From Phycisphaerales bacterium (GTDB lineage Bacteria > Planctomycetota > Phycisphaerae > Phycisphaerales > UBA1924), in contig JAHDXL010000005.1 of assembly GCA_023382935.1 (NCBI GenBank), forward strand, positions 204,649 through 268,648: DNA of 64,000 nucleotides. The letters run 5' to 3'. The notes under the pieces were generated by a model. It saw only the letters and a program-made list of their open reading frames with translations. It was not told the origin of the DNA and did no database searches. The translations under genes were made by a program, and so were the position numbers. Each line of letters begins with the position of its first letter. The stretch's first letter is position 1. This document shows positions 1-64,000 of the stretch, piece after piece.

Positions 1-187
1 GGGTATCGACCTGTTCAACACCGCCGGTCGCGAGGTCGCGGCCACCGGCGCCATCGATCTCGGCACGCACGAGCCGAAGAACCACGGGTACCTCGTCCGG
101 TTTGAAGTCACCGGCTCCAACGCCAGGGCCGACAAGCCCGGTACGTACTTCGGCATCGACTGCTTCGAGCGGAGGCGGACCGATTGA
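1..187 (+). CDS. C-terminal fragment of an unidentified protein
   Basis: The frame starting at base 2 is open from the window edge to a TGA at 185-187, giving about 61 residues that end in TYFGIDCFERRRTD. The tail has the alternating hydrophobic pattern of a beta-sandwich strand set, and the 'YFGIDCF' ending resembles the last strand of carbohydrate-binding-like jelly rolls in planctomycete proteins. That resemblance is from memory and is weak. The stop overlaps the TTG start of galK by four bases (TTGA), so the two genes are probably translationally coupled. Without the upstream part no function can be given. Confidence 0.55.
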   Translation, partial: GIDLFNTAGREVAATGAIDLGTHEPKNHGYLVRFEVTGSNARADKPGTYFGIDCFERRRTD

Positions 188-1359
188 GCAAGATCGCGGC
201 CGAGCGTTGCGAGGATCTTCTGTTGCGTCAGTTCGGACAGGGTCCGGGCGCGGTCGGCAGTGCGCCCGGGCGGGTCAATCTGATCGGCGAACACACGGAC
301 TACAACGACGGTTTCGTTCTGCCGATGGCGCTGGAGCGCCGCACAGGTGTCGCACTCTGCCCCAGCCCCGACTGCCGATGGCGATTCGTCAGCGAGCATG
401 ATGACACGGTGGTGGAGTTTTCGGACGAGGAGGCGATGCAGGTCGGTCGGCGTGACTGGACCTCGTACTGCCGAGGCGTGGCGGCGGGCTTTCGCAGCGC
501 CGGCCACACCGTGCCTCCGCTGTGCATCGCCGTGGCCAGCGATGTGCCGCTGGGCGGCGGGCTTTCGAGTTCCGCGGCGCTCGAAGTCAGCGTCGCCTCG
601 GCCATCGAGGGGCTGATCGGCGTGCCAATCGAGCCGGTGACCAAGGCCCTGCTCTGTCAGAAGGCCGAGCACGAGTTCGCAGGTGTGCCGTGCGGATACA
701 TGGATCAGGCCATCAGCGTGATGGGCCGGGCCGATCACGCGCTGCTCATCGACTGTCGCTCGCTCGAAGCCACGCTCGTGCCGGTCAGCGATGGCTCGGT
801 GTCCGTTCTTATCGTCAACAGCATGGTGCGCCATGAACTCTCGGGTGGCGAATACGCGCAACGTCGCGCCCAATGCGAACGCGCCGTGAAGGATATCGCC
901 CGAGTTGACGGCGCTGTGTCATCCCTGCGCGATGTCTCGCTCGATCTGCTCGCGACCGTCCGGCCTCATGTAGAGCCGATCGCCTGGAGACGGGCGCGGC
1001 ATGTCGCCGGTGAGATCGCCCGCACGCTCAAGGCCGCGGTGGCGCTGCGTGCTGGTGATTACGCCGGCTTCGGGCGGCTCATGGACGAATCGCACGCCAG
1101 TTTGCGCGATGACTACGAGGTCAGTTGCAAGGAACTCGACCTGCTGGTCGAGATCGCCCGGTGCCAGTGCGGCGTGCTCGGAGCCCGCATGACCGGCGGG
1201 GGCTTTGGCGGGTGCATCGTCTCGTTGGTGGCCTCCGAACACGCTTCCACCGCCGGGCACGCCATCGCAGCGTCCTATTTCGCACAGACCGGTGTCCGAC
1301 CAGACTGGTTTGTCACCCGCGCAGGGGACGGGGCCAGGACCGAGCGTGCCGCTCACTGA
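184..1359 (+). CDS. galK: Galactokinase
   Basis: This 391-residue cytoplasmic GHMP-family kinase phosphorylates galactose at C1 in the Leloir pathway. All three family motifs are visible: the galactokinase signature PGRVNLIGEHTDYNDG at residues 28-43, the ATP-binding loop PLGGGLSSSAALE at 122-134, and the C-terminal glycine motif MTGGGFGGC from 336. CGYMDQAIS, carrying the catalytic-base aspartate, is also intact. The length is normal for the family. The start is TTG at 184, overlapping the stop of the upstream gene as TTGA; it is preferred because the signature sits at the usual distance from it. No galT, galE or mutarotase lies in the window, so the pathway partners are elsewhere. Confidence 0.95.
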   Translation: MSKIAAERCEDLLLRQFGQGPGAVGSAPGRVNLIGEHTDYNDGFVLPMALERRTGVALCPSPDCRWRFVSEHDDTVVEFSDEEAMQVGRRDWTSYCRGVAAGFRSAGHTVPPLCIAVASDVPLGGGLSSSAALEVSVASAIEGLIGVPIEPVTKALLCQKAEHEFAGVPCGYMDQAISVMGRADHALLIDCRSLEATLVPVSDGSVSVLIVNSMVRHELSGGEYAQRRAQCERAVKDIARVDGAVSSLRDVSLDLLATVRPHVEPIAWRRARHVAGEIARTLKAAVALRAGDYAGFGRLMDESHASLRDDYEVSCKELDLLVEIARCQCGVLGARMTGGGFGGCIVSLVASEHASTAGHAIAASYFAQTGVRPDWFVTRAGDGARTERAAH

Positions 1360-1425
1360 GCCACGTTGCAGGCTTACCATTCCGAAATCAGGCCCCCCGG
1401 GCCCATGATCAGGAGGATCGCAGAT

Positions 1426-1566
1426 ATGAGCAAGAGGTTCGGACGCGCGTTCATGGGTGCTCTGCTGGCGGCTGTTTGCCTGGCCGTCGCGGCCTGCAAC
1501 ACCGTCGAGGGTGTCGGCAAGGATCTCAAGGCCGGTGGTCAGGCCATCGAAAACGCCGCCAACTGA
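1426..1566 (+). CDS. Entericidin EcnA/B-like small lipoprotein
   Basis: A 46-residue protein with a charged start (MSKRFGR), a hydrophobic stretch, a lipobox ending AVAAC at residues 20-24 and a mature tail CNTVEGVGKDLKAGGQAIEN. This tail is the typical pattern of the entericidin family (CNT-x-x-G-x-GKD). The product should be exported and lipidated at the cysteine. The ATG at 1426 was chosen over an in-frame ATG at 1366 because AGGAGG lies at 1411-1416, nine bases upstream. In E. coli entericidins form an antidote/toxin lipoprotein pair; only one copy is here, so toxicity should not be assumed. It lies in the same direction as galK, 66 bases downstream. Confidence 0.85.
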   Translation: MSKRFGRAFMGALLAAVCLAVAACNTVEGVGKDLKAGGQAIENAAN

Positions 1567-1597
1567 CGCCTCGGCCGAACAGTGGCGCTGAGTACAC

Positions 1598-2869
1598 GTG
1601 AAGTACGCCATCATCATTCTGTCGGGCGCTGCCGATGAGGCTCTGCCCGAACTGGGAAACCGCACGCCGCTTCAGGCGGCCCACATGCCGCACGTCCAAT
1701 CGCTGGCTCGCCGAGGGCGTGTGGGCGCCGTCGTCACCGTGCCCGAGGGCTTTGAACCTTCGTCCGAGCACTGTCTGCTGACGCTGTTGGGTCACGATTT
1801 GCTGCGAACGCCGTGCGGCCGCGCCGCTCTCGAAGCCGAAGCCCTGGGTGTGGATGCGGGCGCAGGCTTTGTGTTCAGGCTCGATCTCGTCACAATCGGC
1901 GATGCAGGAACTTCCGACGCCGGGCTTCTGCTTGATCACGCCGGCGGAGCCATTCCCCGCATCGAGGCCGATGTGCTGCTTGACGATTTGTTGGCGTACT
2001 GGAGGCGGGAGTCGGGCGATCTCGTGCACGCCATGGAAATCACGCGCCTGCCCGCACACGCCGCGCTGATGGTCGATCGTTCCGGGCGTGATTTCGCCGA
2101 GGTTCTGACCGTCGCCCCGCGGTCGATCGTCGGCCAGGAGGCTTCCTCACACCTGCCGGGGGGCGGTGCTCCGGGTGCAGCCGACGCGCTGCGTCAACTC
2201 ATCGAGTCGTCCTACGATCTGCTCTCACGCCACGAGGTCAACCTCGCACGAGTCGAACAGGGCCTGCGCCCGGCCAACTTGGCTTGGTTCTGGGGCCACG
2301 GGCGTCGGCTTCAACTGGATTCGATGCAGCGACGCTTCGGCGTCAGTGCCGCCGCAATCGGGTCGAGTCTGGTCTTCCGAGGTTTGGCCCGTGCCGGCGG
2401 CTGGAATCTTCAACTGCCGGCCGGTGACCGTGCCGCGACGGCCTGCCAGGCGTGCGACCTGCTTCAATCGCATGACCTCGTGCTGGTGTGCGACGATGCA
2501 CCCGACCATGCCTCGCATGCGGGCGATTGGCAGGCCAAGACCGAGTCGCTCGAAGAAATCGACGCCGAACTGATCGGCCCGATCGTCCAGCGCCTGGCCG
2601 CCTTCGGCGATGCCGAGCGCGAACCCGATGCGATCGGCTGGCGGGCGATGGTTGTCGTCGACCACGCGACCCCGGTGCGAACGCGCCAGCACACGCCCGG
2701 CCCCGTGCCGGTGGTGCTGGCCGGCTCGTGGATCCGATCAGCAGTGGAGCGGAGTTTCTGCGAATCACAGGCCGACACGAGCGACATGCACGTCGATCCG
2801 GGGCATGAACTGCTCGAGTTCTTTCTCAGGGGCGGGCTGGCGAGGGTGCGCAAGGAGTTGCGATCATGA
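1598..2869 (+). CDS. ApgM-type phosphoglycerate mutase homologue with altered metal motif
   Basis: A 423-residue member of the alkaline-phosphatase superfamily, closest to the archaeal-type cofactor-independent phosphoglycerate mutases. The family opening is recognisable (MKYAIIILSGAADEALPELG, then TPLQAAHMPHV), as are the later metal-region motifs PDHASHAGDWQAK and DHATPVRTRQHTPGPVPV. Two active-site positions differ from the family pattern. The metal-binding Asp of the N-terminal D-G is Ser9. The residue after the presumed nucleophile Ser56 is Glu57 instead of Asp. Activity as a mutase is therefore uncertain; related proteins have been proposed to act on homoserine, which is another possibility. 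Start is GTG at 1598. The 3' end overlaps the next gene as ATGA. Confidence 0.75.
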   Translation: MKYAIIILSGAADEALPELGNRTPLQAAHMPHVQSLARRGRVGAVVTVPEGFEPSSEHCLLTLLGHDLLRTPCGRAALEAEALGVDAGAGFVFRLDLVTIGDAGTSDAGLLLDHAGGAIPRIEADVLLDDLLAYWRRESGDLVHAMEITRLPAHAALMVDRSGRDFAEVLTVAPRSIVGQEASSHLPGGGAPGAADALRQLIESSYDLLSRHEVNLARVEQGLRPANLAWFWGHGRRLQLDSMQRRFGVSAAAIGSSLVFRGLARAGGWNLQLPAGDRAATACQACDLLQSHDLVLVCDDAPDHASHAGDWQAKTESLEEIDAELIGPIVQRLAAFGDAEREPDAIGWRAMVVVDHATPVRTRQHTPGPVPVVLAGSWIRSAVERSFCESQADTSDMHVDPGHELLEFFLRGGLARVRKELRS

Positions 2870-3624
2870 GCGACGAACGCGACAAGCAAGATGAAGTTTC
2901 GTCGGCAGGCCAGAATGTCGGCGAGTTCGCCGCGAGACCGGCCCCGGGTGGGAGCGAGGGCTATGAACTCGCTCCCGAGCCCCAGCCAGCGTCATCGGGT
3001 CCCGCTTCGTCGTCTGTCAGCACGCCGCCCGCGGTTTCAGCCCAAGCCCCGACCGCTCCATCTCCCTCCCGTTCCGATCGACCGACCCCGTTTGTGCAGG
3101 GGTTTGGCGGGATCCGTTTCACCGCTACGCTGCTTGGCGGGCTCCTGCTCGCGGCGCTGGTGATTGTCGGCGTGCGTGCCGGTTCCCTCGGGTTCCAGCA
3201 GGTGCTGGTGCATCTGGCGTCCGCAGTCCTCCAGGTCGCCGCATACGGTTCGCTGGGCGCACTGGCCGCGATCGCGGCCGCCCGGTGCGTGGGCACGCGC
3301 GTCGCCGAACCCGAACTCTTCGCCTTGCGCATGCTCGCCGCGACCGCCGCATACCAACTGCTCTTCGCCACCGGCACGCCCATCCCCACGCGCATCGACG
3401 ATCGCATACTCGGCATGGCGGGCTACGCCACCACCGTGTGGCTGCTCTTCAAACTTACCCCACGCGAGACCGGGCTGGTCGCGATCTGGCACTTCGGGCT
3501 GGCCAGCCTGCTGTGGCTGAGCATGGCCGTCTCGTCCGTCGTCGTCGAGCCGAAGCCGGCGCCCAATCAACCGGGCAGCGGCGAACTTGGCGTCTCACCA
3601 CAGCCAACGAACACCACGCCGTGA
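2866..3624 (+). CDS. Hypothetical multi-pass membrane protein
   Basis: A 252-residue protein with an N-terminal disordered region of about 80 residues rich in Ser, Pro and Ala, followed by about five hydrophobic segments between residues 87 and 230 and a short Pro/Gly-rich tail. I do not recognise a family. The ATG at 2866 overlaps the stop of the preceding phosphoglycerate mutase homologue (ATGA), so the two are almost surely co-translated and may share a regulator, though nothing in the sequence links them functionally. It converges on polX, whose stop is 24 bases beyond its own. Confidence 0.75.
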   Translation: MSDERDKQDEVSSAGQNVGEFAARPAPGGSEGYELAPEPQPASSGPASSSVSTPPAVSAQAPTAPSPSRSDRPTPFVQGFGGIRFTATLLGGLLLAALVIVGVRAGSLGFQQVLVHLASAVLQVAAYGSLGALAAIAAARCVGTRVAEPELFALRMLAATAAYQLLFATGTPIPTRIDDRILGMAGYATTVWLLFKLTPRETGLVAIWHFGLASLLWLSMAVSSVVVEPKPAPNQPGSGELGVSPQPTNTTP

Positions 3625-3648
3625 CTGTCCGTCGGCGTTCCCTGCGGT

Positions 3649-5436
3649 TCAACGCTTCTTGCGCAGCCAGGCGTGCAGTTCGTCGGCCGACCATGTGTTC
3701 ACGCACTCCTTCGGCGTGACCCAGCCGCGACGGGCCGTCGCGATGCCGTAACGCAGGTTGTCAAAGTCCTCCAGTGAGTGCACGTCGCAGTTGATGGCGA
3801 TGTTCGCGCCCGCCTCCACCGCGCTGCGCACGTGCACGTCGCGCAGATCCAGCCTCAGCCAGTGGGCATTGATTTCCAGCGCCGTCCCATGCTCGACCGC
3901 CGCCGCGATGATCTCATCGATCGCCGGTTCGAGCCCCTTGCGCCGCCCCAGCACTCGCCCGCTGGGGTGCCCCAGAACGTGCACCAGCGGATGCGACACC
4001 GCCCTGAGCAGCCGCGCCGTCGCCGTCGCGCCGTCCTGCGACAGACTCGCGTGCGGACTGGCCACCACGATGTCGAGCCACGCCAGTGTCTGGTCGTCAA
4101 AGTCGAGCGACCCGTCGGGAAGAATGTCAACTTCGCTCCCGTGCAGAATGGTGATCTGCGTTCCGAATCTCTCCCTGGCCCGCTCGATCGCCTCCCGCTG
4201 TGCGTGCAGACGTTCTGCGTCCAGTCCGCGTGCCTGGAACGAACTCTTCGAGTGATCCGTCACCGCGATGGTGTGGAACCCGCGGTTGATCGCCGCCTGT
4301 ACCAACTGATCGAGCGACAGCCGCCCGTCCGACTCGGTCGTGTGCGCGTGCAGTTCGGCCTTGATGGCCTCCGCCTCCACCAGGTCCGGCGTTTCCCTCA
4401 GCGACCACTCCTCATGGTCCTCGCGGATCTCCGGCGGAATGAACGGCAGCCCCAGCGCCCCGTACACCTCTTCCTCGCTCGCTCCAGCCACCGGAGGCAC
4501 ACCCCTCCTGTGCGGCGGCGTCGCCTCGTCGTCCACTGGATAGAGCCCGTACTCGTTGAGCGTGTAACCCTGCCTGAGAGCCTGCTCGCGCAGCCGCACG
4601 TTGTGCTCCTTCGATCCGGTGAAGTACATCAACGCCGCGCCCCAACTCTCCCTGGGCACGATGCGCAGGTCCACCTGCAATCCCCGCCGTCCCTCGCTGC
4701 CCCAGCGCCCCCCGTCGGCCTCCAGTGCGATGCGTACCGACGACTTGCTTTCTCCTGCCGCCAGCACCTCGTCAACGCCCGGGGCGGAGCGAAAGCGCTC
4801 GCCGGCCGCCGGCGGATCGCTCGTGCTCACCAAGAGGTCAATGTCGCCCACCGTGTCGCGACCGCGACGCAGCGAGCCCGCAAAAGCCACCGCCTCGATA
4901 CTGCCCGACTCTCGCAGATACTCCATCAACCGCTCGGCCAGCGGCCACGCCAGCCCGAGTTGAATCCGCTCGCCGCTGCTGGTCATGAACGCCAACGACG
5001 CCTTGATCTTCTCCACGGCCTTCTCGCCCATGCGCGGAAGCGTGAGAATCGACCCGTCGTTGATCACCCGCTGGAGCCCCTCCATTGACGTGACGCCCAG
5101 ACTGTCCCACATCGCCCTGACCGTCTTGGGCCCCAAGCCCGGAACCGCGAGCAGATCGAACAACCCGCGCGGCACGCGTGCCGACAACTCGGCGTGTTCC
5201 CTTATCGTGCCGGTCTTGTGCAGTTCGGCAATCTTGTCGGCCATCTTCGGGCCGACTCCCGGAATCTCCCGCAACTTGCCGGGCTCGCCTGCGATCGCCT
5301 CCAGCGGGCCCGCGTACCCTTCCAGCGACCGGGCCGCTCGCGCGTGTGCGTTGATCCGGAACTTGTCCTCGCCCAGCAGTTCGAGCATGAGGGCGATTTC
5401 CTCGAAGCAGCGGATTGCGTCAGACTTCAAACTCAT
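3649..5436 (-). CDS. polX: DNA polymerase/3'-5' exonuclease PolX
   Basis: This 595-residue protein has the bacterial PolX layout. An N-terminal helix-hairpin-helix region with repeats EIPGVGPKMADKI and AVPGLGPKTV (about 57-115) binds DNA. The family X palm follows with GSLRRGRDTVGDID at 187-200 and metal ligands Asp198, Asp200 and Asp256 (VDLRIV). A C-terminal PHP domain starts with HAHTTESDG (His363, His365, Asp370) and carries the exonuclease activity. The role is gap filling in base excision repair. Length matches the family (about 570-590). The start ATG at 5436 lacks a strong ribosome-binding site. The gene is divergent from the secreted peptidase at 5525. Confidence 0.95.
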   Translation of the reverse strand: MSLKSDAIRCFEEIALMLELLGEDKFRINAHARAARSLEGYAGPLEAIAGEPGKLREIPGVGPKMADKIAELHKTGTIREHAELSARVPRGLFDLLAVPGLGPKTVRAMWDSLGVTSMEGLQRVINDGSILTLPRMGEKAVEKIKASLAFMTSSGERIQLGLAWPLAERLMEYLRESGSIEAVAFAGSLRRGRDTVGDIDLLVSTSDPPAAGERFRSAPGVDEVLAAGESKSSVRIALEADGGRWGSEGRRGLQVDLRIVPRESWGAALMYFTGSKEHNVRLREQALRQGYTLNEYGLYPVDDEATPPHRRGVPPVAGASEEEVYGALGLPFIPPEIREDHEEWSLRETPDLVEAEAIKAELHAHTTESDGRLSLDQLVQAAINRGFHTIAVTDHSKSSFQARGLDAERLHAQREAIERARERFGTQITILHGSEVDILPDGSLDFDDQTLAWLDIVVASPHASLSQDGATATARLLRAVSHPLVHVLGHPSGRVLGRRKGLEPAIDEIIAAAVEHGTALEINAHWLRLDLRDVHVRSAVEAGANIAINCDVHSLEDFDNLRYGIATARRGWVTPKECVNTWSADELHAWLRKKR

Positions 5437-5524
5437 GCCTCAGAATAGGAAAGGCTCCGCTCCGCGTGCGTCTCGCCCCGCCCTCCTTCCGCGGGCGTGG
5501 CCGATCCGCTATCGTGCCTGCAAC

Positions 5525-7621
5525 ATGAAGCCCACGTTCATCTCGATTCTGACCCTGGCCGCCACTTCCACCTTGGCTGCCGCACAGCGTTTGGCGCCCC
5601 GCGAGGCCGACTTCTTCGCCGAGGCCCTCAACCAGACCCCCGCACCCACCTCCCTGGCGTCGATACACGAGCATCTGGCCTCCGAGCCGCACATCGCCGG
5701 TACGCCCGGCGACCAGCGCACCATCGAACGCATCGCCGCCCTGTTTGAGTCCTACGGGCTGGTCGTGCGCCGACAGCCCATCTGGGCCTACCTCTCTTAT
5801 CCCGTTGGCGCGGGCGTGCAGGTCGTGCAGGGCGACGCCGATCCCATCGACCTGTCCATCACCGAGCCGCCCGTTGAAGGGGACCCGGATACCGCTCATC
5901 CCGACCTCACCTTCGGCTGGAACGGCTACGCGGGCACTGGTGAGGTGATCGGCCAAGTGGTCTATGCCAACTACGGCCGGCTCGAGGACTTTCAAACTCT
6001 CGCCGACGCGGGCGTCGATTGCCGCGGCAAAATCGTCATCGCTCGCTACGGGGGCAACTACCGGGGCTTCAAGGTTCGCTATGCCGAGCAGGCTGGCGCC
6101 GCCGGGCTCATCATCTACACCGATCCGGCCGACTCGGGCTACATGCGGGGCCTGCCCTATCCAAGGGGCGGATGGGCCAACCCGCACAGCATCCAGCGTG
6201 GCTCTATCACCACGCTCAGTTATCCGGGCGATCCGCTCACGCCGTTCATCCCTGCCGTAGAAGATGCGCCGCGCCTCGACCCCGAGCAGGTTGACCTGCC
6301 GCACATCCCCGTGCAGCCGATGGGCTGGCAGTCGGCTCACGAAATCCTCGCTCGCATGGACGGGGATCCGGCGCCTCGCTCATGGCAGGGCGGGCTTCCC
6401 ACCACGTATCGCACGCAGGGCGGCGCCGACCTGCGTGTGCGCCTCAGGCTCGAACACCAGCGACGCATCGTGCGCACCGAGAACGTGATCGCCGAAATCC
6501 GCGGCTCGACCTGGCCCGATGAAATCGTGCTCATCGGCTGCCATCACGATGCCTGGGGCTTTGGCGCCGCCGACCCGCTGGCCGGGCTGATCTGTGTTAT
6601 CGAGTCGGCGCGCAGTTTCGCCGCGCTGGCCCAGGAAGGCTGGCTGCCGGCACGCACCGTGCGCTTTGCCGCCTGGGCCGCCGAGGAGCACGGCATCATC
6701 GGCTCCACCGAGTACGTCGAGCAGTTCGGCGAAGAACTCACCGAAAACGCCGTCGCCTACATCAACCTCGACATGGCGGCCATGGGCCCTCATTTCGGCG
6801 CCGCCGGCGAGCCCTCGCTGGCGCCCGCCATGATCGCCGCCGCCCGCTCCGTCCCGCAGGCCCGCAACCCCGACAAGACCGTGTTCGAGCAGTGGGCCGG
6901 CAGCCTGCGCGCCTCCGACCCCGCCGTCATGAGCCTCGGTGAACTTGGAGGCGGCTCCGACCACGTCGGCTTCAATGCCCACCTCTGCGTCCCCTCGGCC
7001 GGTTTCCACGCCGGCGGCTCCGACGGCACCTCCTACCACTCCAACTACGACACGGTCGCCTGGTATCGCATGGTCGTCGGCGATGACTATGAGCCGGCCC
7101 TGATGATCACCCGTATGACCAACGCGGCCATCGCCCAACTCACGCAACCTGCCATACTGCCGCTCGATCCCTCACGCTACGCGGCGGCGACGAAGAACTA
7201 CGTCGATCAGATCGCGGCCATCACCTCTCGTAGCCCCGCCTTCGGTGCAGATCGCCCCAACGCGCTCGATCGCGTCGCCACCTCTGCCGAGTTGTTTCGC
7301 CTCCACGCTGAGCCGGTCGTGCGCCGCCTCGCTGACACCGAGGACATCGATCCCGATCGGGCCGCCGCGATCAACGCCTGCCTGATGCAGATCGAACGCA
7401 CTTGGTGCGACGCCGGATTCGAGACCGGGCGATCGTGGTATCGAAGCGGATTTTCCGCACCCGACCAGTCATCGGGCTACGCAGCCTGGATGCTCCCGGC
7501 CCTGCGTCACGCCGTGTCCCTCGACGATCCGGTTCTCCTTGAAGAGCGTGCCGACGCGTACGAACGGTTCTTCGCGAGAGCGACCGAACTCATCGAACAG
7601 GCTGGACGCCTGCTTCCGTAA
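5525..7621 (+). CDS. Secreted M28B peptidase (glutamate carboxypeptidase II-like)
   Basis: A 698-residue zinc peptidase with a signal peptide (MKPTFISILTLAATSTLAAA), a protease-associated domain (about 100-290), the M28 catalytic domain (about 310-560) and a C-terminal helical dimerisation region. The dinuclear zinc site can be matched to human glutamate carboxypeptidase II by motif and spacing: His340, Asp350, Glu388, Asp416 and His505, with Glu387 as the catalytic base. ATG at 5525 was chosen because a signal peptide follows directly; the frame is open upstream but that part is antisense to polX. It probably acts outside the cytoplasmic membrane on small peptides. Its 3' end overlaps the convergent phosphatase by 32 bases. 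Confidence 0.9.
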   Translation: MKPTFISILTLAATSTLAAAQRLAPREADFFAEALNQTPAPTSLASIHEHLASEPHIAGTPGDQRTIERIAALFESYGLVVRRQPIWAYLSYPVGAGVQVVQGDADPIDLSITEPPVEGDPDTAHPDLTFGWNGYAGTGEVIGQVVYANYGRLEDFQTLADAGVDCRGKIVIARYGGNYRGFKVRYAEQAGAAGLIIYTDPADSGYMRGLPYPRGGWANPHSIQRGSITTLSYPGDPLTPFIPAVEDAPRLDPEQVDLPHIPVQPMGWQSAHEILARMDGDPAPRSWQGGLPTTYRTQGGADLRVRLRLEHQRRIVRTENVIAEIRGSTWPDEIVLIGCHHDAWGFGAADPLAGLICVIESARSFAALAQEGWLPARTVRFAAWAAEEHGIIGSTEYVEQFGEELTENAVAYINLDMAAMGPHFGAAGEPSLAPAMIAAARSVPQARNPDKTVFEQWAGSLRASDPAVMSLGELGGGSDHVGFNAHLCVPSAGFHAGGSDGTSYHSNYDTVAWYRMVVGDDYEPALMITRMTNAAIAQLTQPAILPLDPSRYAAATKNYVDQIAAITSRSPAFGADRPNALDRVATSAELFRLHAEPVVRRLADTEDIDPDRAAAINACLMQIERTWCDAGFETGRSWYRSGFSAPDQSSGYAAWMLPALRHAVSLDDPVLLEERADAYERFFARATELIEQAGRLLP

Positions 7622-9071
7622 GCACACCGTTGCCCGCCGACCCTGCGCGCGCCGACGATCCGGCCTGCTCTCCGGCGGCGCCCGTCCGACGCAGGACGCG
7701 GTGAATCTCGACGATCAGTGTGTCATCTTCCGTCGGCGTGTGTCCGCGGTGCTCGGCCACGCCGGCCAGCAGAACGCCGGCACGTTCCCCAGGGCTGCCC
7801 CCGGCGCGGGCGATCATCGAGCGGAAACCCTCGATGCGCAACATCCGCCCGTTGGGCGCGCGGGCCTCGATCGCTCCATCGGTGTACGCGATCATCGTGT
7901 CCCCTGGCATGCACCGCACCCGCCGCGGCGCAGGATCAAACTCGTCATCGCGCGCCGCTCCCAGCACGAACGCCGTCGAACCGACTTCCTCGATCGTCCC
8001 GTCCACGCCCAGCAGAAAGGCCGGCGGGTGCCCGCCGTTCGCCACGACCACCTCCTGCTCACGCGAGTCGAAGCGCAGGCACAGCGCCGTCGCGTAGATC
8101 GAGTGCTTGGCCAGCGTCAGGTTCACGTATCGGTTCAGGTGCTTGAGCACCGTCCCCGGATCGACCTCAGGATCGGCCGCGAACATCAGTTCAACTTCCC
8201 CATGCAGCCGATTGACTGTCAGCGCCGCCGGAATCCCGTGCCCCGTCACGTCGACCACCACCACGCTGAGAACTTCCGAGCCGTCCGGGCGACAGTGGTG
8301 CGAGACGTGCAGGTAGTCGCCACCGATGTGACGCATCGGTTCGTACTGATACGTCAGGTCGAACGCGCCTTCGCGGCACGGACTGGGAAACAGCGCCTCG
8401 TGGATGCGCCGCGCCGACGCCAGTTCGTCACGCAGTTTTCCGTAACGCGAACGCATGAAGCGGTAGCCGAAGTTCCGCTCCCGCCACTCCTGCTGCACCG
8501 AGCACGCGATGATCCCCGGAACGCCCGCCACGGCCGACAGGATCGTCCCCAGCGAGTCTGTTACTCCATTGCCCTGCCGGTCGGTGAAGACATACCCGGC
8601 GTGAATGAGCACAAACACCCCCACCGGAATCAGCGACTGACTCGCCGTCCACGGGAAATGCGCCGATGCGAGCAGATGAAAAGCCATGAACAAAAACAAC
8701 GACAGCCCCGTTTCTTCGAGCCCGTACTGAGCCACCGTCAGGTGGACCCCATAGACCGCGACCAGCCCGATGCTGGCCACCAGTGCCGGCTGGCGCGAAC
8801 CCTTGCGGTTCAGCCCGATGTACAGCGCCGCCCCAAACGCCAGCGCCGCCAGCAGGTCGTTGACGCCCTTCCATACCGTCGGCCACACCTGAAAGGTCTC
8901 GGGGTCCAAGTTCCGCAGACGCAGGAACCACTTGGCCATCGTGAAGAGCAGCCAGATCCCCCCGACCACGACCACGAAGTTGCGCAGACGCCGGCGCAGC
9001 AGGCTATGGGTCTCCTGCACAAACTCATGCCGGAACTCGAGCGTCTCCGATCCTGCCACCAGAATCTCCAC
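7590..9071 (-). CDS. Membrane-bound SpoIIE-type (PPM) phosphatase, copy 1
   Basis: A 493-residue protein with about six hydrophobic segments in residues 35-190 and a C-terminal PP2C-like SpoIIE phosphatase domain (about 225-465). Metal-site motifs are present: RHIGGDYLHV, VVDVTGHGIPAAL, YTDGAIE and EDDTLIVEI. Such enzymes normally remove phosphate from anti-sigma-factor antagonists, but no STAS or HPK/anti-sigma gene is next to it. The start is GTG at 9071; the GGGGAG upstream is rather close, so the start may be a little off. It lies downstream of a paralogue with the same layout, 70 bases away in the same direction, and the two probably form one transcript. Confidence 0.88.
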   Translation of the reverse strand: MEILVAGSETLEFRHEFVQETHSLLRRRLRNFVVVVGGIWLLFTMAKWFLRLRNLDPETFQVWPTVWKGVNDLLAALAFGAALYIGLNRKGSRQPALVASIGLVAVYGVHLTVAQYGLEETGLSLFLFMAFHLLASAHFPWTASQSLIPVGVFVLIHAGYVFTDRQGNGVTDSLGTILSAVAGVPGIIACSVQQEWRERNFGYRFMRSRYGKLRDELASARRIHEALFPSPCREGAFDLTYQYEPMRHIGGDYLHVSHHCRPDGSEVLSVVVVDVTGHGIPAALTVNRLHGEVELMFAADPEVDPGTVLKHLNRYVNLTLAKHSIYATALCLRFDSREQEVVVANGGHPPAFLLGVDGTIEEVGSTAFVLGAARDDEFDPAPRRVRCMPGDTMIAYTDGAIEARAPNGRMLRIEGFRSMIARAGGSPGERAGVLLAGVAEHRGHTPTEDDTLIVEIHRVLRRTGAAGEQAGSSARAGSAGNGVLTEAGVQPVR

Positions 9072-9141
9072 CTCTCCCCGGGCGGGGCATGCACGCCCCT
9101 TACCTTACCGCACCGGAACGCCGGGCGCATCATGGAGTTTC

Positions 9142-10614
9142 TTAACCCACCCGCTCGCCGGACTCCCCCACGCCCGTCTGCAAGGCCGCCGCGCGTGTGG
9201 CCGGGCTGCCCGCCGTGTCGAGGTGCGCCGGGACAGGGATTCGGTACGCTTCCACGATCAGCACGTCGTCGGCCGACGGCCCGTGCCGGAACTGGTGGAT
9301 CGCGCGCATGATCGACTCCGGCCAGCGCTGAGACTTGTCGCCCAACCCTCCCTCGACAATCCGCCGCAGTCCAGCCACTTCCAGCCGTTCGCCCGTGCGA
9401 GATCGCGTGTCCATCGCCCCGTCGGTGTACGCGATGATTGAATCCCCGGGCATGAACCGACGCTGCACCGGCGCTGGTTCATATTCCGTCGGATCGAGCG
9501 CTCCCAGTACGATACTCGTGGCCCCGAGTTCCTCGATCACCCCCGCACTCGACTGAAGAAACGCAGGCGGATGCCCGGCGCTGGCAAATTCCAGCGTCGA
9601 CGTCGTCGGATCCACCCGAAACACGATTCCCGTCACGAACACCGAGTGGTCGGACAAGGTCAGGAACACATACCGGTTCAACGCCCGCAGCGCCGCCCCG
9701 GGGGCCATGTACGGGTTTTCCGCGTACAGCCGCACCAGTTCGCCATGGAGCCGGTTGACCGTCAGGGCCGCGGGGATTCCGTGCCCGGTCACATCCAGAA
9801 TCGCAATGCTCAGGGCTTCCTCAGGCCCGTTCTGCCCGGGGCAGACGTGCGCGTGCAGGTAGTCCCCCCCGATCTGCCGCATCGGCTCGTAGGCATACGA
9901 AAATCGCACTGCCCCGGAGTCTCGCGTCGGCGGGAACGCCGCTTCGTGAATCAGTCTCGCATCCACCAGTTCCTGCCGAACCTCCAGGTACCGCGTCCGG
10001 AAAAACTCGACCATCTCCCGCGCCTGGTCACGCCAGTTGCGCAGGATCGAAATCGCCAGTCCGGGAATTACCACCAAGGCTCCCACCGCAAGGAACCCGA
10101 ACCGACCCAGATAAGCCGGGGGAACCGCAATCACGCCCACCATCGTCACCACGAATGCCCCGCTGGCCGCCAGCAGGGCACGCAGAGGCGTCCAGGGCAG
10201 CAGAAGGGCCCCGGCGGCGTGAGCGACCTGAACCCCGACCAGCAGTGATGCTCCCCGAGGATCGACTCCAAAGACCAGCCGCAGCACGCCGAAGCATGCC
10301 TCCAGCACCACCACCAGCACCGACACCCGCAGCAGCAGCACTCCATCCCGAGGCCGCAGCAGCACTCCCATCACCAAGCCCGCATACGCCAAGCCCCAGA
10401 AGGTGTCAATGATCCAACCTGAACTGGGGTAGCCGTTTGCATGTCGAAAGGCCAGCAGCCGCGATGCCATCAGAATCAGCCCGGCCCCGAACGACGTCGC
10501 GATCATCCCGAGCAGGTCGCGCCGGACGGTGGGCAACTGCTCCTCCAGGATGGGGGGGTCGAGCATCTTCCAGACGCTCTGCGCCACCTGAGGTTCACTT
10601 GTCCGCGCGTTCAT
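9142..10614 (-). CDS. Membrane-bound SpoIIE-type (PPM) phosphatase, copy 2
   Basis: A 490-residue paralogue of the next gene, with several membrane segments in residues 35-200 and a SpoIIE/PPM phosphatase domain with RQIGGDYLHA, ILDVTGHGIPAAL, YTDGAMDTR and ADDVLIVEA. The phosphatase domains share long identical stretches (DVTGHGIPAALTVNRLHGE), while the membrane halves differ more. That suggests duplication followed by change of the sensing part. The ATG at 10614 is chosen because it gives the same length as the paralogue; an ATG at 10644 is possible, and the upstream ATG at 10725 would overlap the neighbouring gene. It follows the cobalamin adenosyltransferase gene by 55 bases on the same strand. 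Confidence 0.85.
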   Translation of the reverse strand: MNARTSEPQVAQSVWKMLDPPILEEQLPTVRRDLLGMIATSFGAGLILMASRLLAFRHANGYPSSGWIIDTFWGLAYAGLVMGVLLRPRDGVLLLRVSVLVVVLEACFGVLRLVFGVDPRGASLLVGVQVAHAAGALLLPWTPLRALLAASGAFVVTMVGVIAVPPAYLGRFGFLAVGALVVIPGLAISILRNWRDQAREMVEFFRTRYLEVRQELVDARLIHEAAFPPTRDSGAVRFSYAYEPMRQIGGDYLHAHVCPGQNGPEEALSIAILDVTGHGIPAALTVNRLHGELVRLYAENPYMAPGAALRALNRYVFLTLSDHSVFVTGIVFRVDPTTSTLEFASAGHPPAFLQSSAGVIEELGATSIVLGALDPTEYEPAPVQRRFMPGDSIIAYTDGAMDTRSRTGERLEVAGLRRIVEGGLGDKSQRWPESIMRAIHQFRHGPSADDVLIVEAYRIPVPAHLDTAGSPATRAAALQTGVGESGERVG

Positions 10615-10669
10615 GGGTATCTCGAGCAATCGCAACACCGACATTGATCGACACGAAGCCGACGTGAAA

Positions 10670-11248
10670 TCACCCCCCGCGATTGGTTCCCGGCTTCCAG
10701 AGCACGTCGGTCTTACCGCCCTCATTGGCGACCCGGGCCAGTACGAAGAAGAGGTCGCTGAGCCGGTTGAGGTATTGGACCGTCAGTGGGTTGGTTCCGG
10801 CAGCATCCGCCCGAAGCAGGGAGACCACACGTCGCTCGGCATCGCGGGTGGTGGTGCGGGCCAAGTGCAGCGCGGCCGCCAGGGGTGAGCCGCCCGGGAG
10901 GACGAAACTCTGGAGTGGTGCGAGTTCGGCATTGTGCTCGTCGATCAGGTGCTCCAAACGCTCGATCTGGCTGGGCACGATCCGCAGGCGCTCCTTGCCG
11001 TCCAGCGGCGTGCACAGGTCGGCGCCGAGGTCGAACATGTCCTGCTGGATCGAGGCAAGCAGGTCGGCCATGGGCCCGTCACCGGCCTGAGCGGCGGCCA
11101 CCACAGCCATCCCGATGGCCGCGTTGGCGCTATCGACCATGCCGTAGGCCTCGACGCGCAGGCAGTCCTTCTCGACACGAGAGCCGTCGCCCAGCCCGGT
11201 GGTGCCGTCGTCGCCGGTTCGGGTGTAGATCTTGTTGAGTTTGACCAT
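10670..11248 (-). CDS. PduO-type cob(I)alamin adenosyltransferase
   Basis: A 192-residue enzyme that adds the adenosyl group of ATP to cob(I)alamin to make adenosylcobalamin. The family N-terminus KIYTRTGDDGTTGLGDGSRV at residues 6-25 is exact, and the conserved helices TRDAERRVVSLL and YLNRLSDLFFVLAR are present. The ATG at 11248 is preferred over an upstream in-frame start at 11566, since MVKLNKIYTRTGD is the usual beginning and GGAA lies upstream. It is divergent from recJ, whose start is 76 bases away. The same enzyme is called PduO, EutT-like or MMAB in other organisms; no B12-dependent enzyme gene is near. Confidence 0.93.
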   Translation of the reverse strand: MVKLNKIYTRTGDDGTTGLGDGSRVEKDCLRVEAYGMVDSANAAIGMAVVAAAQAGDGPMADLLASIQQDMFDLGADLCTPLDGKERLRIVPSQIERLEHLIDEHNAELAPLQSFVLPGGSPLAAALHLARTTTRDAERRVVSLLRADAAGTNPLTVQYLNRLSDLFFVLARVANEGGKTDVLWKPGTNRGG

Positions 11249-11324
11249 GCGCGAGCATTCCTTTCGTGCAGGCGTACCGCTGCGAAGCATGCTAGATTGC
11301 GTGGGGCCGTTTGGGAGGAGACCT

Positions 11325-13082
11325 GTGCACGAAACCGTCGCGTGTGAGAAGGGACTGACCCGGCGATGGACGTGCCGCGGTCTGCCGGCGCCGCCCGGCT
11401 CGGCGCTGTGCGATCGCGTGCTGGCCTCTCGCGGGCTGCAGGATCTGGATCGCGCCAGAGCGTACCTAAGCCCGTCGCTCACCCAACTGCGTGACCCGGC
11501 CGAGTTGCCCGACATGGACCGAGCCGCCTCCCGCATACTGGACGCCGCTCGCGCCGGGGAGCCCATCGTGATCTATGGCGACTACGACGTGGACGGCATC
11601 ACCGCCTCGACGGTGATGTACCGCATGATCCGGGCCGTCTGTCCGCAGGCCGCTGTATCGACGTACATTCCGCACCGGTTGGAAGAGGGCTACGGGCTGA
11701 ACGCCGAGGCGATCCGCGCGCTCGCACATGGCGGCGCAAGGTTGATCGTGAGCGTGGACTGCGGGGTCACGGCCAGCGCCGAGGCGGAAACGGCCCGCTC
11801 GCTGGGAGTGGACCTCATCATCACCGATCACCACAACCCACCGAAAGACGCGGACGAGTTGCCTCCCGCATTCGCGCTGGTGCATCCGGGCCTGCCGGGG
11901 CGGGAGTCGTCCTTCCGGGATCTATGCGGCGCGGGCGTGGCGTACAAGGTGGCGTGGCGTCTTGCAACGCTGGCCAGCGGGTCGGAGCGTGTGCGTGAGG
12001 ATCTGCGGGGGTTGCTGCTTGACTTGCTGGGCCCGGTTTCGCTCGGTGTGGTGGCCGACGTGGTGCCGCTGGTCGATGAGAACCGCGTGCTGACGCGCTT
12101 CGGGCTGGGGCGTGTCAAGCATTCGCCGTTCGTGGGGCTGCGGGCGCTTGTGCGTGCTGCCGGGCTTGCCGGCGACGACATTGACACCGAGCGCGTGGGC
12201 TTTGTGCTGGCGCCACGGCTGAATGCGTGCGGGCGGATGGGGCATGCGCGGGAAGCGCTCGAACTGCTGATCACCGAGGATGAGGTTCGGGCGGCGGAAA
12301 TCGCACTGCAACTCACCCGACTGAACGAGCAGCGCCGGCGCACCGAACAGACCATTGTCGAGCAGGCGTGCGAACTGGCCGAGGCGCTGGGCATGACCGG
12401 GCCGCAGCGCCGGGCGATCGTGCTGGCGCACGAGGATTGGCACCCGGGGGTGGTGGGTATCGTGTGCTCGCGCCTGGTGGAGCGGTATGGGCGCCCGACG
12501 ATTCTCATGCAGAAGCAGGGCGACCTGTGCGTGGGCTCGGGGCGATCGATCGACGGCTTCAACTTGCACGGGGCGCTGGTCATGTGTGCCGAGCATCTGA
12601 GCGGATTCGGCGGGCACGATATGGCCGCCGGGGTGAGGGTGCATCCCGATCGTCTTGCCGCCTTCGCCGAGGCGTTCATCGCGCAGGCGAACTCGGACCT
12701 CAGGCCCGATGACCTGGTCCGCCGCGTCGAGTACGACTGCGACGGCCTGGTGAGGGAGTTGGATGTGCGGGCGATCGAACGCTTGCAGATGCTGGCTCCG
12801 TTCGGGCGCGGCAATCCGCATGTGGCCGTGCGCCTGCGCGGGGTGCGGGTGAACGGGGCACCCAAGCGATTCGGCAGTCACTCCAGGCACATGTCGCTCG
12901 AACTGGTCGATGAGGGCGGTGGAGTGGTGCGCGGCGTGCGGGCGGTCGGCTGGGGCTGGGCCGAGCACGCGGAGAGCATTCCTGCGGGCTGCCGTCTTGA
13001 CGCGATCGTGCGCCCGACGATCTCGACGTGGAACGGTCGCAGTCGCGTTGAGGTCGAGCTGCAGGACGTGTTGGTACGGTGA
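11325..13082 (+). CDS. recJ: Single-stranded-DNA-specific exonuclease RecJ
   Basis: A 585-residue 5'-3' exonuclease of the DHH family used in recombination and mismatch repair. The metal-site motifs are GDYDVDG (Asp86, Asp88, Asp90), SVDCGVT, and the DHH triad Asp168-His169-His170. The DHHA1 motif GFGGHDMAAG follows in the C-terminal half. GTG at 11325 is chosen because a strong GGGAGGAG lies at 11313-11320, although ATGs at 11232 and 11289 are in frame. Length is normal for RecJ. It is divergent from the cobalamin adenosyltransferase gene and converges on the TPR lipoprotein gene. Confidence 0.95.
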   Translation: MHETVACEKGLTRRWTCRGLPAPPGSALCDRVLASRGLQDLDRARAYLSPSLTQLRDPAELPDMDRAASRILDAARAGEPIVIYGDYDVDGITASTVMYRMIRAVCPQAAVSTYIPHRLEEGYGLNAEAIRALAHGGARLIVSVDCGVTASAEAETARSLGVDLIITDHHNPPKDADELPPAFALVHPGLPGRESSFRDLCGAGVAYKVAWRLATLASGSERVREDLRGLLLDLLGPVSLGVVADVVPLVDENRVLTRFGLGRVKHSPFVGLRALVRAAGLAGDDIDTERVGFVLAPRLNACGRMGHAREALELLITEDEVRAAEIALQLTRLNEQRRRTEQTIVEQACELAEALGMTGPQRRAIVLAHEDWHPGVVGIVCSRLVERYGRPTILMQKQGDLCVGSGRSIDGFNLHGALVMCAEHLSGFGGHDMAAGVRVHPDRLAAFAEAFIAQANSDLRPDDLVRRVEYDCDGLVRELDVRAIERLQMLAPFGRGNPHVAVRLRGVRVNGAPKRFGSHSRHMSLELVDEGGGVVRGVRAVGWGWAEHAESIPAGCRLDAIVRPTISTWNGRSRVEVELQDVLVR

Positions 13083-13128
13083 AACTGGCATCAGTCGTGT
13101 GGTGTCAGCCGGCCAAAATGGAAAGACA

Positions 13129-13145
13129 CCCCGGGTAGGCCGGGG
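13129..13145 (-). terminator. Possible hairpin between recJ and the TPR gene
   Basis: CCCCGG, a five-base loop and CCGGGG form a short GC-rich stem between two convergent genes. Read on the minus strand it is followed by TGTCTTTCC, a poor uridine tract. It may end the secretin/TPR transcript, but the signal is weak. Confidence 0.35.
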
Positions 13146-13172
13146 CGTCGGTGAGTGGACATGGTGGATTGA

Positions 13173-14405
13173 TCAGGGCGTCTGCACCTCCGCGATCGTG
13201 CGGTCGATGCGTGCGAGCACCGCGTGCGCCGGCGCGTTGGCCGGATCGAGTTTGAGGGCGGTATTCAGGGCGACGCGGGCGGCGTCGGGCTGCCCGAGGT
13301 CGAGCAGCACGAGGGCACGCATGGTCTGAAGCGTTGGGTCTTGCGAGTCGCGGGCGATGGCGTCGTCGATGCTCCGCAGTGCCGAGGCGGGGTTCCGCTG
13401 GGCCCGGTGCAGCAGCGTCCAGAGGACGTAGCCCTCCTTGCGATTGGGCGCGATGGCCACCACCCGCGACGCGGCTCGGCGGAGTGTGTTGGTGTCGTTG
13501 ACCACGAAACTCACGTTCCCAAGCCCGATCCATGAGTCCACATCGCCCGCGCCCGCGGAGTCCTGGGTCAGTTTGAGATAGACCTGCCGAGCCTCGGCCG
13601 TCCGGTCCAGGATGAGCATGCACTCAGCCTGCATGCGCAGCAGGTCGCGCCGTTCCGCGTAGTCCGGATGCTTGAGCAACCTTTCCAGCCCGTACGCGGT
13701 GTCCGGGTAGTTGCGGCTCAGATACTGGGCGCGGGTCAGGTCTTCGAGGATGTCCATGTCATCGGGCGCCAGCAGTCGGGCGGACTGGAAGTGGGCCACC
13801 GCTTCGCTCACCCTGCCCTGCAACTGTGACACATGCCCCAGTGTCTGGCGGATGCCCGCGCTGTGGTCGAATGCGGGCGATTGACGCAACTCGGTCGCCG
13901 CCTCGGGGCTGCGCTCCAGGTCGATCAGCGTCTCGGCCGCGGCGATGACGTACTGGTCGTTGTAGGGGTCAAGCGCGGCCGCCGCACGGAAATGCTCGAG
14001 CGCCTCGTCAAACTTGGTCAGACGCTCGAACGCCAGTCCGTTGTAGTAATGTGCGTCGACGTTGTTGGGCTCGATCGCCAGGGCTGTCTCGAAGGATCGC
14101 TGGGCCAGGCCGATCTCGCCCATCTCGAGCAGGATGCGCCCCTTGAGCACGTGGCTTTTCGCGACATTGGGATTGACCTCCAGAGAAGTGTCCACCTTGC
14201 GAAGCGCCTTCTGCAGGTCGCCGGCGAGGAAGGCCTGACGCGACATCTCCCACTCGGTCGCGCTCTTCATGACGTTCATTCTTTCCTTGGCCAGACTCGA
14301 ACCCTGGCGGGTGTAGCGGCCCTGGCCGCCGCACCCGGGGGCAAGCACGAGGCCGGCGGCAAGTAGAATGGGCACGAACGCGCGCAGTCGGACGAGGTGT
14401 TCCAT
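13173..14405 (-). CDS. TPR-repeat lipoprotein, possible secretin pilotin
   Basis: A 410-residue protein with a lipoprotein-like signal (LLAAGLVLAPGC, lipid Cys at about 25) and tetratricopeptide repeats over most of its length, for example LEVNPNVAKSHVLKGRILLE and IEPNNVDAHYYNGLAFERL. Similar TPR lipoproteins (PilF/PilW type) help a secretin assemble in the outer membrane. The gene lies 58 bases downstream of the secretin gene on the same strand, which supports that role; it is inference from position and fold. A ribosome-binding site TGGAG precedes the ATG at 14405 by seven bases. The proline inside the lipobox is unusual, so lipidation is not certain. Confidence 0.8.
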   Translation of the reverse strand: MEHLVRLRAFVPILLAAGLVLAPGCGGQGRYTRQGSSLAKERMNVMKSATEWEMSRQAFLAGDLQKALRKVDTSLEVNPNVAKSHVLKGRILLEMGEIGLAQRSFETALAIEPNNVDAHYYNGLAFERLTKFDEALEHFRAAAALDPYNDQYVIAAAETLIDLERSPEAATELRQSPAFDHSAGIRQTLGHVSQLQGRVSEAVAHFQSARLLAPDDMDILEDLTRAQYLSRNYPDTAYGLERLLKHPDYAERRDLLRMQAECMLILDRTAEARQVYLKLTQDSAGAGDVDSWIGLGNVSFVVNDTNTLRRAASRVVAIAPNRKEGYVLWTLLHRAQRNPASALRSIDDAIARDSQDPTLQTMRALVLLDLGQPDAARVALNTALKLDPANAPAHAVLARIDRTIAEVQTP

Positions 14406-14426
14406 GTCTGTTCTCCAGATGTGAAG

Positions 14427-14458
14427 ACCGCGCGAAACGCGGTGGCGCTTCGCGCGGT
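14427..14458 (-). promoter_or_regulatory. Intercistronic hairpin between secretin and TPR genes
   Basis: ACCGCGCGAA at 14427-14436 and TTCGCGCGGT at 14449-14458 form a perfect 10-bp stem with a 12-base loop. It fills the space between the secretin stop and the ribosome-binding site of the TPR gene. No uridine run follows it on the minus strand, so it is more likely an mRNA-processing or attenuation element than a full terminator. Confidence 0.5.
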
Positions 14459-14463
14459 GAAAG

Positions 14464-16989
14464 TCAGTCGTTCGGATCGGTCGGCACGTTCGTGAAGGTG
14501 GAGTTGGGGAACATGTTGTCCAGGTCGTTCAGGTTGAACATGCCGCGGGGGATCGCGATCCACACCAGCCCGCCGTGCATCGGGAAGAACACCGGGATCT
14601 CGTCCGCGCTGGCGAACGGATTGGTGCCCCAGTCGTCGAAGTAGGTCGAGTCGACGTTGGCTTCTCCCGAGGTATTGTCGGGCGACGTGCTCTCGTCGGA
14701 GTCGGTCGAAACGCCCTCGGCCGGGCCCAGCGCGGCAAACTCGTCGAACTCGGGCTCGGTGGATGAGTCAGCGCCTGCGTCGGTGAATGGGCCGGGTGCG
14801 CTGTTCACGCCCGAGCCGATCGTTTCGTCCTCGTCGGCCCATCGGGCTTCGCCGGGCAGCCACACGGCCTCAGGCCCGAAGACCTGCGTCGCCTGCTGAC
14901 GCAACTCGACTTCGTTCGGCGTCAGCGCGGTGTAGCCCTGCCCAGTCGTGTTGGGAGATGGAGCGGCGGAGGAGCGGGCGTTGTACTCGGTCGTGCTGAT
15001 CTCGCCCACTTGGTCAGCCAGCAGCCAGTCGGTGGTCGTGACCGACGAAACCCCGGTGCTGGCCGAGAAGCGGGCGTTGGACCCGAAGGTGAAGCCGGAG
15101 GCGCCGGCGGAAGCGGGGGGCAGGTCGAGTTCGTGATTGAACACGTCCTCGAGCATGCTGCCGCTGGGATAGATCTTGGGATCGCTCAACTGGTCGAGCA
15201 TGCGCCGGGCCTCGACGTTCTGAGGCTGGAGCGACAGGGCGTTGCGGACCTTGAACAGCGCCAGTTCGCGGTCACCTGACTCGGCGGCCTTCTTGGCGGC
15301 GATCAGCAACTGCCCCACGCGACGGTCGCGGCCCCAGACCAGCGTCCCCTGACGCGCGCCCGTGCGGGCACCGGCGACGTGGTCCTTGGCCCGGTCACCC
15401 GCCTCGGCCATCTGCGTGTCGTTCACGATCGAAGGCGTGATCATGAAGATGATCTCGCTGCGTCGGGTTTCATCGTCGCGCCCGCGGAAGGCGTTGCCGA
15501 TGATCGGGATGTCGCCCAGCCCGGGCACCTGCCGCCGGTTGGCGGTGGTCGTCTCGGTGAACAGCCCGCCCAGCACGATGGTCTGACCGTCGCGCACCAT
15601 CACGTTGGTCGTCAGTTCGCTGGTGTCCTCGTCGGGGATGGTGACCGTCGCGCCGGTGGCGTCGGTGGCGTCACGCAGGCGGAAACTCGAAACCTGCGGC
15701 TTGAGTTCCATGCGGATCAGCCCGTCGGCCGAGACAAACGGACGCAGGTTGAGTTGCGTACCAGTGTCAAGGAACTCGACCGTCTGAGTGGTCGCGGTTT
15801 CGGTGCTGGTGGTATTGAGGTAGCCCACCTTGGTACCCACGAGCACGCGGGCGGGCATGCGGTTGAGCGTGAGGATCTTGGGATTGCTCACCACCGTCAC
15901 GTCCGTGACTTCGTCCAGGAGGCGCAGGAAGACTGCCACGTCCTCGTTGACGATGCCCGCTTTCAGTCCGCCGGCGTCGCGGACATTGCCCACGTTGGTA
16001 TTCAGTCCGGAGCCGTTGCCCCTGATCGGAACGGTGGTGGGAGTCTTGGCTCCGCCCGACATGGTGTTGCCCACGCCGGAGATCAGGTTGTCAACCACCC
16101 CGAGCGGGCCGGCGCCGACGAAATCCTCGAAGTCCATGTTGTTGATGATCGAGAAGTCGACGCCGAAGGCGTTGTTCTCGTTCAGACTGGTCTGGAGGAT
16201 CGTCGCCTCGACGAGCACCTGCACCGGCTTGGTGTCGAGCAGGTCGATCAGGTCGCGGATTTGCTGCACGTTTTCTTCGTAGTCGAACACCACCAGCAGG
16301 GCTGAAAGGGCGTACTCGTCGGCCCCGACCGGCGCATTCTGACCGATGGAGAATGAAGATGTCTGCGCATTGGCGGTGATCTTGCCATCAGGGCTGAGCA
16401 GAGGCTGCACGAACGCGGCCGCATCCGCGGCGCTCAGGTAGTCAAGGTTGATGGTCGACGTGATGCGCTTGCGCTGCCCGTCGGTGATCTTCATCAGTTC
16501 TTCGGCCGTGTACACGTAGATGAAGTTTCCCTTCTCCACGTATCCGAAGCCGTTGACGTGCAGAATCGCGTCCAGGGCCTCCTTGAAGGTGACGTTGTAC
16601 AGGTCGGCAGTGACCGTGGCGCTGACATTGTTTGAGGCCACGATGTTGCGCTGACTCTGGAGGCTGAGCAACTGCAGCACATTGCCCAGGTCCTCGTTGT
16701 TGACGTGCAGGTCGACGATGTCGTACTCGTTCACCTTCACCTTGTCCTCGAGGTAGGACAGGTCGACCGGTTCAGGGGGGGACTTCTTGGGCTGGGGGCG
16801 CACGTCTCCGGCGGTCGGATCACCGAACTCGTCGAGGAACTCCTGCCCGAGGTCGCTCAGCCCGGCGCTCTGGGCATACCCGATCGGCGTGCCCGCGATG
16901 CAGGTCAGGATGCCGATCAGAACGCTCATGCGCCGACCCGTGGAAGAAACAAGCGAGCGGGTGGTGACGGTGTGCAGACCATCCAACAT
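14464..16989 (-). CDS. Outer-membrane secretin (GspD/PilQ family) with long C-terminal extension
   Basis: An 841-residue secretin that would form the outer-membrane gate of a type II secretion or type IV pilus machine. A signal peptide (MSVLIGILTCIAGTPIGYAQ) ends near residue 40. An STN/N0 domain lies at about 91-170, an N1-like domain at 178-260, and the secretin core at 262-522 with VLVEATILQTSLNENNAFGV and the signature VPGLGDIPIIGNAFRG. After it comes a TPR-like helical pair (about 560-610, AAESGDRELALFKVRNAL) and an acidic, low-complexity tail to the end, which is not usual for GspD. ATG at 16989 has GAGGG upstream. Prepilin genes lie upstream; the ATPase and inner-membrane platform genes are not in the window. 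Confidence 0.92.
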   Translation of the reverse strand: MLDGLHTVTTRSLVSSTGRRMSVLIGILTCIAGTPIGYAQSAGLSDLGQEFLDEFGDPTAGDVRPQPKKSPPEPVDLSYLEDKVKVNEYDIVDLHVNNEDLGNVLQLLSLQSQRNIVASNNVSATVTADLYNVTFKEALDAILHVNGFGYVEKGNFIYVYTAEELMKITDGQRKRITSTINLDYLSAADAAAFVQPLLSPDGKITANAQTSSFSIGQNAPVGADEYALSALLVVFDYEENVQQIRDLIDLLDTKPVQVLVEATILQTSLNENNAFGVDFSIINNMDFEDFVGAGPLGVVDNLISGVGNTMSGGAKTPTTVPIRGNGSGLNTNVGNVRDAGGLKAGIVNEDVAVFLRLLDEVTDVTVVSNPKILTLNRMPARVLVGTKVGYLNTTSTETATTQTVEFLDTGTQLNLRPFVSADGLIRMELKPQVSSFRLRDATDATGATVTIPDEDTSELTTNVMVRDGQTIVLGGLFTETTTANRRQVPGLGDIPIIGNAFRGRDDETRRSEIIFMITPSIVNDTQMAEAGDRAKDHVAGARTGARQGTLVWGRDRRVGQLLIAAKKAAESGDRELALFKVRNALSLQPQNVEARRMLDQLSDPKIYPSGSMLEDVFNHELDLPPASAGASGFTFGSNARFSASTGVSSVTTTDWLLADQVGEISTTEYNARSSAAPSPNTTGQGYTALTPNEVELRQQATQVFGPEAVWLPGEARWADEDETIGSGVNSAPGPFTDAGADSSTEPEFDEFAALGPAEGVSTDSDESTSPDNTSGEANVDSTYFDDWGTNPFASADEIPVFFPMHGGLVWIAIPRGMFNLNDLDNMFPNSTFTNVPTDPND

Positions 16990-17210
16990 CTCTGAGCCCT
17001 CATGCGTGGAGCCCTCGGCGAGCGGACAGGACCGGGATCGCCTCGCGGCTCGATGCCTCTTGAACGAACGGAACAATCGCGAGGGTTTCGTCGTCCGCCG
17101 GGGATGGGAACTTTGGGCTGTTTATCCCATCTGGCGAGTTGTCGGCCGTTTGCAACGAATTGCGATCGACGCGGCGCAGGTTCTGCCGGACCAACCTTGA
17201 CGGGCGCGAC
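16990..17210. other. Gene-free stretch upstream of the secretin gene
   Basis: Between the terminator at 17211-17229 and the secretin start there is no supported gene. The stretch should hold the secretin promoter, since the terminator separates it from the pseudopilin genes. I could not pick out a convincing -35/-10 pair. Confidence 0.5.
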
Positions 17211-17229
17211 AAAAAGCCCCGCGCGGGGC
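17211..17229 (-). terminator. Intrinsic terminator after the pseudopilin operon
   Basis: GCCCCGCGCGGGGC at 17216-17229 is a perfect palindrome, and on the minus strand it is followed at once by TTTTTG. It lies 52 bases downstream of the small membrane protein gene and should end the transcript that carries the GspH-like gene. Confidence 0.8.
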
Positions 17230-17281
17230 GGAGCCTGGTCAATGGGAGCCAACCAGCGGTGCGTCCGATACGTCTCGCCGA

Positions 17282-17488
17282 TCACTCGTTCTCGGGATCG
17301 ACCTTCGTCTCGGGAGTACCTGCCTGTTGCAGCGGCTTGTCCACCTCCTGCTGCTCAGGATCGGCCAGCACCGTGCGCGGGAAGTTGGTCACCAGCCTGA
17401 GTTTGGCCCAGATCAGCAGTCCGGCGACTGCGGTGAGCGCCAGCAGGTTCGTCTTGAGCGTCCAGGTGTTCTTCTTGCACGTCTGCAT
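17282..17488 (-). CDS. Small single-pass membrane protein of the pseudopilin operon
   Basis: A 68-residue protein with a short basic N-terminus (MQTCKKNTWTLK), one hydrophobic helix (about residues 13-28, TNLLALTAVAGLLIWAK) and a polar tail rich in Pro, Glu and Gln. It starts 23 bases after the stop of the GspH-like gene and ends 52 bases before an intrinsic terminator, so it sits inside the operon. AAGG lies upstream of its ATG. The topology resembles bitopic inner-membrane subunits such as GspC or a minor assembly factor, but it is far too short for GspC. I do not recognise a family. Confidence 0.6.
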   Translation of the reverse strand: MQTCKKNTWTLKTNLLALTAVAGLLIWAKLRLVTNFPRTVLADPEQQEVDKPLQQAGTPETKVDPENE

Positions 17489-17511
17489 GTGTGGCTGCCT
17501 TCGAACTCAAG

Positions 17512-18093
17512 TCACTGTGGTTCCTGCTCCCCGCTATCCTCGAGCGGCACCTCGGCGACGGTGATGTGCCCCGTGAACGCTTCCACCGTCACGCGCAGGC
17601 GCGACCTGGAGCCGATAATGTCCACGCTGCCCGTCGAGCCCGGCACGTCCGAGCCGGGTGAAACGACCGGTCCTCCCAGTTCATCGAAGATCAGGACGTG
17701 GTCTCCGTCGAAGTCGGCTTGGCCAATCTGGGCGTTGCCGAACGCTGGGTCGTCGAAGTCAACGATGTACTGCTGTCCGGGCCCGCGGGGGTCGAACAGC
17801 GCGTTGGCCGCCGGATCCACCAGCCCGTCGAACACCGCCACCAGCGTGTAGGCGTTTTCGTTGGGGTCAAAAACCACCGCGCGCTCTTCCTGATAGGCCA
17901 GAGCGTCAGCCTGGGCGAAAGTGAGGTCGGCGACCAGGGCTCGCACCGCACCCTGCACGCGCAGCACGTCCGTCTGCCCGAGCGTCGGTACGACCATCAT
18001 GCCCGCGACCCCGAGGATGGTCACCACCACGAGCACCTCGACCAGGGTGTACCCGCGAGCGGCGCGGAACAAATCGCCATTGAACGAACGCAT
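17512..18093 (-). CDS. GspH/FimT-like minor pseudopilin
   Basis: A 193-residue prepilin. The class III leader ends in AARG, followed by YTLVEVLVVVTILG with the conserved Glu at +5, then a hydrophobic helix and a variable globular domain. The first mature residue is Tyr, not the usual Phe or Met. The globular part (ADLTFAQADALAYQEERAVV) matches the GspH/FimT pattern of an alpha-helix that runs into beta-strands. ATG at 18093 is chosen because GGAGGGAG lies directly upstream. It follows the second prepilin gene by 43 bases on the same strand and precedes the small membrane protein gene. Confidence 0.88.
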   Translation of the reverse strand: MRSFNGDLFRAARGYTLVEVLVVVTILGVAGMMVVPTLGQTDVLRVQGAVRALVADLTFAQADALAYQEERAVVFDPNENAYTLVAVFDGLVDPAANALFDPRGPGQQYIVDFDDPAFGNAQIGQADFDGDHVLIFDELGGPVVSPGSDVPGSTGSVDIIGSRSRLRVTVEAFTGHITVAEVPLEDSGEQEPQ

Positions 18094-18136
18094 GCTCCCT
18101 CCGGACGGGCGAACAGGTGAAGAGACGGAACGCAGG

Positions 18137-18595
18137 TCAACGGGGCCAGGGCACGTCGTTTCCGTCGAAACCGCCGGCCCACACTTCGCCCGTCGCCTGG
18201 TTGTAGATCCATCCGTATCCGGTTTGATAGTTCGTATCCGGTCCACTGCCGTACACGATAACGCCTGCGTTGGCTCCTCCCACATAGGGATTCACCGGGG
18301 CGCTCTTCAAATACTGGTTCCCGGACGTCAGAGCCCCCCAGGTTCCGTCGCCCTCCGTGACGTTGGGCAGTTCGTTGTTATTGGTGATCGTGTATACCTC
18401 GATGGCGCGGCGCAACTTGTACAGTTCGTGGTGCGTCGTCTGGATCGATGCTTCCTCGACCGTGCCCACGAAGTGCGGCATCACCAGCGCCGCCAGGATG
18501 CCCAGCACGATCACCACGACAAGCACTTCAATCAGCGTGAATCCGCGCCCGAAGCCCCGGGCGAGCGCGTGGATCAATCGGATGCGAGTTGTCAT
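18137..18595 (-). CDS. Type IV prepilin/GspG-like protein, second copy
   Basis: A 152-residue prepilin with leader MTTRIRLIHALARGFGRG and mature start FTLIEVLVVVIVLGILAALV (Glu at +5). The C-terminal domain is of the GspG kind: HELYKLRRAIEVYTITNNNE, then an aromatic-rich end YGWIYNQATGEVW. The ATG at 18595 is chosen; a GTG at 18604 is in frame and possible, and neither has a strong ribosome-binding site. It shares its fold and C-terminal layout with the GspG-like gene just upstream, from which an intrinsic terminator separates it. Confidence 0.85.
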   Translation of the reverse strand: MTTRIRLIHALARGFGRGFTLIEVLVVVIVLGILAALVMPHFVGTVEEASIQTTHHELYKLRRAIEVYTITNNNELPNVTEGDGTWGALTSGNQYLKSAPVNPYVGGANAGVIVYGSGPDTNYQTGYGWIYNQATGEVWAGGFDGNDVPWPR

Positions 18596-18639
18596 GTCGT
18601 TCACATCGGTTGTCCGGAGCAGTCACCTGAGTCGGGGAC

Positions 18640-18675
18640 AAAAACGACGACCGATCCCGAGAGGGATCGGCCGTC
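18640..18675 (-). terminator. Intrinsic terminator after the GspG-like gene
   Basis: CCGATCCC and GGGATCGG form an 8-bp stem with a four-base loop, extended by GACG/CGTC across one mismatch. On the minus strand it is followed by GTTTTTG. It lies 47 bases after the stop of the GspG-like gene, so the major pseudopilin may be made from its own short transcript, with read-through feeding the minor genes. Confidence 0.8.
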
Positions 18676-18722
18676 TGGAGAACATGGAACTTGTGTACCC
18701 GTCGCAACGGGTATGACGGAGA

Positions 18723-19163
18723 TTACGGAGTAGACGTAATCGTGCCGGTGGTCTCGTCAAAGTAGGAGGCGCCGAACGAGCCAGTGGCCGCGTCCCACAC
18801 CCAGCCGACGTTGGCGGCGGCCGCCGCAGCGACGCTCTGGCTGTTGTTGACCGGATTGGTCGGAGAGGTCTTCAGGTAGTCGTTATCCACCATGATGCCA
18901 AACGACGTGCCGCGCGTCGCGTCCGTCGGGGCCGTCTGGAGTTCGGCCAGCGTCGGATAGGCGCCGGTACGGGCCCGGAACAGTTCGAGCTGGTTCTCGA
19001 TCGTCTTGATCTGCGACTGCAGGTTGCCCGCGCGGGCGTCGTTGGCCGCGTTGGTGAACTGCGGCACGACGATCGCGGCCAGGATGCCGAGGATCACCAC
19101 GACGATCAGGATTTCGACGAGCGTAAAGCCGCTCTTCCGACGAGACGTTCGATTCATGCTCAT
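18723..19163 (-). CDS. GspG-like major pseudopilin
   Basis: A 146-residue prepilin with leader MSMNRTSRRKSG and mature start FTLVEILIVVVILGILAAIV, with Glu at +5 and Pro in the helix as in GspG and type IVa pilins. The C-terminal domain has the GspG pattern IENQLELFRARTGAYPT, the loop TSPTNPVNN and the end GWVWDAATGSF. ATG at 19163 has AAGGAG eight bases upstream; a GTG at 19172 is also in frame. The product should be cleaved by a prepilin peptidase and polymerised at the inner membrane. It has its own terminator, which fits high expression compared with the minor pilins downstream. Confidence 0.9.
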   Translation of the reverse strand: MSMNRTSRRKSGFTLVEILIVVVILGILAAIVVPQFTNAANDARAGNLQSQIKTIENQLELFRARTGAYPTLAELQTAPTDATRGTSFGIMVDNDYLKTSPTNPVNNSQSVAAAAAANVGWVWDAATGSFGASYFDETTGTITSTP

Positions 19164-19454
19164 ACTGGACACTCCTTCAGCTGAAAGCGGTCAGTCGGGC
19201 CTACCTCCACCCGGCGGGACCCGTTGGTTCCTCAGAACGTCCGGGCCTCTCCTCCGTGCCCGGACGACGCCTCGGCGATGGCGCCATGACGCGATCTGGA
19301 CATCGACTCACTCAGCCGACACAATGACTTCCGCTTCCACGCGATATCGCTCAAGCGCACGCCTGTAACGCCTGGACGGGCCTGAGAGTCTTCAACCGCC
19401 TCTCGAAACCCGTACCTGTATCGATTCACGGACCTGCCCGACGCCCCTGCGTGA
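19164..19454. other. Gene-free stretch upstream of the GspG-like gene
   Basis: No supported coding frame. It runs from the terminator of the HEAT protein gene to the ribosome-binding site AAGGAG of the GspG-like gene (19172-19177) and should contain its promoter, which I could not assign. Confidence 0.5.
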
Positions 19455-19493
19455 CAAAAAGAAATCAACGCACGACCGAAGTCGTGCGTTGAT
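19455..19493 (-). terminator. Intrinsic terminator after the HEAT-repeat gene
   Basis: A perfect 13-bp stem, ATCAACGCACGAC with GTCGTGCGTTGAT, closes a four-base loop that reads TTCG on the minus strand, a very stable C(UUCG)G tetraloop. It is followed by TTCTTTTTG. It lies 22 bases after the stop of the HEAT-repeat gene. Confidence 0.9.
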
Positions 19494-19515
19494 CAGCATG
19501 GCCTGCGTTTTTTGT

Positions 19516-21723
19516 TCAGCGGCGATCGGCCGTGGCCGAGGGCGATTTCCCGTGTTCGAGAATCAGCGGGACGACGTCCACGTTGGGCAGTTCGAGCGAT
19601 CCCATGACCGCCGCCGCGGTGGTCGCCAGCGATTGGTCTCCCGAGCCCGACAACTCGATGAGCCGGCGAACCTGACGATCGGCGAGTTTGTTGCCGAAAC
19701 GCTTGGCGGACGAGGCGACCTGGGTCAGGAGGGCCAACTGCTCCTGCCCGCTGGCGCGCGTAGCCGCATCCATCAGGGCGCTTTGAGCGTCGGCCCGATC
19801 AATGTGGGCGAGAACCTCGGCGATCTGCAGCCGAGTCGGACCGTCCTTCTCACCCAGCGATGCGATGAGGCTGCCCGTGGCGTCGGCCACCGGAAGAACC
19901 TGGTTGCCACTCACCGCCAGGTCGCGCAGCACCGCCAGCGAGCGTGAGGCGTAGGACTTGGCCTCGGCTGCGGTGATCAACCCGCCCGAGCCCGCCTGAA
20001 TCACCTGCTCGATGGCGTTGGTCAGCATGTCATCCGGCAGGGCGTTCTTCCGCGTGGCCACGAGCCGGTCACGCAGGTACTGACGCCGCAGAGGCTCTTC
20101 GTCGGCCGTGGGCACGAGCGCCAGTACGGGGGTGACGGCCAGTTTCTCATCGGCCCGCATCGCCTTGATCAACTGGTCAGTGGCCGAGCCGCTGGTCGAG
20201 GTGATCACCAGGTCAATCGCCGGAGCCTCGGCGATGGGACCGGCGATGTCGCTCAGACCGGCGTCGGCCGGAGGCAGCACGGCAAACCCCAGCCCCGTCA
20301 GCAAGGTGTGCAGGCGGTCGTACTCCTCGCGGTCTCCGCCCGTCAGCACGATGGCATGCCGGGACGATGCGTCGCGAACCGCACTGGCCAGCGTCGGCAC
20401 CACCCGGGCGGCGCCCTCAAAAGTGGAAGCGGGCTGCGAACTGCCCAGCGCCAGCGCCGCCTCGTAGCGCACCCGACGATCCGGATACCGCAGCGCATCC
20501 AGCAGCGGGCTGCGGGTCTGTCCGGAATCCCCCAGCGAGATCAGCGAGTCACGACCGGCTGTCTCTTCTATTGCCTCGATCGCCAGGCGAGCCAGAGGCG
20601 TGTCCGCGTTCTCCAATGCACGAGCCAGTACCAACTGGCTGACCATCGGTCCGGCGCCCACGGCGTAGTACATCGCCGAGCGGCGACCAGCCGGGTAGGC
20701 CGGGTTCTGGTACTCAGGGGGTGAGTCGATCTCGCGCGAGAAGTTGGCCGCCATCCACAGCGCCAGCGTGCCCCGGTCCGACGCATCGTGCTTGAGCGAG
20801 CGTTCGGCCATGTTCATCGCCATCGCTTCGTGGAAGACCTCGGTCACCACGGGCACCATCACCAACCCCAGTCCGGGGTCGTACTGCCACAACAACTGGA
20901 AGTCTTCCTCGGCGAAACTGGTCAGTTCGACCCGTTCGTCGTAGTAGCCTTCGGCCAGCGCATAGAACAGGTCAGCCGGTTGCGCGCTCAGGTTGCCTTC
21001 GCGGCGCTGAATCGCCCTCGCCAGAGCGGTGCGGAGCGACTGGCTGTTCGTACTGTTGTACAACTCGACCAGGAACGGAAGGCTTGTGCGGTACGGAATC
21101 TGCCCGAGGATGTCGACGATGATCTCCTGCCGACCCGGATCGAGCACCGGCAGGGCGGTCACCAGCGGAATGATCGACTGGCGACCCAGGTCGCGCATCA
21201 CCCCGACCACGCGGGCACGCAGTTCGGGGTCTTGCCGCTGAAGCGCGGCATCGAGCAACTGCGGCAAGGCATACTCGCCGGCGGCCACGAGCCGGTCGTG
21301 GGCAATCTGTTGCTGGCGGAGCGTGCCCTTGAGCAGTTCGATGTTGCGAGTGATCTCGGCTGGGTCGCGGGCGCGGTCCAGTTTGCCCTGCCGATAGGTG
21401 CGGTCCATCAGCGCGGCCAGGTCTTCCAGTTCCGCCACGTTCATCGCGCGGGCCAACGCCTGCTCGTAGCGGCGAATGTTGCGAGACTGCTCGACCAGTT
21501 GCACGAACTCAATGGGCGCCAGTCCGCTGTTCATGAGTTTGGCGCCCACGTCCGCGGCCAGTTCGTAGTTGGCGATGAGCATGAAATGCTCGAAGTCTTC
21601 AAGCAACTGCGCGTTGGTCTGCTCAGGCTCACCCTGGGCAAACGCGGGGGTCGCCAGTCCGACGGCCACCTGAAGAGCGACAAGCGCGGTCATGCGGGTC
21701 AGCCAACCATTCGATCGTGCCAC
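19516..21723 (-). CDS. Secreted HEAT-repeat protein with embedded receiver-like segment
   Basis: A 735-residue protein with a signal peptide ending ATPAFA (about residue 30), then alpha-helical HEAT-like repeats such as LPQLLDAALQRQDPELRARV and LARLAIEAIEETAGRDSLIS. Between about 456 and 576 there is a different alpha/beta segment: strand AIVLTGGD, helix, strand IDLVITSTSG, strand VTPVLALVPT, a helical end TNAIEQVIQ. This has the order of a CheY-like receiver, but the phospho-Asp position holds Ser509. HEAT repeats resume to the C-terminus. GTG at 21723 is chosen because GAGGAG lies six bases upstream. The role is unknown; it may be a periplasmic scaffold. Confidence 0.8.
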   Translation of the reverse strand: MARSNGWLTRMTALVALQVAVGLATPAFAQGEPEQTNAQLLEDFEHFMLIANYELAADVGAKLMNSGLAPIEFVQLVEQSRNIRRYEQALARAMNVAELEDLAALMDRTYRQGKLDRARDPAEITRNIELLKGTLRQQQIAHDRLVAAGEYALPQLLDAALQRQDPELRARVVGVMRDLGRQSIIPLVTALPVLDPGRQEIIVDILGQIPYRTSLPFLVELYNSTNSQSLRTALARAIQRREGNLSAQPADLFYALAEGYYDERVELTSFAEEDFQLLWQYDPGLGLVMVPVVTEVFHEAMAMNMAERSLKHDASDRGTLALWMAANFSREIDSPPEYQNPAYPAGRRSAMYYAVGAGPMVSQLVLARALENADTPLARLAIEAIEETAGRDSLISLGDSGQTRSPLLDALRYPDRRVRYEAALALGSSQPASTFEGAARVVPTLASAVRDASSRHAIVLTGGDREEYDRLHTLLTGLGFAVLPPADAGLSDIAGPIAEAPAIDLVITSTSGSATDQLIKAMRADEKLAVTPVLALVPTADEEPLRRQYLRDRLVATRKNALPDDMLTNAIEQVIQAGSGGLITAAEAKSYASRSLAVLRDLAVSGNQVLPVADATGSLIASLGEKDGPTRLQIAEVLAHIDRADAQSALMDAATRASGQEQLALLTQVASSAKRFGNKLADRQVRRLIELSGSGDQSLATTAAAVMGSLELPNVDVVPLILEHGKSPSATADRR

Positions 21724-22128
21724 GAGCGTCTCCTCGATGCAAACTCCCGGGCGGAAGTCCTCCGCACCGAACCCCTTCCTGGAGTCACCGCATCTGGGCG
21801 GCAACACCCCCCGAGTGGCCCCCACACCCGTGCGGGGGGCACTCTACCGACTTCCCGCCGATCGCGTCAATCCGCGGGAGTCCTCATGGTAGCGTGCTGA
21901 TCGATTCGCGGACTGACCCGGTCGGATCCCATTCCCGAACCGTCTCCCGGAACGGCCCCACCCGGTCCTTGGGACTCTGTTCCGCAATCCATGCCCGTTC
22001 CCGCCTCTGTGGACTGGGCATTCCCTGCCGAATGTGCGGTTGAGTCAAGCCGGGCCTCTGGCGCGCCGATCGACTGCTCGGCGTCTCGGCGAACCGAGGA
22101 TCCCGATCCGTGTGACAGGGGTGTGCTC
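21724..22128. other. Divergent intergenic region
   Basis: About 400 bases between the HEAT-repeat gene and the HTH-receiver gene. Short open frames cross it, but none has a ribosome-binding site or a recognisable product. It contains a GC-rich imperfect inverted repeat near 21819-21841. It presumably carries both divergent promoters; none could be assigned. Confidence 0.5.
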
Positions 22129-22707
22129 ATGCCTTTCGAGAAGGACGTGTTGACGACGGGCGAGGTGGCGAAAATCTGCAACGTGGCCCCCCGAACCGTC
22201 TCCAAATGGTTCGATTCCGGGCAGTTGGGGGGATATCGCATCCCCGGGTCCAAGGACCGCCGCATCCCGGTGGCCGAACTGCACCGCTTCATGAAGGCCC
22301 ACGGCATCCCGCTGGCCGACTTCTCCTACGGAAACACCCGGGTGCTCATCGTCGATGGGCAGCCCGAAGTCGTCGACGCCCTCGAACGGGCCCTGCGAGA
22401 GTCCACAGACTACGAGATCCGCACGGCCTCCAGCGCCTTCAAGGCAGGCCTGGAATGCGAACGTTTCCGCCCGCACGTCGTCCTTCTCGATATCCACATC
22501 TCCGACGCCGAAGGAAAAAGCCTCGCCTCGCTCATCCGCGAGAGCGACCAGATGCAGATGACCCGCGTCATCGCCATGAGCGGAAAACTGACAGACGGAC
22601 AGGCCCAGGGCCTGCGCTCGGCCGGGTACGACGGGTTCCTCAAGAAGCCCTTCCCCGTGCGCGACGTGGTCAAGGCCATCGAGAACGTCACGTCGGTCGT
22701 CCACTGA
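22129..22707 (+). CDS. HTH (excisionase/MerR-like) regulator with C-terminal receiver domain
   Basis: A 192-residue cytoplasmic regulator. Residues 8-60 form an excisionase/MerR-like DNA-binding fold (LTTGEVAKICNVAPRTVSKW, then GGYRIPGSKDRRIPVAEL). Residues about 70-190 are a receiver domain with VLIVDG, phospho-Asp121 in LLDIHIS and Lys in FLKKPFP. The acidic pair is a single Asp followed by Gly instead of Asp-Asp. The domain order is opposite to normal response regulators, where the receiver comes first. ATG at 22129 has AGGGG upstream. No histidine kinase gene is adjacent, and a strong terminator follows. Confidence 0.88.
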   Translation: MPFEKDVLTTGEVAKICNVAPRTVSKWFDSGQLGGYRIPGSKDRRIPVAELHRFMKAHGIPLADFSYGNTRVLIVDGQPEVVDALERALRESTDYEIRTASSAFKAGLECERFRPHVVLLDIHISDAEGKSLASLIRESDQMQMTRVIAMSGKLTDGQAQGLRSAGYDGFLKKPFPVRDVVKAIENVTSVVH

Positions 22708-22734
22708 GCACGCGACGAATCTGGAACAGGTCAG

Positions 22735-22770
22735 GCGGCGGCGCTCTTTCCGGGGGCGCCGCCGCTTTTT
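22735..22770 (+). terminator. Intrinsic terminator of the HTH-receiver gene
   Basis: GCGGCGGCGC at 22735-22744 pairs with GCGCCGCCGC at 22756-22765 over an 11-base loop, followed directly by TTTTTG. It lies 27 bases past the stop codon. Confidence 0.9.
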
Positions 22771-22837
22771 GCACTGGTGCCACGCAAGCGCAACTCGGGC
22801 AGATCGGCTTGAAGACCCGAACAACCCGAGGCGCATT

Positions 22838-23923
22838 TCAGCGGATATCCGCCAGCATGGCAGCGAGAATATCGCACGCGGCCTTCAGGTCCTTGCGATC
22901 GATCATCTCCGTCACCGTGTGAATGTACCGCGTGCCGACGGTGATGCCGACGGCCCTAGCCCCGGCGGCCGACTGCTGGGCGGCGGCGCCGTCCTGTCCT
23001 CCGCGTGCCAGGATCGACCGCTGATACGGGATCTTCTTGCTCTTGGCGATCTTCTCGACGTGGTCGGCCAGCCCCTTGTCGGAAATGAAACTTGCGTCCT
23101 TGAGGTGCAACGCAAAGCCCTTGCCGTGCGTGGTGACGGTCTCGTGGGCAGGCACCCCGGGGGTGTCGCACGCCAGCGTCACGTCGATGCCGAAGCCAAT
23201 GTCCGGCTTCTCGGCGAATGCGGCCGTCTTGGCGCCGCGCAGCCCGACTTCCTCCTGCGTCGTGAAGGCCACCACGACTTCGCACGAGTGGGCGGCCTTG
23301 GACTTGTCAAGGGCGCGCACCGCCTCGATGCCCAGCCAGCACGCGACGCGGTTGTCCATCGCCTTGCTGACCAGTTTGTCGCCCATCTCACGGAAGGGTT
23401 CGTCCATGACGATGAAGTCGCCGACCTGCACGTTCTTGCGAACCTTCTCCGGCGTCATGCCGATGTCCACGAAGAAGTCCTTGGGTTCGGGAACCTTGGT
23501 GCGTTCCTCGGCGCTGGAGATGTGAATGGGCTTGCCGCCGGGGTTCATCACGCCGGGGAAGTCGCCGTGGTCGGTGCACACCAGCACGCGGCGGGAGAAG
23601 AGGTTGCGAGGGTCGAAGCCGCCGGCCGGGTCAATCCAGATGAAGCCCTTCTCGTCGATCTGGTAGACATGGAAGCCGATTTCGTCCATGTGGCACAGAA
23701 GCATGACCTTGGTGGGTTTGCCGCTGGGGGCCGCGGCGCTCCTGCCAGTCTTCTTCCTGGCGCCGGCCCGCGGATGGCGACGGCAGATCAGCGAACCCAT
23801 CGCGTCGGTGGTCACCTCGTCGAACAGGCCTTCGACTTCCTTCTCGATCAGGGCGCGGACACGTTCTTCGCGGCCCGGAATACCCGGAGTTTCGCACAGT
23901 CTCTTGAGCAGATCGACGTTCAC
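22838..23923 (-). CDS. M42-family metallopeptidase (aminopeptidase/cellulase M type)
   Basis: A 361-residue dinuclear-metal aminopeptidase that usually forms tetrahedral dodecamers in the cytoplasm. Ligand motifs are HMDEIG (His78, Asp80), KAMDNRVACW, FTTQEEVGLRGA with the catalytic Glu pair, GIDVTLA and YIHTVTEMID. GTG at 23923 is preferred because AAGGAG lies seven bases upstream and the family N-terminus (LLKRLCETPGIPGREERVR) follows. An ATG at 24172 in the same frame would run into the divergent gene. The gene is divergent from the YgfZ-like gene, with 84 bases between the starts. Confidence 0.92.
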   Translation of the reverse strand: MNVDLLKRLCETPGIPGREERVRALIEKEVEGLFDEVTTDAMGSLICRRHPRAGARKKTGRSAAAPSGKPTKVMLLCHMDEIGFHVYQIDEKGFIWIDPAGGFDPRNLFSRRVLVCTDHGDFPGVMNPGGKPIHISSAEERTKVPEPKDFFVDIGMTPEKVRKNVQVGDFIVMDEPFREMGDKLVSKAMDNRVACWLGIEAVRALDKSKAAHSCEVVVAFTTQEEVGLRGAKTAAFAEKPDIGFGIDVTLACDTPGVPAHETVTTHGKGFALHLKDASFISDKGLADHVEKIAKSKKIPYQRSILARGGQDGAAAQQSAAGARAVGITVGTRYIHTVTEMIDRKDLKAACDILAAMLADIR

Positions 23924-24007
23924 GCTGACACTCCTTCCCTGCGTTGTCGGTGCGTCCCCGAGCACGCGCCGCGTACCATGAAGATTGCTGACAAGGGAGA
24001 GTAGTTT

Positions 24008-25174
24008 ATGGCGCGACAAAGTCCCCTGCGCGAGCGACTGGCCCGGATTGAACCAACTCTGCTCGGCTACGGCGCTGGCGACCTGGCTGTGCCGGTGGTC
24101 GAGTCGTTCGGGGAACTGGACTTCGAGTACGCCTCGCTGCGTCGGTCGGCAGTGCTGATCGACCAGCCGCAACGCGGCACCATCGAGGCCCGCGGCAGGG
24201 ACACCCTCGACTTCCTCAACCGCATGCTCACGCAGAAACTAGCCGGCGCCAGTGTCGGACGGTCGCTCGACTCATTCTGGCTCAACCGCCAGGGGCGCAT
24301 CGTGGCCGACCTGCGTCTGCTCCTGCTCGAGGGGCGCGTGCTGATGGATGTGGACGTGCACGTCGCGGCTTCGGTGGTCGAGTCGCTGGGGTCGTACCTG
24401 TTCAGCGAGGATGTCGAGCTGCTCGATGCGACGGAGCGATTTCATCGCATCGGGTTGCATGGTCCGGACGGGCCGCGGCTGCTGGAGGCGGCAGTGGGGT
24501 CCGTGGGGGGCGAGCCGGGCGTCTTCGGCATCGAGAATACCTGTGCGGTGCTTGCGGTCGCCGGGCACAAAGTTGTGGTCGATCGCTGGGATCGCGCCGG
24601 CGAACCGGGGCTGGAACTGACGGTCGAGACCGGCGCGGCCGACGAAGTCTGGGCGACGATCACCGCCGCGGCCGAGCAGCACAACATTCGGTTGCGCCCC
24701 GCGGGCTGGCACGCCTTCAACATTGCGCGCATCGAGACGGGTACGCCGTTGTTCATGCTAGATTTCGGGCCCGACTCGCTGCCGGCGGAAACGACGCTGG
24801 TGCCGTCGCGGATCAGTATGAACAAGGGTTGTTATCTCGGGCAGGAGATTGTGGCGCGGATGCACAACCTCGGGCATCCCAAGCAGCGGCTGGCGGCCAT
24901 TCGGCTGGACGAGCCGAGGAAGGCCGAGGAGTTTCAGCCGATCACAGGGACGGAGATTGTTGCTTTCAACGAGGCAGCGGATGCAGAGAGGGCGGTAGGA
25001 GCGGTGACGAGTTCGACCGTCAGCCCAATGCTCGGCGGAGAGGTGATCTGCTTTGCGATGCTCAAGTGGTCGCACGCCAGCGACGGAGCCAAGGTGGCCT
25101 TCCACCACGCCGGCGGTCTGCTGACCGGGACGGTGCGTGAGAGGCTGCGCTTCTGGCCGCGGTCGGAGGGATGA
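24008..25174 (+). CDS. YgfZ/GcvT-like folate-binding protein
   Basis: A 388-residue protein related to the T-protein of glycine cleavage. The decisive motif is MNKGCYLGQEIVARMHNLG, matching the YgfZ signature K-G-C-Y-x-G-Q-E, whose cysteine is needed in the E. coli protein. YgfZ/IBA57 proteins use tetrahydrofolate and help assemble or repair iron-sulphur clusters, which fits the presence of MiaB, an Fe-S enzyme, elsewhere in the window. GcvT proper lacks the KGC motif, so YgfZ is preferred to aminomethyltransferase. The N-terminal part has the expected DFLNRMLTQ and LDSFWLNRQGRIVADL segments. Confidence 0.9.
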   Translation: MARQSPLRERLARIEPTLLGYGAGDLAVPVVESFGELDFEYASLRRSAVLIDQPQRGTIEARGRDTLDFLNRMLTQKLAGASVGRSLDSFWLNRQGRIVADLRLLLLEGRVLMDVDVHVAASVVESLGSYLFSEDVELLDATERFHRIGLHGPDGPRLLEAAVGSVGGEPGVFGIENTCAVLAVAGHKVVVDRWDRAGEPGLELTVETGAADEVWATITAAAEQHNIRLRPAGWHAFNIARIETGTPLFMLDFGPDSLPAETTLVPSRISMNKGCYLGQEIVARMHNLGHPKQRLAAIRLDEPRKAEEFQPITGTEIVAFNEAADAERAVGAVTSSTVSPMLGGEVICFAMLKWSHASDGAKVAFHHAGGLLTGTVRERLRFWPRSEG

Positions 25175-25262
25175 GGCGGTCTGCTGCCGCTGTCAACCGG
25201 CGCCTGACGGAGTGGCGAAGGGGCGCGAATCGCCACGGAATCCATCTGTCGCCGTCACACGG

Positions 25263-25310
25263 AAAAGGGGCAGGCCGGGGCGCTTCCGGGGGGCGGAGAC
25301 GCCCCGGCCT
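25263..25310 (-). terminator. Hairpin after the small winged-helix-like gene
   Basis: AGGCCGGGGCG (25272-25282) pairs with CGCCCCGGCCT (25300-25310), an 11-bp stem with a 17-base loop. On the minus strand it is followed six bases later by TTTT. It lies just past the stop of the gene that ends at 25319. Confidence 0.6.
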
Positions 25311-25318
25311 TGAGGGGT

Positions 25319-25567
25319 TCAGGGTCTCGTGGACCCTGTCTGAGAGGAACGCATCAAGAGGGCGGCCCCGCGCGGGGTGAGGCTGGGGTAGGTCTGCTGG
25401 GGGCGAACTTCGATCAGGCCTTTGCGGGCCAGGCCCTGGCGGAGCGACCACCAGCCATCGCCGATGCCCAGCCAGAGCGTGTCTTCAAATCCGCGTGCAT
25501 CGTCTCGCTGGAGTCGCGTGAGTGCTTCAAGAACAACACTGCGCCAGCATTCAGGCAGAGTGCCCAT
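25319..25567 (-). CDS. Small winged-helix-like hypothetical protein
   Basis: An 82-residue protein beginning MGTLPECWRSVVLEALTRL and ending in a PSLTPRGAALL segment. A short helical start, the segment SLRQGLARKGLIEVRP and the final 'LTPRGAALL' resemble a winged helix, where 'LT-x-x-G' often closes the wing. No family is recognised. The ATG at 25567 has GGGGAGGGG directly upstream, and an 11-bp hairpin follows the stop, both of which support a real gene. The in-frame ATG at 25618 has no such site. It may be a small DNA-binding or protein-binding regulator. Confidence 0.6.
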   Translation of the reverse strand: MGTLPECWRSVVLEALTRLQRDDARGFEDTLWLGIGDGWWSLRQGLARKGLIEVRPQQTYPSLTPRGAALLMRSSQTGSTRP

Positions 25568-25872
25568 GCTCGCCCCTCCCCAGCCCGCCCGGCGCTCGGC
25601 CGCGCGGCACCACCACACCCCGGGCGGTTACCCGGCAGGTTGGTTTCACCAGTCTGTCCTGAGGGGCCGTTCAGAAACCCGCGAATGCGGAATGAATCAT
25701 CAGTGCATTCTTTCGAGCCCCTTGGGTCCGAGAGTTCGGACACACATTGGTACGCCCGGCGTGCCGGTTGGTTGCACGTCGGGCGAAAAGAACAAGCAAA
25801 GACGATGGGAGTTGGGGAATGAGCACGGGGCAAGCGGCAGCCGATTCGGGCAAGTGACGGGGGGCAGGAGAA
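25568..25872. other. Gene-free stretch with an inverted repeat
   Basis: No supported coding frame lies between the two minus-strand genes. It holds the inverted repeat at 25753-25785 and presumably the promoter of the small winged-helix-like gene. Confidence 0.5.
25753..25785. repeat. Imperfect inverted repeat
   Basis: CGCCCGGCGTGC and GCACGTCGGGCG can pair over 12 bases with one G-T wobble and a 9-base loop. No T-tract follows on either strand, so it does not look like an intrinsic terminator. Its role is unknown. Confidence 0.5.
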
Positions 25873-26511
25873 TCAGGCGTTTCGGCGAAGCCGGGCGGCG
25901 GCCAGACGGGCCAGCGGAAGCAAGGCCGCGGTGCCCGGTGCGGGCACGGGGAGCGTGAGCACGCGAATCTGGTCGATGGCCGCCCCGAGCGTGACGCGCA
26001 CCGTGAAAGGGTTCAGCAGTCGAGCCAAGTTCCAGTCCGGTGTAGGCGGTGGCAAGGCCCGGTTGCCGACGCCGAAGGGATAGATGGTGGTGCCGATGTT
26101 GCCCAGTTGAGCGTCCGACTGGTCGACGCGGACATCGTGGTACATGAGCGCGATGATCGGACTGTTGAAGGTGACCCTGCCGATGACATGGAAACGCGGG
26201 TTGCCCGCGTTGGTGTCGTCGAAGTGAATGATGTGGCTGCTCACAGAGGCGGACAGGAACGTTGGAGCGGCGATGGAAGTGGTGTAGTTGAAGCCAATCA
26301 GGGGATTGAGCCGATCGACGACGCCGTTGAAGAGGACGTTCAGTTTCTCGTTGATCGCGACGGCATGGGTTCCGAATGCCTGCTGTCCCAACTGGAGCGG
26401 GGGCGGGGGTGGGGGGGGGGTAATCTGGGTCATCTGCCCGGAGGTGGAAAGGATCGAAGCCGGGGCGGAAGCGGCGAACAGGCTGGGGGCGAGCGTGGCG
26501 TGGGTCTTCGT
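25873..26511 (-). CDS. Secreted protein with PEP-CTERM-like tail and non-standard start
   Basis: The frame encodes about 212 residues: a signal-like start (KTHATLAPSLFAASAPASIL), a seven-proline run, a beta-rich domain and a C-terminal sorting-like tail VPAPGTAALLPLARLAAARL plus basic residues. This tail resembles PEP-CTERM signals (Pro motif, hydrophobic segment, Arg cluster). There is no ATG, GTG or TTG where expected. AGGAGG stands five bases before an ACG codon at 26511-26509, which would read as Met if it were ATG. The next upstream ATG is at 26706 and gives no signal peptide at the N-terminus. The gene may use ACG, be broken, or contain a base error. Confidence 0.6.
   Translation of the reverse strand, partial: TKTHATLAPSLFAASAPASILSTSGQMTQITPPPPPPPLQLGQQAFGTHAVAINEKLNVLFNGVVDRLNPLIGFNYTTSIAAPTFLSASVSSHIIHFDDTNAGNPRFHVIGRVTFNSPIIALMYHDVRVDQSDAQLGNIGTTIYPFGVGNRALPPPTPDWNLARLLNPFTVRVTLGAAIDQIRVLTLPVPAPGTAALLPLARLAAARLRRNA
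26411..26420. repeat. Ten-base G homopolymer inside a coding frame
   Basis: A run of ten G on the plus strand (C on the coding strand) encodes part of the proline run in the PEP-CTERM-like protein. Such tracts are prone to slippage, which would shift the frame a short way after the signal peptide. Confidence 0.8.
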
Positions 26512-26730
26512 GATTCCCTCCTGCGATGAAGGTGCGATGACCGGGGCGGCGACAGGCCGTCGGCTTGGAGGGGTTCTGCGCAGGGGGAGAGAATCTCTCA
26601 GCAGATGATGGTGGCAGCGGCAATTGTTCCCCCCAAGGGGAGAAGTTGCGATCTTTCCCGAAGTGTCTCGTGCGAGAAGCACCGCGGAGGGGTGGGAACA
26701 AGCCACGGCCCCCTGGGGAACAAGGGCAGG

Positions 26731-27891
26731 TCAGTGTGGGTCATGCGGCTCGCAGATCAAGCAGACGAATCGTGAGCCGAATCGCTGAACGAACAGCACG
26801 AGCGGGCGCGAGCCACATCCGCGAAGTTGAGCCGCGAATTTGTCGGGCTCGACCGCCCGGCCGCGGGTCTTGATGGTCACGACCCCCGCTTCGAGTTCGC
26901 GCAGTCGCCGTCGGACCGCGGAGAGCGACCAGGGCATTTGGTCGAGAAGGCGAAAGGTACGAAGGAACGGTGAGTCGATCGGATCGCCGCCAGTGAGCAG
27001 CCCGCTGGCGGGATGCGGCGTGGTAGTGCGGGTGAGTTCGGCCAATTCGCCAATCAGTTCGGCTCGTTCCACCGCGGGGTCGACCGTGTGCACGTAGGCG
27101 CCGACCGGACCCATCGGCGCGGGCCCCGGCTGTCCGGAAAGGGTCGCCCCGGCGTCGAGCACCGTGGCGGAGCGTGCGTGCTGCCGGCTGGCGAGAGTAC
27201 CGGTCCAGAGCAGGGCCTGGCGCAGGCGGCCTCGTTCACTCAGGATCTCCACTTCGCCGCGTGGCAAAACGTCGAACGGCACACCTGGGAACAACTTGAT
27301 GCAACCGGCCTCGGCGGAGAGGGCGAGGGTGGAGAGGAAGTCAATTCCGGGCTGAAGGTCATCCAGTCGCGGGGTGCGTCGGTTGCCGCCGGAACGCCGC
27401 TGCGGATCGATGTGAAATACGCGAACTTGACCGGGTGGGAGAATCCGCACGTCTTCCGCGCGGGTGCGGCACCCGGCGTTGCGGGCGCACATCCAGGCGC
27501 GGACTTCGTGCTGATCGACGCCGATCGCGTCCAGCCCAGATTGAGTGAGGGCTATGGCGTCGGCGCCGATGCCGCAGCAGAGGTCGAAGATGGGATAGGT
27601 GGTCTTGAGGGCCGCCAAGCGTCGCGCCTTGTGGGCCGCTGCCAATCTCGATGAAGCCATTTCGACGCCCGCCTGGTCGGCCCAGAGTGAGGCGGCCTGA
27701 TCGCCGAACTTGTCGAAGGCGGCTTGCCGAGCCAGCGTGAGTTCGACGGCTGCGAGGACGGCCTGCGGGTCGTGCTCGCGTCGCAGTGCTTCGAGACAGG
27801 CGGGATGGCGCAGGTCGAGGGTGCGACAGCGTTCGAGCAGGCGGTGGCCGGGGGGTGAGTCGAGCGACTGCCAGGCGGAGAGGGGGATCAC
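26731..27891 (-). CDS. Class I SAM-dependent methyltransferase with THUMP-like domain
   Basis: A 386-residue protein. Motif I of Rossmann-fold methyltransferases, PIFDLCCGIGADAIALTQ, lies at about 100-117, followed by GLDAIGVD (acidic motif II region). The C-terminal part (VVTIKTRGRAVEPDKFAAQL and PLVLFVQRFGSR) matches the THUMP-like domain found in this family. The substrate is unknown; THUMP domains bind RNA, so an RNA target is possible. GTG at 27891 has GGAGGG nine bases upstream. It is divergent from argR and shares the AT-rich intergenic region with it, so ArgR might touch both promoters. Confidence 0.85.
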   Translation of the reverse strand: MIPLSAWQSLDSPPGHRLLERCRTLDLRHPACLEALRREHDPQAVLAAVELTLARQAAFDKFGDQAASLWADQAGVEMASSRLAAAHKARRLAALKTTYPIFDLCCGIGADAIALTQSGLDAIGVDQHEVRAWMCARNAGCRTRAEDVRILPPGQVRVFHIDPQRRSGGNRRTPRLDDLQPGIDFLSTLALSAEAGCIKLFPGVPFDVLPRGEVEILSERGRLRQALLWTGTLASRQHARSATVLDAGATLSGQPGPAPMGPVGAYVHTVDPAVERAELIGELAELTRTTTPHPASGLLTGGDPIDSPFLRTFRLLDQMPWSLSAVRRRLRELEAGVVTIKTRGRAVEPDKFAAQLRGCGSRPLVLFVQRFGSRFVCLICEPHDPH

Positions 27892-27959
27892 CGGAGCAGG
27901 CCCTCCGGTGCGAGCGTCGGCAAGTGTGCGCCCACATGCGGATTTCTTTTATTCAGCAG

Positions 27960-27988
27960 TTGAATAATCATGCATTGGGCCGATAGAC
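27960..27988 (+). promoter_or_regulatory. argR promoter with overlapping candidate ARG box
   Basis: TTGAAT at 27960-27965 and TAGACT at 27983-27988 are 17 bases apart and fit a sigma-70-type promoter; transcription would begin only a few bases before the argR ATG at 27998. TGAATAATCATGCA at 27961-27974 overlaps the -35 box and agrees with the ARG-box pattern TGAAT-N4-ATTCA in all but one base. A further half-site ATTCA lies at 27951-27955. The stretch is AT-rich in a GC-rich region. Binding of ArgR here would give autoregulation of the whole arginine operon. This is a visual match, not a scored one. Confidence 0.6.
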
Positions 27989-27997
27989 TCTGGGTCT

Positions 27998-28480
27998 ATG
28001 GGAAGCGGCGTCCGGAGAAGGGAACTGATCGCGGCGATGCTGCAGCAAGGCGGGGCTGCCAGCCAGGCCGACCTGTGCGCCATGCTGCTCACTCATGGTA
28101 TATCTGCCACGCAAGCGACCATCTCGCGGGATCTGCGGGAACTGGGGGCGTCGAAAGGTCCGGGCGGGTACTTTCTCCCTGGAACGGATGGTGTTCAACT
28201 GCAGGGTTCCCCAGAAACGGGCAAGTCGCTTCGGCAGGCGCTGCAGACGTATTTGCGATCGGCTGAGCCGGCCGGGAATCTGCTGGTGCTGCGGACTGGG
28301 CCTGGGCAGGCGCAGGTGGTGGCGTTGGAGTTTGATCGGCATCCGCAGATCGGGGTGGTCGGCGTGATCGCCGGTGATGACACGATCTTCCTTGCCATGG
28401 CGACCGCCCGGGCTGCGGTGGACCTGGCTTCGCACGTCAAGTCGATGGCGGGTTTGGCCCGCATCGGAGGTGCGGCTTGA
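27998..28480 (+). CDS. argR: Arginine repressor ArgR
   Basis: A 160-residue transcription factor that binds ARG boxes as a hexamer with arginine as corepressor. The N-terminal winged helix (RRRELIAAMLQ ... ATQATISRDLRELGASK) and the C-terminal oligomerisation and arginine-binding domain (LLVLRTGPGQAQVVALEFD, VVGVIAGDDTIFLAMAT with the GDDT motif) are complete. The gene is first in the arginine operon and its TGA overlaps the TTG start of argC, so repressor and enzymes are made from one message. The start has almost no leader if the predicted promoter is right. Confidence 0.95.
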   Translation: MGSGVRRRELIAAMLQQGGAASQADLCAMLLTHGISATQATISRDLRELGASKGPGGYFLPGTDGVQLQGSPETGKSLRQALQTYLRSAEPAGNLLVLRTGPGQAQVVALEFDRHPQIGVVGVIAGDDTIFLAMATARAAVDLASHVKSMAGLARIGGAA

Positions 28481-29535
28481 GTCGGGAGCCGATCCGGGGG
28501 TCTGTGGTGGGGGCCGGTGGGTACACCGGCATCGAACTCGTGCGGGTGTTGCTTCAACATCCGGGCTTTGAACTGGTGTCGGTGCATGGCACGGAGCGAT
28601 CGGCGGGCGAAGCGCTGGTGGATCGTGCGCCCGAGTTGCGGGGGCTGACGGAACTGTGTCTGGCTCCGATGGAAGAGGTGCCGGAGGTGGAGGTGGTGTT
28701 TCTCGCCACGCCGCACGAGGTGAGCGCCGAACTGGCGCCATCGCTGGTCGAACGCGGGGTGCGTGTGGTCGACCTGTCGGGCGCTTTTCGTTTTTCTGAT
28801 CCGGCGCAGGTGGAGCGGGTCTACAAGATCCGGCATGCGCGACCGGAACTGCTGGGCGAGCGCGTGTACGGGATGCCCGAGGTGGTTCCGGCGGACTGGG
28901 CGTCGGCGCGGCTGGTGGCCTGCGCTGGGTGCTATGTGACGGCGGCCAGCGTGCCGCTGGCGGCGGTGGTGGCTGCGGGCGTGATCGACGCGGGCGAGAC
29001 GGTGCTGGTGGACGCGATCAGCGGTGTCAGCGGGGCGGGGCGTGGGGCGTTGCTGACGACGAGTTTCTGCGAAGTCAGTGCGCAGCCATACAAGGTAATG
29101 GGGCACCGGCACGAGCCGGAGATGGAGCAGGCGACGGGCGCTTCGGTGCTGTTCACGCCGACGCTGGGGACTTGGAAGCGTGGCATTCTGTGCACGGCTC
29201 ACGCCAAACTAGGGGCCGGGGCGAAGGCGTCGGATGTGCGGGGTGCCCTGGTGAACGCTTATGAGTGCAGTCCGTTCGTGCGGGTGCTGCCGGAGGGCGT
29301 GTGGCCGAGCGTGGGGGCAGTGGAGCGGACAAACTTCATTGACATCGCCTGCGCGGTCGACGAGCGTCGGGGGCGCGTGGTGTTGTTCAGCGCGATTGAC
29401 AACCTGCTCAAGGGAGCAAGCGGGCAGGCGGTGCAGTGCATGAACTTGGCGTTCGGGCTGCCCGAGGAAACCGGGTTGATGGACACCCGGGCCGAACGTC
29501 GATGCCAACCAATGCGTGTCGAGGTGGGCTTGTGA
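28477..29535 (+). CDS. argC: N-acetyl-gamma-glutamyl-phosphate reductase
   Basis: A 352-residue NADPH-dependent enzyme for the third step of arginine synthesis. The N-terminal Rossmann motif is VVGAGGYTGIELVRVLLQHP. The catalytic Cys152 lies in ACAGCYVTA; most family members have P-G-C-Y-P-T here, so two prolines are replaced. GHRHEPEMEQA carries the conserved catalytic histidine. The C-terminal NLLKGASGQAVQCMNL is standard. The TTG start at 28477 overlaps the argR stop as TTGA, and the stop overlaps the GTG start of argB as GTGA. Confidence 0.95.
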   Translation: MSREPIRGSVVGAGGYTGIELVRVLLQHPGFELVSVHGTERSAGEALVDRAPELRGLTELCLAPMEEVPEVEVVFLATPHEVSAELAPSLVERGVRVVDLSGAFRFSDPAQVERVYKIRHARPELLGERVYGMPEVVPADWASARLVACAGCYVTAASVPLAAVVAAGVIDAGETVLVDAISGVSGAGRGALLTTSFCEVSAQPYKVMGHRHEPEMEQATGASVLFTPTLGTWKRGILCTAHAKLGAGAKASDVRGALVNAYECSPFVRVLPEGVWPSVGAVERTNFIDIACAVDERRGRVVLFSAIDNLLKGASGQAVQCMNLAFGLPEETGLMDTRAERRCQPMRVEVGL

Positions 29536-30350
29536 GCGGGCCCATCGTGGTCAAGGTGGGCGGGTCGGTGCTCGACGAACTGGCACACATGCCCGTTTTG
29601 TGGCGTGCACTGGCCGAGACACACGACACCCGCGACCGCGGGTGCGGGGTGATCATCATCCACGGGGGCGGGCGTGCCATTGACGCGCAACTGCGGGCGC
29701 TGGGGATGCAGCCGCTCAAGCGTGACGGGGTGCGGATCACTCCGCCGGAGCACATTGACACGGTGGTGGGGGTGCTGGCCGGGGTGATCAACACGCGCAT
29801 GGTGGCCGAACTGCGCCAGGCGGGCGCGCCGGCGGTGGGGATCACACTGACAGACGCGGGCACGGTGAGCGTGATGCGCGAAGACCGGCTGGGACCGGAC
29901 ATGGGGCTGGTTGGCCGCGTGATCGGGGGCGATGGAAGTCTGTTCGGTGACCTGCTGGAGTGCGGGCGCATGCCGGTCGTGGCGTCGATCGGGACGGAGG
30001 GCGATGGACAGTTGCTCAATGTCAACGCCGACGAGGCGGCCGTGGGCATCGCCGAGTGCGTGCGGGCCGAGATGCTGGTGATGCTGACCGACGTGGGCGG
30101 GGTGATCGGTTCGGACGGCGAACTGATCGAGTGCGTCGATGCGGAATCGGTGGACGACCTGATTTCGACCGGCGTGGTGGCCGGGGGGATGATCGCCAAA
30201 CTGCGTTCGGCGGTCGAGGCGGCCGAGCAACTCGGTCGTCCGGTGCTGATCGGTAGCGTGATGCAGGCCCATGCCCTGCTTTCAGGGCGAGGCAGGGCCG
30301 GGACGCGCGTCGAGCCGACGCGAACCCGAGTCATGCGGGCCTTGAAATAA
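29532..30350 (+). CDS. argB: Acetylglutamate kinase
   Basis: A 272-residue amino-acid kinase that phosphorylates N-acetylglutamate. Typical motifs are VVKVGGSVLD at the start, IIIHGGGRAIDAQL (ATP phosphate loop), TDAGTVSV, the substrate region LLNVNADEAAVGIAE and the end part VAGGMIAKLRSAVEAA. The GTG at 29532 is chosen over an upstream in-frame ATG at 29436, because it overlaps the argC stop and gives the usual N-terminus. An N-terminal regulatory helix, as in arginine-inhibited kinases, is not evident, so feedback may be weak or act elsewhere. Confidence 0.94.
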   Translation: MSGPIVVKVGGSVLDELAHMPVLWRALAETHDTRDRGCGVIIIHGGGRAIDAQLRALGMQPLKRDGVRITPPEHIDTVVGVLAGVINTRMVAELRQAGAPAVGITLTDAGTVSVMREDRLGPDMGLVGRVIGGDGSLFGDLLECGRMPVVASIGTEGDGQLLNVNADEAAVGIAECVRAEMLVMLTDVGGVIGSDGELIECVDAESVDDLISTGVVAGGMIAKLRSAVEAAEQLGRPVLIGSVMQAHALLSGRGRAGTRVEPTRTRVMRALK

Positions 30351-30437
30351 GTTTCAAGGTTCGCCTCGTCCGACGGAATCGCAAACAACAGAAGCAGAAT
30401 CAGTCACGAGCGTCAGCGTTGACGCATCGGAGCAGAC

Positions 30438-31451
30438 ATGAGTGGAGCAATCAAGCCAACCGGCCAGACAACAGGGCAGATCGAGACCAAGCCGATCGGT
30501 CCGGTCGCGGGCGTGCACTGTCACGATTTTCTGTCTGTGTGCGATTTGGCGCCGGGGCTGATCGACTCGGTGTTCGAGACGGCCGCGGCGTACAAGGCTG
30601 ATCCGGCGGCCTACGCGGGCGTGCTTTCGGGCAAGAGCGTGGTGATGCTGTTCGAGAAGCCCTCGCTGCGCACGCACGTGACCTTTGACATCGGGCTGAC
30701 GCGGCTGGGGGCGCACGTGCTGTACCTCGACCACTCCAAGCAGCGTCTGGGCGAACGTGAGGCGGTCAAGGACTATGCGCGCAACCTTGAGCGTTGGGCC
30801 GACGCGGTGGTGGCGAGGGTGTTCAACCACTCGGTGCTGCTGGAGATGGCCGACCATGCGACAATCCCGATCGTCAACGCTCTTTCGGACGTTGAACACC
30901 CCTGCCAGGCGCTGGCCGACCTGTTCACGATCCAGGAGCGGCTGGGCACGCTGAAGGGGCGGAAGATCGCCTACGTGGGCGACGGCAACAACGTGTGCCA
31001 TTCGCTGATGCTGTGTTCGGCGATGATGGGCGTGGACGTGACGGTGATCTCGCCCAAGGGATTCGAGCCGCAGTACGCGGTGGTGCGTGAGGCGGTGCGG
31101 CTGGCCGAGCAGTCGGGCGCGACGATCAAGATTAGCAACACGCTGGAGGCGGTCGCCGGGCACGACGCGGTATACACCGACACGTGGGTGTCGATGGGGC
31201 AGGCCCACCAGGCAGGGCTGCGCAAGGACAGTTTCGTCGGGTTCCAGATCGACGAAGAGGTGATGCAGCGGGCGAGCAGGGGCATCGGGGGCGGGGCGAT
31301 CTTCATGCACTGCCTGCCGGCTCACCGTGGCGAGGAAGTGATTGACGCGGTGATCGACTCGGACTACTCGGTCGTGTACGACCAGGCCGAGAACCGCATG
31401 CACGTTCAGAACGCACTGATGATGCTGCTCCTGGCCGGAGCGAGTTGTTGA
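30438..31451 (+). CDS. argF: Ornithine carbamoyltransferase
   Basis: A 337-residue enzyme that makes citrulline. The carbamoyl-phosphate motif is FEKPSLRTH at 72-80; the usual S-T-R-T-R ends in Arg, here His80. HPCQALADL, the ornithine loop DTWVSMG and the catalytic [11 protein letters not shown] are intact, which argues against acetyl- or succinylornithine carbamoyltransferase. The N-terminus has about 25 extra polar residues before the usual start of homology. The gap of 87 bases to argB is the largest early in the operon and could hold a second promoter, though I see no clear one. Confidence 0.92.
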
Positions 31452-31465
31452 AAGGGTTGAGAGTC

Positions 31466-32812
31466 ATGGGAGCAGTTCACGCGAAGAAGGTTGTGCTGGC
31501 GTACTCGGGCGGGCTGGACACCTCGGCCATCGTGCCGTGGCTGGTGGAGAACGTCGGGTGCGAAGTGGTCGCGTTCGTGGCCGACGTGGGGCAGGGGGAG
31601 GACGAATTAGCCGGAGTGGAGGCCAAGGCGAAGAACAGCGGCGCCAGCGAGTGCCACATCGTCGATCTGCGGCGAGAGTTCATCGAGGAGTACGTGTTCC
31701 CGACGATGATCACCGGCGCAGTCTACGAGGGGCGTTATCTGCTGGGCACGTCGATGGCACGCCCGGTGATCGCCAAGAAGCAGGTGGAGATTGCCCGCCA
31801 GGTCGGGGCCGACGCGGTCTCGCACGGGTGCACGGGCAAGGGCAACGACCAGGTGCGCTTCGAGGCGACGTTCGCGGCCCTGGCGCCCGATCTCCAGGTG
31901 ATCGCGCCGTGGCGCGAGTGGAACCTGCGCAGCCGCGAGCAGTTGCTGGCGTACTTGGCCGAGCGGAACATCCCGTGCTCGTCGAGTCTGACGAAGATTT
32001 ACAGCCGCGACCGGAACCTGTGGCACATCAGCCACGAGGGGGGGTTGATTGAAAACCCGTGGAATGCGCCGCCGGAGGATGCGTGGATGCTCACGGTCTC
32101 GCCTCAGGAGGCGCCGGACGAGCCGACGGACGTGCACCTGGCGTTTGAGTGCGGGAGGCCGATCGCGCTCAACGGCACGAAGTTGCCGGGGCACGAACTG
32201 GTCGCGCGGCTGAACGTCATCGCGGCCAGGCATGGCGTGGGCCGGGTCGACCTGGTCGAGAATCGGTGTGTCGGGATGAAGAGTCGCGGGCTGTACGAGA
32301 CGCCGGGCGGGACGGTGATCGTCGAGGCATTGCGCGGGCTGGAGCAGTTGACGCTTGACCGCGAGTCGCTGCACTTCCGGCAGGAACTGGGGCTGAAGTT
32401 TGCGCGGCTGGTGTATGACGGGCGCTGGTTTACGAGTGTGCGCGAGGCAGTCTCGCACTGCTGCGAGAAGATCGCCGAACGCACGACGGGCGAGGTGGTG
32501 GTGAGGCTGTACAAGGGCACGGCCACGACGATCCAGCGTAAGAGCCCGTTCAGCCTTTACAGCGAGGATTTCGCGACGTTCGGCGTGGACGAGGTGTACA
32601 ACCAGAAGCACGCCGAGGGCTTCATCCGCCTGTTCACGCTGCCCGAGCGCATCGCGGCGCTCAACGGGATGGCGCTGACCAGTGGAAGGAGAGCGATTTC
32701 GCCCGAGGCGCCCGGCGTGGCGCCGTTCATCGGTCCTCGGACCGGGCCTGTGAACGAGCCGGAGTTCAAGCCGGTGGCCGATCCGATCATCAAGGAAGGA
32801 CACGCCGTCTGA
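31466..32812 (+). CDS. argG: Argininosuccinate synthase
   Basis: A 448-residue ATP-dependent enzyme that joins citrulline and aspartate. The PP-loop motif [19 protein letters not shown] is at the N-terminus, followed by [15 protein letters not shown] and the citrulline/aspartate region [15 protein letters not shown]. Catalytic core residues look complete. The C-terminus extends some 40 residues beyond the usual end and is rich in Pro and Gly. ATG at 31466 has AAAGGG upstream; an in-frame TTG at 31445 would overlap argF. It lies 14 bases after argF. Confidence 0.94.
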
Positions 32813-32823
32813 CCGGGGGGAGT

Positions 32824-34269
32824 GTGGCGCACGTGGTTGAATCGAAGCAGACGCAGGGCATGTGGGGTGGGCGCTTCGCCGAAGGGCCTGACGCGCTGTT
32901 CTGCGCCATCAACGATTCGCTTCCGGTCGACTGGCGGCTGGTCCAGCAGGACGTGCGCGGGTCGATCGCATGGGCCCGGGCGTTGGGCACGGTGGGCGTG
33001 CTGAGCGCCGAGGAAGTGGTCACGCTCGTGCGGGGCTTGGAGCGCGTCAGCGCCGAGGCCGCCGAAATGCACGCACCGCCGACAGAATCGGGCGCGGAGG
33101 ACGTGCACTCGTGGGTCGAGATGCGGCTGGTGGCGATGCTGGGGGTGCTGGGCAAGAAGTTGCACACCGGCCGCAGCCGGAACGACCAGGTCGCAACGGA
33201 CCTTCGGCTGTGGTCGATGGAAGCCATGGACGGGCTGCTCGCCGAGGTGCGGTCGGTGCAGGAGGCGCTGATCTCGCTCGGCGAAGCGACGGTGGAGGTG
33301 GTGATCTGTGGCTACACGCACCTGCAGCGGGCCCAGCCGGTGTCGTTTGCCCACTGGTGCCTCGCGTATGTCGAAATGCTCGAGCGCGACGTGGCCCGGG
33401 CAGCGGTGGCGCGGGCCGGCGCAGCCCAGTGTCCGCTGGGGTGTGGGGCGCTGGCGGGGACGGCCTACCCGATCGATCGCGACGCGATCGCGGCCGAACT
33501 CGGGTTCGACGGCATCTGCCGCAACAGCCTCGACGCGGTGAGCGACCGGGATTTCGTGGTCGATGCGCTGGCGTTCGCGGCGGTGTGCTCGGTGCACCTG
33601 TCACGCATGGCCGAGGATCTGATCATTTACGCCAGTCAGGAGTTCGGCTTCGTCGAGCCGGACGACGGCATGGCCAGCGGCTCGTCGCTCATGCCGCAGA
33701 AGAAGAACCCCGACGCCTTGGAACTGCTGCGGGGCAAGTGCGGGCGTCTGATGGCGGCGCACGCGGCAATGCTCACAACTCTCAAGGGCCTGCCGCTGTC
33801 GTACAACAAGGACTTGCAGGAAGACAAGGCGATTCTGTTCGGCGCCGTCGATGAACTGTCCCTGTGCTTGCGAATTGCCGCGCGGGTCGTCCGCGGGCTG
33901 AAGGTCAATGCCGAGCGCTGCCGCGAGGCGGCGCGGCGGGGCGGCACGATGGCGACCGAACTGGCCGACTACTTGGTCAGCAGGGGTGTGCCGTTCCGTG
34001 AGGCGCACGAGCAGGTGGGGCGAATCGTGCGAGCATCGATCGTCAGTGGACTCGAACTGGACGAGATGCCGATGGAAGTGATGCGTGAGCACGCGCCAGC
34101 GATCGGGGCCGATGCGGGCCAGTGGCTCGCGCTGTCGGGGGCTCTTGCCAGAAGAAACGCCGCAGGGGGCACGTCGCCCCAGCAGGTTCGTCGGGCTCTT
34201 GTTGAAGCCCGGCGTCGCACCGGGGCGAGCAGCCCCACCTCGGCCGAGGCCAGAGGAGTGCATCGATGA
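32824..34269 (+). CDS. argH: Argininosuccinate lyase
   Basis: A 481-residue fumarase/aspartase-superfamily enzyme that releases arginine and fumarate. Motifs are MWGGRFAEGPDALF near the start, TGRSRNDQVATD, HLQRAQPVSFAHW and the signature GSSLMPQKKNPDALEL. The GTG at 32824 is kept as start, but GGGGGAG sits very close to it; GTG at 32833 or ATG at 32860 (the family's common MWGGRF start) are possible. The stop overlaps the next gene's ATG as ATGA. The C-terminal 30 residues are Ala/Arg-rich and variable. Confidence 0.93.
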   Translation: MAHVVESKQTQGMWGGRFAEGPDALFCAINDSLPVDWRLVQQDVRGSIAWARALGTVGVLSAEEVVTLVRGLERVSAEAAEMHAPPTESGAEDVHSWVEMRLVAMLGVLGKKLHTGRSRNDQVATDLRLWSMEAMDGLLAEVRSVQEALISLGEATVEVVICGYTHLQRAQPVSFAHWCLAYVEMLERDVARAAVARAGAAQCPLGCGALAGTAYPIDRDAIAAELGFDGICRNSLDAVSDRDFVVDALAFAAVCSVHLSRMAEDLIIYASQEFGFVEPDDGMASGSSLMPQKKNPDALELLRGKCGRLMAAHAAMLTTLKGLPLSYNKDLQEDKAILFGAVDELSLCLRIAARVVRGLKVNAERCREAARRGGTMATELADYLVSRGVPFREAHEQVGRIVRASIVSGLELDEMPMEVMREHAPAIGADAGQWLALSGALARRNAAGGTSPQQVRRALVEARRRTGASSPTSAEARGVHR

Positions 34270-34823
34270 TCATGCTCACCAATGCAGCACCCTTTCATGA
34301 TTTCGGGGACAAAGCGTTCGCGGTGAACGCGTCTCCGATTCACGCCGCGGCCATCTGCCGGCTGGTGGCCTACTGGGCTGATCGCGGGCTGACGATCCGA
34401 CGCAACCTGCGCGAGGTGATCACGAACATCGACGATTTCGTGGTGGCGATTCATCGGCAGCGCGCGGTGGGGTGCGGGGCGCTGGAGACGGTGTCGGCGG
34501 AGGTCGGCGAGATTCGCTCGATCGCCGTGGCCGAGCATGCTGCCCGCGTGGGCGCGGGGCGGGCGGTGGTGGACGCGCTGGTGGCCAAGGCCCATGCCCG
34601 CGGGCTGAGCGAAGTGGTGCTGCTGACCAAGACTCCGGAGTTCTTCGCGCGTCTGGGCTTCGAGGCTATCGGACACGACCAGTTGCCCGAGGCTTTCACC
34701 GACATGATCGCCCGGCAGGAAGGTCGCACGCTGACCGGCAAGGTGGCGATGCGGCGTGTGCTGGTCCCCGCCCCGGTGACCACGGAGGTCGTCGTGCCGG
34801 CCGACGTAGCGGCGAGCGCGTGA
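34266..34823 (+). CDS. GNAT acetyltransferase, probable stand-alone N-acetylglutamate synthase
   Basis: A 185-residue GNAT-fold protein. The acetyl-CoA loop is ARVGAGRAV in motif A (EIRSIAVAEHAARVGAGRAV), and the later segment LTKTPEFFARLGFEAI is typical of the acetyltransferase half of N-acetylglutamate synthases. It has no amino-acid-kinase domain, so it would be the short ArgA type known from actinobacteria and from argH-argA fusions. Its ATG overlaps the argH stop (ATGA), which places it in the arginine operon and supports a role in the first step. A second ATG at 34272 is possible. The last 30 residues are an unusual Val/Ala/Pro-rich tail. Confidence 0.82.
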   Translation: MIMLTNAAPFHDFGDKAFAVNASPIHAAAICRLVAYWADRGLTIRRNLREVITNIDDFVVAIHRQRAVGCGALETVSAEVGEIRSIAVAEHAARVGAGRAVVDALVAKAHARGLSEVVLLTKTPEFFARLGFEAIGHDQLPEAFTDMIARQEGRTLTGKVAMRRVLVPAPVTTEVVVPADVAASA

Positions 34824-35164
34824 GACCAATCCCCCACCAAGGTCGGGCGGGAATGCAATCCGGCCGTTCATGTGTTCTGGAAAGCAGGTCGTGTCACAGG
34901 CGTCTTGCACGCTGGGACTTTGCTTCATGTCCGCCCCGAAGGAGGTGGCCGAAGACGGGAATTCTCCGGCCTCCCAGCGTCGCCCGGGATTGAACCCGAG
35001 GTGGTATCAGTTTGAATTTCGCGGGCCACATCGGTCAGGGGGGCAGCAATCTTGGACCCGGTCGCCCTGTTCGTGTCGTCGCGTGATCTTCGCGTGTTTC
35101 CGTTGGCCGTTTGGGGACTCTGTGCGTCGCTTGGCGTGCCATGGGCGCAGGCGATGGGAGCGGC
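34824..35164. other. Gene-free convergent region
   Basis: Between the end of the arginine operon and the DUF190 gene there is no supported gene. A plus-strand frame of 115 codons (34870-35217) lacks a ribosome-binding site and family features. I see no clear intrinsic terminator for either side. Confidence 0.5.
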
Positions 35165-35506
35165 TCACTGTCTCGATCCGGCGCGGTAGCGGCGGACGCG
35201 GACCTTTTCCAGCGTGATGAGGCCATCCCTGACCATGCCATCGACGATGGGGAGCAACTGTTCAATCTTCTCCTCGCTGTCGACGATTTCGATGATGATG
35301 GGCAGGTCTTCGGAGAGACGGAGAATTTTGGTGGTGTGGAGGCGGCTGTTGGCTCCAAAGCCCATCGGTCCGCGCAGGACGGTGGCTCCGGCCAGGTGCA
35401 GTTCGCGGGCCTTGAGCACGATGGCCTCGTAGAGCGGGCGGCCGTCCCAGCGGTCGCTTTCCCCGATGAACACCCGCATCAGCACGCCGTTCTCTGGAAT
35501 GTCCAT
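35165..35506 (-). CDS. DUF190-family protein
   Basis: A 113-residue protein with the DUF190 pattern: LMRVFIGESDRWDGRPLYEA, LHLAGATVLRGPMGFG and EDLPIIIEIVDSEEKIEQLL. The fold is ferredoxin-like and related to PII. DUF190 genes are often found beside or fused to crcB, and here the ATG lies only three bases after the crcB stop. A regulatory role for fluoride export is often assumed, but has little direct proof. It is the last gene of the phoU-crcB-DUF190 group. Confidence 0.9.
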   Translation of the reverse strand: MDIPENGVLMRVFIGESDRWDGRPLYEAIVLKARELHLAGATVLRGPMGFGANSRLHTTKILRLSEDLPIIIEIVDSEEKIEQLLPIVDGMVRDGLITLEKVRVRRYRAGSRQ

Positions 35507-35509
35507 GCC

Positions 35510-35893
35510 TCAGTCTCCGAAGATGCTTTCGGCCAGGCGTGTGCCCAGCCACACGCCGAGCAGGCCCAGGCCGACACTCAGGACGATGTTGGTCGAGGCG
35601 AGCATCCACTCGCGATCGCCAGCCAGCGCAAAGGTCTCCTTGCCGAAAGTCGAAAAGGTGGTGAAGCCGCCGAGCAGTCCGATGAGCAGGGCGACGCGGT
35701 ATTCCTCGCGTACCAAGATCGGTCCGGCCAGTGCGGCGCCGAGGAAGCCGACGAAGAGGCAACCGACGACGTTGACCACCAGCGTACCAAGGGGAAACGT
35801 TGCCCCCCAGGCGTGCTGTACCCACCCGGCCAGGCCGTATCGCAGCAGCCCGCCCGTTCCGGAGCCGACGAAGATCAGCGCGAGTTTGAGCAA
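35510..35893 (-). CDS. crcB: Fluoride channel CrcB/Fluc
   Basis: A 127-residue four-helix membrane protein that works as a dual-topology dimer to let fluoride leave the cell. Family motifs are GTGGLLRYGLAGWV, GTLVVNVVGCLFVGF and GLLGGFTTFSTFGKET, which includes the phenylalanine-rich fluoride path. The start is TTG at 35893 with GGGGAG eight bases upstream. It follows the phoU-like gene by 27 bases, too short for a fluoride riboswitch directly ahead of it, so control must come from the upstream promoter or another route. Confidence 0.93.
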   Translation of the reverse strand: MLKLALIFVGSGTGGLLRYGLAGWVQHAWGATFPLGTLVVNVVGCLFVGFLGAALAGPILVREEYRVALLIGLLGGFTTFSTFGKETFALAGDREWMLASTNIVLSVGLGLLGVWLGTRLAESIFGD

Positions 35894-35920
35894 TTCCGGA
35901 CTCCCCTGCGGAAATGGGGC

Positions 35921-38148
<2,228 letters not shown>

Positions 38149-38182
38149 GCATCAGATTCCGGGCAGGAGGCGCCCGCATGAT

Positions 38183-38662
38183 TCAGCAGTGCCCACTTTC
38201 ATCCAAGCGCTCCAGTCGCCCCTTGCGCTTTACGAGGTTCTTGTAGTCCCACTGGATTTCGGCTGACTTCTTCAGCCAGCGTTTGAGATCCCTGGCGGAG
38301 ACCTGCGACGCGGCGGTGTAGCGAGCCTCGGCGGCCTTGAAACTGCCCTCGGGCGTCAGCCCCGGTTCATCGAAGGACTGCCCGCTCCAGAAGAGCAGGC
38401 GGACGCCGCCCTTGAGTGTGCTGTACCCGACGATGGGGTTGCCGTCGAGAAACCAGACGGGGTGGCGGTGCCAGATCCTGCACTCAGCGCCGCGCAGGTG
38501 AGCGGAAATGCCGGCGGCCAGCGTTTCGCAGATGGCGCGGTCATCCTCGGTTTGTGCCGCGTTGTAGGCGAGAACATCGGGGTGAATCGGTGCGGCTGAG
38601 GTGGGTCTGGACGGGTGGGCGGCGGTGGGCTTGGCGGCAGTCTTCCTGACGGTCCTGGCCAT
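38183..38662 (-). CDS. DUF1801-family protein
   Basis: A 159-residue cytoplasmic protein with an Ala/Pro/Lys-rich start of about 35 residues and a DUF1801/YdhG-like domain: CRIWHRHPVWFLDGNPIVGYST, LLFWSGQSFDEPGL and ARDLKRWLKKSAEIQWDYKN. The biochemical function of this family is not known. ATG at 38662 is chosen because AAGGAGG lies eight bases upstream. It lies 19 bases after the MprF-like membrane gene on the same strand, so the two may be co-transcribed. Confidence 0.82.
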   Translation of the reverse strand: MARTVRKTAAKPTAAHPSRPTSAAPIHPDVLAYNAAQTEDDRAICETLAAGISAHLRGAECRIWHRHPVWFLDGNPIVGYSTLKGGVRLLFWSGQSFDEPGLTPEGSFKAAEARYTAASQVSARDLKRWLKKSAEIQWDYKNLVKRKGRLERLDESGHC

Positions 38663-38681
38663 GTGCTGGACCTCCTTGAGA

Positions 38682-40253
38682 TCAGGGTAGCGGCGTGGCG
38701 CGGCGTTCGGGCAACGCGGGCAGCCCGCTCCCGCCCCGTCGCAGGCAGAGCAAGCCAGGCACAAGGAACGTCATCAGCGCCAGCAGCAGTCCGCCGCGCA
38801 GGAAACGTGACCATTCGGCCCCGCGGGCAAAGCGCAGCAACTCAGCAATGGAGATTCGAATACCCGTCTGCGAGGCCAGCCCGACGATCAGGTAGAGCGC
38901 CGTGCTGGCCGACAGTGTCCATGCCGCCACCCGTGCGCTGGGCCAGCGGGGTGGGTTGGGCCGAAAGTCTCGACGCGCCAGGATGAGCATGGCCAGCAGC
39001 ACGGCGCAGACGATGGCTTCCAGCGCGTCAGCGCCCTTGACGATGTGCGCGGCCGAGCACGCCGCCAGCAGGAGCGCCGAGACGTGATACGCCCCGCGGC
39101 TGCTGGCGTGGAGACGGTGGGTGAGCACCGCGAGCAATGCGGCGGCTGCGATGCTGGTGAGCACCGAGGCCTCCATGAGCCAGAGCGGCGCGTCGCCGCC
39201 CCATATGGTCAGCCGTTCGCCGGCCGCCGGAGTCGCTGCGGTCAGGAGGATGAAGCCGGCGCCGACCGCCACCGCTCCCGACACCGCCGGCTGACGCCAC
39301 ATGGCTTCATTCGGGCCGGTGTACGCCAGACTGAGCGTGGTCAACACGGCCAGTACCCAGGGGAACACGTAGAAGACGAGGCGAAAGAGGAGGATGACGG
39401 CGGCGGCCTGATCAGGCTGGCTGCCCGAGCCGGTCAGCGCCAACAGCCAGGCGGTGTCGGCCGAGCCGAGTCCGCCGGGCAGCATCGAAGCCATGCCGGC
39501 CAGGTGACCGCTGAAGAAGGTGCCGGCGGCCAGCAGGGGTTCGAGCGCGACGCCGGCGGCCAGGGCGGCCAGCCAAAGGGTGGTGACCGAGCAGCCCCAG
39601 TCGAGGAAGCCGACCATGCCCAGCGCGACCGGATGAATAGATTGCAGGGCCTGGGCTGTCTGCGAACCGCCTTCTCGCCGACGGAGCAGCCCGATCGCCG
39701 CGCGGCGGATGATGGCGGTCAAGGCGACGGATATTCCTGCGGCCAGGGCCACTTGCATGGGCATGGAGGCTCGCCCGAGTGGAATCGGCAGCGCCAGGGC
39801 CGCCATCCATGCGATCAGGCCGGCGGTGAAGCCGATGTACTGGGCCGCGAGTCCGCGTGCCACGGAAGAAGCCCGCAGCCCGCGGCGCGTATACACCAGC
39901 ACGCGCAGGGCAGGCCCCCCAATCGGGCCGAAAGTGAGGAAGTTGCTCCACGCGAAGCAGACGGAGCCGACACCCCATCGCACGGCGAAGCCCAGGCGGG
40001 GGGCACGGGGAAAGCAGACCGCGTCGTACAGTCCCATCCCCGCGACGTTGAGCAGGGCCGCCAGCGCTGCCAGGAGCAGGAAGCGCCAGCGAACTTCCAG
40101 CAGTTCATCGCGGACCGCGAGCCAGTCAAGGGCGGACAACTCGCTCCAACCCATCGCGATCAGCCCGACGAAGAGCGACAGGCCCAACATCGGGCGTGCC
40201 CAACGCCACGCGGTCTTCCACGAAGAATGACCTGATGAATCCGGACTTCCCAT
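38682..40253 (-). CDS. MprF-like membrane protein (LPG synthase TM region) without synthase domain
   Basis: A 523-residue protein with about fourteen hydrophobic segments. The first eight match the UPF0104/LPG_synthase_TM flippase region, with FGPIGGPALRVLVYTRRGLR, ASSVARGLAAQYIGFTAGLI and GMASMLPGGLGSADTAWLLA. Full MprF has the same membrane half followed by a soluble aminoacyl-transferase domain of about 300 residues. Here the protein ends within some 20 residues of the last helix, and no such domain is encoded nearby. It may only move lipids, or a separate synthase may exist. It is divergent from miaB. Confidence 0.85.
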   Translation of the reverse strand: MGSPDSSGHSSWKTAWRWARPMLGLSLFVGLIAMGWSELSALDWLAVRDELLEVRWRFLLLAALAALLNVAGMGLYDAVCFPRAPRLGFAVRWGVGSVCFAWSNFLTFGPIGGPALRVLVYTRRGLRASSVARGLAAQYIGFTAGLIAWMAALALPIPLGRASMPMQVALAAGISVALTAIIRRAAIGLLRRREGGSQTAQALQSIHPVALGMVGFLDWGCSVTTLWLAALAAGVALEPLLAAGTFFSGHLAGMASMLPGGLGSADTAWLLALTGSGSQPDQAAAVILLFRLVFYVFPWVLAVLTTLSLAYTGPNEAMWRQPAVSGAVAVGAGFILLTAATPAAGERLTIWGGDAPLWLMEASVLTSIAAAALLAVLTHRLHASSRGAYHVSALLLAACSAAHIVKGADALEAIVCAVLLAMLILARRDFRPNPPRWPSARVAAWTLSASTALYLIVGLASQTGIRISIAELLRFARGAEWSRFLRGGLLLALMTFLVPGLLCLRRGGSGLPALPERRATPLP

Positions 40254-40400
40254 CCGGGCAAATATTCTCGCCCTCTTTGCCCGGGTCGAGTCTGGAGAGG
40301 GCCTGAATCGCCTGATCCCGTGGCCTGCGTCTGTCCCCCCACCCGCCGTCCGGGGTGTTTCGACCCGGCTGGCGCTGCTCTGCCCCTACACTTTGCCCTG

Positions 40401-42095
40401 ATGCCCGCCCGCACCGTCTATCTCGAGACATTCGGCTGCCAGATGAACGAGTTGGATTCCGAACTCGTGGCCGGGCGGCTTGCCTCGCTGGGGTATCGAT
40501 TGACCAGCGCCAGCGATGAGGCGGACATCGTGCTCTACAACACCTGTTCGGTCCGCGAGCACGCCGAGCAGAAGGTATGGAGCCGCCTGGGCGACCTGAA
40601 GGCGAAGAAGATGGAGCGTCCCGGGCTGGTGGTCGGAGTTCTGGGCTGCATGGCCGAACGCGACGGACAGGCCTTGATGAAGCGCATGCCGGTGGTGGAC
40701 GTGATGTGCGGGCCTGGGGAACTGGACAAACTGCCAGAGTTGCTCGACAACGCGGTGCGCACGCGGCTGTCCTTGCTGGCGGACGAACAGACAGCGATGA
40801 GCGCGGGCGCCAGGTCGGCCGGCGTCGCGGCGCTGCAGGGAAACGCCTCCCGCCGCAGTTCGACGCTGTCGGTCGCCAACGACTCGCTGGAGATGCTCGA
40901 CCTGTCGCGGTCGGTTTCGCCGATCGACTCCCAGGCCAAAGCGTCGGCCTACGTGCGCATCACGCGCGGGTGCAACAAGTTCTGCACCTATTGCGTCGTG
41001 CCCTTCACGCGCGGGGCCGAGGTGCATCGCCCGCCGGCGCACATCGTCGACGAGTGCAAGCGGCTCGTCGATGCGGGGGTGAGGGAGATCACGCTGCTCG
41101 GGCAGACGGTCAATCACTATCGCTTCGAGCACGACGCGGCCTTGGTCATCGATGGGATCGTGCAGCCGCAGAAGGGGCGCAGTTACAAGGGCGGAGCAAA
41201 CGGGCATCGGCGTGATCCCTTCGCCGGCGAGCGTGTCACGACCTTCGCCGACCTGCTGTACCAGATCCACGAGCAGGTGCCGGACCTGCCCCGCCTGCGA
41301 TTCGTCACCAGTTATCCGCGCGACTTCGGCGATGACGTGCTCGAGGTCATCCGCGACTGCCCGCGCATCTGCCGCTATATCCACGCGCCGGCCCAGTCGG
41401 GCAGCGACCGGCAACTGGCGCTGATGAACCGGGGTTACACGGTGGCCGAGTATGACGAGTTCATCCAGCGCTGCCGCGAGCATCTGGATCAGCCCGAAAT
41501 CGGCCGCCCCCTCATGCTCAGCGGCGACATGATCGTGGGTTTCAGCGGGGAGTCGGACGAGGACTTTGCGCTCTCGGTCGACCTGCTCCGACGGAGCCGC
41601 TACAAGAACTGCTTCATCTTCAAGTACTCGCCACGCCCGGGGACGACCGCGTTCGACAGACTCCCGGACGACGTGCCGGAAGAAGTGAAGCGTCGCCGCA
41701 ATAACGAACTGCTGGCCGTTCAGGCCGAGGTCAGCGATGCGGTCTCGCGTGAGCAGGTGGGGCGCACGTTTGACGTGATGATCGAGGGCATCAGCCGGCG
41801 CGAGCGCAAGCGCCGGGGCGTCGATGTCAAGCCGGGCGGCGGCATGATTGAGTTGACGGTGGGGGGGCGTTCCTCCGCGGCCGCTGTTCTGGCAGAGGCC
41901 GCTGCGGACGCATCAGGTCTGAACGGGCAGGGCGAGTCGGTGCAATTGTCCGGGCGAACCGACGGCGACCAGATCGTGTTCATCGAACTGGCGCCCCATG
42001 AGTCCAGTCGGGCTGAGGGTCTTATTGGTCACATCGCTCGCGTTTCAATTGACCGCGCGGAGAGGCTGTCGTTGTTCGGTCGGCTGGAGGCGTGA
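40401..42095 (+). CDS. miaB: tRNA-2-methylthio-N6-dimethylallyladenosine synthase
   Basis: A 564-residue radical-SAM methylthiotransferase that modifies A37 of tRNAs reading U-starting codons. The N-terminal UPF0004 domain has Cys13 (ETFGCQMNE), NTCSVREHA and LGCMAERDG. The radical-SAM cluster is Cys191-Cys195-Cys198 (RGCNKFCTYCVVPFTRG). A C-terminal TRAM region follows. It is about 100 residues longer than usual because of a Ser/Ala-rich insert before the radical-SAM motif (about 130-180) and a basic insert near 255-285 (QPQKGRSYKGGANGHRRD). MiaB, not RimO or MtaB, is favoured by MNELDSE and the TRAM end. ATG at 40401 gives the usual start. Confidence 0.93.
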   Translation: MPARTVYLETFGCQMNELDSELVAGRLASLGYRLTSASDEADIVLYNTCSVREHAEQKVWSRLGDLKAKKMERPGLVVGVLGCMAERDGQALMKRMPVVDVMCGPGELDKLPELLDNAVRTRLSLLADEQTAMSAGARSAGVAALQGNASRRSSTLSVANDSLEMLDLSRSVSPIDSQAKASAYVRITRGCNKFCTYCVVPFTRGAEVHRPPAHIVDECKRLVDAGVREITLLGQTVNHYRFEHDAALVIDGIVQPQKGRSYKGGANGHRRDPFAGERVTTFADLLYQIHEQVPDLPRLRFVTSYPRDFGDDVLEVIRDCPRICRYIHAPAQSGSDRQLALMNRGYTVAEYDEFIQRCREHLDQPEIGRPLMLSGDMIVGFSGESDEDFALSVDLLRRSRYKNCFIFKYSPRPGTTAFDRLPDDVPEEVKRRRNNELLAVQAEVSDAVSREQVGRTFDVMIEGISRRERKRRGVDVKPGGGMIELTVGGRSSAAAVLAEAAADASGLNGQGESVQLSGRTDGDQIVFIELAPHESSRAEGLIGHIARVSIDRAERLSLFGRLEA

Positions 42096-42175
42096 CGGTA
42101 GGTGAGTCGGTTTCCCCGGGGAAGACGCTGTGCCGCGCAGTCAAGCGCCGGCGTGCAGATTCGGGATATTCTTGG

Positions 42176-42203
42176 TTGCATTGCGGGATTGCTTGTGTTA
42201 GCA
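42176..42203 (+). promoter_or_regulatory. Possible promoter of the dihaem peroxidase gene
   Basis: TTGCAT at 42176-42181 and TTAGCA at 42198-42203 are 16 bases apart, within a locally AT-rich stretch between miaB and the peroxidase gene. The match is moderate. Confidence 0.35.
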
Positions 42204-42218
42204 TGCCGCCCTTCGAGC

Positions 42219-42241
42219 GGCCGCCACGTTCTCCGGCGGCC
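42219..42241 (+). promoter_or_regulatory. Leader hairpin before the peroxidase ribosome-binding site
   Basis: GGCCGCC and GGCGGCC form a 7-bp stem with a 9-base loop, ending only a few bases before GAGGAG of the peroxidase gene. It could affect translation or mRNA stability. Confidence 0.4.
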
Positions 42242-42255
42242 AAGAGGAGCAAACC

Positions 42256-43704
42256 ATGGCTAGTGCCTCCTGGATGCTGCGTGGTGGTTACTTTTTGTCG
42301 CTTGGATTGGTTGGGCTTGCTCTGACCTCGCCATCGATTGCGACGGGGCAGAGTGCCTCCGAGGTGGTCGAGTCGATTCGCCAGGCGGTGGAAGGTCGCG
42401 ACCGGAGTTTCCTGCCCCCGCCCCTCACCCAGGCGGACTTTCCCCCGCGCGACGCGAAGAAGGAAGCGCTCGGGCGTCTGCTGTTCCACGACAAGATCCT
42501 GTCGGGAAACATGAACATTTCGTGCGCGACGTGTCACCACTCGCTGACCGACACCGGCGACGGGCTGAGCCTCTCGGTCGGAGAGGGCGGAATGGGTATG
42601 GGCATAACCCGCAACACCGGCGTAGATGAGGACGCGATCGTGGAGCGTGTCCCGCGCAACGCCCCGCACCTGTTCAATCTGGGCGCCACGCAGGTCACGG
42701 TCATGTTCCACGACGGGCGAGTGCAGGTCGATCCTTCTTGGCCCAGCGGGTATTTTTCACCGGCATTTATGATGCTGCCGCTCGGTCTGGACAGCGTCTT
42801 GGCCGCCCAGGCGATGTTCCCGGTGACCAGCGCGGTTGAAATGGCTGGAGGGCAGGGAGAGAACCCGGTGGCCGACGCGGCTTTGTTCGGCAACCTGCCG
42901 CTGGTCTGGCATCTGCTGGCGCAGCGTGTGCGCGGCATCCCGGAATACGCCGATCTATTCATCGAGGCGTTCGATGACGTTGACTCGGCGTCGGACATCA
43001 CGATGGTGCACATCGCCAATGCGATCGCGGCCTGGGAGGACGGCGTGTTCCGGGCCATCGATACTCCCTTTGACCGCTACCTCCGCGGCGATCACTCGGC
43101 CATGAGCCAAAGCGCTATCCGCGGCATGAACATCTTCTACAACGTGGCCCATTGCGATGATTGCCATTCCGGCTCGCTGCTCACCGACCAGCAGTTCCAT
43201 GCCATTGGCATGCCCCAGATCGGGCCCGGCAAGCATCACAATCTTCCGGGGTTCATTGATGGTCGCGATGACATCGGGCGTGAGGGCATCACCGGCGACG
43301 AGAACGACCGGCTCAAGTTCCGCACGCCCGGGCTGCGGAATGTCGCCCTGACCGGGCCTTGGGGACACGATGGCGCGTACAACACGCTTGAGGCCGTGGT
43401 GCGGCACCATCTCGACACTGACCTGGCGTTGCAGAACTACGACGTGACACAGGTGGCACTGCCATCGCGCCCGGATCTGGACGCGATCGACTTCATCGTG
43501 CACAATGACCCCGTGCGCCGACAGATGATCGCCCAGGCCAGCGAGTTGCGTTCGCAGCCAGGCGCGCTCCTGCGCCCGCGTCTGAGCGAGCGGCAGTTTG
43601 CCGACCTGATGGACTTCCTCCACGCGCTGACCGATCCACACTCGCTGGATCTTCGCCACACGATTCCGATGAGTGTTCCCAGCGGGCTGCCGGTCTTTGA
43701 TTGA
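42256..43704 (+). CDS. Dihaem cytochrome-c peroxidase/MauG-family protein
   Basis: A 482-residue exported protein with a signal peptide ending SPSIATG (about residue 31). Two haem-c sites are present: CATCH in NISCATCHHSLTDTGDG and CDDCH in VAHCDDCHSGSL. Family segments RNAPHLFNLG, FHDGRV and RTPGLRNVALTGPWGHDGAY match bacterial cytochrome-c peroxidases. It would reduce peroxide in the periplasm, or carry out a MauG-type oxidation; sequence alone does not decide. Between the haem sites there is a Gly/Met-rich loop (GEGGMGMGITRNTG). GAGGAG precedes the ATG at 42256. It stands alone, with its own possible promoter. Confidence 0.9.
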   Translation: MASASWMLRGGYFLSLGLVGLALTSPSIATGQSASEVVESIRQAVEGRDRSFLPPPLTQADFPPRDAKKEALGRLLFHDKILSGNMNISCATCHHSLTDTGDGLSLSVGEGGMGMGITRNTGVDEDAIVERVPRNAPHLFNLGATQVTVMFHDGRVQVDPSWPSGYFSPAFMMLPLGLDSVLAAQAMFPVTSAVEMAGGQGENPVADAALFGNLPLVWHLLAQRVRGIPEYADLFIEAFDDVDSASDITMVHIANAIAAWEDGVFRAIDTPFDRYLRGDHSAMSQSAIRGMNIFYNVAHCDDCHSGSLLTDQQFHAIGMPQIGPGKHHNLPGFIDGRDDIGREGITGDENDRLKFRTPGLRNVALTGPWGHDGAYNTLEAVVRHHLDTDLALQNYDVTQVALPSRPDLDAIDFIVHNDPVRRQMIAQASELRSQPGALLRPRLSERQFADLMDFLHALTDPHSLDLRHTIPMSVPSGLPVFD

Positions 43705-43726
43705 GTCCGGCCCAGTCGCCCGGTCT

Positions 43727-44500
43727 TCAGGATCGTGGGGCCGGGTCAGCCAGGAAGATGCGCGTGACGTAGCGCATGCAGACATTTCCTTGGGCGTCGG
43801 CGTGGTGCGCATGCAGTGTGGTCAGTTCGCCGATCAGCGTCGTCAGCCGCGGTCCTGCGGTTGGGCAGTACGACGCGCTGCGCGCACGCCCGATCAGCCC
43901 CTCCAGCGATACGTGCTGCTGGTGCGGCACGCGATGCTCCCGCACGTTGATGAACAAGGCCGACTCCTCAAACCCGCGTCCCTCGTCCATGCGCGATTCA
44001 GCGGGGTGATTGTCTGAAGCCTTGCGAATGGCCGCGCTGTAGCCGGCCGTCAGCGGGTCGTCCGCGTCGCGCGTGTTCCACAGAATGGCCAGGCGTCCGA
44101 GTCCGCGCAGAATCCGGTAAAACTCGCGCAGCGCCGCTTCGGGCTCGAACCAGTGAAACGCCTGCGCACAGGTGACCAGATCGACAGAGGAATCTCTGAG
44201 CCCCGTGGCTTCCGCCCTGCCCACCTGCGGCAAAATGCGATCATGCGGCGGACAGGCCGAGAGCATGTCCTCGTTTGGCTCCACTGCCACCACGAGCGAA
44301 CCGCGCTGTGCCAGTTGACGGGCGAAGATGCCCGTTCCCGCGCCCACGTCAGCAACCGTCAGCATGCCGGGGTATCCCATGCCTTCGAGCACGAGGTCGA
44401 TGCCGGCCTTCGGATAGTCGGGTCGAAAGCGAACGTAGTCGTCCACGACGCCGGAGAACCGTCGCGTGGGGTTCATCTGGTGCAAGGGCTCACCGCTCAT
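43727..44500 (-). CDS. Class I SAM-dependent methyltransferase
   Basis: A 257-residue Methyltransf_11-type protein. Motif I is VADVGAGTGIFARQLAQRG at about 49-67, motif II acidic residue VAVEPN, and the post-motif region VDLVTCAQAFHWFEPEAAL with the HWF segment typical of small-molecule methyltransferases near UbiE and Tam. The substrate is unknown. Its ATG lies inside the 3' end of the vWA-protein gene, an 11-base overlap, so it is translated from the same message as the two membrane proteins upstream. Whether it modifies them is open. Confidence 0.88.
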   Translation of the reverse strand: MSGEPLHQMNPTRRFSGVVDDYVRFRPDYPKAGIDLVLEGMGYPGMLTVADVGAGTGIFARQLAQRGSLVVAVEPNEDMLSACPPHDRILPQVGRAEATGLRDSSVDLVTCAQAFHWFEPEAALREFYRILRGLGRLAILWNTRDADDPLTAGYSAAIRKASDNHPAESRMDEGRGFEESALFINVREHRVPHQQHVSLEGLIGRARSASYCPTAGPRLTTLIGELTTLHAHHADAQGNVCMRYVTRIFLADPAPRS

Positions 44501-47500
44501 CGGTCTGCTCCGAAATGCGTTGCTGAGCGCGCCGCTTGGCGGCCAGCAGGCGGGAATCGTCCGAGCCCGGCTGGCTCGCTGCGCCGGATGGAGCCGAACC
44601 GGACTCGGGCTGACGGCGCAGCGCCCGCCTGCCCGCCTCGTAGGCCTCGCGCCGGCGCTGGCGTGCTTCTTCGGCCAGGCGATTGGCGTCGGCCTGACCC
44701 AGTGCTGCCGGTGTTCCGTCCGCCGGCTTGCGCGTTCGCACGCGCTCGAGCAGAGTGCCCGTGCTCGTCACTGACCGCATCTTCACTGACTCGCGAATTT
44801 CGCGCCGGAGGTCGGCTCCGAAACTGGAACTGACGAAGCGGTCCCACGCCACGCGCCGCGTTCCCACGTCCAGCAGGTACACAATGAGCGCCCACGCCAT
44901 CAGTGTCGGCCAGATGGGCGTTGATGAGCGCCATGGCTGGAGGCGATGGCGATCAAAGAGCACGCCGGCCTGTGGCTGCCCGATAGCGAGCACGCGCCCG
45001 CCGGTCAGTTCGGAGATCTGGAGCATCAAGGCGCGGTTGGGCTCGATTGTCGACAGTTCCGATCCCTGCGGCACCGTCACGCCGGTGAGCAGGGGCGCCA
45101 GCCGCGTCGCTCCCTGTCGCGGACGTGCGATGACGATGTACGCCCCGGGTTCAGCGGCGGGGACCGAGCCGGCATATCGCCCCGGACCGACCTGCTCCAG
45201 ACGCACCGGCACCGCCTGGCCGCCGGGTCGATACACCGTCACTGGCACATCCAACAGATCCACCGGATGCCCGCCCGAATCCAGCGCGTCCAGTTCCAGT
45301 GACAGCGTGCCGGCGCCGACCTCGGCGCGCAGTTCCGAACTCGACTCCCGCGGCACGCGCGTCGTGCTGCGGGCTACCCGCGTCCAGAATGTCCGATACC
45401 CAGGCCAATCGATCCATCGTGCCGCCCACTGGTGAGCGTCGGAGGTGAAGGCCACCACTTGCCCCAGGCCCACATTCCAATGGCTCAGGAGCGGATCGCC
45501 CGACGAGGCCACCATCGCATTGACCACGTTGGGTTCTTCGCGAAATCGCGACATCACCAGCCCGAGCAGCGGCGGGGCGTCTTCCATGCCGACGGCCAGC
45601 GGCGAACCTGCGTCGCTGACGCTCGGCTTGAGCAGTCCCTCGCGGATCAGCGGGCTGCGCACGACGCGCACGGCCTTGAGGAAGATCCGCGGCAGCATGC
45701 TCGGGTTGATGACGTTGTAAAACGCGCCCCCGCCCGCCAGCGCCATGCGCTCCAGCGTCTGGGTGTCTGCCGCGTCGCCGACGGCAATCGCGGTGACGCG
45801 AATGCCTCTCTGCGCCACTTCGGCGCCCAACTCCTCGAGAGTGTCCGAGTCGGTCGATCGCCCGTCCGAGAGAATGATGATTTGCCTGGTTTTCGCCTCA
45901 TGGTCGGAGAGTTGTTCGGCTGCGGCCCGCACCGCCGGGCCCAAGGTTGTCCCGCCGCCCGCGGCAATCGACCGCACCCTGGCGGCCGTGTGTTCCGGGT
46001 TAGTGTTCGGTCCCAGCGGCACAACGGTGCGATAGGAGTCGTTGAACGCGATGACGCCGATCAGATCCGTCTTGTCGAGGCTCTGGATCGCCAGCGCGGC
46101 CGCTTCATTGGCCACCTGCTGCTGCGTGCGCATCGAACCGAGCACCGATGCGCCCATTGAGCCCGAGCAGTCCAGCACGAACATCAACGCCGCTTCGGGC
46201 ACGATGACCTGGTCAGGCAGATCCAGCCGCAGTGGGAGGATTCGCTCCAGATCCGATCCATGCCATCCGCCGGCGCCGAATGAATCGGGCCCGCCGATCA
46301 TCACCAGCCCCGCCCCCAAGTCACGCACATGCGACACCAGCATGGCCTGCTGCTCGGGGCGCATCGCCTCGGCCGGCACGTTGGCCAGCATCACCAGGTC
46401 GTAGGCCTGAAGGTCGAGCATGTCCTCTGGGAACCCCTCCGTCGGCACCACTCGCACGTCGACATCGGCCTCGCGCAGCACGTTGGGAAGCGTCGCGCCC
46501 GCTCCGGTCGCCGCCCCATTCGACACGCCATCCACGAACAGCACCGAGCCGCGCCCCGGCGTGAGCGTGAAGGCGGACGCTCGGTTATTGGCCAGCGACA
46601 TGTCGCCCACGAACTGCCCGCCGCGACGGTCCGGCACGAACACCGCTTCGAATCGATGCACCCGCCCCCGTTCCAGGGGCACGTTGATGAGCGCAATGTT
46701 GCGGCCGGGTTCCAGGTCCACGATGCGTCCGAACCCCGGCTCCGGGCCGTTGATGTCCACCGGCTCGCCCTCGCGGGTCAGTTGAAGGACGCCGCGCGTG
46801 GCGCTTGTGCTCCGAAGCATCACCCGCAGAGCGACCGTCGATCCCGGCGCGGCGCGCGGCGGCGCGTCGAGCGACTCAACGATCACCTCCTCGCCCACCA
46901 TGTGATCGATCGGTACCACGTCGATGCTCAGTCCACGTCCCGAGACTGACGTTCCCGCCAATTCGGCCGCGGCCGTTGCGGCGCTGCCCGTCGTTTCGTT
47001 CCCGTCGCTAAAGAGAACAAGTCGTCCGGTTGCGTCGGGCGGGAGCAGGGCGGCCGCGTAGCGAAGCGCCGCCGCGATGTCCGTGCCTTCCACACCCGGA
47101 GATTCCAGCGAACGTTCCAGCACGTCGGCCCGCGACGGCACCGCCGCGGCGATGGCACGCCCGTCAAAGACCACCAGCCCGAGCAGGTCATCCGGCCCGC
47201 GGCCCTGCAGGCCCTGACGCAGAAACGCCCGCATCGCTCCCACCGGGTCAGGCCCGAGATCGCCGAACCGCAGCACCGACTCGGACAGGTCGATCACCGC
47301 GATAGTCGCCAGCGACTCGGTCTCACGGACACGCCGCGCTCCGGCCAGCATGCCCACGATCAGACCGATCAGCACCACGCGCGCACCCACCGCCGAGGCG
47401 CGTCGCAGCGGAATCATCGCCCGGAACCAGCGTGCGCCCACCATCGCCAGCGGCAAAGCCAGCAGCAGCAGGAAGAGCAGGGATGGATTCTCGAACGACA

Positions 47501-47507
47501 GTGACAC
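44490..47507 (-). CDS. Membrane protein with two vWA domains and a GATase1-like region
   Basis: A 1005-residue protein. It begins with the BatA-like start MSLSFENPSLLFLLLLALPL and two N-terminal membrane helices. A first vWA domain (about 66-200) has a degenerate MIDAS (Asp73-x-Ser75-x-Ser77). A GATase1-like alpha/beta region lies at about 320-425, and a second vWA domain at about 436-600 with an intact MIDAS DCSGS at 446-450. A beta-sandwich region, a single helix near 880 (PIWPTLMAWALIVYLLDVG) and a basic Ala/Arg tail follow. Such proteins are typical beside MoxR/DUF58 genes, which are absent here. GTG at 47507 is the start; function is unknown. Confidence 0.85.
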   Translation of the reverse strand: MSLSFENPSLLFLLLLALPLAMVGARWFRAMIPLRRASAVGARVVLIGLIVGMLAGARRVRETESLATIAVIDLSESVLRFGDLGPDPVGAMRAFLRQGLQGRGPDDLLGLVVFDGRAIAAAVPSRADVLERSLESPGVEGTDIAAALRYAAALLPPDATGRLVLFSDGNETTGSAATAAAELAGTSVSGRGLSIDVVPIDHMVGEEVIVESLDAPPRAAPGSTVALRVMLRSTSATRGVLQLTREGEPVDINGPEPGFGRIVDLEPGRNIALINVPLERGRVHRFEAVFVPDRRGGQFVGDMSLANNRASAFTLTPGRGSVLFVDGVSNGAATGAGATLPNVLREADVDVRVVPTEGFPEDMLDLQAYDLVMLANVPAEAMRPEQQAMLVSHVRDLGAGLVMIGGPDSFGAGGWHGSDLERILPLRLDLPDQVIVPEAALMFVLDCSGSMGASVLGSMRTQQQVANEAAALAIQSLDKTDLIGVIAFNDSYRTVVPLGPNTNPEHTAARVRSIAAGGGTTLGPAVRAAAEQLSDHEAKTRQIIILSDGRSTDSDTLEELGAEVAQRGIRVTAIAVGDAADTQTLERMALAGGGAFYNVINPSMLPRIFLKAVRVVRSPLIREGLLKPSVSDAGSPLAVGMEDAPPLLGLVMSRFREEPNVVNAMVASSGDPLLSHWNVGLGQVVAFTSDAHQWAARWIDWPGYRTFWTRVARSTTRVPRESSSELRAEVGAGTLSLELDALDSGGHPVDLLDVPVTVYRPGGQAVPVRLEQVGPGRYAGSVPAAEPGAYIVIARPRQGATRLAPLLTGVTVPQGSELSTIEPNRALMLQISELTGGRVLAIGQPQAGVLFDRHRLQPWRSSTPIWPTLMAWALIVYLLDVGTRRVAWDRFVSSSFGADLRREIRESVKMRSVTSTGTLLERVRTRKPADGTPAALGQADANRLAEEARQRRREAYEAGRRALRRQPESGSAPSGAASQPGSDDSRLLAAKRRAQQRISEQTDER

Positions 47508-47553
47508 GATGTGCTCGGTTCCCCTTCACGATCGGATCGCTACCGCTGCAAGC

Positions 47554-49893
47554 CTAGTTCCTCGACGGTGCATCCGCATCGCGACCTTCCGGCACCCGAG
47601 GCCTTTCCGCGCTTTCCTCGAACCGCCGGTAGACGTTGCGCACGTAGTTCCGCATCCGCGGCGGGATCGACTGCCCCTCAATCGCACGCTCCGCCCCGGC
47701 CGCCGCTTCGCGCACACGTTCCGCGACCTCGGCACGACTTGCTCCCGCGATGGATCGCCCGGGCACCGCGCCTGTTCCTTCGGCCGCACCGACGATGCGC
47801 GATGGCGTCTGCTCATCGGCCCCCTTCCCGCGTGCGTCAAAAAACTCGGTCTGCGGATTCCATCCGTCCGTCGGCTGCGGCTCGTCGAACAATGGCTCAC
47901 GCCCGAAGCGCCCGGCAAGCCCACGCAGACGCTCGAGGTCCTCAGGGGAAGCCTGGTTCAGCAGTTCCTGCGCAGCCTCACGCAGTTTTTCTGACCGCGC
48001 CATCTTCCGCATCGCATCGAGTTTCCGCTGGTCCATATTCTCCAACTGGTCGAGCATCTCGCCCAGGCTGCCGCCCCGGCCCGATTGCGGGTCGGCCTGG
48101 TCGTTTCCCGGCTCAGTCCCCGGCTGGGGCGACCCGGGCCCGATCGGTTGCGGTGGGTCCGACGGCGACCCCCCCGGCGCTGACTCGCCGCCCCGGCGCT
48201 GTTCCTCTCTCGGCTTTCCCTGTTCGCCCGACCCTGCCGTCGGCGGAGCCCCGGGAGTCTGCTGACCCGGTCGATCTGAGGGCGGCTGCGCCGGCTGTTG
48301 CTGCCCGCCCTGCTCGGGCTTCTGATCGGGCTGTTCGCCCTTTGCGGACCCGGCTTGTCCTCCTTCGGGTGGCGTCTGATTGCCCGGAGTCGGTTGCGCG
48401 GGCGTTTGCTGTGATGGCCTCTGCTCGCCGGGCCTTTCCTGCGGCGACCCCGGCGCCCGGCCGGGTGGCTGCTCAACCGGTTGCGACGGTCGATCGCCGC
48501 CAGTTTGCTCCCGACCTGGTTGCTCCTGCGGTGTGTCGCCAGGCTTGTCGGGTCGCTGCTCGCCCGGCTGAGCCTGCGGTTGGTCGGGCTGCAAAGACTG
48601 CGGGTCGCGCTGGATCTGTTCGGCCACGCGGTCGAGTCGATCGCTCAACGCTTCGCCCGTTGGCCGATTGCCTTCTTGCCCGCGCCTTTGCTCGCCCGTG
48701 TTTGGCGGAGTCTCGTCCGTCGGCTGCGATCCCGTTTCGTTCTGCCCCGGCTCCCCATCGGCGGGTTGTTCGGGCCGAGGCTTTGGCTCGGCCGCCTCCT
48801 GATGCCCTGGCGACTCCGGCGATGGTTCGGCCGGCGCGGGCCTGCTCGGTGTCGGCGGCTCCGTTGCGTCCGACTCTTCCGACACGTCTTCGCCGGCGTT
48901 GGGTTGTTCGGCGGCCAGTCCCCGCTGCTCGGCCCGGCGAATCTGCTCCGCCAGGGCACGCAGATCCTCCGCCAGCGCTTCACGCGACTCATCGTCCATG
49001 CGCTGCGCCGCCCGCGCCATCTCGCGCAACTGTTCGCTCGCGGCCGCAAAGTCCGAACGTCGCAGCGCCTCGGCCAGTTCCGCCACGCTCGACTCCCTGT
49101 CTGGCTCGATCTGTCGCAGTGCCCTGGTCAGGTCATCGGCCTCGCGTCGGGCTGCTTCATCCAGTGCCCGCGCCCGATCCTCCAGTGCCGCCGCCGACTG
49201 CGTTCGCGCCCGCTCGGGCGTCGATCGTCCTTCCGCCAGTTCGCGCTCGATTTCATCGAGCCTCGCCAGCGTTTCATCGTCGGCCGCTTCACCGGCGCCA
49301 CCCCCGGCGTTCAACTGTTCTGCGACCGCCTGCGCGGCCCGCACGATGGAATCTCTCGCCCGAGCGATCTCACCTTGGCTTGGCTGGCCCGCCTGTTGCA
49401 CCAGCGTCGGGATGAGCAGCATGCCCGCCACGGCCGCGGCCGACAGGACCGGCCACAGCATCCAGTCGCGCGTGAGGCGAATCGGCACAGCCTGCGCGAC
49501 GCTGACCTCGGTCGCCCGGCGCTCCGCGTCCTGCACCGCCAGTTGGCTGAATGCCGGATCCCCGGCGTACGTCGCCGATTCCAATTCGATCGCGGACGAC
49601 AGGCGATCGTCCAACCGAAGCGCCTCATCGACTTTCGCCGCCGCCGATACCAAACGTCGGGGCTTCGCCAGCGCCAGGGTCGCTCCGCCCAGCAGCCCGA
49701 CCGCGAGCAGCGATCCGACGATCCAGAAACCGGCCTGCCCGCCGACCCGGATGCTCGTCGGCACGCCGATGGCGATCGCCAGCCCCGACGCCCATGTCAA
49801 CATTCGCCCGGACTGGCGCAGCACCTCCCCCGCCCGCACGCGGCGGAGCGCGCGCCGGGCCAAGCGACGAGAGTTGTGAGCCATGCCGGCCAT
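47554..49893 (-). CDS. Pro/Gln-rich membrane protein with coiled-coil regions
   Basis: A 779-residue protein with two or three N-terminal membrane segments (about 30-80 and 145-170), a long charged helical region (about 175-335, many Arg/Glu/Ala heptads), a low-complexity part rich in Pro, Gln, Gly and Glu (about 335-620), and a helical C-terminus (LGEMLDQLENMDQRKLDAMR). The layout resembles DUF4175-type proteins, but I cannot confirm that. It is the first gene of a group with the double-vWA protein (46 bases downstream) and a methyltransferase. Starts at 49893 or 49884 are both possible. Confidence 0.75.
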   Translation of the reverse strand: MAGMAHNSRRLARRALRRVRAGEVLRQSGRMLTWASGLAIAIGVPTSIRVGGQAGFWIVGSLLAVGLLGGATLALAKPRRLVSAAAKVDEALRLDDRLSSAIELESATYAGDPAFSQLAVQDAERRATEVSVAQAVPIRLTRDWMLWPVLSAAAVAGMLLIPTLVQQAGQPSQGEIARARDSIVRAAQAVAEQLNAGGGAGEAADDETLARLDEIERELAEGRSTPERARTQSAAALEDRARALDEAARREADDLTRALRQIEPDRESSVAELAEALRRSDFAAASEQLREMARAAQRMDDESREALAEDLRALAEQIRRAEQRGLAAEQPNAGEDVSEESDATEPPTPSRPAPAEPSPESPGHQEAAEPKPRPEQPADGEPGQNETGSQPTDETPPNTGEQRRGQEGNRPTGEALSDRLDRVAEQIQRDPQSLQPDQPQAQPGEQRPDKPGDTPQEQPGREQTGGDRPSQPVEQPPGRAPGSPQERPGEQRPSQQTPAQPTPGNQTPPEGGQAGSAKGEQPDQKPEQGGQQQPAQPPSDRPGQQTPGAPPTAGSGEQGKPREEQRRGGESAPGGSPSDPPQPIGPGSPQPGTEPGNDQADPQSGRGGSLGEMLDQLENMDQRKLDAMRKMARSEKLREAAQELLNQASPEDLERLRGLAGRFGREPLFDEPQPTDGWNPQTEFFDARGKGADEQTPSRIVGAAEGTGAVPGRSIAGASRAEVAERVREAAAGAERAIEGQSIPPRMRNYVRNVYRRFEESAERPRVPEGRDADAPSRN

Positions 49894-49950
49894 CTCGGTT
49901 CAATTCTACTCGATCGGCGCGGGCGTCCCCATCGGGGTACGCTCTGCACC

Positions 49951-50991
49951 ATGGAAACGCATGCAACGCTGGCGCAACTTCTCGCCGGGGAACCCCTCTC
50001 GGCCCCCCAGGCCGAGGTGCTCTTTGAGAGCCTCCTCACCGGTGGGCTGGATGACGCCCAGATCGGGGCCTTGCTGGCGTTGATCCAAGCCCGTGGGCCT
50101 GTTCCCGACGAACTCGTCGGCGCCGCAACCGCGATGCGCCGGCACGTCACGCGCGTGCCCATCGAACCGAACGATGGCCAGGTGCTCATTGACACCTGTG
50201 GTACCGGCGGCGCCCCCAAAGTGTTCAATGTTTCGACCGTCGCCGCGATCGTGGCCGCCGCGGCCGCCGGAGCGCCTGAACAGCCCGGCATCTTGGTCGC
50301 CAAGCATGGCAACCGCAGCCGCTCGGGTCGCGGCTCGGCCGAGGTGCTGGAACGTCTGGGCGTCAATGTGCACGCATCGCCCGAGGTTCAGGCCGAGTGC
50401 CTGCGCCGCGCGGGCGTGTGCTTCTGTTTTGCCATCCATCATCATCCTGCCATGCGCTATGCCGCCGGGCCTCGCAAGTCGCTGGGCTTTCGCACCATTT
50501 TCAACCTGCTCGGCCCGCTGACCAATCCGGCGGGCGCTCGGCGTCAACTCATTGGCGTCTACGATCTGACTCTGGTCGAGGTGATGGCGCGTGCGCTCGC
50601 GGCCCTGGGGGCCGAGCGTGCCATCGTGGCGCACGGCATGGACGGGCTCGATGAACTGACCACCTGCGCCGAGTCTGTGCTCGTGCATGTGGTGGACGGC
50701 TCGCTCCAGCGCGAGCACGTTCGCCCACCCGACCTGGGAATCGCACCGGCGACCCACGGGCAACTTGCGGTGCAATCGCTGGACGAGGCCGCGGACGTCG
50801 CGAAGGCCGTCCTCGATGGGGAGTCCGGGCCTCACCGCGACATCACGCTGCTCAACGTTGCGGCCGCGTTGCTTGTCGCCGGAACGGTTTCCAGGCTCGG
50901 CGATGGCATTGAAAAAGCCCGGCTGGGAATCGACTCCGGCCGGGCCCGGCGTGTGCTTGAACACCTGCGGGAAGTTTCACATCTCAGTTGA
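49951..50991 (+). CDS. trpD: Anthranilate phosphoribosyltransferase
   Basis: A 346-residue enzyme of tryptophan synthesis that joins anthranilate with phosphoribosyl pyrophosphate. The glycine-rich PRPP loop is DTCGTGGAPKVFNVST; KHGNRSRSGRGSAEVLERLG and the anthranilate-contact region AIHHHPAMRYAAGPRKSLGF are present. The usual loop reads S-x-S-G-S-A; here the Arg in RSGRGSA replaces Ser or Lys. ATG at 49951 gives the normal N-terminus; the frame stays open far upstream only because it is antisense to the Pro/Gln-rich gene. No other trp gene is adjacent. Its 3' end overlaps the convergent kinase gene by eight bases. Confidence 0.94.
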   Translation: METHATLAQLLAGEPLSAPQAEVLFESLLTGGLDDAQIGALLALIQARGPVPDELVGAATAMRRHVTRVPIEPNDGQVLIDTCGTGGAPKVFNVSTVAAIVAAAAAGAPEQPGILVAKHGNRSRSGRGSAEVLERLGVNVHASPEVQAECLRRAGVCFCFAIHHHPAMRYAAGPRKSLGFRTIFNLLGPLTNPAGARRQLIGVYDLTLVEVMARALAALGAERAIVAHGMDGLDELTTCAESVLVHVVDGSLQREHVRPPDLGIAPATHGQLAVQSLDEAADVAKAVLDGESGPHRDITLLNVAAALLVAGTVSRLGDGIEKARLGIDSGRARRVLEHLREVSHLS

Positions 50992-53395
50992 CCGGCGCTG
51001 TCGCCCGCACCAGGGCGTCGCCGATGATCGAGCCGACTTCACTGCTCGCGCTGCCGCTAAACACGGAGCCTTGCGCGAAAACCGTGTATTGTACGCCTTC
51101 AAGCGGCTTGACTGTCGGCGTGACCCACAGCACCGCGTCAACCTCTTCGTGTGCCTTCAGCCAGGTGAGCACCGTTGTGTGGACGTCGGCCGCCTCGATG
51201 GGCCGCTGCCCTCGCGCCGCCTCCAACTCGGCGACCAACTCGATTTGGGAGTCGGCATCATCCGTCTCTCCAAGGAACAACGCCGCGTCGCCCAGGGTGT
51301 GTCCGCCTGCGTCGATCAGTCCGCCGAGCAGGCAGCGCAGACCATCGGCTACCTTTGCGTCGATCGGGGGCGTCAGGTCGGACACCACCAGCACGGAACG
51401 GTTCGAGAGCGCCTTGAAGTCGACGCCCGGGAGCCTGAACTCCTCGGGGCCCGCAGGCGCGGTCGGAATCGACGGAAGAGGCGGAGTCGCGCCGTTCGGC
51501 CAAGACTCCATGCTGCCATGCGGAGAGGTCACCATCATGCGCGGTTCGGCGCGCAAAGATGCAAACATCACCGCGGCTGCTCCCAGTGCCGCAAAGACCA
51601 GCAGCCCGACCATCGCTCCGGCCACCGTACCCCCGTTGATCGCCACCGGGTCACGCCGTCCGCGCATCGAGCGATGCAGACTGGATACACGCTGTTGCGC
51701 CGCACGACGCTTGGCTGCCGCACGCCCGCGCGCCGAGCGCAACTGCTCGGCCGCCGGCGCCCGCGCCCCAGACGGAACCAGGTTGGCCGCGTGCTTGGCC
51801 GCTCGCGCGCTGTTGTTCTTGGCCACCGCTACGCCGGCGAACAAGCCGGGGCCTGCCAGGCCTGCCAACGAAAACTCCCTGCCCGACGGGCGCCGCAGAT
51901 CGTGCTCGCCTTCCACCTGGTATTGCCCTGACCACCAGCCCGTGACCTTCAACTTCGGGCGACCGGCCAGACGCTTGGGAACCGGTCGCTCGCTGCCCGC
52001 CGCGGGAGTCTGCGGCAGTGGAGGAGGCGTCGGGGAGCCCGCATGCGCCCACCCTACCACCTGTGGCTCGGCAGAGCGCTCGCCTTCAAATGCTCTGCCG
52101 TGCTGCGCCACGCTGGGCAGATCGACCGGGCGCACTTCGAACAACTTCGGCGCACCGAGCACCGCTTCGAGGTCGGCCAGCATCTCCGCGGCCGTTGCGT
52201 AGCGCTTGTCATAGTCCGTCATCGCACGGCGCACGATCCACCGCACCGCCTCAGGGCACCGACTGGTGATCTGGCTCAGCCCGCCGTGCGCAGGGAACGA
52301 GTTTTCAATGACTGAGAACAGCACCGCGCCGGCCGCGTAGATGTCAAACTTCGTCCCGTCGATCTGATGTACCTTCACGCCGCGCAGCGCCTGCCGCACC
52401 AGTTCCGGATCGCGGAAGTACTCGGTCCCGTGCGTGGTCAGCGTCATCGCGCTGCGCAGCGGTGTCACCAGCCCGAAATCGACCAGGTGCGCCCGCTTGC
52501 CATCGACGATGATGTTGTCCGGCTTGACGTCCTTGTGCCACAGCCCGCCGCGGTGATACGTGTCGAGCGCTCGCAACAAGTCGGCCATGTAGCCCAAAGC
52601 CGTTCGCAGATGGGTGTCGTTCAGGCCGTGCCCACCGGAGAGGCCGTGCATCCGCGTCGTGAGCGTCGAGAGCGACTCGCCCGGCACATAGCGCATCACG
52701 TAGAAGAAGCGGTCCTCTGCCAGTTCGTGTTCGAGCACCAGGCCCAGTCTCTTGGCCGCATCCAGGGCGCGGCTCTCACGCACGATCTGCGGCAGACTCG
52801 AACCATCGGTCAGGCTGAAACTCTTGATGACCACCTGGTCAACCTCTTGCAGCCCCTGGCGCACGAAGGCCGCCCGCTTGAGTTCGTCCGGCTCGGCGAT
52901 GTACAAACGACCGCCGGAGCCTCCGCCCGGCAGGCTCCCGACGATTGTGTACCCGTTGAACATGCCCACGCGCCGCTTGCTCGGCCTGTCGGGCCCGGGG
53001 GCTTCGGCGATAACCTGCGGGAGTCGGTGCTCCAGCCCCTCCGTGACGCCCGACAATCCGATTAGCCGGAACGGATGCCCGATCAGCACGCGATACACGC
53101 AGGTCGATGCGGTCTTGACTTCGTTCTTCACCGCCCGCCCGTAGTGGGCCGCCGCCGACCATCGCCCGATCACCACGCTCCCGAGTACCAGCGGAGCCAG
53201 CACGACCATGAGCACCAGGGCGCCCACGAACCGGAACGTGTCGGAGAACATGCCGACAATGAACCGGGCCACATGGGAGATCAGGAACCCGATGACCTTG
53301 AACAGGCGCACCAGCACGATCGCCCCGAACACAGCAAGCAGCACCGCCGCGACGATTCCAAAAATGACGGCCAGAAATGTCGGTCCGATCGTCAT
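50984..53395 (-). CDS. Membrane-bound Ser/Thr protein kinase with N-terminal membrane segments
   Basis: An 803-residue protein. Two or three membrane helices lie at residues 5-77, a Hanks-type kinase domain at about 149-412, a long linker, another helix at about 588-613 and a C-terminal alpha/beta domain. Kinase residues visible are the glycine loop GSLPGGGSGGRLY, Lys191 (VVIKSF), catalytic HKD at 287-289 (WHKDVKPDNIIVD) and DFG at 306-308. HKD instead of HRD makes it a non-RD kinase. The substrate loop reads THGTEYFRDPEL, with DPE for APE. The order, with helices before the kinase, differs from the PknB plan. It follows the sigma-factor gene by 29 bases. Confidence 0.88.
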   Translation of the reverse strand: MTIGPTFLAVIFGIVAAVLLAVFGAIVLVRLFKVIGFLISHVARFIVGMFSDTFRFVGALVLMVVLAPLVLGSVVIGRWSAAAHYGRAVKNEVKTASTCVYRVLIGHPFRLIGLSGVTEGLEHRLPQVIAEAPGPDRPSKRRVGMFNGYTIVGSLPGGGSGGRLYIAEPDELKRAAFVRQGLQEVDQVVIKSFSLTDGSSLPQIVRESRALDAAKRLGLVLEHELAEDRFFYVMRYVPGESLSTLTTRMHGLSGGHGLNDTHLRTALGYMADLLRALDTYHRGGLWHKDVKPDNIIVDGKRAHLVDFGLVTPLRSAMTLTTHGTEYFRDPELVRQALRGVKVHQIDGTKFDIYAAGAVLFSVIENSFPAHGGLSQITSRCPEAVRWIVRRAMTDYDKRYATAAEMLADLEAVLGAPKLFEVRPVDLPSVAQHGRAFEGERSAEPQVVGWAHAGSPTPPPLPQTPAAGSERPVPKRLAGRPKLKVTGWWSGQYQVEGEHDLRRPSGREFSLAGLAGPGLFAGVAVAKNNSARAAKHAANLVPSGARAPAAEQLRSARGRAAAKRRAAQQRVSSLHRSMRGRRDPVAINGGTVAGAMVGLLVFAALGAAAVMFASLRAEPRMMVTSPHGSMESWPNGATPPLPSIPTAPAGPEEFRLPGVDFKALSNRSVLVVSDLTPPIDAKVADGLRCLLGGLIDAGGHTLGDAALFLGETDDADSQIELVAELEAARGQRPIEAADVHTTVLTWLKAHEEVDAVLWVTPTVKPLEGVQYTVFAQGSVFSGSASSEVGSIIGDALVRATAPVN

Positions 53396-53424
53396 GGTCG
53401 TGCTCCGTCACTCGGCTGTCGGGT

Positions 53425-54189
53425 TCATTCCCTCATCGCCTGCTCGTCCCGACGCCTCAACTCGAGCTGGCGGTGGTAGATCTCGGCGACGGCCTCATCA
53501 AACGGGCTCTCGTCGGCCTTCTCCGGTGATGCGTTCGGATTCAGGTACAGTCCATTTCGCACCGCCTCGGCCCGCTCCTCGTCCGTGAACGAGTACACCG
53601 TCATCACCTCCACCAGTTTGCTCCGCAGCAACTCGCGCACCCGCCCCAGCCGGCGGCTGACCGTTGGCTCGCTCACGCCCATAGCCGCGGCCACGTCTTT
53701 GCCGCTCTTCCCGTCCAGCACCCTCATGCGGTAGATGGAGAAATCGGTAAAGTCAGCCTCTCGCTCGCACAGGCGAATGGCCGCCTCGACCTTTGACCGG
53801 AACACGCCCTCCTCGAACGAGCGATCCACCGATCGCCCATCACAGGCGGCCATCCAGGTTTCGTCCAGTTCGGTCGCCGCGCGTCCGCCTCCCCTCTTCA
53901 AAGCCGTGCGCCGGTCGATTTCGTCTCCCAGCACATGCTTGGCGATGGCGAGAAGCCAGGTGGAAAACCGCGCCCCACGCGCAGGGTCGTACCGGTCAAT
54001 CGACGTGCTCAGGGCCGCAAGCGTCTCCTGCGACAGGTCGCGCACGGTTTCCACGCCGATGCGTCCTCGGCCCCACTTGGTGAGTTGAGCGCGGATGACT
54101 GGGCCGAAAATCTCCCAGAGTTCAAACCACGCGGCCTCGTCGTTGGCGCGCAGGCGCGTGATGAACCCCGTCGTGACTTGCATGAGCAT
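53425..54189 (-). CDS. ECF-like RNA polymerase sigma factor
   Basis: A 254-residue protein with a sigma region 2 (AAWFELWEIFGPVIRAQLTK, VRDLSQETLAAL, then FSTWLLAIAKHVLGDEIDRR) and a region 4 helix-turn-helix (LDGKSGKDVAAAMGVSEPTV, SRRLGRVRELLRSKL). Region 3 is missing, as in ECF factors, but the spacer between regions 2 and 4 and a C-terminal extension of about 55 residues are longer than usual. ATG at 54189 is chosen because GAAGGGTGGAT lies upstream; the frame extends to 54492 without a better site. It lies just upstream of a Ser/Thr kinase gene, which may control it by phosphorylation. Confidence 0.85.
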   Translation of the reverse strand: MLMQVTTGFITRLRANDEAAWFELWEIFGPVIRAQLTKWGRGRIGVETVRDLSQETLAALSTSIDRYDPARGARFSTWLLAIAKHVLGDEIDRRTALKRGGGRAATELDETWMAACDGRSVDRSFEEGVFRSKVEAAIRLCEREADFTDFSIYRMRVLDGKSGKDVAAAMGVSEPTVSRRLGRVRELLRSKLVEVMTVYSFTDEERAEAVRNGLYLNPNASPEKADESPFDEAVAEIYHRQLELRRRDEQAMRE

Positions 54190-54513
54190 GTCCGATCCAC
54201 CCTTCCGGCAGGCAGGCAGCCCGCTTCCGGATTGTTCCGATGTCCCACCTTTTTCTTTCATCACTCTGAAGAGCATACCCCAGCATGGCGCAAACGCCGC
54301 TGCTAAGCCAACCGGGTTTGCAAAATGTGAGGGAAAGGCTGCGAAATCTCGGGCCTCCCACAACTTTCCGCCGGAAATCTCGTCCGAACCTGAAAATCGC
54401 GCCCCCGATCCCGGAAGCAGTCTCTGTGACCCGTGGCATTCGACGCGGGCGAGCACACACAGGACGGGCGGCGACGCGGCCCGAAGGTTCACAAGGACAG
54501 CAGGAGGTTCCCC
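54190..54513. other. Divergent intergenic region of sigma factor and coiled-coil gene
   Basis: About 320 bases without a supported gene. It must contain the promoters of the sigma-kinase pair and of the coiled-coil protein, so it is a natural place to seek an autoregulated ECF promoter. I see no evident pair of matching motifs. AGGAGG at 54502-54507 serves the plus-strand gene. Confidence 0.5.
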
Positions 54514-55464
54514 ATGTCACTCACCAAGGGCATTGTTCGGTTCGGAATCATCGGCGCCCTCGCGCTGGGGACAGGTGTCGTGGTTGCCGAGTGGGCCAGT
54601 CCCGGTTCGGTTCACGCCATCGCCGGACAGGCCAGGGGTGCGATCAACCGCACCATCGATCGCAATATCGATGACCCCGTGGCCCTGCGGGCCCAGATCC
54701 GCGACCTCGAAGCCCAGTACCCCGGCAAGATCGCCGACGTTCGCTCCGACCTGGTCGATGTCCAGCAGCAAATCGCCCAACTCCAGCATGAGAAGGCTGT
54801 CAGCGAGAAGGTCGTCGCGCTCACGCAGGCCGACCTGTCGGTCCTCAGCGGCGGGATCGAAGAGGCTCGTGCCGTCCAGTCGGCCAACCAGGGGATGATC
54901 GTGAAGATCTCATTCCAGAGCCGTTCGCTCGGGCTGAACGACGCCTTTGCCAGGCGCGACCAGATCGACCAAACCCGCTCCTTCCATGCCTCGCGGGTAG
55001 CCGAACTGGAGAAGGACCTCGGATACCTGTCGCAGCAGGAAGAGCAACTGGCGACGCTGCTGACCCGGCTTGAGACCGAGCGGGCCGAGTTTCAGGCCCA
55101 ACTTTTCCAACTCGACGCGCAGGTGGACGCCATCGACCGCAATGAGCGCCTCATCTCCATGATGAAGGATCGTCAGGCGACCATCGAGCAGCACACACGC
55201 TACCAGGCCCACAGCCTGGACCAACTGCATCGTCGGCTGGCCAGCATCCGCGCCAAGCAGCAGGCACAGTTGGAGTCGATCACCACAACCGCACAGGCCC
55301 GCGACTACGAGGCTGAGGCTCAGTTCCTGATCGACCGCAACGGAACCAAGGCTGCGCCCACCACAGCGGTCAGCCCGACGCGTGAACTTCAGGTCGAGCC
55401 GCAGGTCATCGAGATCAAGCCCTCCACCGATGGGTCGGCCGGACCGATGGCGTCCCGCAACTGA
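54514..55464 (+). CDS. Membrane-anchored coiled-coil protein
   Basis: A 316-residue protein with one N-terminal hydrophobic segment (GIIGALALGTGVVVAEWASP) and a long helical coiled coil (about 50-270) rich in Gln, Glu, Ala and Leu, such as LVDVQQQIAQLQHEKAVSEK and LATLLTRLETERAEFQAQLF. The C-terminal 40 residues are Pro/Thr-rich and disordered. The ATG at 54514 has AGGAGG six bases upstream. It is divergent from an ECF-like sigma factor gene, so it is a likely target of that factor. The pattern is PspA-like in general look, but I cannot assign the family. Confidence 0.75.
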   Translation: MSLTKGIVRFGIIGALALGTGVVVAEWASPGSVHAIAGQARGAINRTIDRNIDDPVALRAQIRDLEAQYPGKIADVRSDLVDVQQQIAQLQHEKAVSEKVVALTQADLSVLSGGIEEARAVQSANQGMIVKISFQSRSLGLNDAFARRDQIDQTRSFHASRVAELEKDLGYLSQQEEQLATLLTRLETERAEFQAQLFQLDAQVDAIDRNERLISMMKDRQATIEQHTRYQAHSLDQLHRRLASIRAKQQAQLESITTTAQARDYEAEAQFLIDRNGTKAAPTTAVSPTRELQVEPQVIEIKPSTDGSAGPMASRN

Positions 55465-55737
55465 CCCCGCACGTATCCCCCTTCGGCAGCGCGGCCGTCT
55501 GGGCTGGGGCGTTCATCGCCTCCTCCCGGGCGGCCTCGCTCACTTTCTCCCTCACCGATTCCACTCCCCAAGGCGTGTTTCCACCTTCCGCCCTGTCTAG
55601 GCTCTGTGGGCGAAGGCACGGGCCCATGTTCAGAACCCGGTCGGGGTGGTGGCGAAAGTTCCGTTCACCCGATAACTTGATGGCGTAGACATCGACCCCG
55701 GGGGCCACGGACCGGCTCCAACAGGAAAGCAGAAGGC

Positions 55738-56787
55738 GTGTTCCTAGATCGCTTCATCGGACTCCTCAGCGTCGACATGGGCATCGACCTGGGCACCTGC
55801 AATACCCTTGTCGCCGTTCGCGGGCAGGGCATCGTGCTCAATGAGCCCTCCGTCGTCGCTGTGCGCAAGGGCACCAACCAAGTTCTCAAGAACGGGCAGG
55901 CCGTGGGCTGGGTCGCCAAGGAAATGCTCGGCAAGACCCCTGGCTCCATCAGCGCCATTCGTCCGCTCAAGGACGGCGTGATCTCCGACTTCGAGATCAC
56001 CGAGGCGATGCTTTCCTACTTCATCCGCAAGGTTTCCGGACGCAGCCTTCTCTTCCATCCGCGCGTGGTTATTTCCATTCCCTCCGGCATCACCGCGGTG
56101 GAGAAGCGTGCCGTGTTCGATTCGGCCGAACGCGCCGGCGCTCGCCGCACCTATCTGCTTGAAGAGCCGATCGCCGCCGCCATTGGAGCCGGCCTGCCTT
56201 TCGGCGAGCCCACCGCCAGCATGATCGTGGACATCGGGGGCGGGACCACCGAGGTGGCCATCATGTCCCTGGGCGACATCGCCACCTGTGAGTCGGTTCG
56301 CGTCGCCGGCGACGACATGGACGAAGCCATCATCGCCCACATGCGTCGCACCTACAACCTCATGATCGGCGAGCAGACGGCCGAGCGCATCAAAATCGAC
56401 ATCGGCTCGGCCGCCCCGGTCGGCGAGGAGACCTCGCTCGAGGTCCGCGGTCGCGACATGATCTCGGGCCTGCCGCGAAAGACCGTCATCACCAGCGAGG
56501 AGATCCGCGAAGCCCTTCAGGAACCCCTCAACTCCATCATCGAGGCCGTCACCCGTACGCTCGAGCGCGTCGAGCCCGAACTGGCCGCCGACCTGGTCGA
56601 GAACGGCATCATGATGGCCGGCGGCGGGTCGCTTTTGCGCGGGCTGCCCATCGTCATCCAGAAGGCCACCGGGCTCGACGTTCGCCTGGCCGAAGATCCG
56701 CTCACCTGCGTGGCCCGCGGAACTGCCATCTACCTCGAGAACATCGAGGAATGGCGCGATACGCTCGAAAGCGACATGGACCTTTAG
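55738..56787 (+). CDS. mreB: Rod-shape protein MreB
   Basis: A 349-residue actin homologue that forms filaments under the membrane and guides wall synthesis. Nucleotide motifs are MGIDLGTCNTLVAVRG (phosphate 1), IVDIGGGTTEVAIMSLGDI (phosphate 2) and MMAGGGSLLRGLP (adenosine). The N-terminus MFLDRFIGLL is an amphipathic membrane anchor, as in Gram-negative MreB. The start is GTG at 55738 with AGGAAAG and AAGG upstream. It opens an operon with mreC and mreD, 47 bases and then a 4-base overlap apart. The 270 bases upstream hold no gene and probably the operon promoter. Confidence 0.96.
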   Translation: MFLDRFIGLLSVDMGIDLGTCNTLVAVRGQGIVLNEPSVVAVRKGTNQVLKNGQAVGWVAKEMLGKTPGSISAIRPLKDGVISDFEITEAMLSYFIRKVSGRSLLFHPRVVISIPSGITAVEKRAVFDSAERAGARRTYLLEEPIAAAIGAGLPFGEPTASMIVDIGGGTTEVAIMSLGDIATCESVRVAGDDMDEAIIAHMRRTYNLMIGEQTAERIKIDIGSAAPVGEETSLEVRGRDMISGLPRKTVITSEEIREALQEPLNSIIEAVTRTLERVEPELAADLVENGIMMAGGGSLLRGLPIVIQKATGLDVRLAEDPLTCVARGTAIYLENIEEWRDTLESDMDL

Positions 56788-56834
56788 CACACCGCCCCGC
56801 CCGATCGGACCGGGACGCCGGGCTACACGCGAGG

Positions 56835-57731
56835 ATGCCGAACGCCAGAGCACAATCCCACACCGGCCCGCGGGGCAAGACACTCCCGCTGACCGTCTTC
56901 GCGCTTGGCGTGCTCGCCCTTATTCCCCTGCCATACTTGCGGTGGCTCAACCCGCTCAGCGGGCTTGCCATGCGCGTCATTGCGCCCATCAGCCACCCCA
57001 TCTCCGAGGCCTCACGCTGGGTCGTTCCCGGACGGGTCGACGACCTGGCCGATGAGCCAGAGCAGGTGCTGGCCGAGGAACTCGAGCGCACCCGCCAGGC
57101 CTATCTGCGTGAAAAGGTCGAGAACGATCGCCTCCGCGCCGTCATCGAAGACCTGCAGCGAGGCTACTCTCTCGGGGCCCGGTCCGACATACGCCCACTG
57201 ACGGCCTCGGTCGTCGGCAATCCCAGCGATCTCAGTTCGGGCACCCTCCTCATTCGGGCCGGCAGCGGAGCCGGAGTGAACGCCCACACCGTTGCCACCT
57301 TTCAGGGCACGCAACTGGTCGGGCGAGTCGTCCGCGTTCTCGGCGCTGTCTCCGAGGTGCGCCCCATCACGGCCCGCCGCGCCGGCCGCCTTGACGGGGC
57401 CGTCATGCTCACCCCCGATGGCTCCCAGATGCTCGCCTGTTCGCTCACGCCGACAGATGGCGAGTTGCTCGCAGGGCCGGTCACCGAGCCTGACGTACCC
57501 GACGCCGCTTATCCGCTCGCTGTCGGGCAGGACGTCCGACTTCGCACCACCGACGGCTCCTGGCCTGACAGCGCCCAGATGCTACTGATCGGGCGCATCG
57601 TCGAGATCCAGCCCGCTCCCGGTCAGTCTCTGCGCAGGTGGATCGTGGTCAAGCCCCTGGCCGATTTGCGCGCGATCAGCCAGGTGGTCCTTCGCATCCC
57701 GCTCGGTGACGCGCCGGAGGACCGACCTTGA
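56835..57731 (+). CDS. mreC: Rod-shape protein MreC
   Basis: A 298-residue bitopic protein with an N-terminal helix (LPLTVFALGVLALIPLPYL), a coiled coil (QVLAEELERTRQAYLREKVE, residues about 74-115) and the periplasmic double beta-barrel domain (VVGNPSDLSSGTLLIRAGSG, VNAHTVATFQGTQLVGRVVR). MreC links MreB to the wall enzymes RodA and PBP2. The ATG at 56835 lacks a good ribosome-binding site at normal spacing; the real start may lie slightly upstream in the same frame. The stop overlaps the mreD TTG start. Confidence 0.9.
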   Translation: MPNARAQSHTGPRGKTLPLTVFALGVLALIPLPYLRWLNPLSGLAMRVIAPISHPISEASRWVVPGRVDDLADEPEQVLAEELERTRQAYLREKVENDRLRAVIEDLQRGYSLGARSDIRPLTASVVGNPSDLSSGTLLIRAGSGAGVNAHTVATFQGTQLVGRVVRVLGAVSEVRPITARRAGRLDGAVMLTPDGSQMLACSLTPTDGELLAGPVTEPDVPDAAYPLAVGQDVRLRTTDGSWPDSAQMLLIGRIVEIQPAPGQSLRRWIVVKPLADLRAISQVVLRIPLGDAPEDRP

Positions 57732-58288
57732 ACTGGTTCTCCTTTGCCATCGCGGCCTGGATCGGCTTCGGCCTCGAAATCGGCGTGCGCGACATGTTCA
57801 GCCTGCGCCCCTGGTCGCCTGCGCCCAGTTTCATCGTGGCCCTGCTCGTGTTCATCGCCATGCACGCTTCGCAACGGGCCGTGCTCTGGGCCGCCGTCAT
57901 CCTCGGCGTCGTCGTCGACTTGACCGGCTCCTTCACGCTTCAGACCGGCGGCACGGCGGTCCTGCTCGGGCCCAACGCCATCGGCTTCCTCCTCGGAGCC
58001 CAGATTGTCCTGGCCCTTCGCGGCATGATCGTCAGCCGGAATCCACTCAGCATGGGTGTGCTTGCCATCGCCGTCTCGGCCGTCTCGCAGATCGTCGTCG
58101 TCGCATTCCTCACCCTCCACAAGATCTACTCCGACCCCGTCGCCTGGAATGCCAGCGAACGCCTGCTCGAATCGCTTCTCTCGGCCATTTACACCGGCGC
58201 GGCCGCCACTGTCCTCTCCTTTCTCTTTATCCCCATCACACCTCTCTTCGGCTTCGCCCACGCCTCACGCAGGTTCGGACACCCATGA
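57728..58288 (+). CDS. mreD: Rod-shape protein MreD
   Basis: A 186-residue membrane protein with five or six hydrophobic segments. The sequence is poorly conserved, as in all MreD proteins, so the call rests on topology, length and position right after mreC. The TTG start at 57728 overlaps the mreC stop (TTGA), and the stop overlaps the next ATG (ATGA). It completes the elongasome module mreBCD; rodA and PBP2 genes, which often follow, are absent here. Confidence 0.82.
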   Translation: MNWFSFAIAAWIGFGLEIGVRDMFSLRPWSPAPSFIVALLVFIAMHASQRAVLWAAVILGVVVDLTGSFTLQTGGTAVLLGPNAIGFLLGAQIVLALRGMIVSRNPLSMGVLAIAVSAVSQIVVVAFLTLHKIYSDPVAWNASERLLESLLSAIYTGAAATVLSFLFIPITPLFGFAHASRRFGHP

Positions 58289-59523
58289 CGGCCCCCTCCC
58301 TCCCAACGGATCGCGTGCCGTGCGTCTTTTTTGACGACGCCCGCGGGCTCATCGCGCCGCTGGCCGACCTGCGCGCCAGTTTCGACATCCGCACCGCGGC
58401 CCTGACCACCTTCGAGCGCCTCACACGCACGCTTGGCCTCGAACCAATCGCGCTCTTTGTGCCCTCTTCCATCGCCGCGCTGGTCGCAGAAGTGCACTCC
58501 GGACTGCCGGTCAACGCCCTCCCTTCGCCCAGCAACGACGTTCCGATGCTCCTCATCAACGGGCGATGCGTTCTTCCGCTTGACGTGCTTGCGGATCTGC
58601 AGCCGGGTCAGGCGGCCGTGGAAGAACGCTCCGGCGACCTCATCGCCGCACGTCTGACACATGCCGGCGCCGCTCGCCTGCTGGCTGGTGAGCAGTCCGG
58701 CCTGGACCTCATCAGCGTGCATGACCCCGTGCTGCTGCGCCGACCCTGGGAGGTCATCACCTTCCGCGACCGGGCTCTGCGCACAGACCTGAACCTGCTG
58801 CTCGAGGGGCAGGGGGCCGACCTCAGCACGCTGGCCATCGTCGCTGGCGATCACCCCCTCCGCGTGCACCCTTCCGCGCGCGTGTTCCCTGGCGCCATGT
58901 TCGACCTCTCCAAAGGCCCCATCGTCATCGACCGCGACGCTGAACTCCGCCCCGGCGCCATCATCATCGGTCCGGCGTACGTCGGTCCTTCCAGCGTTGT
59001 CACCGAGCACGGCGTCATCCGCTCCCACACCGCCATCGGACCGGTCTGCAAGGTCGGAGGAGAAGTCTCGGGCGCCATCTTCCAGGGCTGGTCCAACAAG
59101 GCCCATGAAGGTTTCCTCGGCGACTCGTGGGTCGGCTCATGGGTCAACCTGGGCGCGGGCACCATCACCAGCAATCTGCTCAACACGTACACAGAGATTT
59201 CCGCCGTCGCCGATGCGGGTCTTTCCCGCGAGCGCACCGGGCTTCAGTTCCTCGGCTCGGTCCTGGCCGATCACGTCAAGACCGCCATCTCGACACGCCT
59301 CATGGGCGGCTCGGTTGTCCACACCGGCGCCATGTGGGCTGCTACGCACGCGCTCTCTGACTGCGTCGGGCGATTCGCCTGGGTCACCGACGCAGGCCTC
59401 CGACTGTTCCGCCTGCCGCGCTTCCTCGAAACCATGCACGCCATGATGGACCGACGCCACATGAGACCTTCGGCCGTCTACCTCGCACGCATCGAGTGTT
59501 TGCACCGCGACGCGGCTGTCTGA
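58285..59523 (+). CDS. GlmU-like sugar nucleotidyltransferase/acyltransferase
   Basis: A 412-residue protein that resembles the alternative bacterial GlmU family. The N-terminal half looks like a degenerate nucleotidyltransferase with the family segment LLRRPWEVITFRDRALRTD. From about 195 a left-handed beta-helix follows, with hexapeptide-type repeats (DRDAELRPGAIIIGPAYVGP, IGPVCKVGGEVSGAIFQGWS). The characteristic HEGFLGDSWVGSWVNLGAGT appears in the acyltransferase part. It would supply UDP-N-acetylglucosamine or a related sugar. ATG at 58285 overlaps the mreD stop, so this enzyme is produced with the shape proteins, an uncommon arrangement. The exact substrate is not certain. Confidence 0.82.
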   Translation: MTAPSLPTDRVPCVFFDDARGLIAPLADLRASFDIRTAALTTFERLTRTLGLEPIALFVPSSIAALVAEVHSGLPVNALPSPSNDVPMLLINGRCVLPLDVLADLQPGQAAVEERSGDLIAARLTHAGAARLLAGEQSGLDLISVHDPVLLRRPWEVITFRDRALRTDLNLLLEGQGADLSTLAIVAGDHPLRVHPSARVFPGAMFDLSKGPIVIDRDAELRPGAIIIGPAYVGPSSVVTEHGVIRSHTAIGPVCKVGGEVSGAIFQGWSNKAHEGFLGDSWVGSWVNLGAGTITSNLLNTYTEISAVADAGLSRERTGLQFLGSVLADHVKTAISTRLMGGSVVHTGAMWAATHALSDCVGRFAWVTDAGLRLFRLPRFLETMHAMMDRRHMRPSAVYLARIECLHRDAAV

Positions 59524-59540
59524 CTCGCACGCGATCCGCA

Positions 59541-60833
59541 CTATTCCGGTGTCGACCGCCCGCGTGCCCATCGGCCGGCCCGGCACGCGATGGGAATGGT
59601 CGCCACCGCCAGCAAGGCCATCGCCGCTCCGAACCAGAACGGCGCCGCGTGTGAGACGTGGTCCCACAGCACACCCGCCACCACGCTGGCCACCAGCATC
59701 GCTAGGCCGAGGCTCATCGACAGCACGCCGATCGCCGTGCCTCGCATTCCGGCCGGGGCGACGTTGGAAACCAGGGCCTTGCCCACACCTTCCGTCATCG
59801 CCGCGTACAAACCGTAGAGTGCCAGCAGGCCCCACATACCCGCTCCCTCGACCAGCGCGAAACCCGCGTACGCCCCCGCGTAAATCAACCAGCCGCCCGC
59901 GATGGTGCGCCACTTGCCGATCCGATCGGCCATCACGCCCACCGGATACGACGCCACGGTGTACGCCAGGTTGAACAGCGCATACGCCAGCACCACCGAC
60001 AAGGGCGAAAACCCCACATCCGACGCCCGTAGCAGGATGAACGCATCGCTGCTGTTTGCCACGGCAAAGAGCAGCAGAGGCGCCACCGTCCACCAGTATT
60101 CCCGCCCGAGGGCACCGACGGCACGCATCCTCTCTGTACTGGCCCCCGACTCGCCGTCGCCAGCCTGCTTCCCCTTTCTTTCGGGTGCAGACTCGACTTC
60201 GGGATCCTGCGCCGGAGCCTCCTTCACCCAGAACGTGCAGACGGCCGACGCCACTCCCACGCCCGCAGCCACGAACAGGATGGCTCGAACTGCAAAACCG
60301 GATACCTCGCCCTCGCTGGCCCCCAGCCACCACAGAATGCCCGCAGAAAGGAGGACTCCGACAAACGCTCCCCCGGTGTCCATGGCCCGATGAAACCCGA
60401 AGGCCCGCCCACGAACTTCCGGTCTGGTCGCGTCTGCGATGAGCGCGTCGCGAGGTGATCCACGCAGACCCTTTCCCACGCGGTCGATCGCACGCCCGAC
60501 CAGCACCATCGGCCAGGCCGTCGCGCTGGCGATGATCGCCTTTCCCAAGACCGGGAGCCCGTACCCCCACCGCACGAAGGGCACTCGCCTCGGACCACCC
60601 TTGCCGGACCGATCGCTCCGCCACCCGGCCCACCCGGTCAGCATCGCCACGAGCACCGCGCCGAGTCCCTCGATCGCCCCGAGTTCCCCGCCGCTGGCTC
60701 CCAGCACGACTGTCACGAAGAGCGGTATCAGCGGATACGCCATTTCCGACGAAACATCCGCGAAGAACGACACCCAGCCGAGCACAATCACCTGACGGGG
60801 AAGCCGCCCTGATGTCGCCGCGATCGCTGCCAT
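59541..60833 (-). CDS. MFS transporter
   Basis: A 430-residue transporter with about twelve membrane helices in two halves and a basic/acidic central loop (ESAPERKGKQAGDGESGAST). MFS signs are the loop-2/3 motif GWRSDRSGKGGPRR, LVGRAIDRVGKGLRGSPRDA and GVMADRIGKWRTIAGG. The RVGKGLRGSPRDALIAD segment is typical of a planctomycete/cyanobacterial group of unknown substrate. ATG at 60833 is chosen because GGAGAAG lies upstream; ATG at 60857 has no such site. It converges on the GlmU-like gene, with 17 bases between stops. Confidence 0.88.
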   Translation of the reverse strand: MAAIAATSGRLPRQVIVLGWVSFFADVSSEMAYPLIPLFVTVVLGASGGELGAIEGLGAVLVAMLTGWAGWRSDRSGKGGPRRVPFVRWGYGLPVLGKAIIASATAWPMVLVGRAIDRVGKGLRGSPRDALIADATRPEVRGRAFGFHRAMDTGGAFVGVLLSAGILWWLGASEGEVSGFAVRAILFVAAGVGVASAVCTFWVKEAPAQDPEVESAPERKGKQAGDGESGASTERMRAVGALGREYWWTVAPLLLFAVANSSDAFILLRASDVGFSPLSVVLAYALFNLAYTVASYPVGVMADRIGKWRTIAGGWLIYAGAYAGFALVEGAGMWGLLALYGLYAAMTEGVGKALVSNVAPAGMRGTAIGVLSMSLGLAMLVASVVAGVLWDHVSHAAPFWFGAAMALLAVATIPIACRAGRWARGRSTPE

Positions 60834-61027
60834 GCTCGACTTCTCCGTTTCAACCATTTGGGGGCTACTGAGCCCGAACGTGAGCGTACACCGCACCGCC
60901 GCCGGCGCGCGCACATTTCTTTCCGGACCACTGGTCTCTGAACTGCGGCGCTTGGCTTGCCCTTCTGTTTGCTGTACCCTGCTTGGTAGACGCTCGTGCG
61001 TCACCTCGAAGGGAAGGAATCTGACTC

Positions 61028-63175
61028 ATGTTCAACCTGACCCGTCTGGCCGGTGTCTGTGTCATCGCACTTCTTTCGCTCCAGAGTCTCGCTGCCGACC
61101 CGGCGCAATTGCTCGATCACGCCGCCCTGCGCCGACTGGCGGTCGGTGAACGCACACTGCTTGACCGATTCCCCCTTGGGCGCGGCGGGCAGGTCGCCCT
61201 CGACCTCGAACGCTTCTCCATCCTCGCTCCCGGAGCCCAGGTCGTAGAAGGCACCATGCTCGGCGACCGCCCCCTGCCTCCCAGCGACCTGGTGCTGCTC
61301 AAGGGCACGGTCGTCGGAGACGACGCGGACTCAAACGTCTTCATGGCTGTCGGACGTTGGGGCGTCAATGGCTTCATCTCTCGCGCCAACTCCCTGCACT
61401 GGATTACCACCGGTCCCTATGCCGGCATCCTCGCTCCGCAGCCTCGCGTCCGCGTCACCGACACCCTCGACCTGACCGAGCCCATGCCTCCCTTCTGCGG
61501 CTGGTCGCCCGACAACCCCGAACTCAATCCCCCGCGCCCTGCACGCCAACCCACCCCGCGCCCGTCCGATCGGACCACCGGCTGCGAATCGGCCGTTATC
61601 GCCATCGACACGGACTACGAGTTCACCGCCAACGTCTTCGGCGGCAACACCGTTGCCGCGGCCGACTACGCGCTCACGCTTCTCGGCGCCGTCTCCACCA
61701 TCTACGAGCGTGATGTCAACGTCTCCATGACCGTCGGGTATCTCCGCGTCTGGGGCACCGACGTTGATCCGTATGGCGATGAAGCGGAAATGGGCGCGTT
61801 CCTCAACAAACTCCGTTCACACTGGCGCAACAACATGCAGGGTATCTCCCGCGTCGTGACCCACGGGCTCTCCGGACGCGGGCTCGGCGGCGGCGTCGCC
61901 TGGGTCGGCGTGCTTTGCTCCAGCGACTATGGCTACGCCGTCTCCACCGGCATCGCCGGCTCGTTCCCGCTTCCGCCCACTGACCATCACTGGGGCAACT
62001 GGGATCCTTTCGTCGTCGCCCACGAACTCGGGCACAACTTCGGCACCGGGCATACCCACGACTCCTACGACCCCGTCATCGACGGCTGCGGGCTGGGCGA
62101 CTGCTCGGCGGCCTGGGGCGGCACCATCATGAGTTACTGCCACGGTTGCCCGGGTGGTATGGCCAACATCGTTCTCTCCTTCCCCCCGCGCGTGCAGGAG
62201 GTCATCGAAGCCACCGTCGCCAACGCGGGCTGCTTCACGTTCCTCGAGTCCGGCTTCGCGGCGATCGACGACCGCGGGGAGACCGTCATCAACTCACCCA
62301 TTCTCATCAACGTACTTCGCAACGACATCGACGCCAGTTGCGGCGTGCCCACGCTCGCCTCAGTCCAGTCGCCCACCAGCGCCGGCGGCACCGCCATCAT
62401 CACCGGTGCGGCACCGTCGCAGGCTGTCGTCTACACGCCGCCGCCCAACTTCAACGGCACCGACACCTTCACCTACGCCAACCACCTCGGCCAGATCGCC
62501 ACTGTCCGGGTCGGTGTGCATGTGCTCCGCGCTCCGGCCCAGCCGGTGAACGCCCAGCCCGGAGTCCGCGTCGACTACTACCAGGTTCCATCCATCGTGG
62601 CCTTGCCCGACTTCAATCTTCTCACTCCCTATCTGGCCGACGTGGTGCCGCAGATCAACTATCCGAGCACCACCACGCTTTTTGCCACCAGCGGGCGTGC
62701 CAACCTACTCGCCGCGGTCTACCGAGGATACATCAGCGTTTCCTTTCCGGGTCTGTATACCTTCGAAACCGAGTCAGACGAAGGCAGCCGCCTGTTCGTC
62801 GGCAATCAACTCGTGGTCAACAACGACGGTTTGCACGCGATGCGATCGGCTTCCGGTGTCGTCGGGCTCCAGCCGGGCCTGCACGAAGTCCGCGTCGAAT
62901 ACTTCGAGGCCAACGGCCCGGCCGGGCTTATTCTCCGCCACGCCATGTACCCCAACTCCACCAGCGTCACCGCTGCCGGCGTGCTGTTCCATGAGGCCGG
63001 ATCGGTCTGCGTTGCCGACTTCAACCGCAATGGAGCCGTTGACTTCTTCGACCTCCAGAGTTTCCTGACGGCCTTTGCAAACCACGACTTGTCTGCAGAC
63101 CTGATGCCCGACGGCGTGCTGAACTTCTACGACGTTCAACTGTTCCTCAACGCCTTCGCCGCCGGCTGCCCGTGA
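61028..63175 (+). CDS. Secreted zinc metallopeptidase with PA14 and dockerin-like anchor
   Basis: A 715-residue exported protein with a signal peptide ending SLQSLAA. The metzincin site HELGHNFGTGH lies at 332-342 with Met-turn TIMSYC about 40 residues on, as in M12B (adamalysin-type) peptidases. Then come a cadherin-like beta domain (about 430-500, YTPPPNFNGTDTFTYA), a PA14 carbohydrate-binding domain (about 515-650, GLYTFETESDEGSRLFVGNQ) and a C-terminal GC-type dockerin-like repeat pair (DFNRNGAVDFFDLQSFLTAF and DGVLNFYDVQLFLNAF) ending in Gly-Cys-Pro. It should be attached to or released from the cell surface. AAGGAA precedes the ATG. Confidence 0.92.
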   Translation: MFNLTRLAGVCVIALLSLQSLAADPAQLLDHAALRRLAVGERTLLDRFPLGRGGQVALDLERFSILAPGAQVVEGTMLGDRPLPPSDLVLLKGTVVGDDADSNVFMAVGRWGVNGFISRANSLHWITTGPYAGILAPQPRVRVTDTLDLTEPMPPFCGWSPDNPELNPPRPARQPTPRPSDRTTGCESAVIAIDTDYEFTANVFGGNTVAAADYALTLLGAVSTIYERDVNVSMTVGYLRVWGTDVDPYGDEAEMGAFLNKLRSHWRNNMQGISRVVTHGLSGRGLGGGVAWVGVLCSSDYGYAVSTGIAGSFPLPPTDHHWGNWDPFVVAHELGHNFGTGHTHDSYDPVIDGCGLGDCSAAWGGTIMSYCHGCPGGMANIVLSFPPRVQEVIEATVANAGCFTFLESGFAAIDDRGETVINSPILINVLRNDIDASCGVPTLASVQSPTSAGGTAIITGAAPSQAVVYTPPPNFNGTDTFTYANHLGQIATVRVGVHVLRAPAQPVNAQPGVRVDYYQVPSIVALPDFNLLTPYLADVVPQINYPSTTTLFATSGRANLLAAVYRGYISVSFPGLYTFETESDEGSRLFVGNQLVVNNDGLHAMRSASGVVGLQPGLHEVRVEYFEANGPAGLILRHAMYPNSTSVTAAGVLFHEAGSVCVADFNRNGAVDFFDLQSFLTAFANHDLSADLMPDGVLNFYDVQLFLNAFAAGCP

Positions 63176-63208
63176 TCGTCCACGCCACTGGCTCCTACCA
63201 TCGTCTGC

Positions 63209-64000
63209 ATGACGATGAGATACCATTGGAAGTTGTTGCGCGCCGGACGTCTGCTGCTCGACGGCGGCGGCATGTTCGGCCTCATTCCCCGCGTCGTCTG
63301 GACGCGCCAAGTCTCGCCCGACGACAAGAACCGGGTCGAACTCCACCACAACTGCCTGTTTCTCGAGTCGGAGAACGAAGATCCGGCAATCGGGCGCCGG
63401 CGCCGTGTCGTCATTGAAGCCGGCACCGGCGACAAACTTGATGCGAAGATGCGTGACATCTTCGGGCTCGACGGCCGCACCGTCGAAACCGCGCTGCTTG
63501 AACAGGGCATCGCCCCGCAGACCATCGACCAAGTCATCTGCTCGCACCTGCACTTCGACCACGCCGGCGGGCTGACGCGGCGCGTCCGTAACGGAGAAGC
63601 GCCCGACTGGGTGGCCACCAAGCCCGGCGCCGCCTCGGGTGATGACCCGCGCGTTAAGTTCACCTTTCCCAACGCGCAACTCATCATCCAGCGGCGTGAG
63701 TGGGTCGACGCCCGCAACAACGACTCCGTGATGACCCGCACCTATTACCGCGATCACATCCTTCCGTTCGAAGATGAGCATCTCAAACTCTCCGACGGCC
63801 GCCCGCGTCTGGTGCTGGTCGATTCGCGCCGCCCGTTTCCGCTCGACCGCAAGCCCAGCCGAGGCGACGTGCCGGCCACCTCAGTCGATGAGCGCGCCAG
63901 CGAAGTGCTGCCCGGCATCGACGTCTTCCTGGTGCCGGGGCACACCTGGGGACAGCAGGCCGTGCGTTTTGCCGACACGCAGGGTCGCAAGGTGGTGTTC
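63209..64000 (+). CDS. Metallo-beta-lactamase-fold hydrolase (partial, cut by window end)
   Basis: The frame from ATG at 63209 is open to the end of the window (264 codons). The metal motif HLHFDHAGG (His113, His115, Asp117, His118) and the later VPGHTWGQQAV are those of MBL-fold hydrolases. VVIEAGTGDKLDAKM just before fits the lactonase/glyoxalase-like branch. The substrate is unknown. The N-terminus MTMRYHWKLLRAGRLLLDGG is a little unusual and a second ATG at 63215 is possible. It lies 33 bases downstream of the metallopeptidase gene in the same direction. The C-terminal part is not visible. Confidence 0.85.
   Translation, partial: MTMRYHWKLLRAGRLLLDGGGMFGLIPRVVWTRQVSPDDKNRVELHHNCLFLESENEDPAIGRRRRVVIEAGTGDKLDAKMRDIFGLDGRTVETALLEQGIAPQTIDQVICSHLHFDHAGGLTRRVRNGEAPDWVATKPGAASGDDPRVKFTFPNAQLIIQRREWVDARNNDSVMTRTYYRDHILPFEDEHLKLSDGRPRLVLVDSRRPFPLDRKPSRGDVPATSVDERASEVLPGIDVFLVPGHTWGQQAVRFADTQGRKVVF

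Follow-up and report, generated by a model that had tools for sequence, protein, structure and literature searches.

In this study, we found that a pair of minus-strand genes, P1 and P2 (locus A), in a window of 64,000 nucleotides of Phycisphaerales DNA (the whole stretch that was analysed) is kin to a P1-P2-MoxR-DUF58-BatA-like operon of related genomes. Gene content, linkage, paralogy, a predicted domain layout, intact MIDAS motifs and purifying selection were documented for locus A, which consists of known parts in a new arrangement. With a probability of about 0.5, locus A provides an additional receptor, specific for its own clients, for a MoxR/DUF58 motor that is shared and encoded elsewhere. 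Less expected than the pair itself is a match, in the paralogous clade, between the vWA2 motif of P2 and the presence of an NHL beta-propeller gene.

Genes and domains of locus A

The coordinates of the features are listed in Table 1. They confirmed the packing of three minus-strand genes given by the first-pass annotation, with a 46-base gap between P1 and P2 and an 11-base overlap of P2 and P3. P1 begins 57 bases away from the ATG assigned to trpD, a gene in divergent orientation. MoxR and DUF58 had been described as missing locally, and protein searches gave no match to either within the window.

Table 1. Features of locus A, numbered from the first base of the window.
Feature	Position	Strand	Basis
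P1, helical membrane-anchored protein, 779 aa	47554..49893	(-)	ORF and sequence
P1 residues 331-615, Pro/Gln/Gly/Glu-rich linker	48049..48903	(-)	composition; mostly pLDDT<50
P2, double-vWA membrane protein, 1005 aa, GTG start	44490..47507	(-)	ORF, Pfam, model
P2 vWA1 (residues 66-199), MIDAS DLSES/T/D intact	46911..47312	(-)	motif; BatB structure matches
P2 GATase1-like domain, first half (about 320-431)	46215..46550	(-)	fold match 3soz/2gk3/3rht
P2 vWA2 (437-619), within GATase1-like domain, MIDAS DCSGS/T/D intact	45651..46199	(-)	Pfam, motif, fold
P2 GATase1-like domain, second half (620-717), without Cys	45357..45650	(-)	PF07090 match
P2 C-terminal helix 866-885, taken as TM	44853..44912	(-)	model helix; positive stretch after
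P2 conserved C-terminal tail helix 985-1004 (S.LLxAKRRA)	44496..44555	(-)	conservation, alignment rows
P3, soluble class I SAM methyltransferase, 257 aa, variable neighbour	43727..44500	(-)	Pfam, no TM candidate

P1 was taken as a real gene because its family is represented in 57 of 61 related genomes (E ≤ 0.001, with a few weak matches) and its dN/dS against the sister genome is 0.25; a simple gene caller favoured an opposite-strand ORF at the same position. The low-complexity part noticed earlier was borne out, since 60% of residues 331-615 are P, Q, G or E and this stretch is mostly below pLDDT 50 in the model (mean pLDDT 69.5), which is otherwise all-helical, with helices including 6-50, 52-76 and 142-168. 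Hydropathy gave TM candidates at 50-68 and 147-165, and no Pfam family scored above its cut-off with P1. Profile matches of P1 among PDB sequences were taken as low-complexity or coiled-coil chance. Comparison by hhalign with the long helical protein C1198 of another locus (locus C), which has no Pfam match at E ≤ 0.01 and which may be a DUF4175-like protein, gave a probability of 66 over 105 columns; between P1 and C222 no similarity was found.

P2 matched PF13519 (98.7 bits) and PF07090 (45.6 bits, cut-off 27; profile positions 155-241 on residues 627-711), so that the two vWA domains and the GATase1-like region recognised earlier are indeed present. Their arrangement was corrected: the vWA domains do not flank the GATase1-like region, but vWA2 (437-619) is inserted within it (320-717). 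The P2 model (mean pLDDT 86.4) runs from two N-terminal helices through vWA1, beta-strand parts and the GATase1-like domain to a second beta part, helix 866-885 and a tail ending in helix 985-1004. With the whole model, Foldseek returned mostly single vWA domains. The BatB structures 3ibs and 4jdu match vWA1 both by profile (positions 61-202) and by fold. The GATase1-like folds 3soz, 2gk3 and 3rht match residues 320-717 with Z of 27-29 (205-207 residues aligned, rmsd about 2, identity 24-25%), but in P2 the fold is interrupted by vWA2 and lacks the Cys. P2 has a single Cys, residue 447, which belongs to the vWA2 MIDAS. Neither GATase1-like half holds a catalytic Cys nucleophile, so the domain is no active amidotransferase of the ordinary type. 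Pfam comparison of P2 at E ≤ 1 gave no beta-propeller family.

Hydropathy gave TM candidates in P2 at 3-21 and 39-57; helix 866-885 is below the hydropathy cut-off for TM and was seen in the model only. Net charge is +4 in the stretch between TM1 and TM2 and +3 after TM3, and by the positive-inside rule the large domains would lie outside, in the periplasm, and the tail inside, in the cytosol. A positive charge (+2) in the stretch ahead of TM3 weakens this argument. The dN/dS of P2 against the sister genome is 0.116, showing purifying selection.

Relatives of the P1-P2 pair

P2 matches were found in 60 of 61 genomes at E ≤ 0.001. Loci were collected from genome searches, region fetches and the best 80 of 457 confirmed related stretches, and short-flank loci (L001-L033), locus C, identical P2s and frames under 780 aa were left out of the tree. 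The resulting tree of 112 rows contains clade A with 59 rows, including the window (support 100), clade A' with 15 (91) and clade B with 32 (99), and each remains one clade when 53 further rows are added.

Neighbours were counted in loci chosen by P2 and with enough flank. In clade A, P1 is adjacent in 40/53 loci, and MoxR (0/51), DUF58 (0/48) and NHL (0/51) do not occur beside P2; the absence of MoxR and DUF58 next to P2 is clade-wide. One clade-A locus that was followed further (L085, on the contig of L057) has a MoxR-DUF58 pair about 8.6 kb off, beyond miaB, in a bat-like cluster. Clade A' has the order P1-P2-MoxR-DUF58-BatA-like, with P1 in 11/12, MoxR in 9/10, DUF58 in 8/10, BatA-like in 8/9 and NHL in 0/12 loci; the Pfam labels of these neighbours (AAA_3, DUF58, BatA) were checked in one locus, L065. 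Clade B has MoxR in 25/29, DUF58 in 22/26, NHL in 17/29 and an adjacent P1 in 4/29. The first-pass annotation suggested a surface or envelope complex, with neighbourhood conservation as a check and lack of conserved linkage as an argument against it. A complex of P1 and P2 would fit their conserved linkage in clades A and A'; for the methyltransferase, conserved linkage is nearly lacking (12/52 clade-A loci).

In the tree built without the vWA2 columns, A and A' are sisters (SH-aLRT 98), and A' and B as one clade are disfavoured (p-AU 0.036, with groups named after seeing the trees). The P1-P2 pair of the window is thus kin to the P1-P2-MoxR-DUF58-BatA-like operon. The P1 tree is weakly supported at its root and does not decide the question of A' and B. 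The detached arrangement may stem from a loss of the neighbouring genes or from a duplication of P1-P2, and its recurrence across related Phycisphaerae shows that it is no peculiarity of a single genome. The P1 family as a whole is not bound to P2: of at least 102 P1 places, collected independently of P2, 14 have P2 within 700 bases downstream, 31 have it at 0.7-12 kb and 57 have none (where one gene was split, its second fragment was merged or dropped, as were short P2 hits with a single domain). Some of these 57 are a second P1 type standing alone, as in the genome of the window; others are clade-A-type P1s away from P2 or on short contigs.

The first-pass annotation had called one MIDAS of P2 broken. 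Both are complete, and the changed motif sits in a paralogue on another contig and belongs to the clade of that paralogue (B), not to that of the window. All 59 rows of clade A carry the full vWA2 MIDAS (DxSxS, T and D), and vWA1 has DxSxS in 56/59 (two of the others lack the columns and one is partly gapped), with T at the T site in 52 rows and S in 6. In the P2 tail, L987 is invariant over 51 rows, and A990, K991, R993 and A994 are nearly so. The pattern L..A[KR].R was found, among rows of 960 aa or more, in 48/55 of clade A, 12/14 of A', 24/31 of B and 3/4 of the outgroup; several misses are early-ending frames or near variants.

Locus A could instead work independently of MoxR, with P2 as a MIDAS-dependent periplasmic adhesin or receptor and P1 as a membrane scaffold. 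The zero counts of MoxR and DUF58 beside clade-A P2 and the retention of the vWA2 MIDAS in every clade-A row fit such a role, but the tail helix is retained as in the MoxR-linked clades and the nearest kin still stand within a MoxR operon, and we regard MoxR-independence as rather unlikely.

We consider it very improbable that the three genes act together, with the methyltransferase modifying P1, P2 or their ligand. P3 is a soluble methyltransferase, as annotated (Methyltransf_11, 69.2 bits, cut-off 21.2; no TM candidate by hydropathy), with a dN/dS of 0.138 against the sister genome. Its 11-base overlap with P2 and its place downstream of P2 in 12/52 clade-A loci speak for such a unit; in one of the 12 (L076) the frame extends far back over P2. 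Against it, P3 is soluble, belongs to a generic family and is absent beside P2 in 40/52 loci of clade A, 10/10 of A' and 30/30 of B. Since it is next to P2 in only 12/52 clade-A loci, P3 is a loose neighbour and not part of the conserved group, and membership of the methyltransferase in a complex was rejected on linkage. That locus A is a decaying duplicate, as the separation of the pair from the other operon genes might suggest, is hardly credible and was rejected on the dN/dS values (0.116 for P2, 0.248 for P1) and on the vWA2 MIDAS letters kept in 59/59 clade-A rows.

Related loci in the same genome

A full-length paralogue of P2 (P2b, 35% identity) lies at G000:C2:8808-11783, in a locus that encodes a 465-aa membrane protein, an NHL-repeat protein, P2b, MoxR, DUF58 (95.6 bits) and a BatA-N/vWA protein. 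MoxR and DUF58 genes, which the first-pass annotation had proposed to locate, stand as likely partners directly after P2b on contig C2 and, in sister lineages, after P1-P2. No propeller family was among the Pfam matches of P2b at E ≤ 0.01. The second P1 of the genome stands alone at C4:418384-420147. At C5:185.6-194.1 kb, ending 10.5 kb short of the window, the genome has a bat cluster that encodes MoxR, DUF58, two vWA proteins, a TPR protein and BatD; contig C3 carries a further DUF58-BatA cluster. Several MoxR-family genes occur in each of the 61 genomes (7 matches in that of the window), so co-occurrence with MoxR is uninformative and does not single out a partner.

The vWA2 motif and the NHL gene

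In clade B, vWA2 has DxSxS in 11 of 32 rows and H[SA]xE in the others. An NHL gene lies close by on the upstream side in 19 of the 32 rows, all of them HxxE; of the rows without it, 11 are intact and 2 are HxxE. At least 8 changes of the motif are needed on the tree from which vWA2 was left out. Among 7 independent pairs, the NHL gene follows the motif in 6.8 on average and never goes the opposite way (sign test, median p 0.016, range 0.016-0.031). All 21 HxxE domains fall on one side of a tree of vWA2 only (44 rows; 100/99), and the domain itself therefore seems to have been exchanged.

A profile search for NHL in the 61 genomes, which superseded a one-sequence search of 35 chosen genomes (25 with a match), gave matches in 38 at E ≤ 6.2e-86, the next match being at 2.3e-42; the threshold was set after seeing this gap. 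P2b was readable in 37 of the 38 and had H[SA]xE in 37/37; in the remaining one, G027, no P2b was found. The HxxE genomes include family f4, in which NHL lies on another stretch than P2b. Among 7 NHL-free genomes with a clade-B P2, 6 were intact (G003, G018, G019, G024, G025 and G054) and one, G042, had HSCEM. In G042 a contig end lies 171 bases beyond P1 and the start of another contig 19 bases ahead of P2b, and the break falls where the NHL gene would be expected.

A further test used 22 new genomes, taken from loci listed among 244 genomes of the phylum that were searched; one (G290) belongs to clade A, leaving 21 of clade B. Those with NHL (E ≤ 2.3e-71) had H[SAT]xE in 15/15. The 6 without NHL comprised 4 intact and 2 of one family (G096 and G143) with DAVEF, which is neither the DxSxS nor the HxxE form. 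Combined, vWA2 is HxxE in 52/52 genomes with the NHL gene vs 1/13 without, counts to be read with the rule having been suggested by the first 32 rows, which include 14 of the 61 genomes, and with related genomes not being independent, so that the pair test is the fairer measure.

A solute-binding protein gene stands between P1 and the NHL gene in the five relatives tested, and a permease domain was matched in one of the three long NHL proteins examined. Literature searches for MoxR, NHL and von Willebrand together, and for NHL, vWA domain, lipoprotein and MIDAS, found no publication. We tentatively suggest, at somewhat below even odds, that vWA2 is an exchangeable client cassette, of which the MIDAS form would bind through a metal and the HxxE form would be dedicated to NHL (with a solute-binding gene beside it in some), the two having been swapped repeatedly in step with the NHL gene. 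The window would hold a third form, NHL-free and detached from MoxR, with both MIDAS intact and the shared motor acting in trans.

Discussion

P1-P2 is a paralogous membrane pair related to the MoxR-DUF58 operon and has no MoxR, DUF58 and BatA-like genes of its own. Under the shared-motor reading, two helices near the N terminus of P2 and one towards its C terminus would anchor the protein in the inner membrane, with vWA1, the beta-sandwich parts and the GATase1-like domain carrying vWA2 in the periplasm and the tail in the cytosol. Its companion would be P1, which would cross the membrane with two or three TM helices and has a long, flexible linker. By analogy with NorQD, the two MIDAS sites may bind client proteins through acidic side chains, and the tail helix may dock to the MoxR/DUF58 motor encoded elsewhere; P3 would not be needed.

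A shared motor is favoured by the position of P2b directly before MoxR and DUF58 in the same genome, by the full P1-P2-MoxR-DUF58-BatA-like operon kept in clade A', by the sister relation of A and A', by the purifying selection on P2, by the MIDAS motifs kept in clade A and by the tail pattern kept across A, A' and B. On the other side, the several MoxR-family genes per genome do not single out a partner, P1 is not adjacent in 13/53 clade-A loci, and the tail pattern is also present in 3/4 outgroup P2s and may serve something else.

The known Bat operon (MoxR-DUF58-BatA/B/C/D) resembles locus A in the BatB-like vWA1 of P2, in its membrane-anchored vWA and in the MoxR and DUF58 of the related operons. 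It differs in that P2 carries a vWA inserted in a GATase1-like domain, that searches at locus A yielded no gene for MoxR, DUF58 or BatD, a separate bat cluster being present in the genome, and that the BatA N-terminal domain PF07584 has no match in P2 at E ≤ 1 but occurs in the BatA-like neighbour of P2b (49.7 bits). In the available text of PMC3557215, full bat deletion in Leptospira left oxidative stress tolerance unaltered, and we therefore assign no aerotolerance role to locus A.

In the MoxR-vWA-beta-propeller ternary systems, as far as the available text of PMC7159879 describes them, the vWA protein carries the propeller as a C-terminal fusion and MoxR often, not always, has the P-loop GXXXTAKS. 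The paralogous B locus is alike in having MoxR, vWA and beta-propeller together and a bpMoxR match, but its NHL propeller forms a separate protein or the terminal part of a long one, its MoxR has GVPGLGKT, and PF07726 (AAA_3) scores far above bpMoxR (214.9 vs 45.3 bits, cut-off of bpMoxR 27). For NorD, the accessible part of PMC9976466 reports that active cNOR depends on the MIDAS, whereas binding of the MoxR-type NorQ does not. The analogy that we propose is that the vWA MIDAS would hold the client and the MoxR ATPase would drive remodelling; P2 differs from NorD as a multi-domain membrane protein at a locus without MoxR.

The match between the vWA2 motif and the NHL gene points to specific residues and a specific partner. 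To our knowledge, how a cytosolic MoxR acts on vWA domains across the membrane is an open question for Bat-type systems. The tail helix of P2, together with the detached paralogue, offers a natural separation of receptor from motor.

Results and discussion

In many of the MoxR-linked P2 proteins (double-vWA membrane proteins) of clade B, and at L054:6249-18362 on contig C2 of the window's own genome (G000), the MIDAS motif DxSxS of the second vWA domain is replaced by HxxE. The HxxE form tracks an NHL beta-propeller gene, both on G000:C2 and at the clade-B loci, and the second vWA domain of MoxR-linked P2s appears to have been exchanged as a module. A third form, DAVEF, was seen in a single family lacking the NHL gene (L234 in G096 and L235 in G143).

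In the five relatives tested, the NHL gene of the operon of P2b, the MoxR-linked P2 paralogue, was adjoined by a solute-binding protein gene. Among three long NHL proteins (see table), a permease domain match was found in that of L135, and none was found in those of L195 and L045.

In clade A, which holds the window's P2 and has MoxR beside P2 at 0 of 51 loci, the Ser/Thr kinase gene was retained at 19 of 39 loci and trpD at 18 of 39. A bat cluster of G000 was located 10.5 kb ahead of the window start.

Coordinates of the loci and neighbouring genes
Feature	Position	Remark
Long NHL protein	L195:6936-10626	
Long NHL protein	L045:4656-8267	
Long NHL protein	L135:6002-8632	
Ser/Thr kinase gene and sigma-70-type gene	window 50984-54189	upstream of P1 (helical membrane-anchored protein), beyond opposite-strand trpD
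MauG-like di-haem protein	window 42274-43704	TIGR03981, 241.8 bits vs cut-off 340
bat cluster (MoxR, DUF58, two vWA proteins, TPR, BatD)	L168:893-9395 = G000:C5:185.6-194.1 kb	

RHKP01000003.1 (L074) is titled 'Cyanobacteria bacterium CYA N2_1', a label that looks wrong; its P2 shares 85% identity with that of the window and lies amid Phycisphaerae kin (best 80 of 457 stretches).

Outside clade A, MoxR was missing 3' of P2 at four clade-B loci (L043, L142, L146 and L148) and at L068 of clade A', so P2 may have separated from MoxR on more than one occasion.
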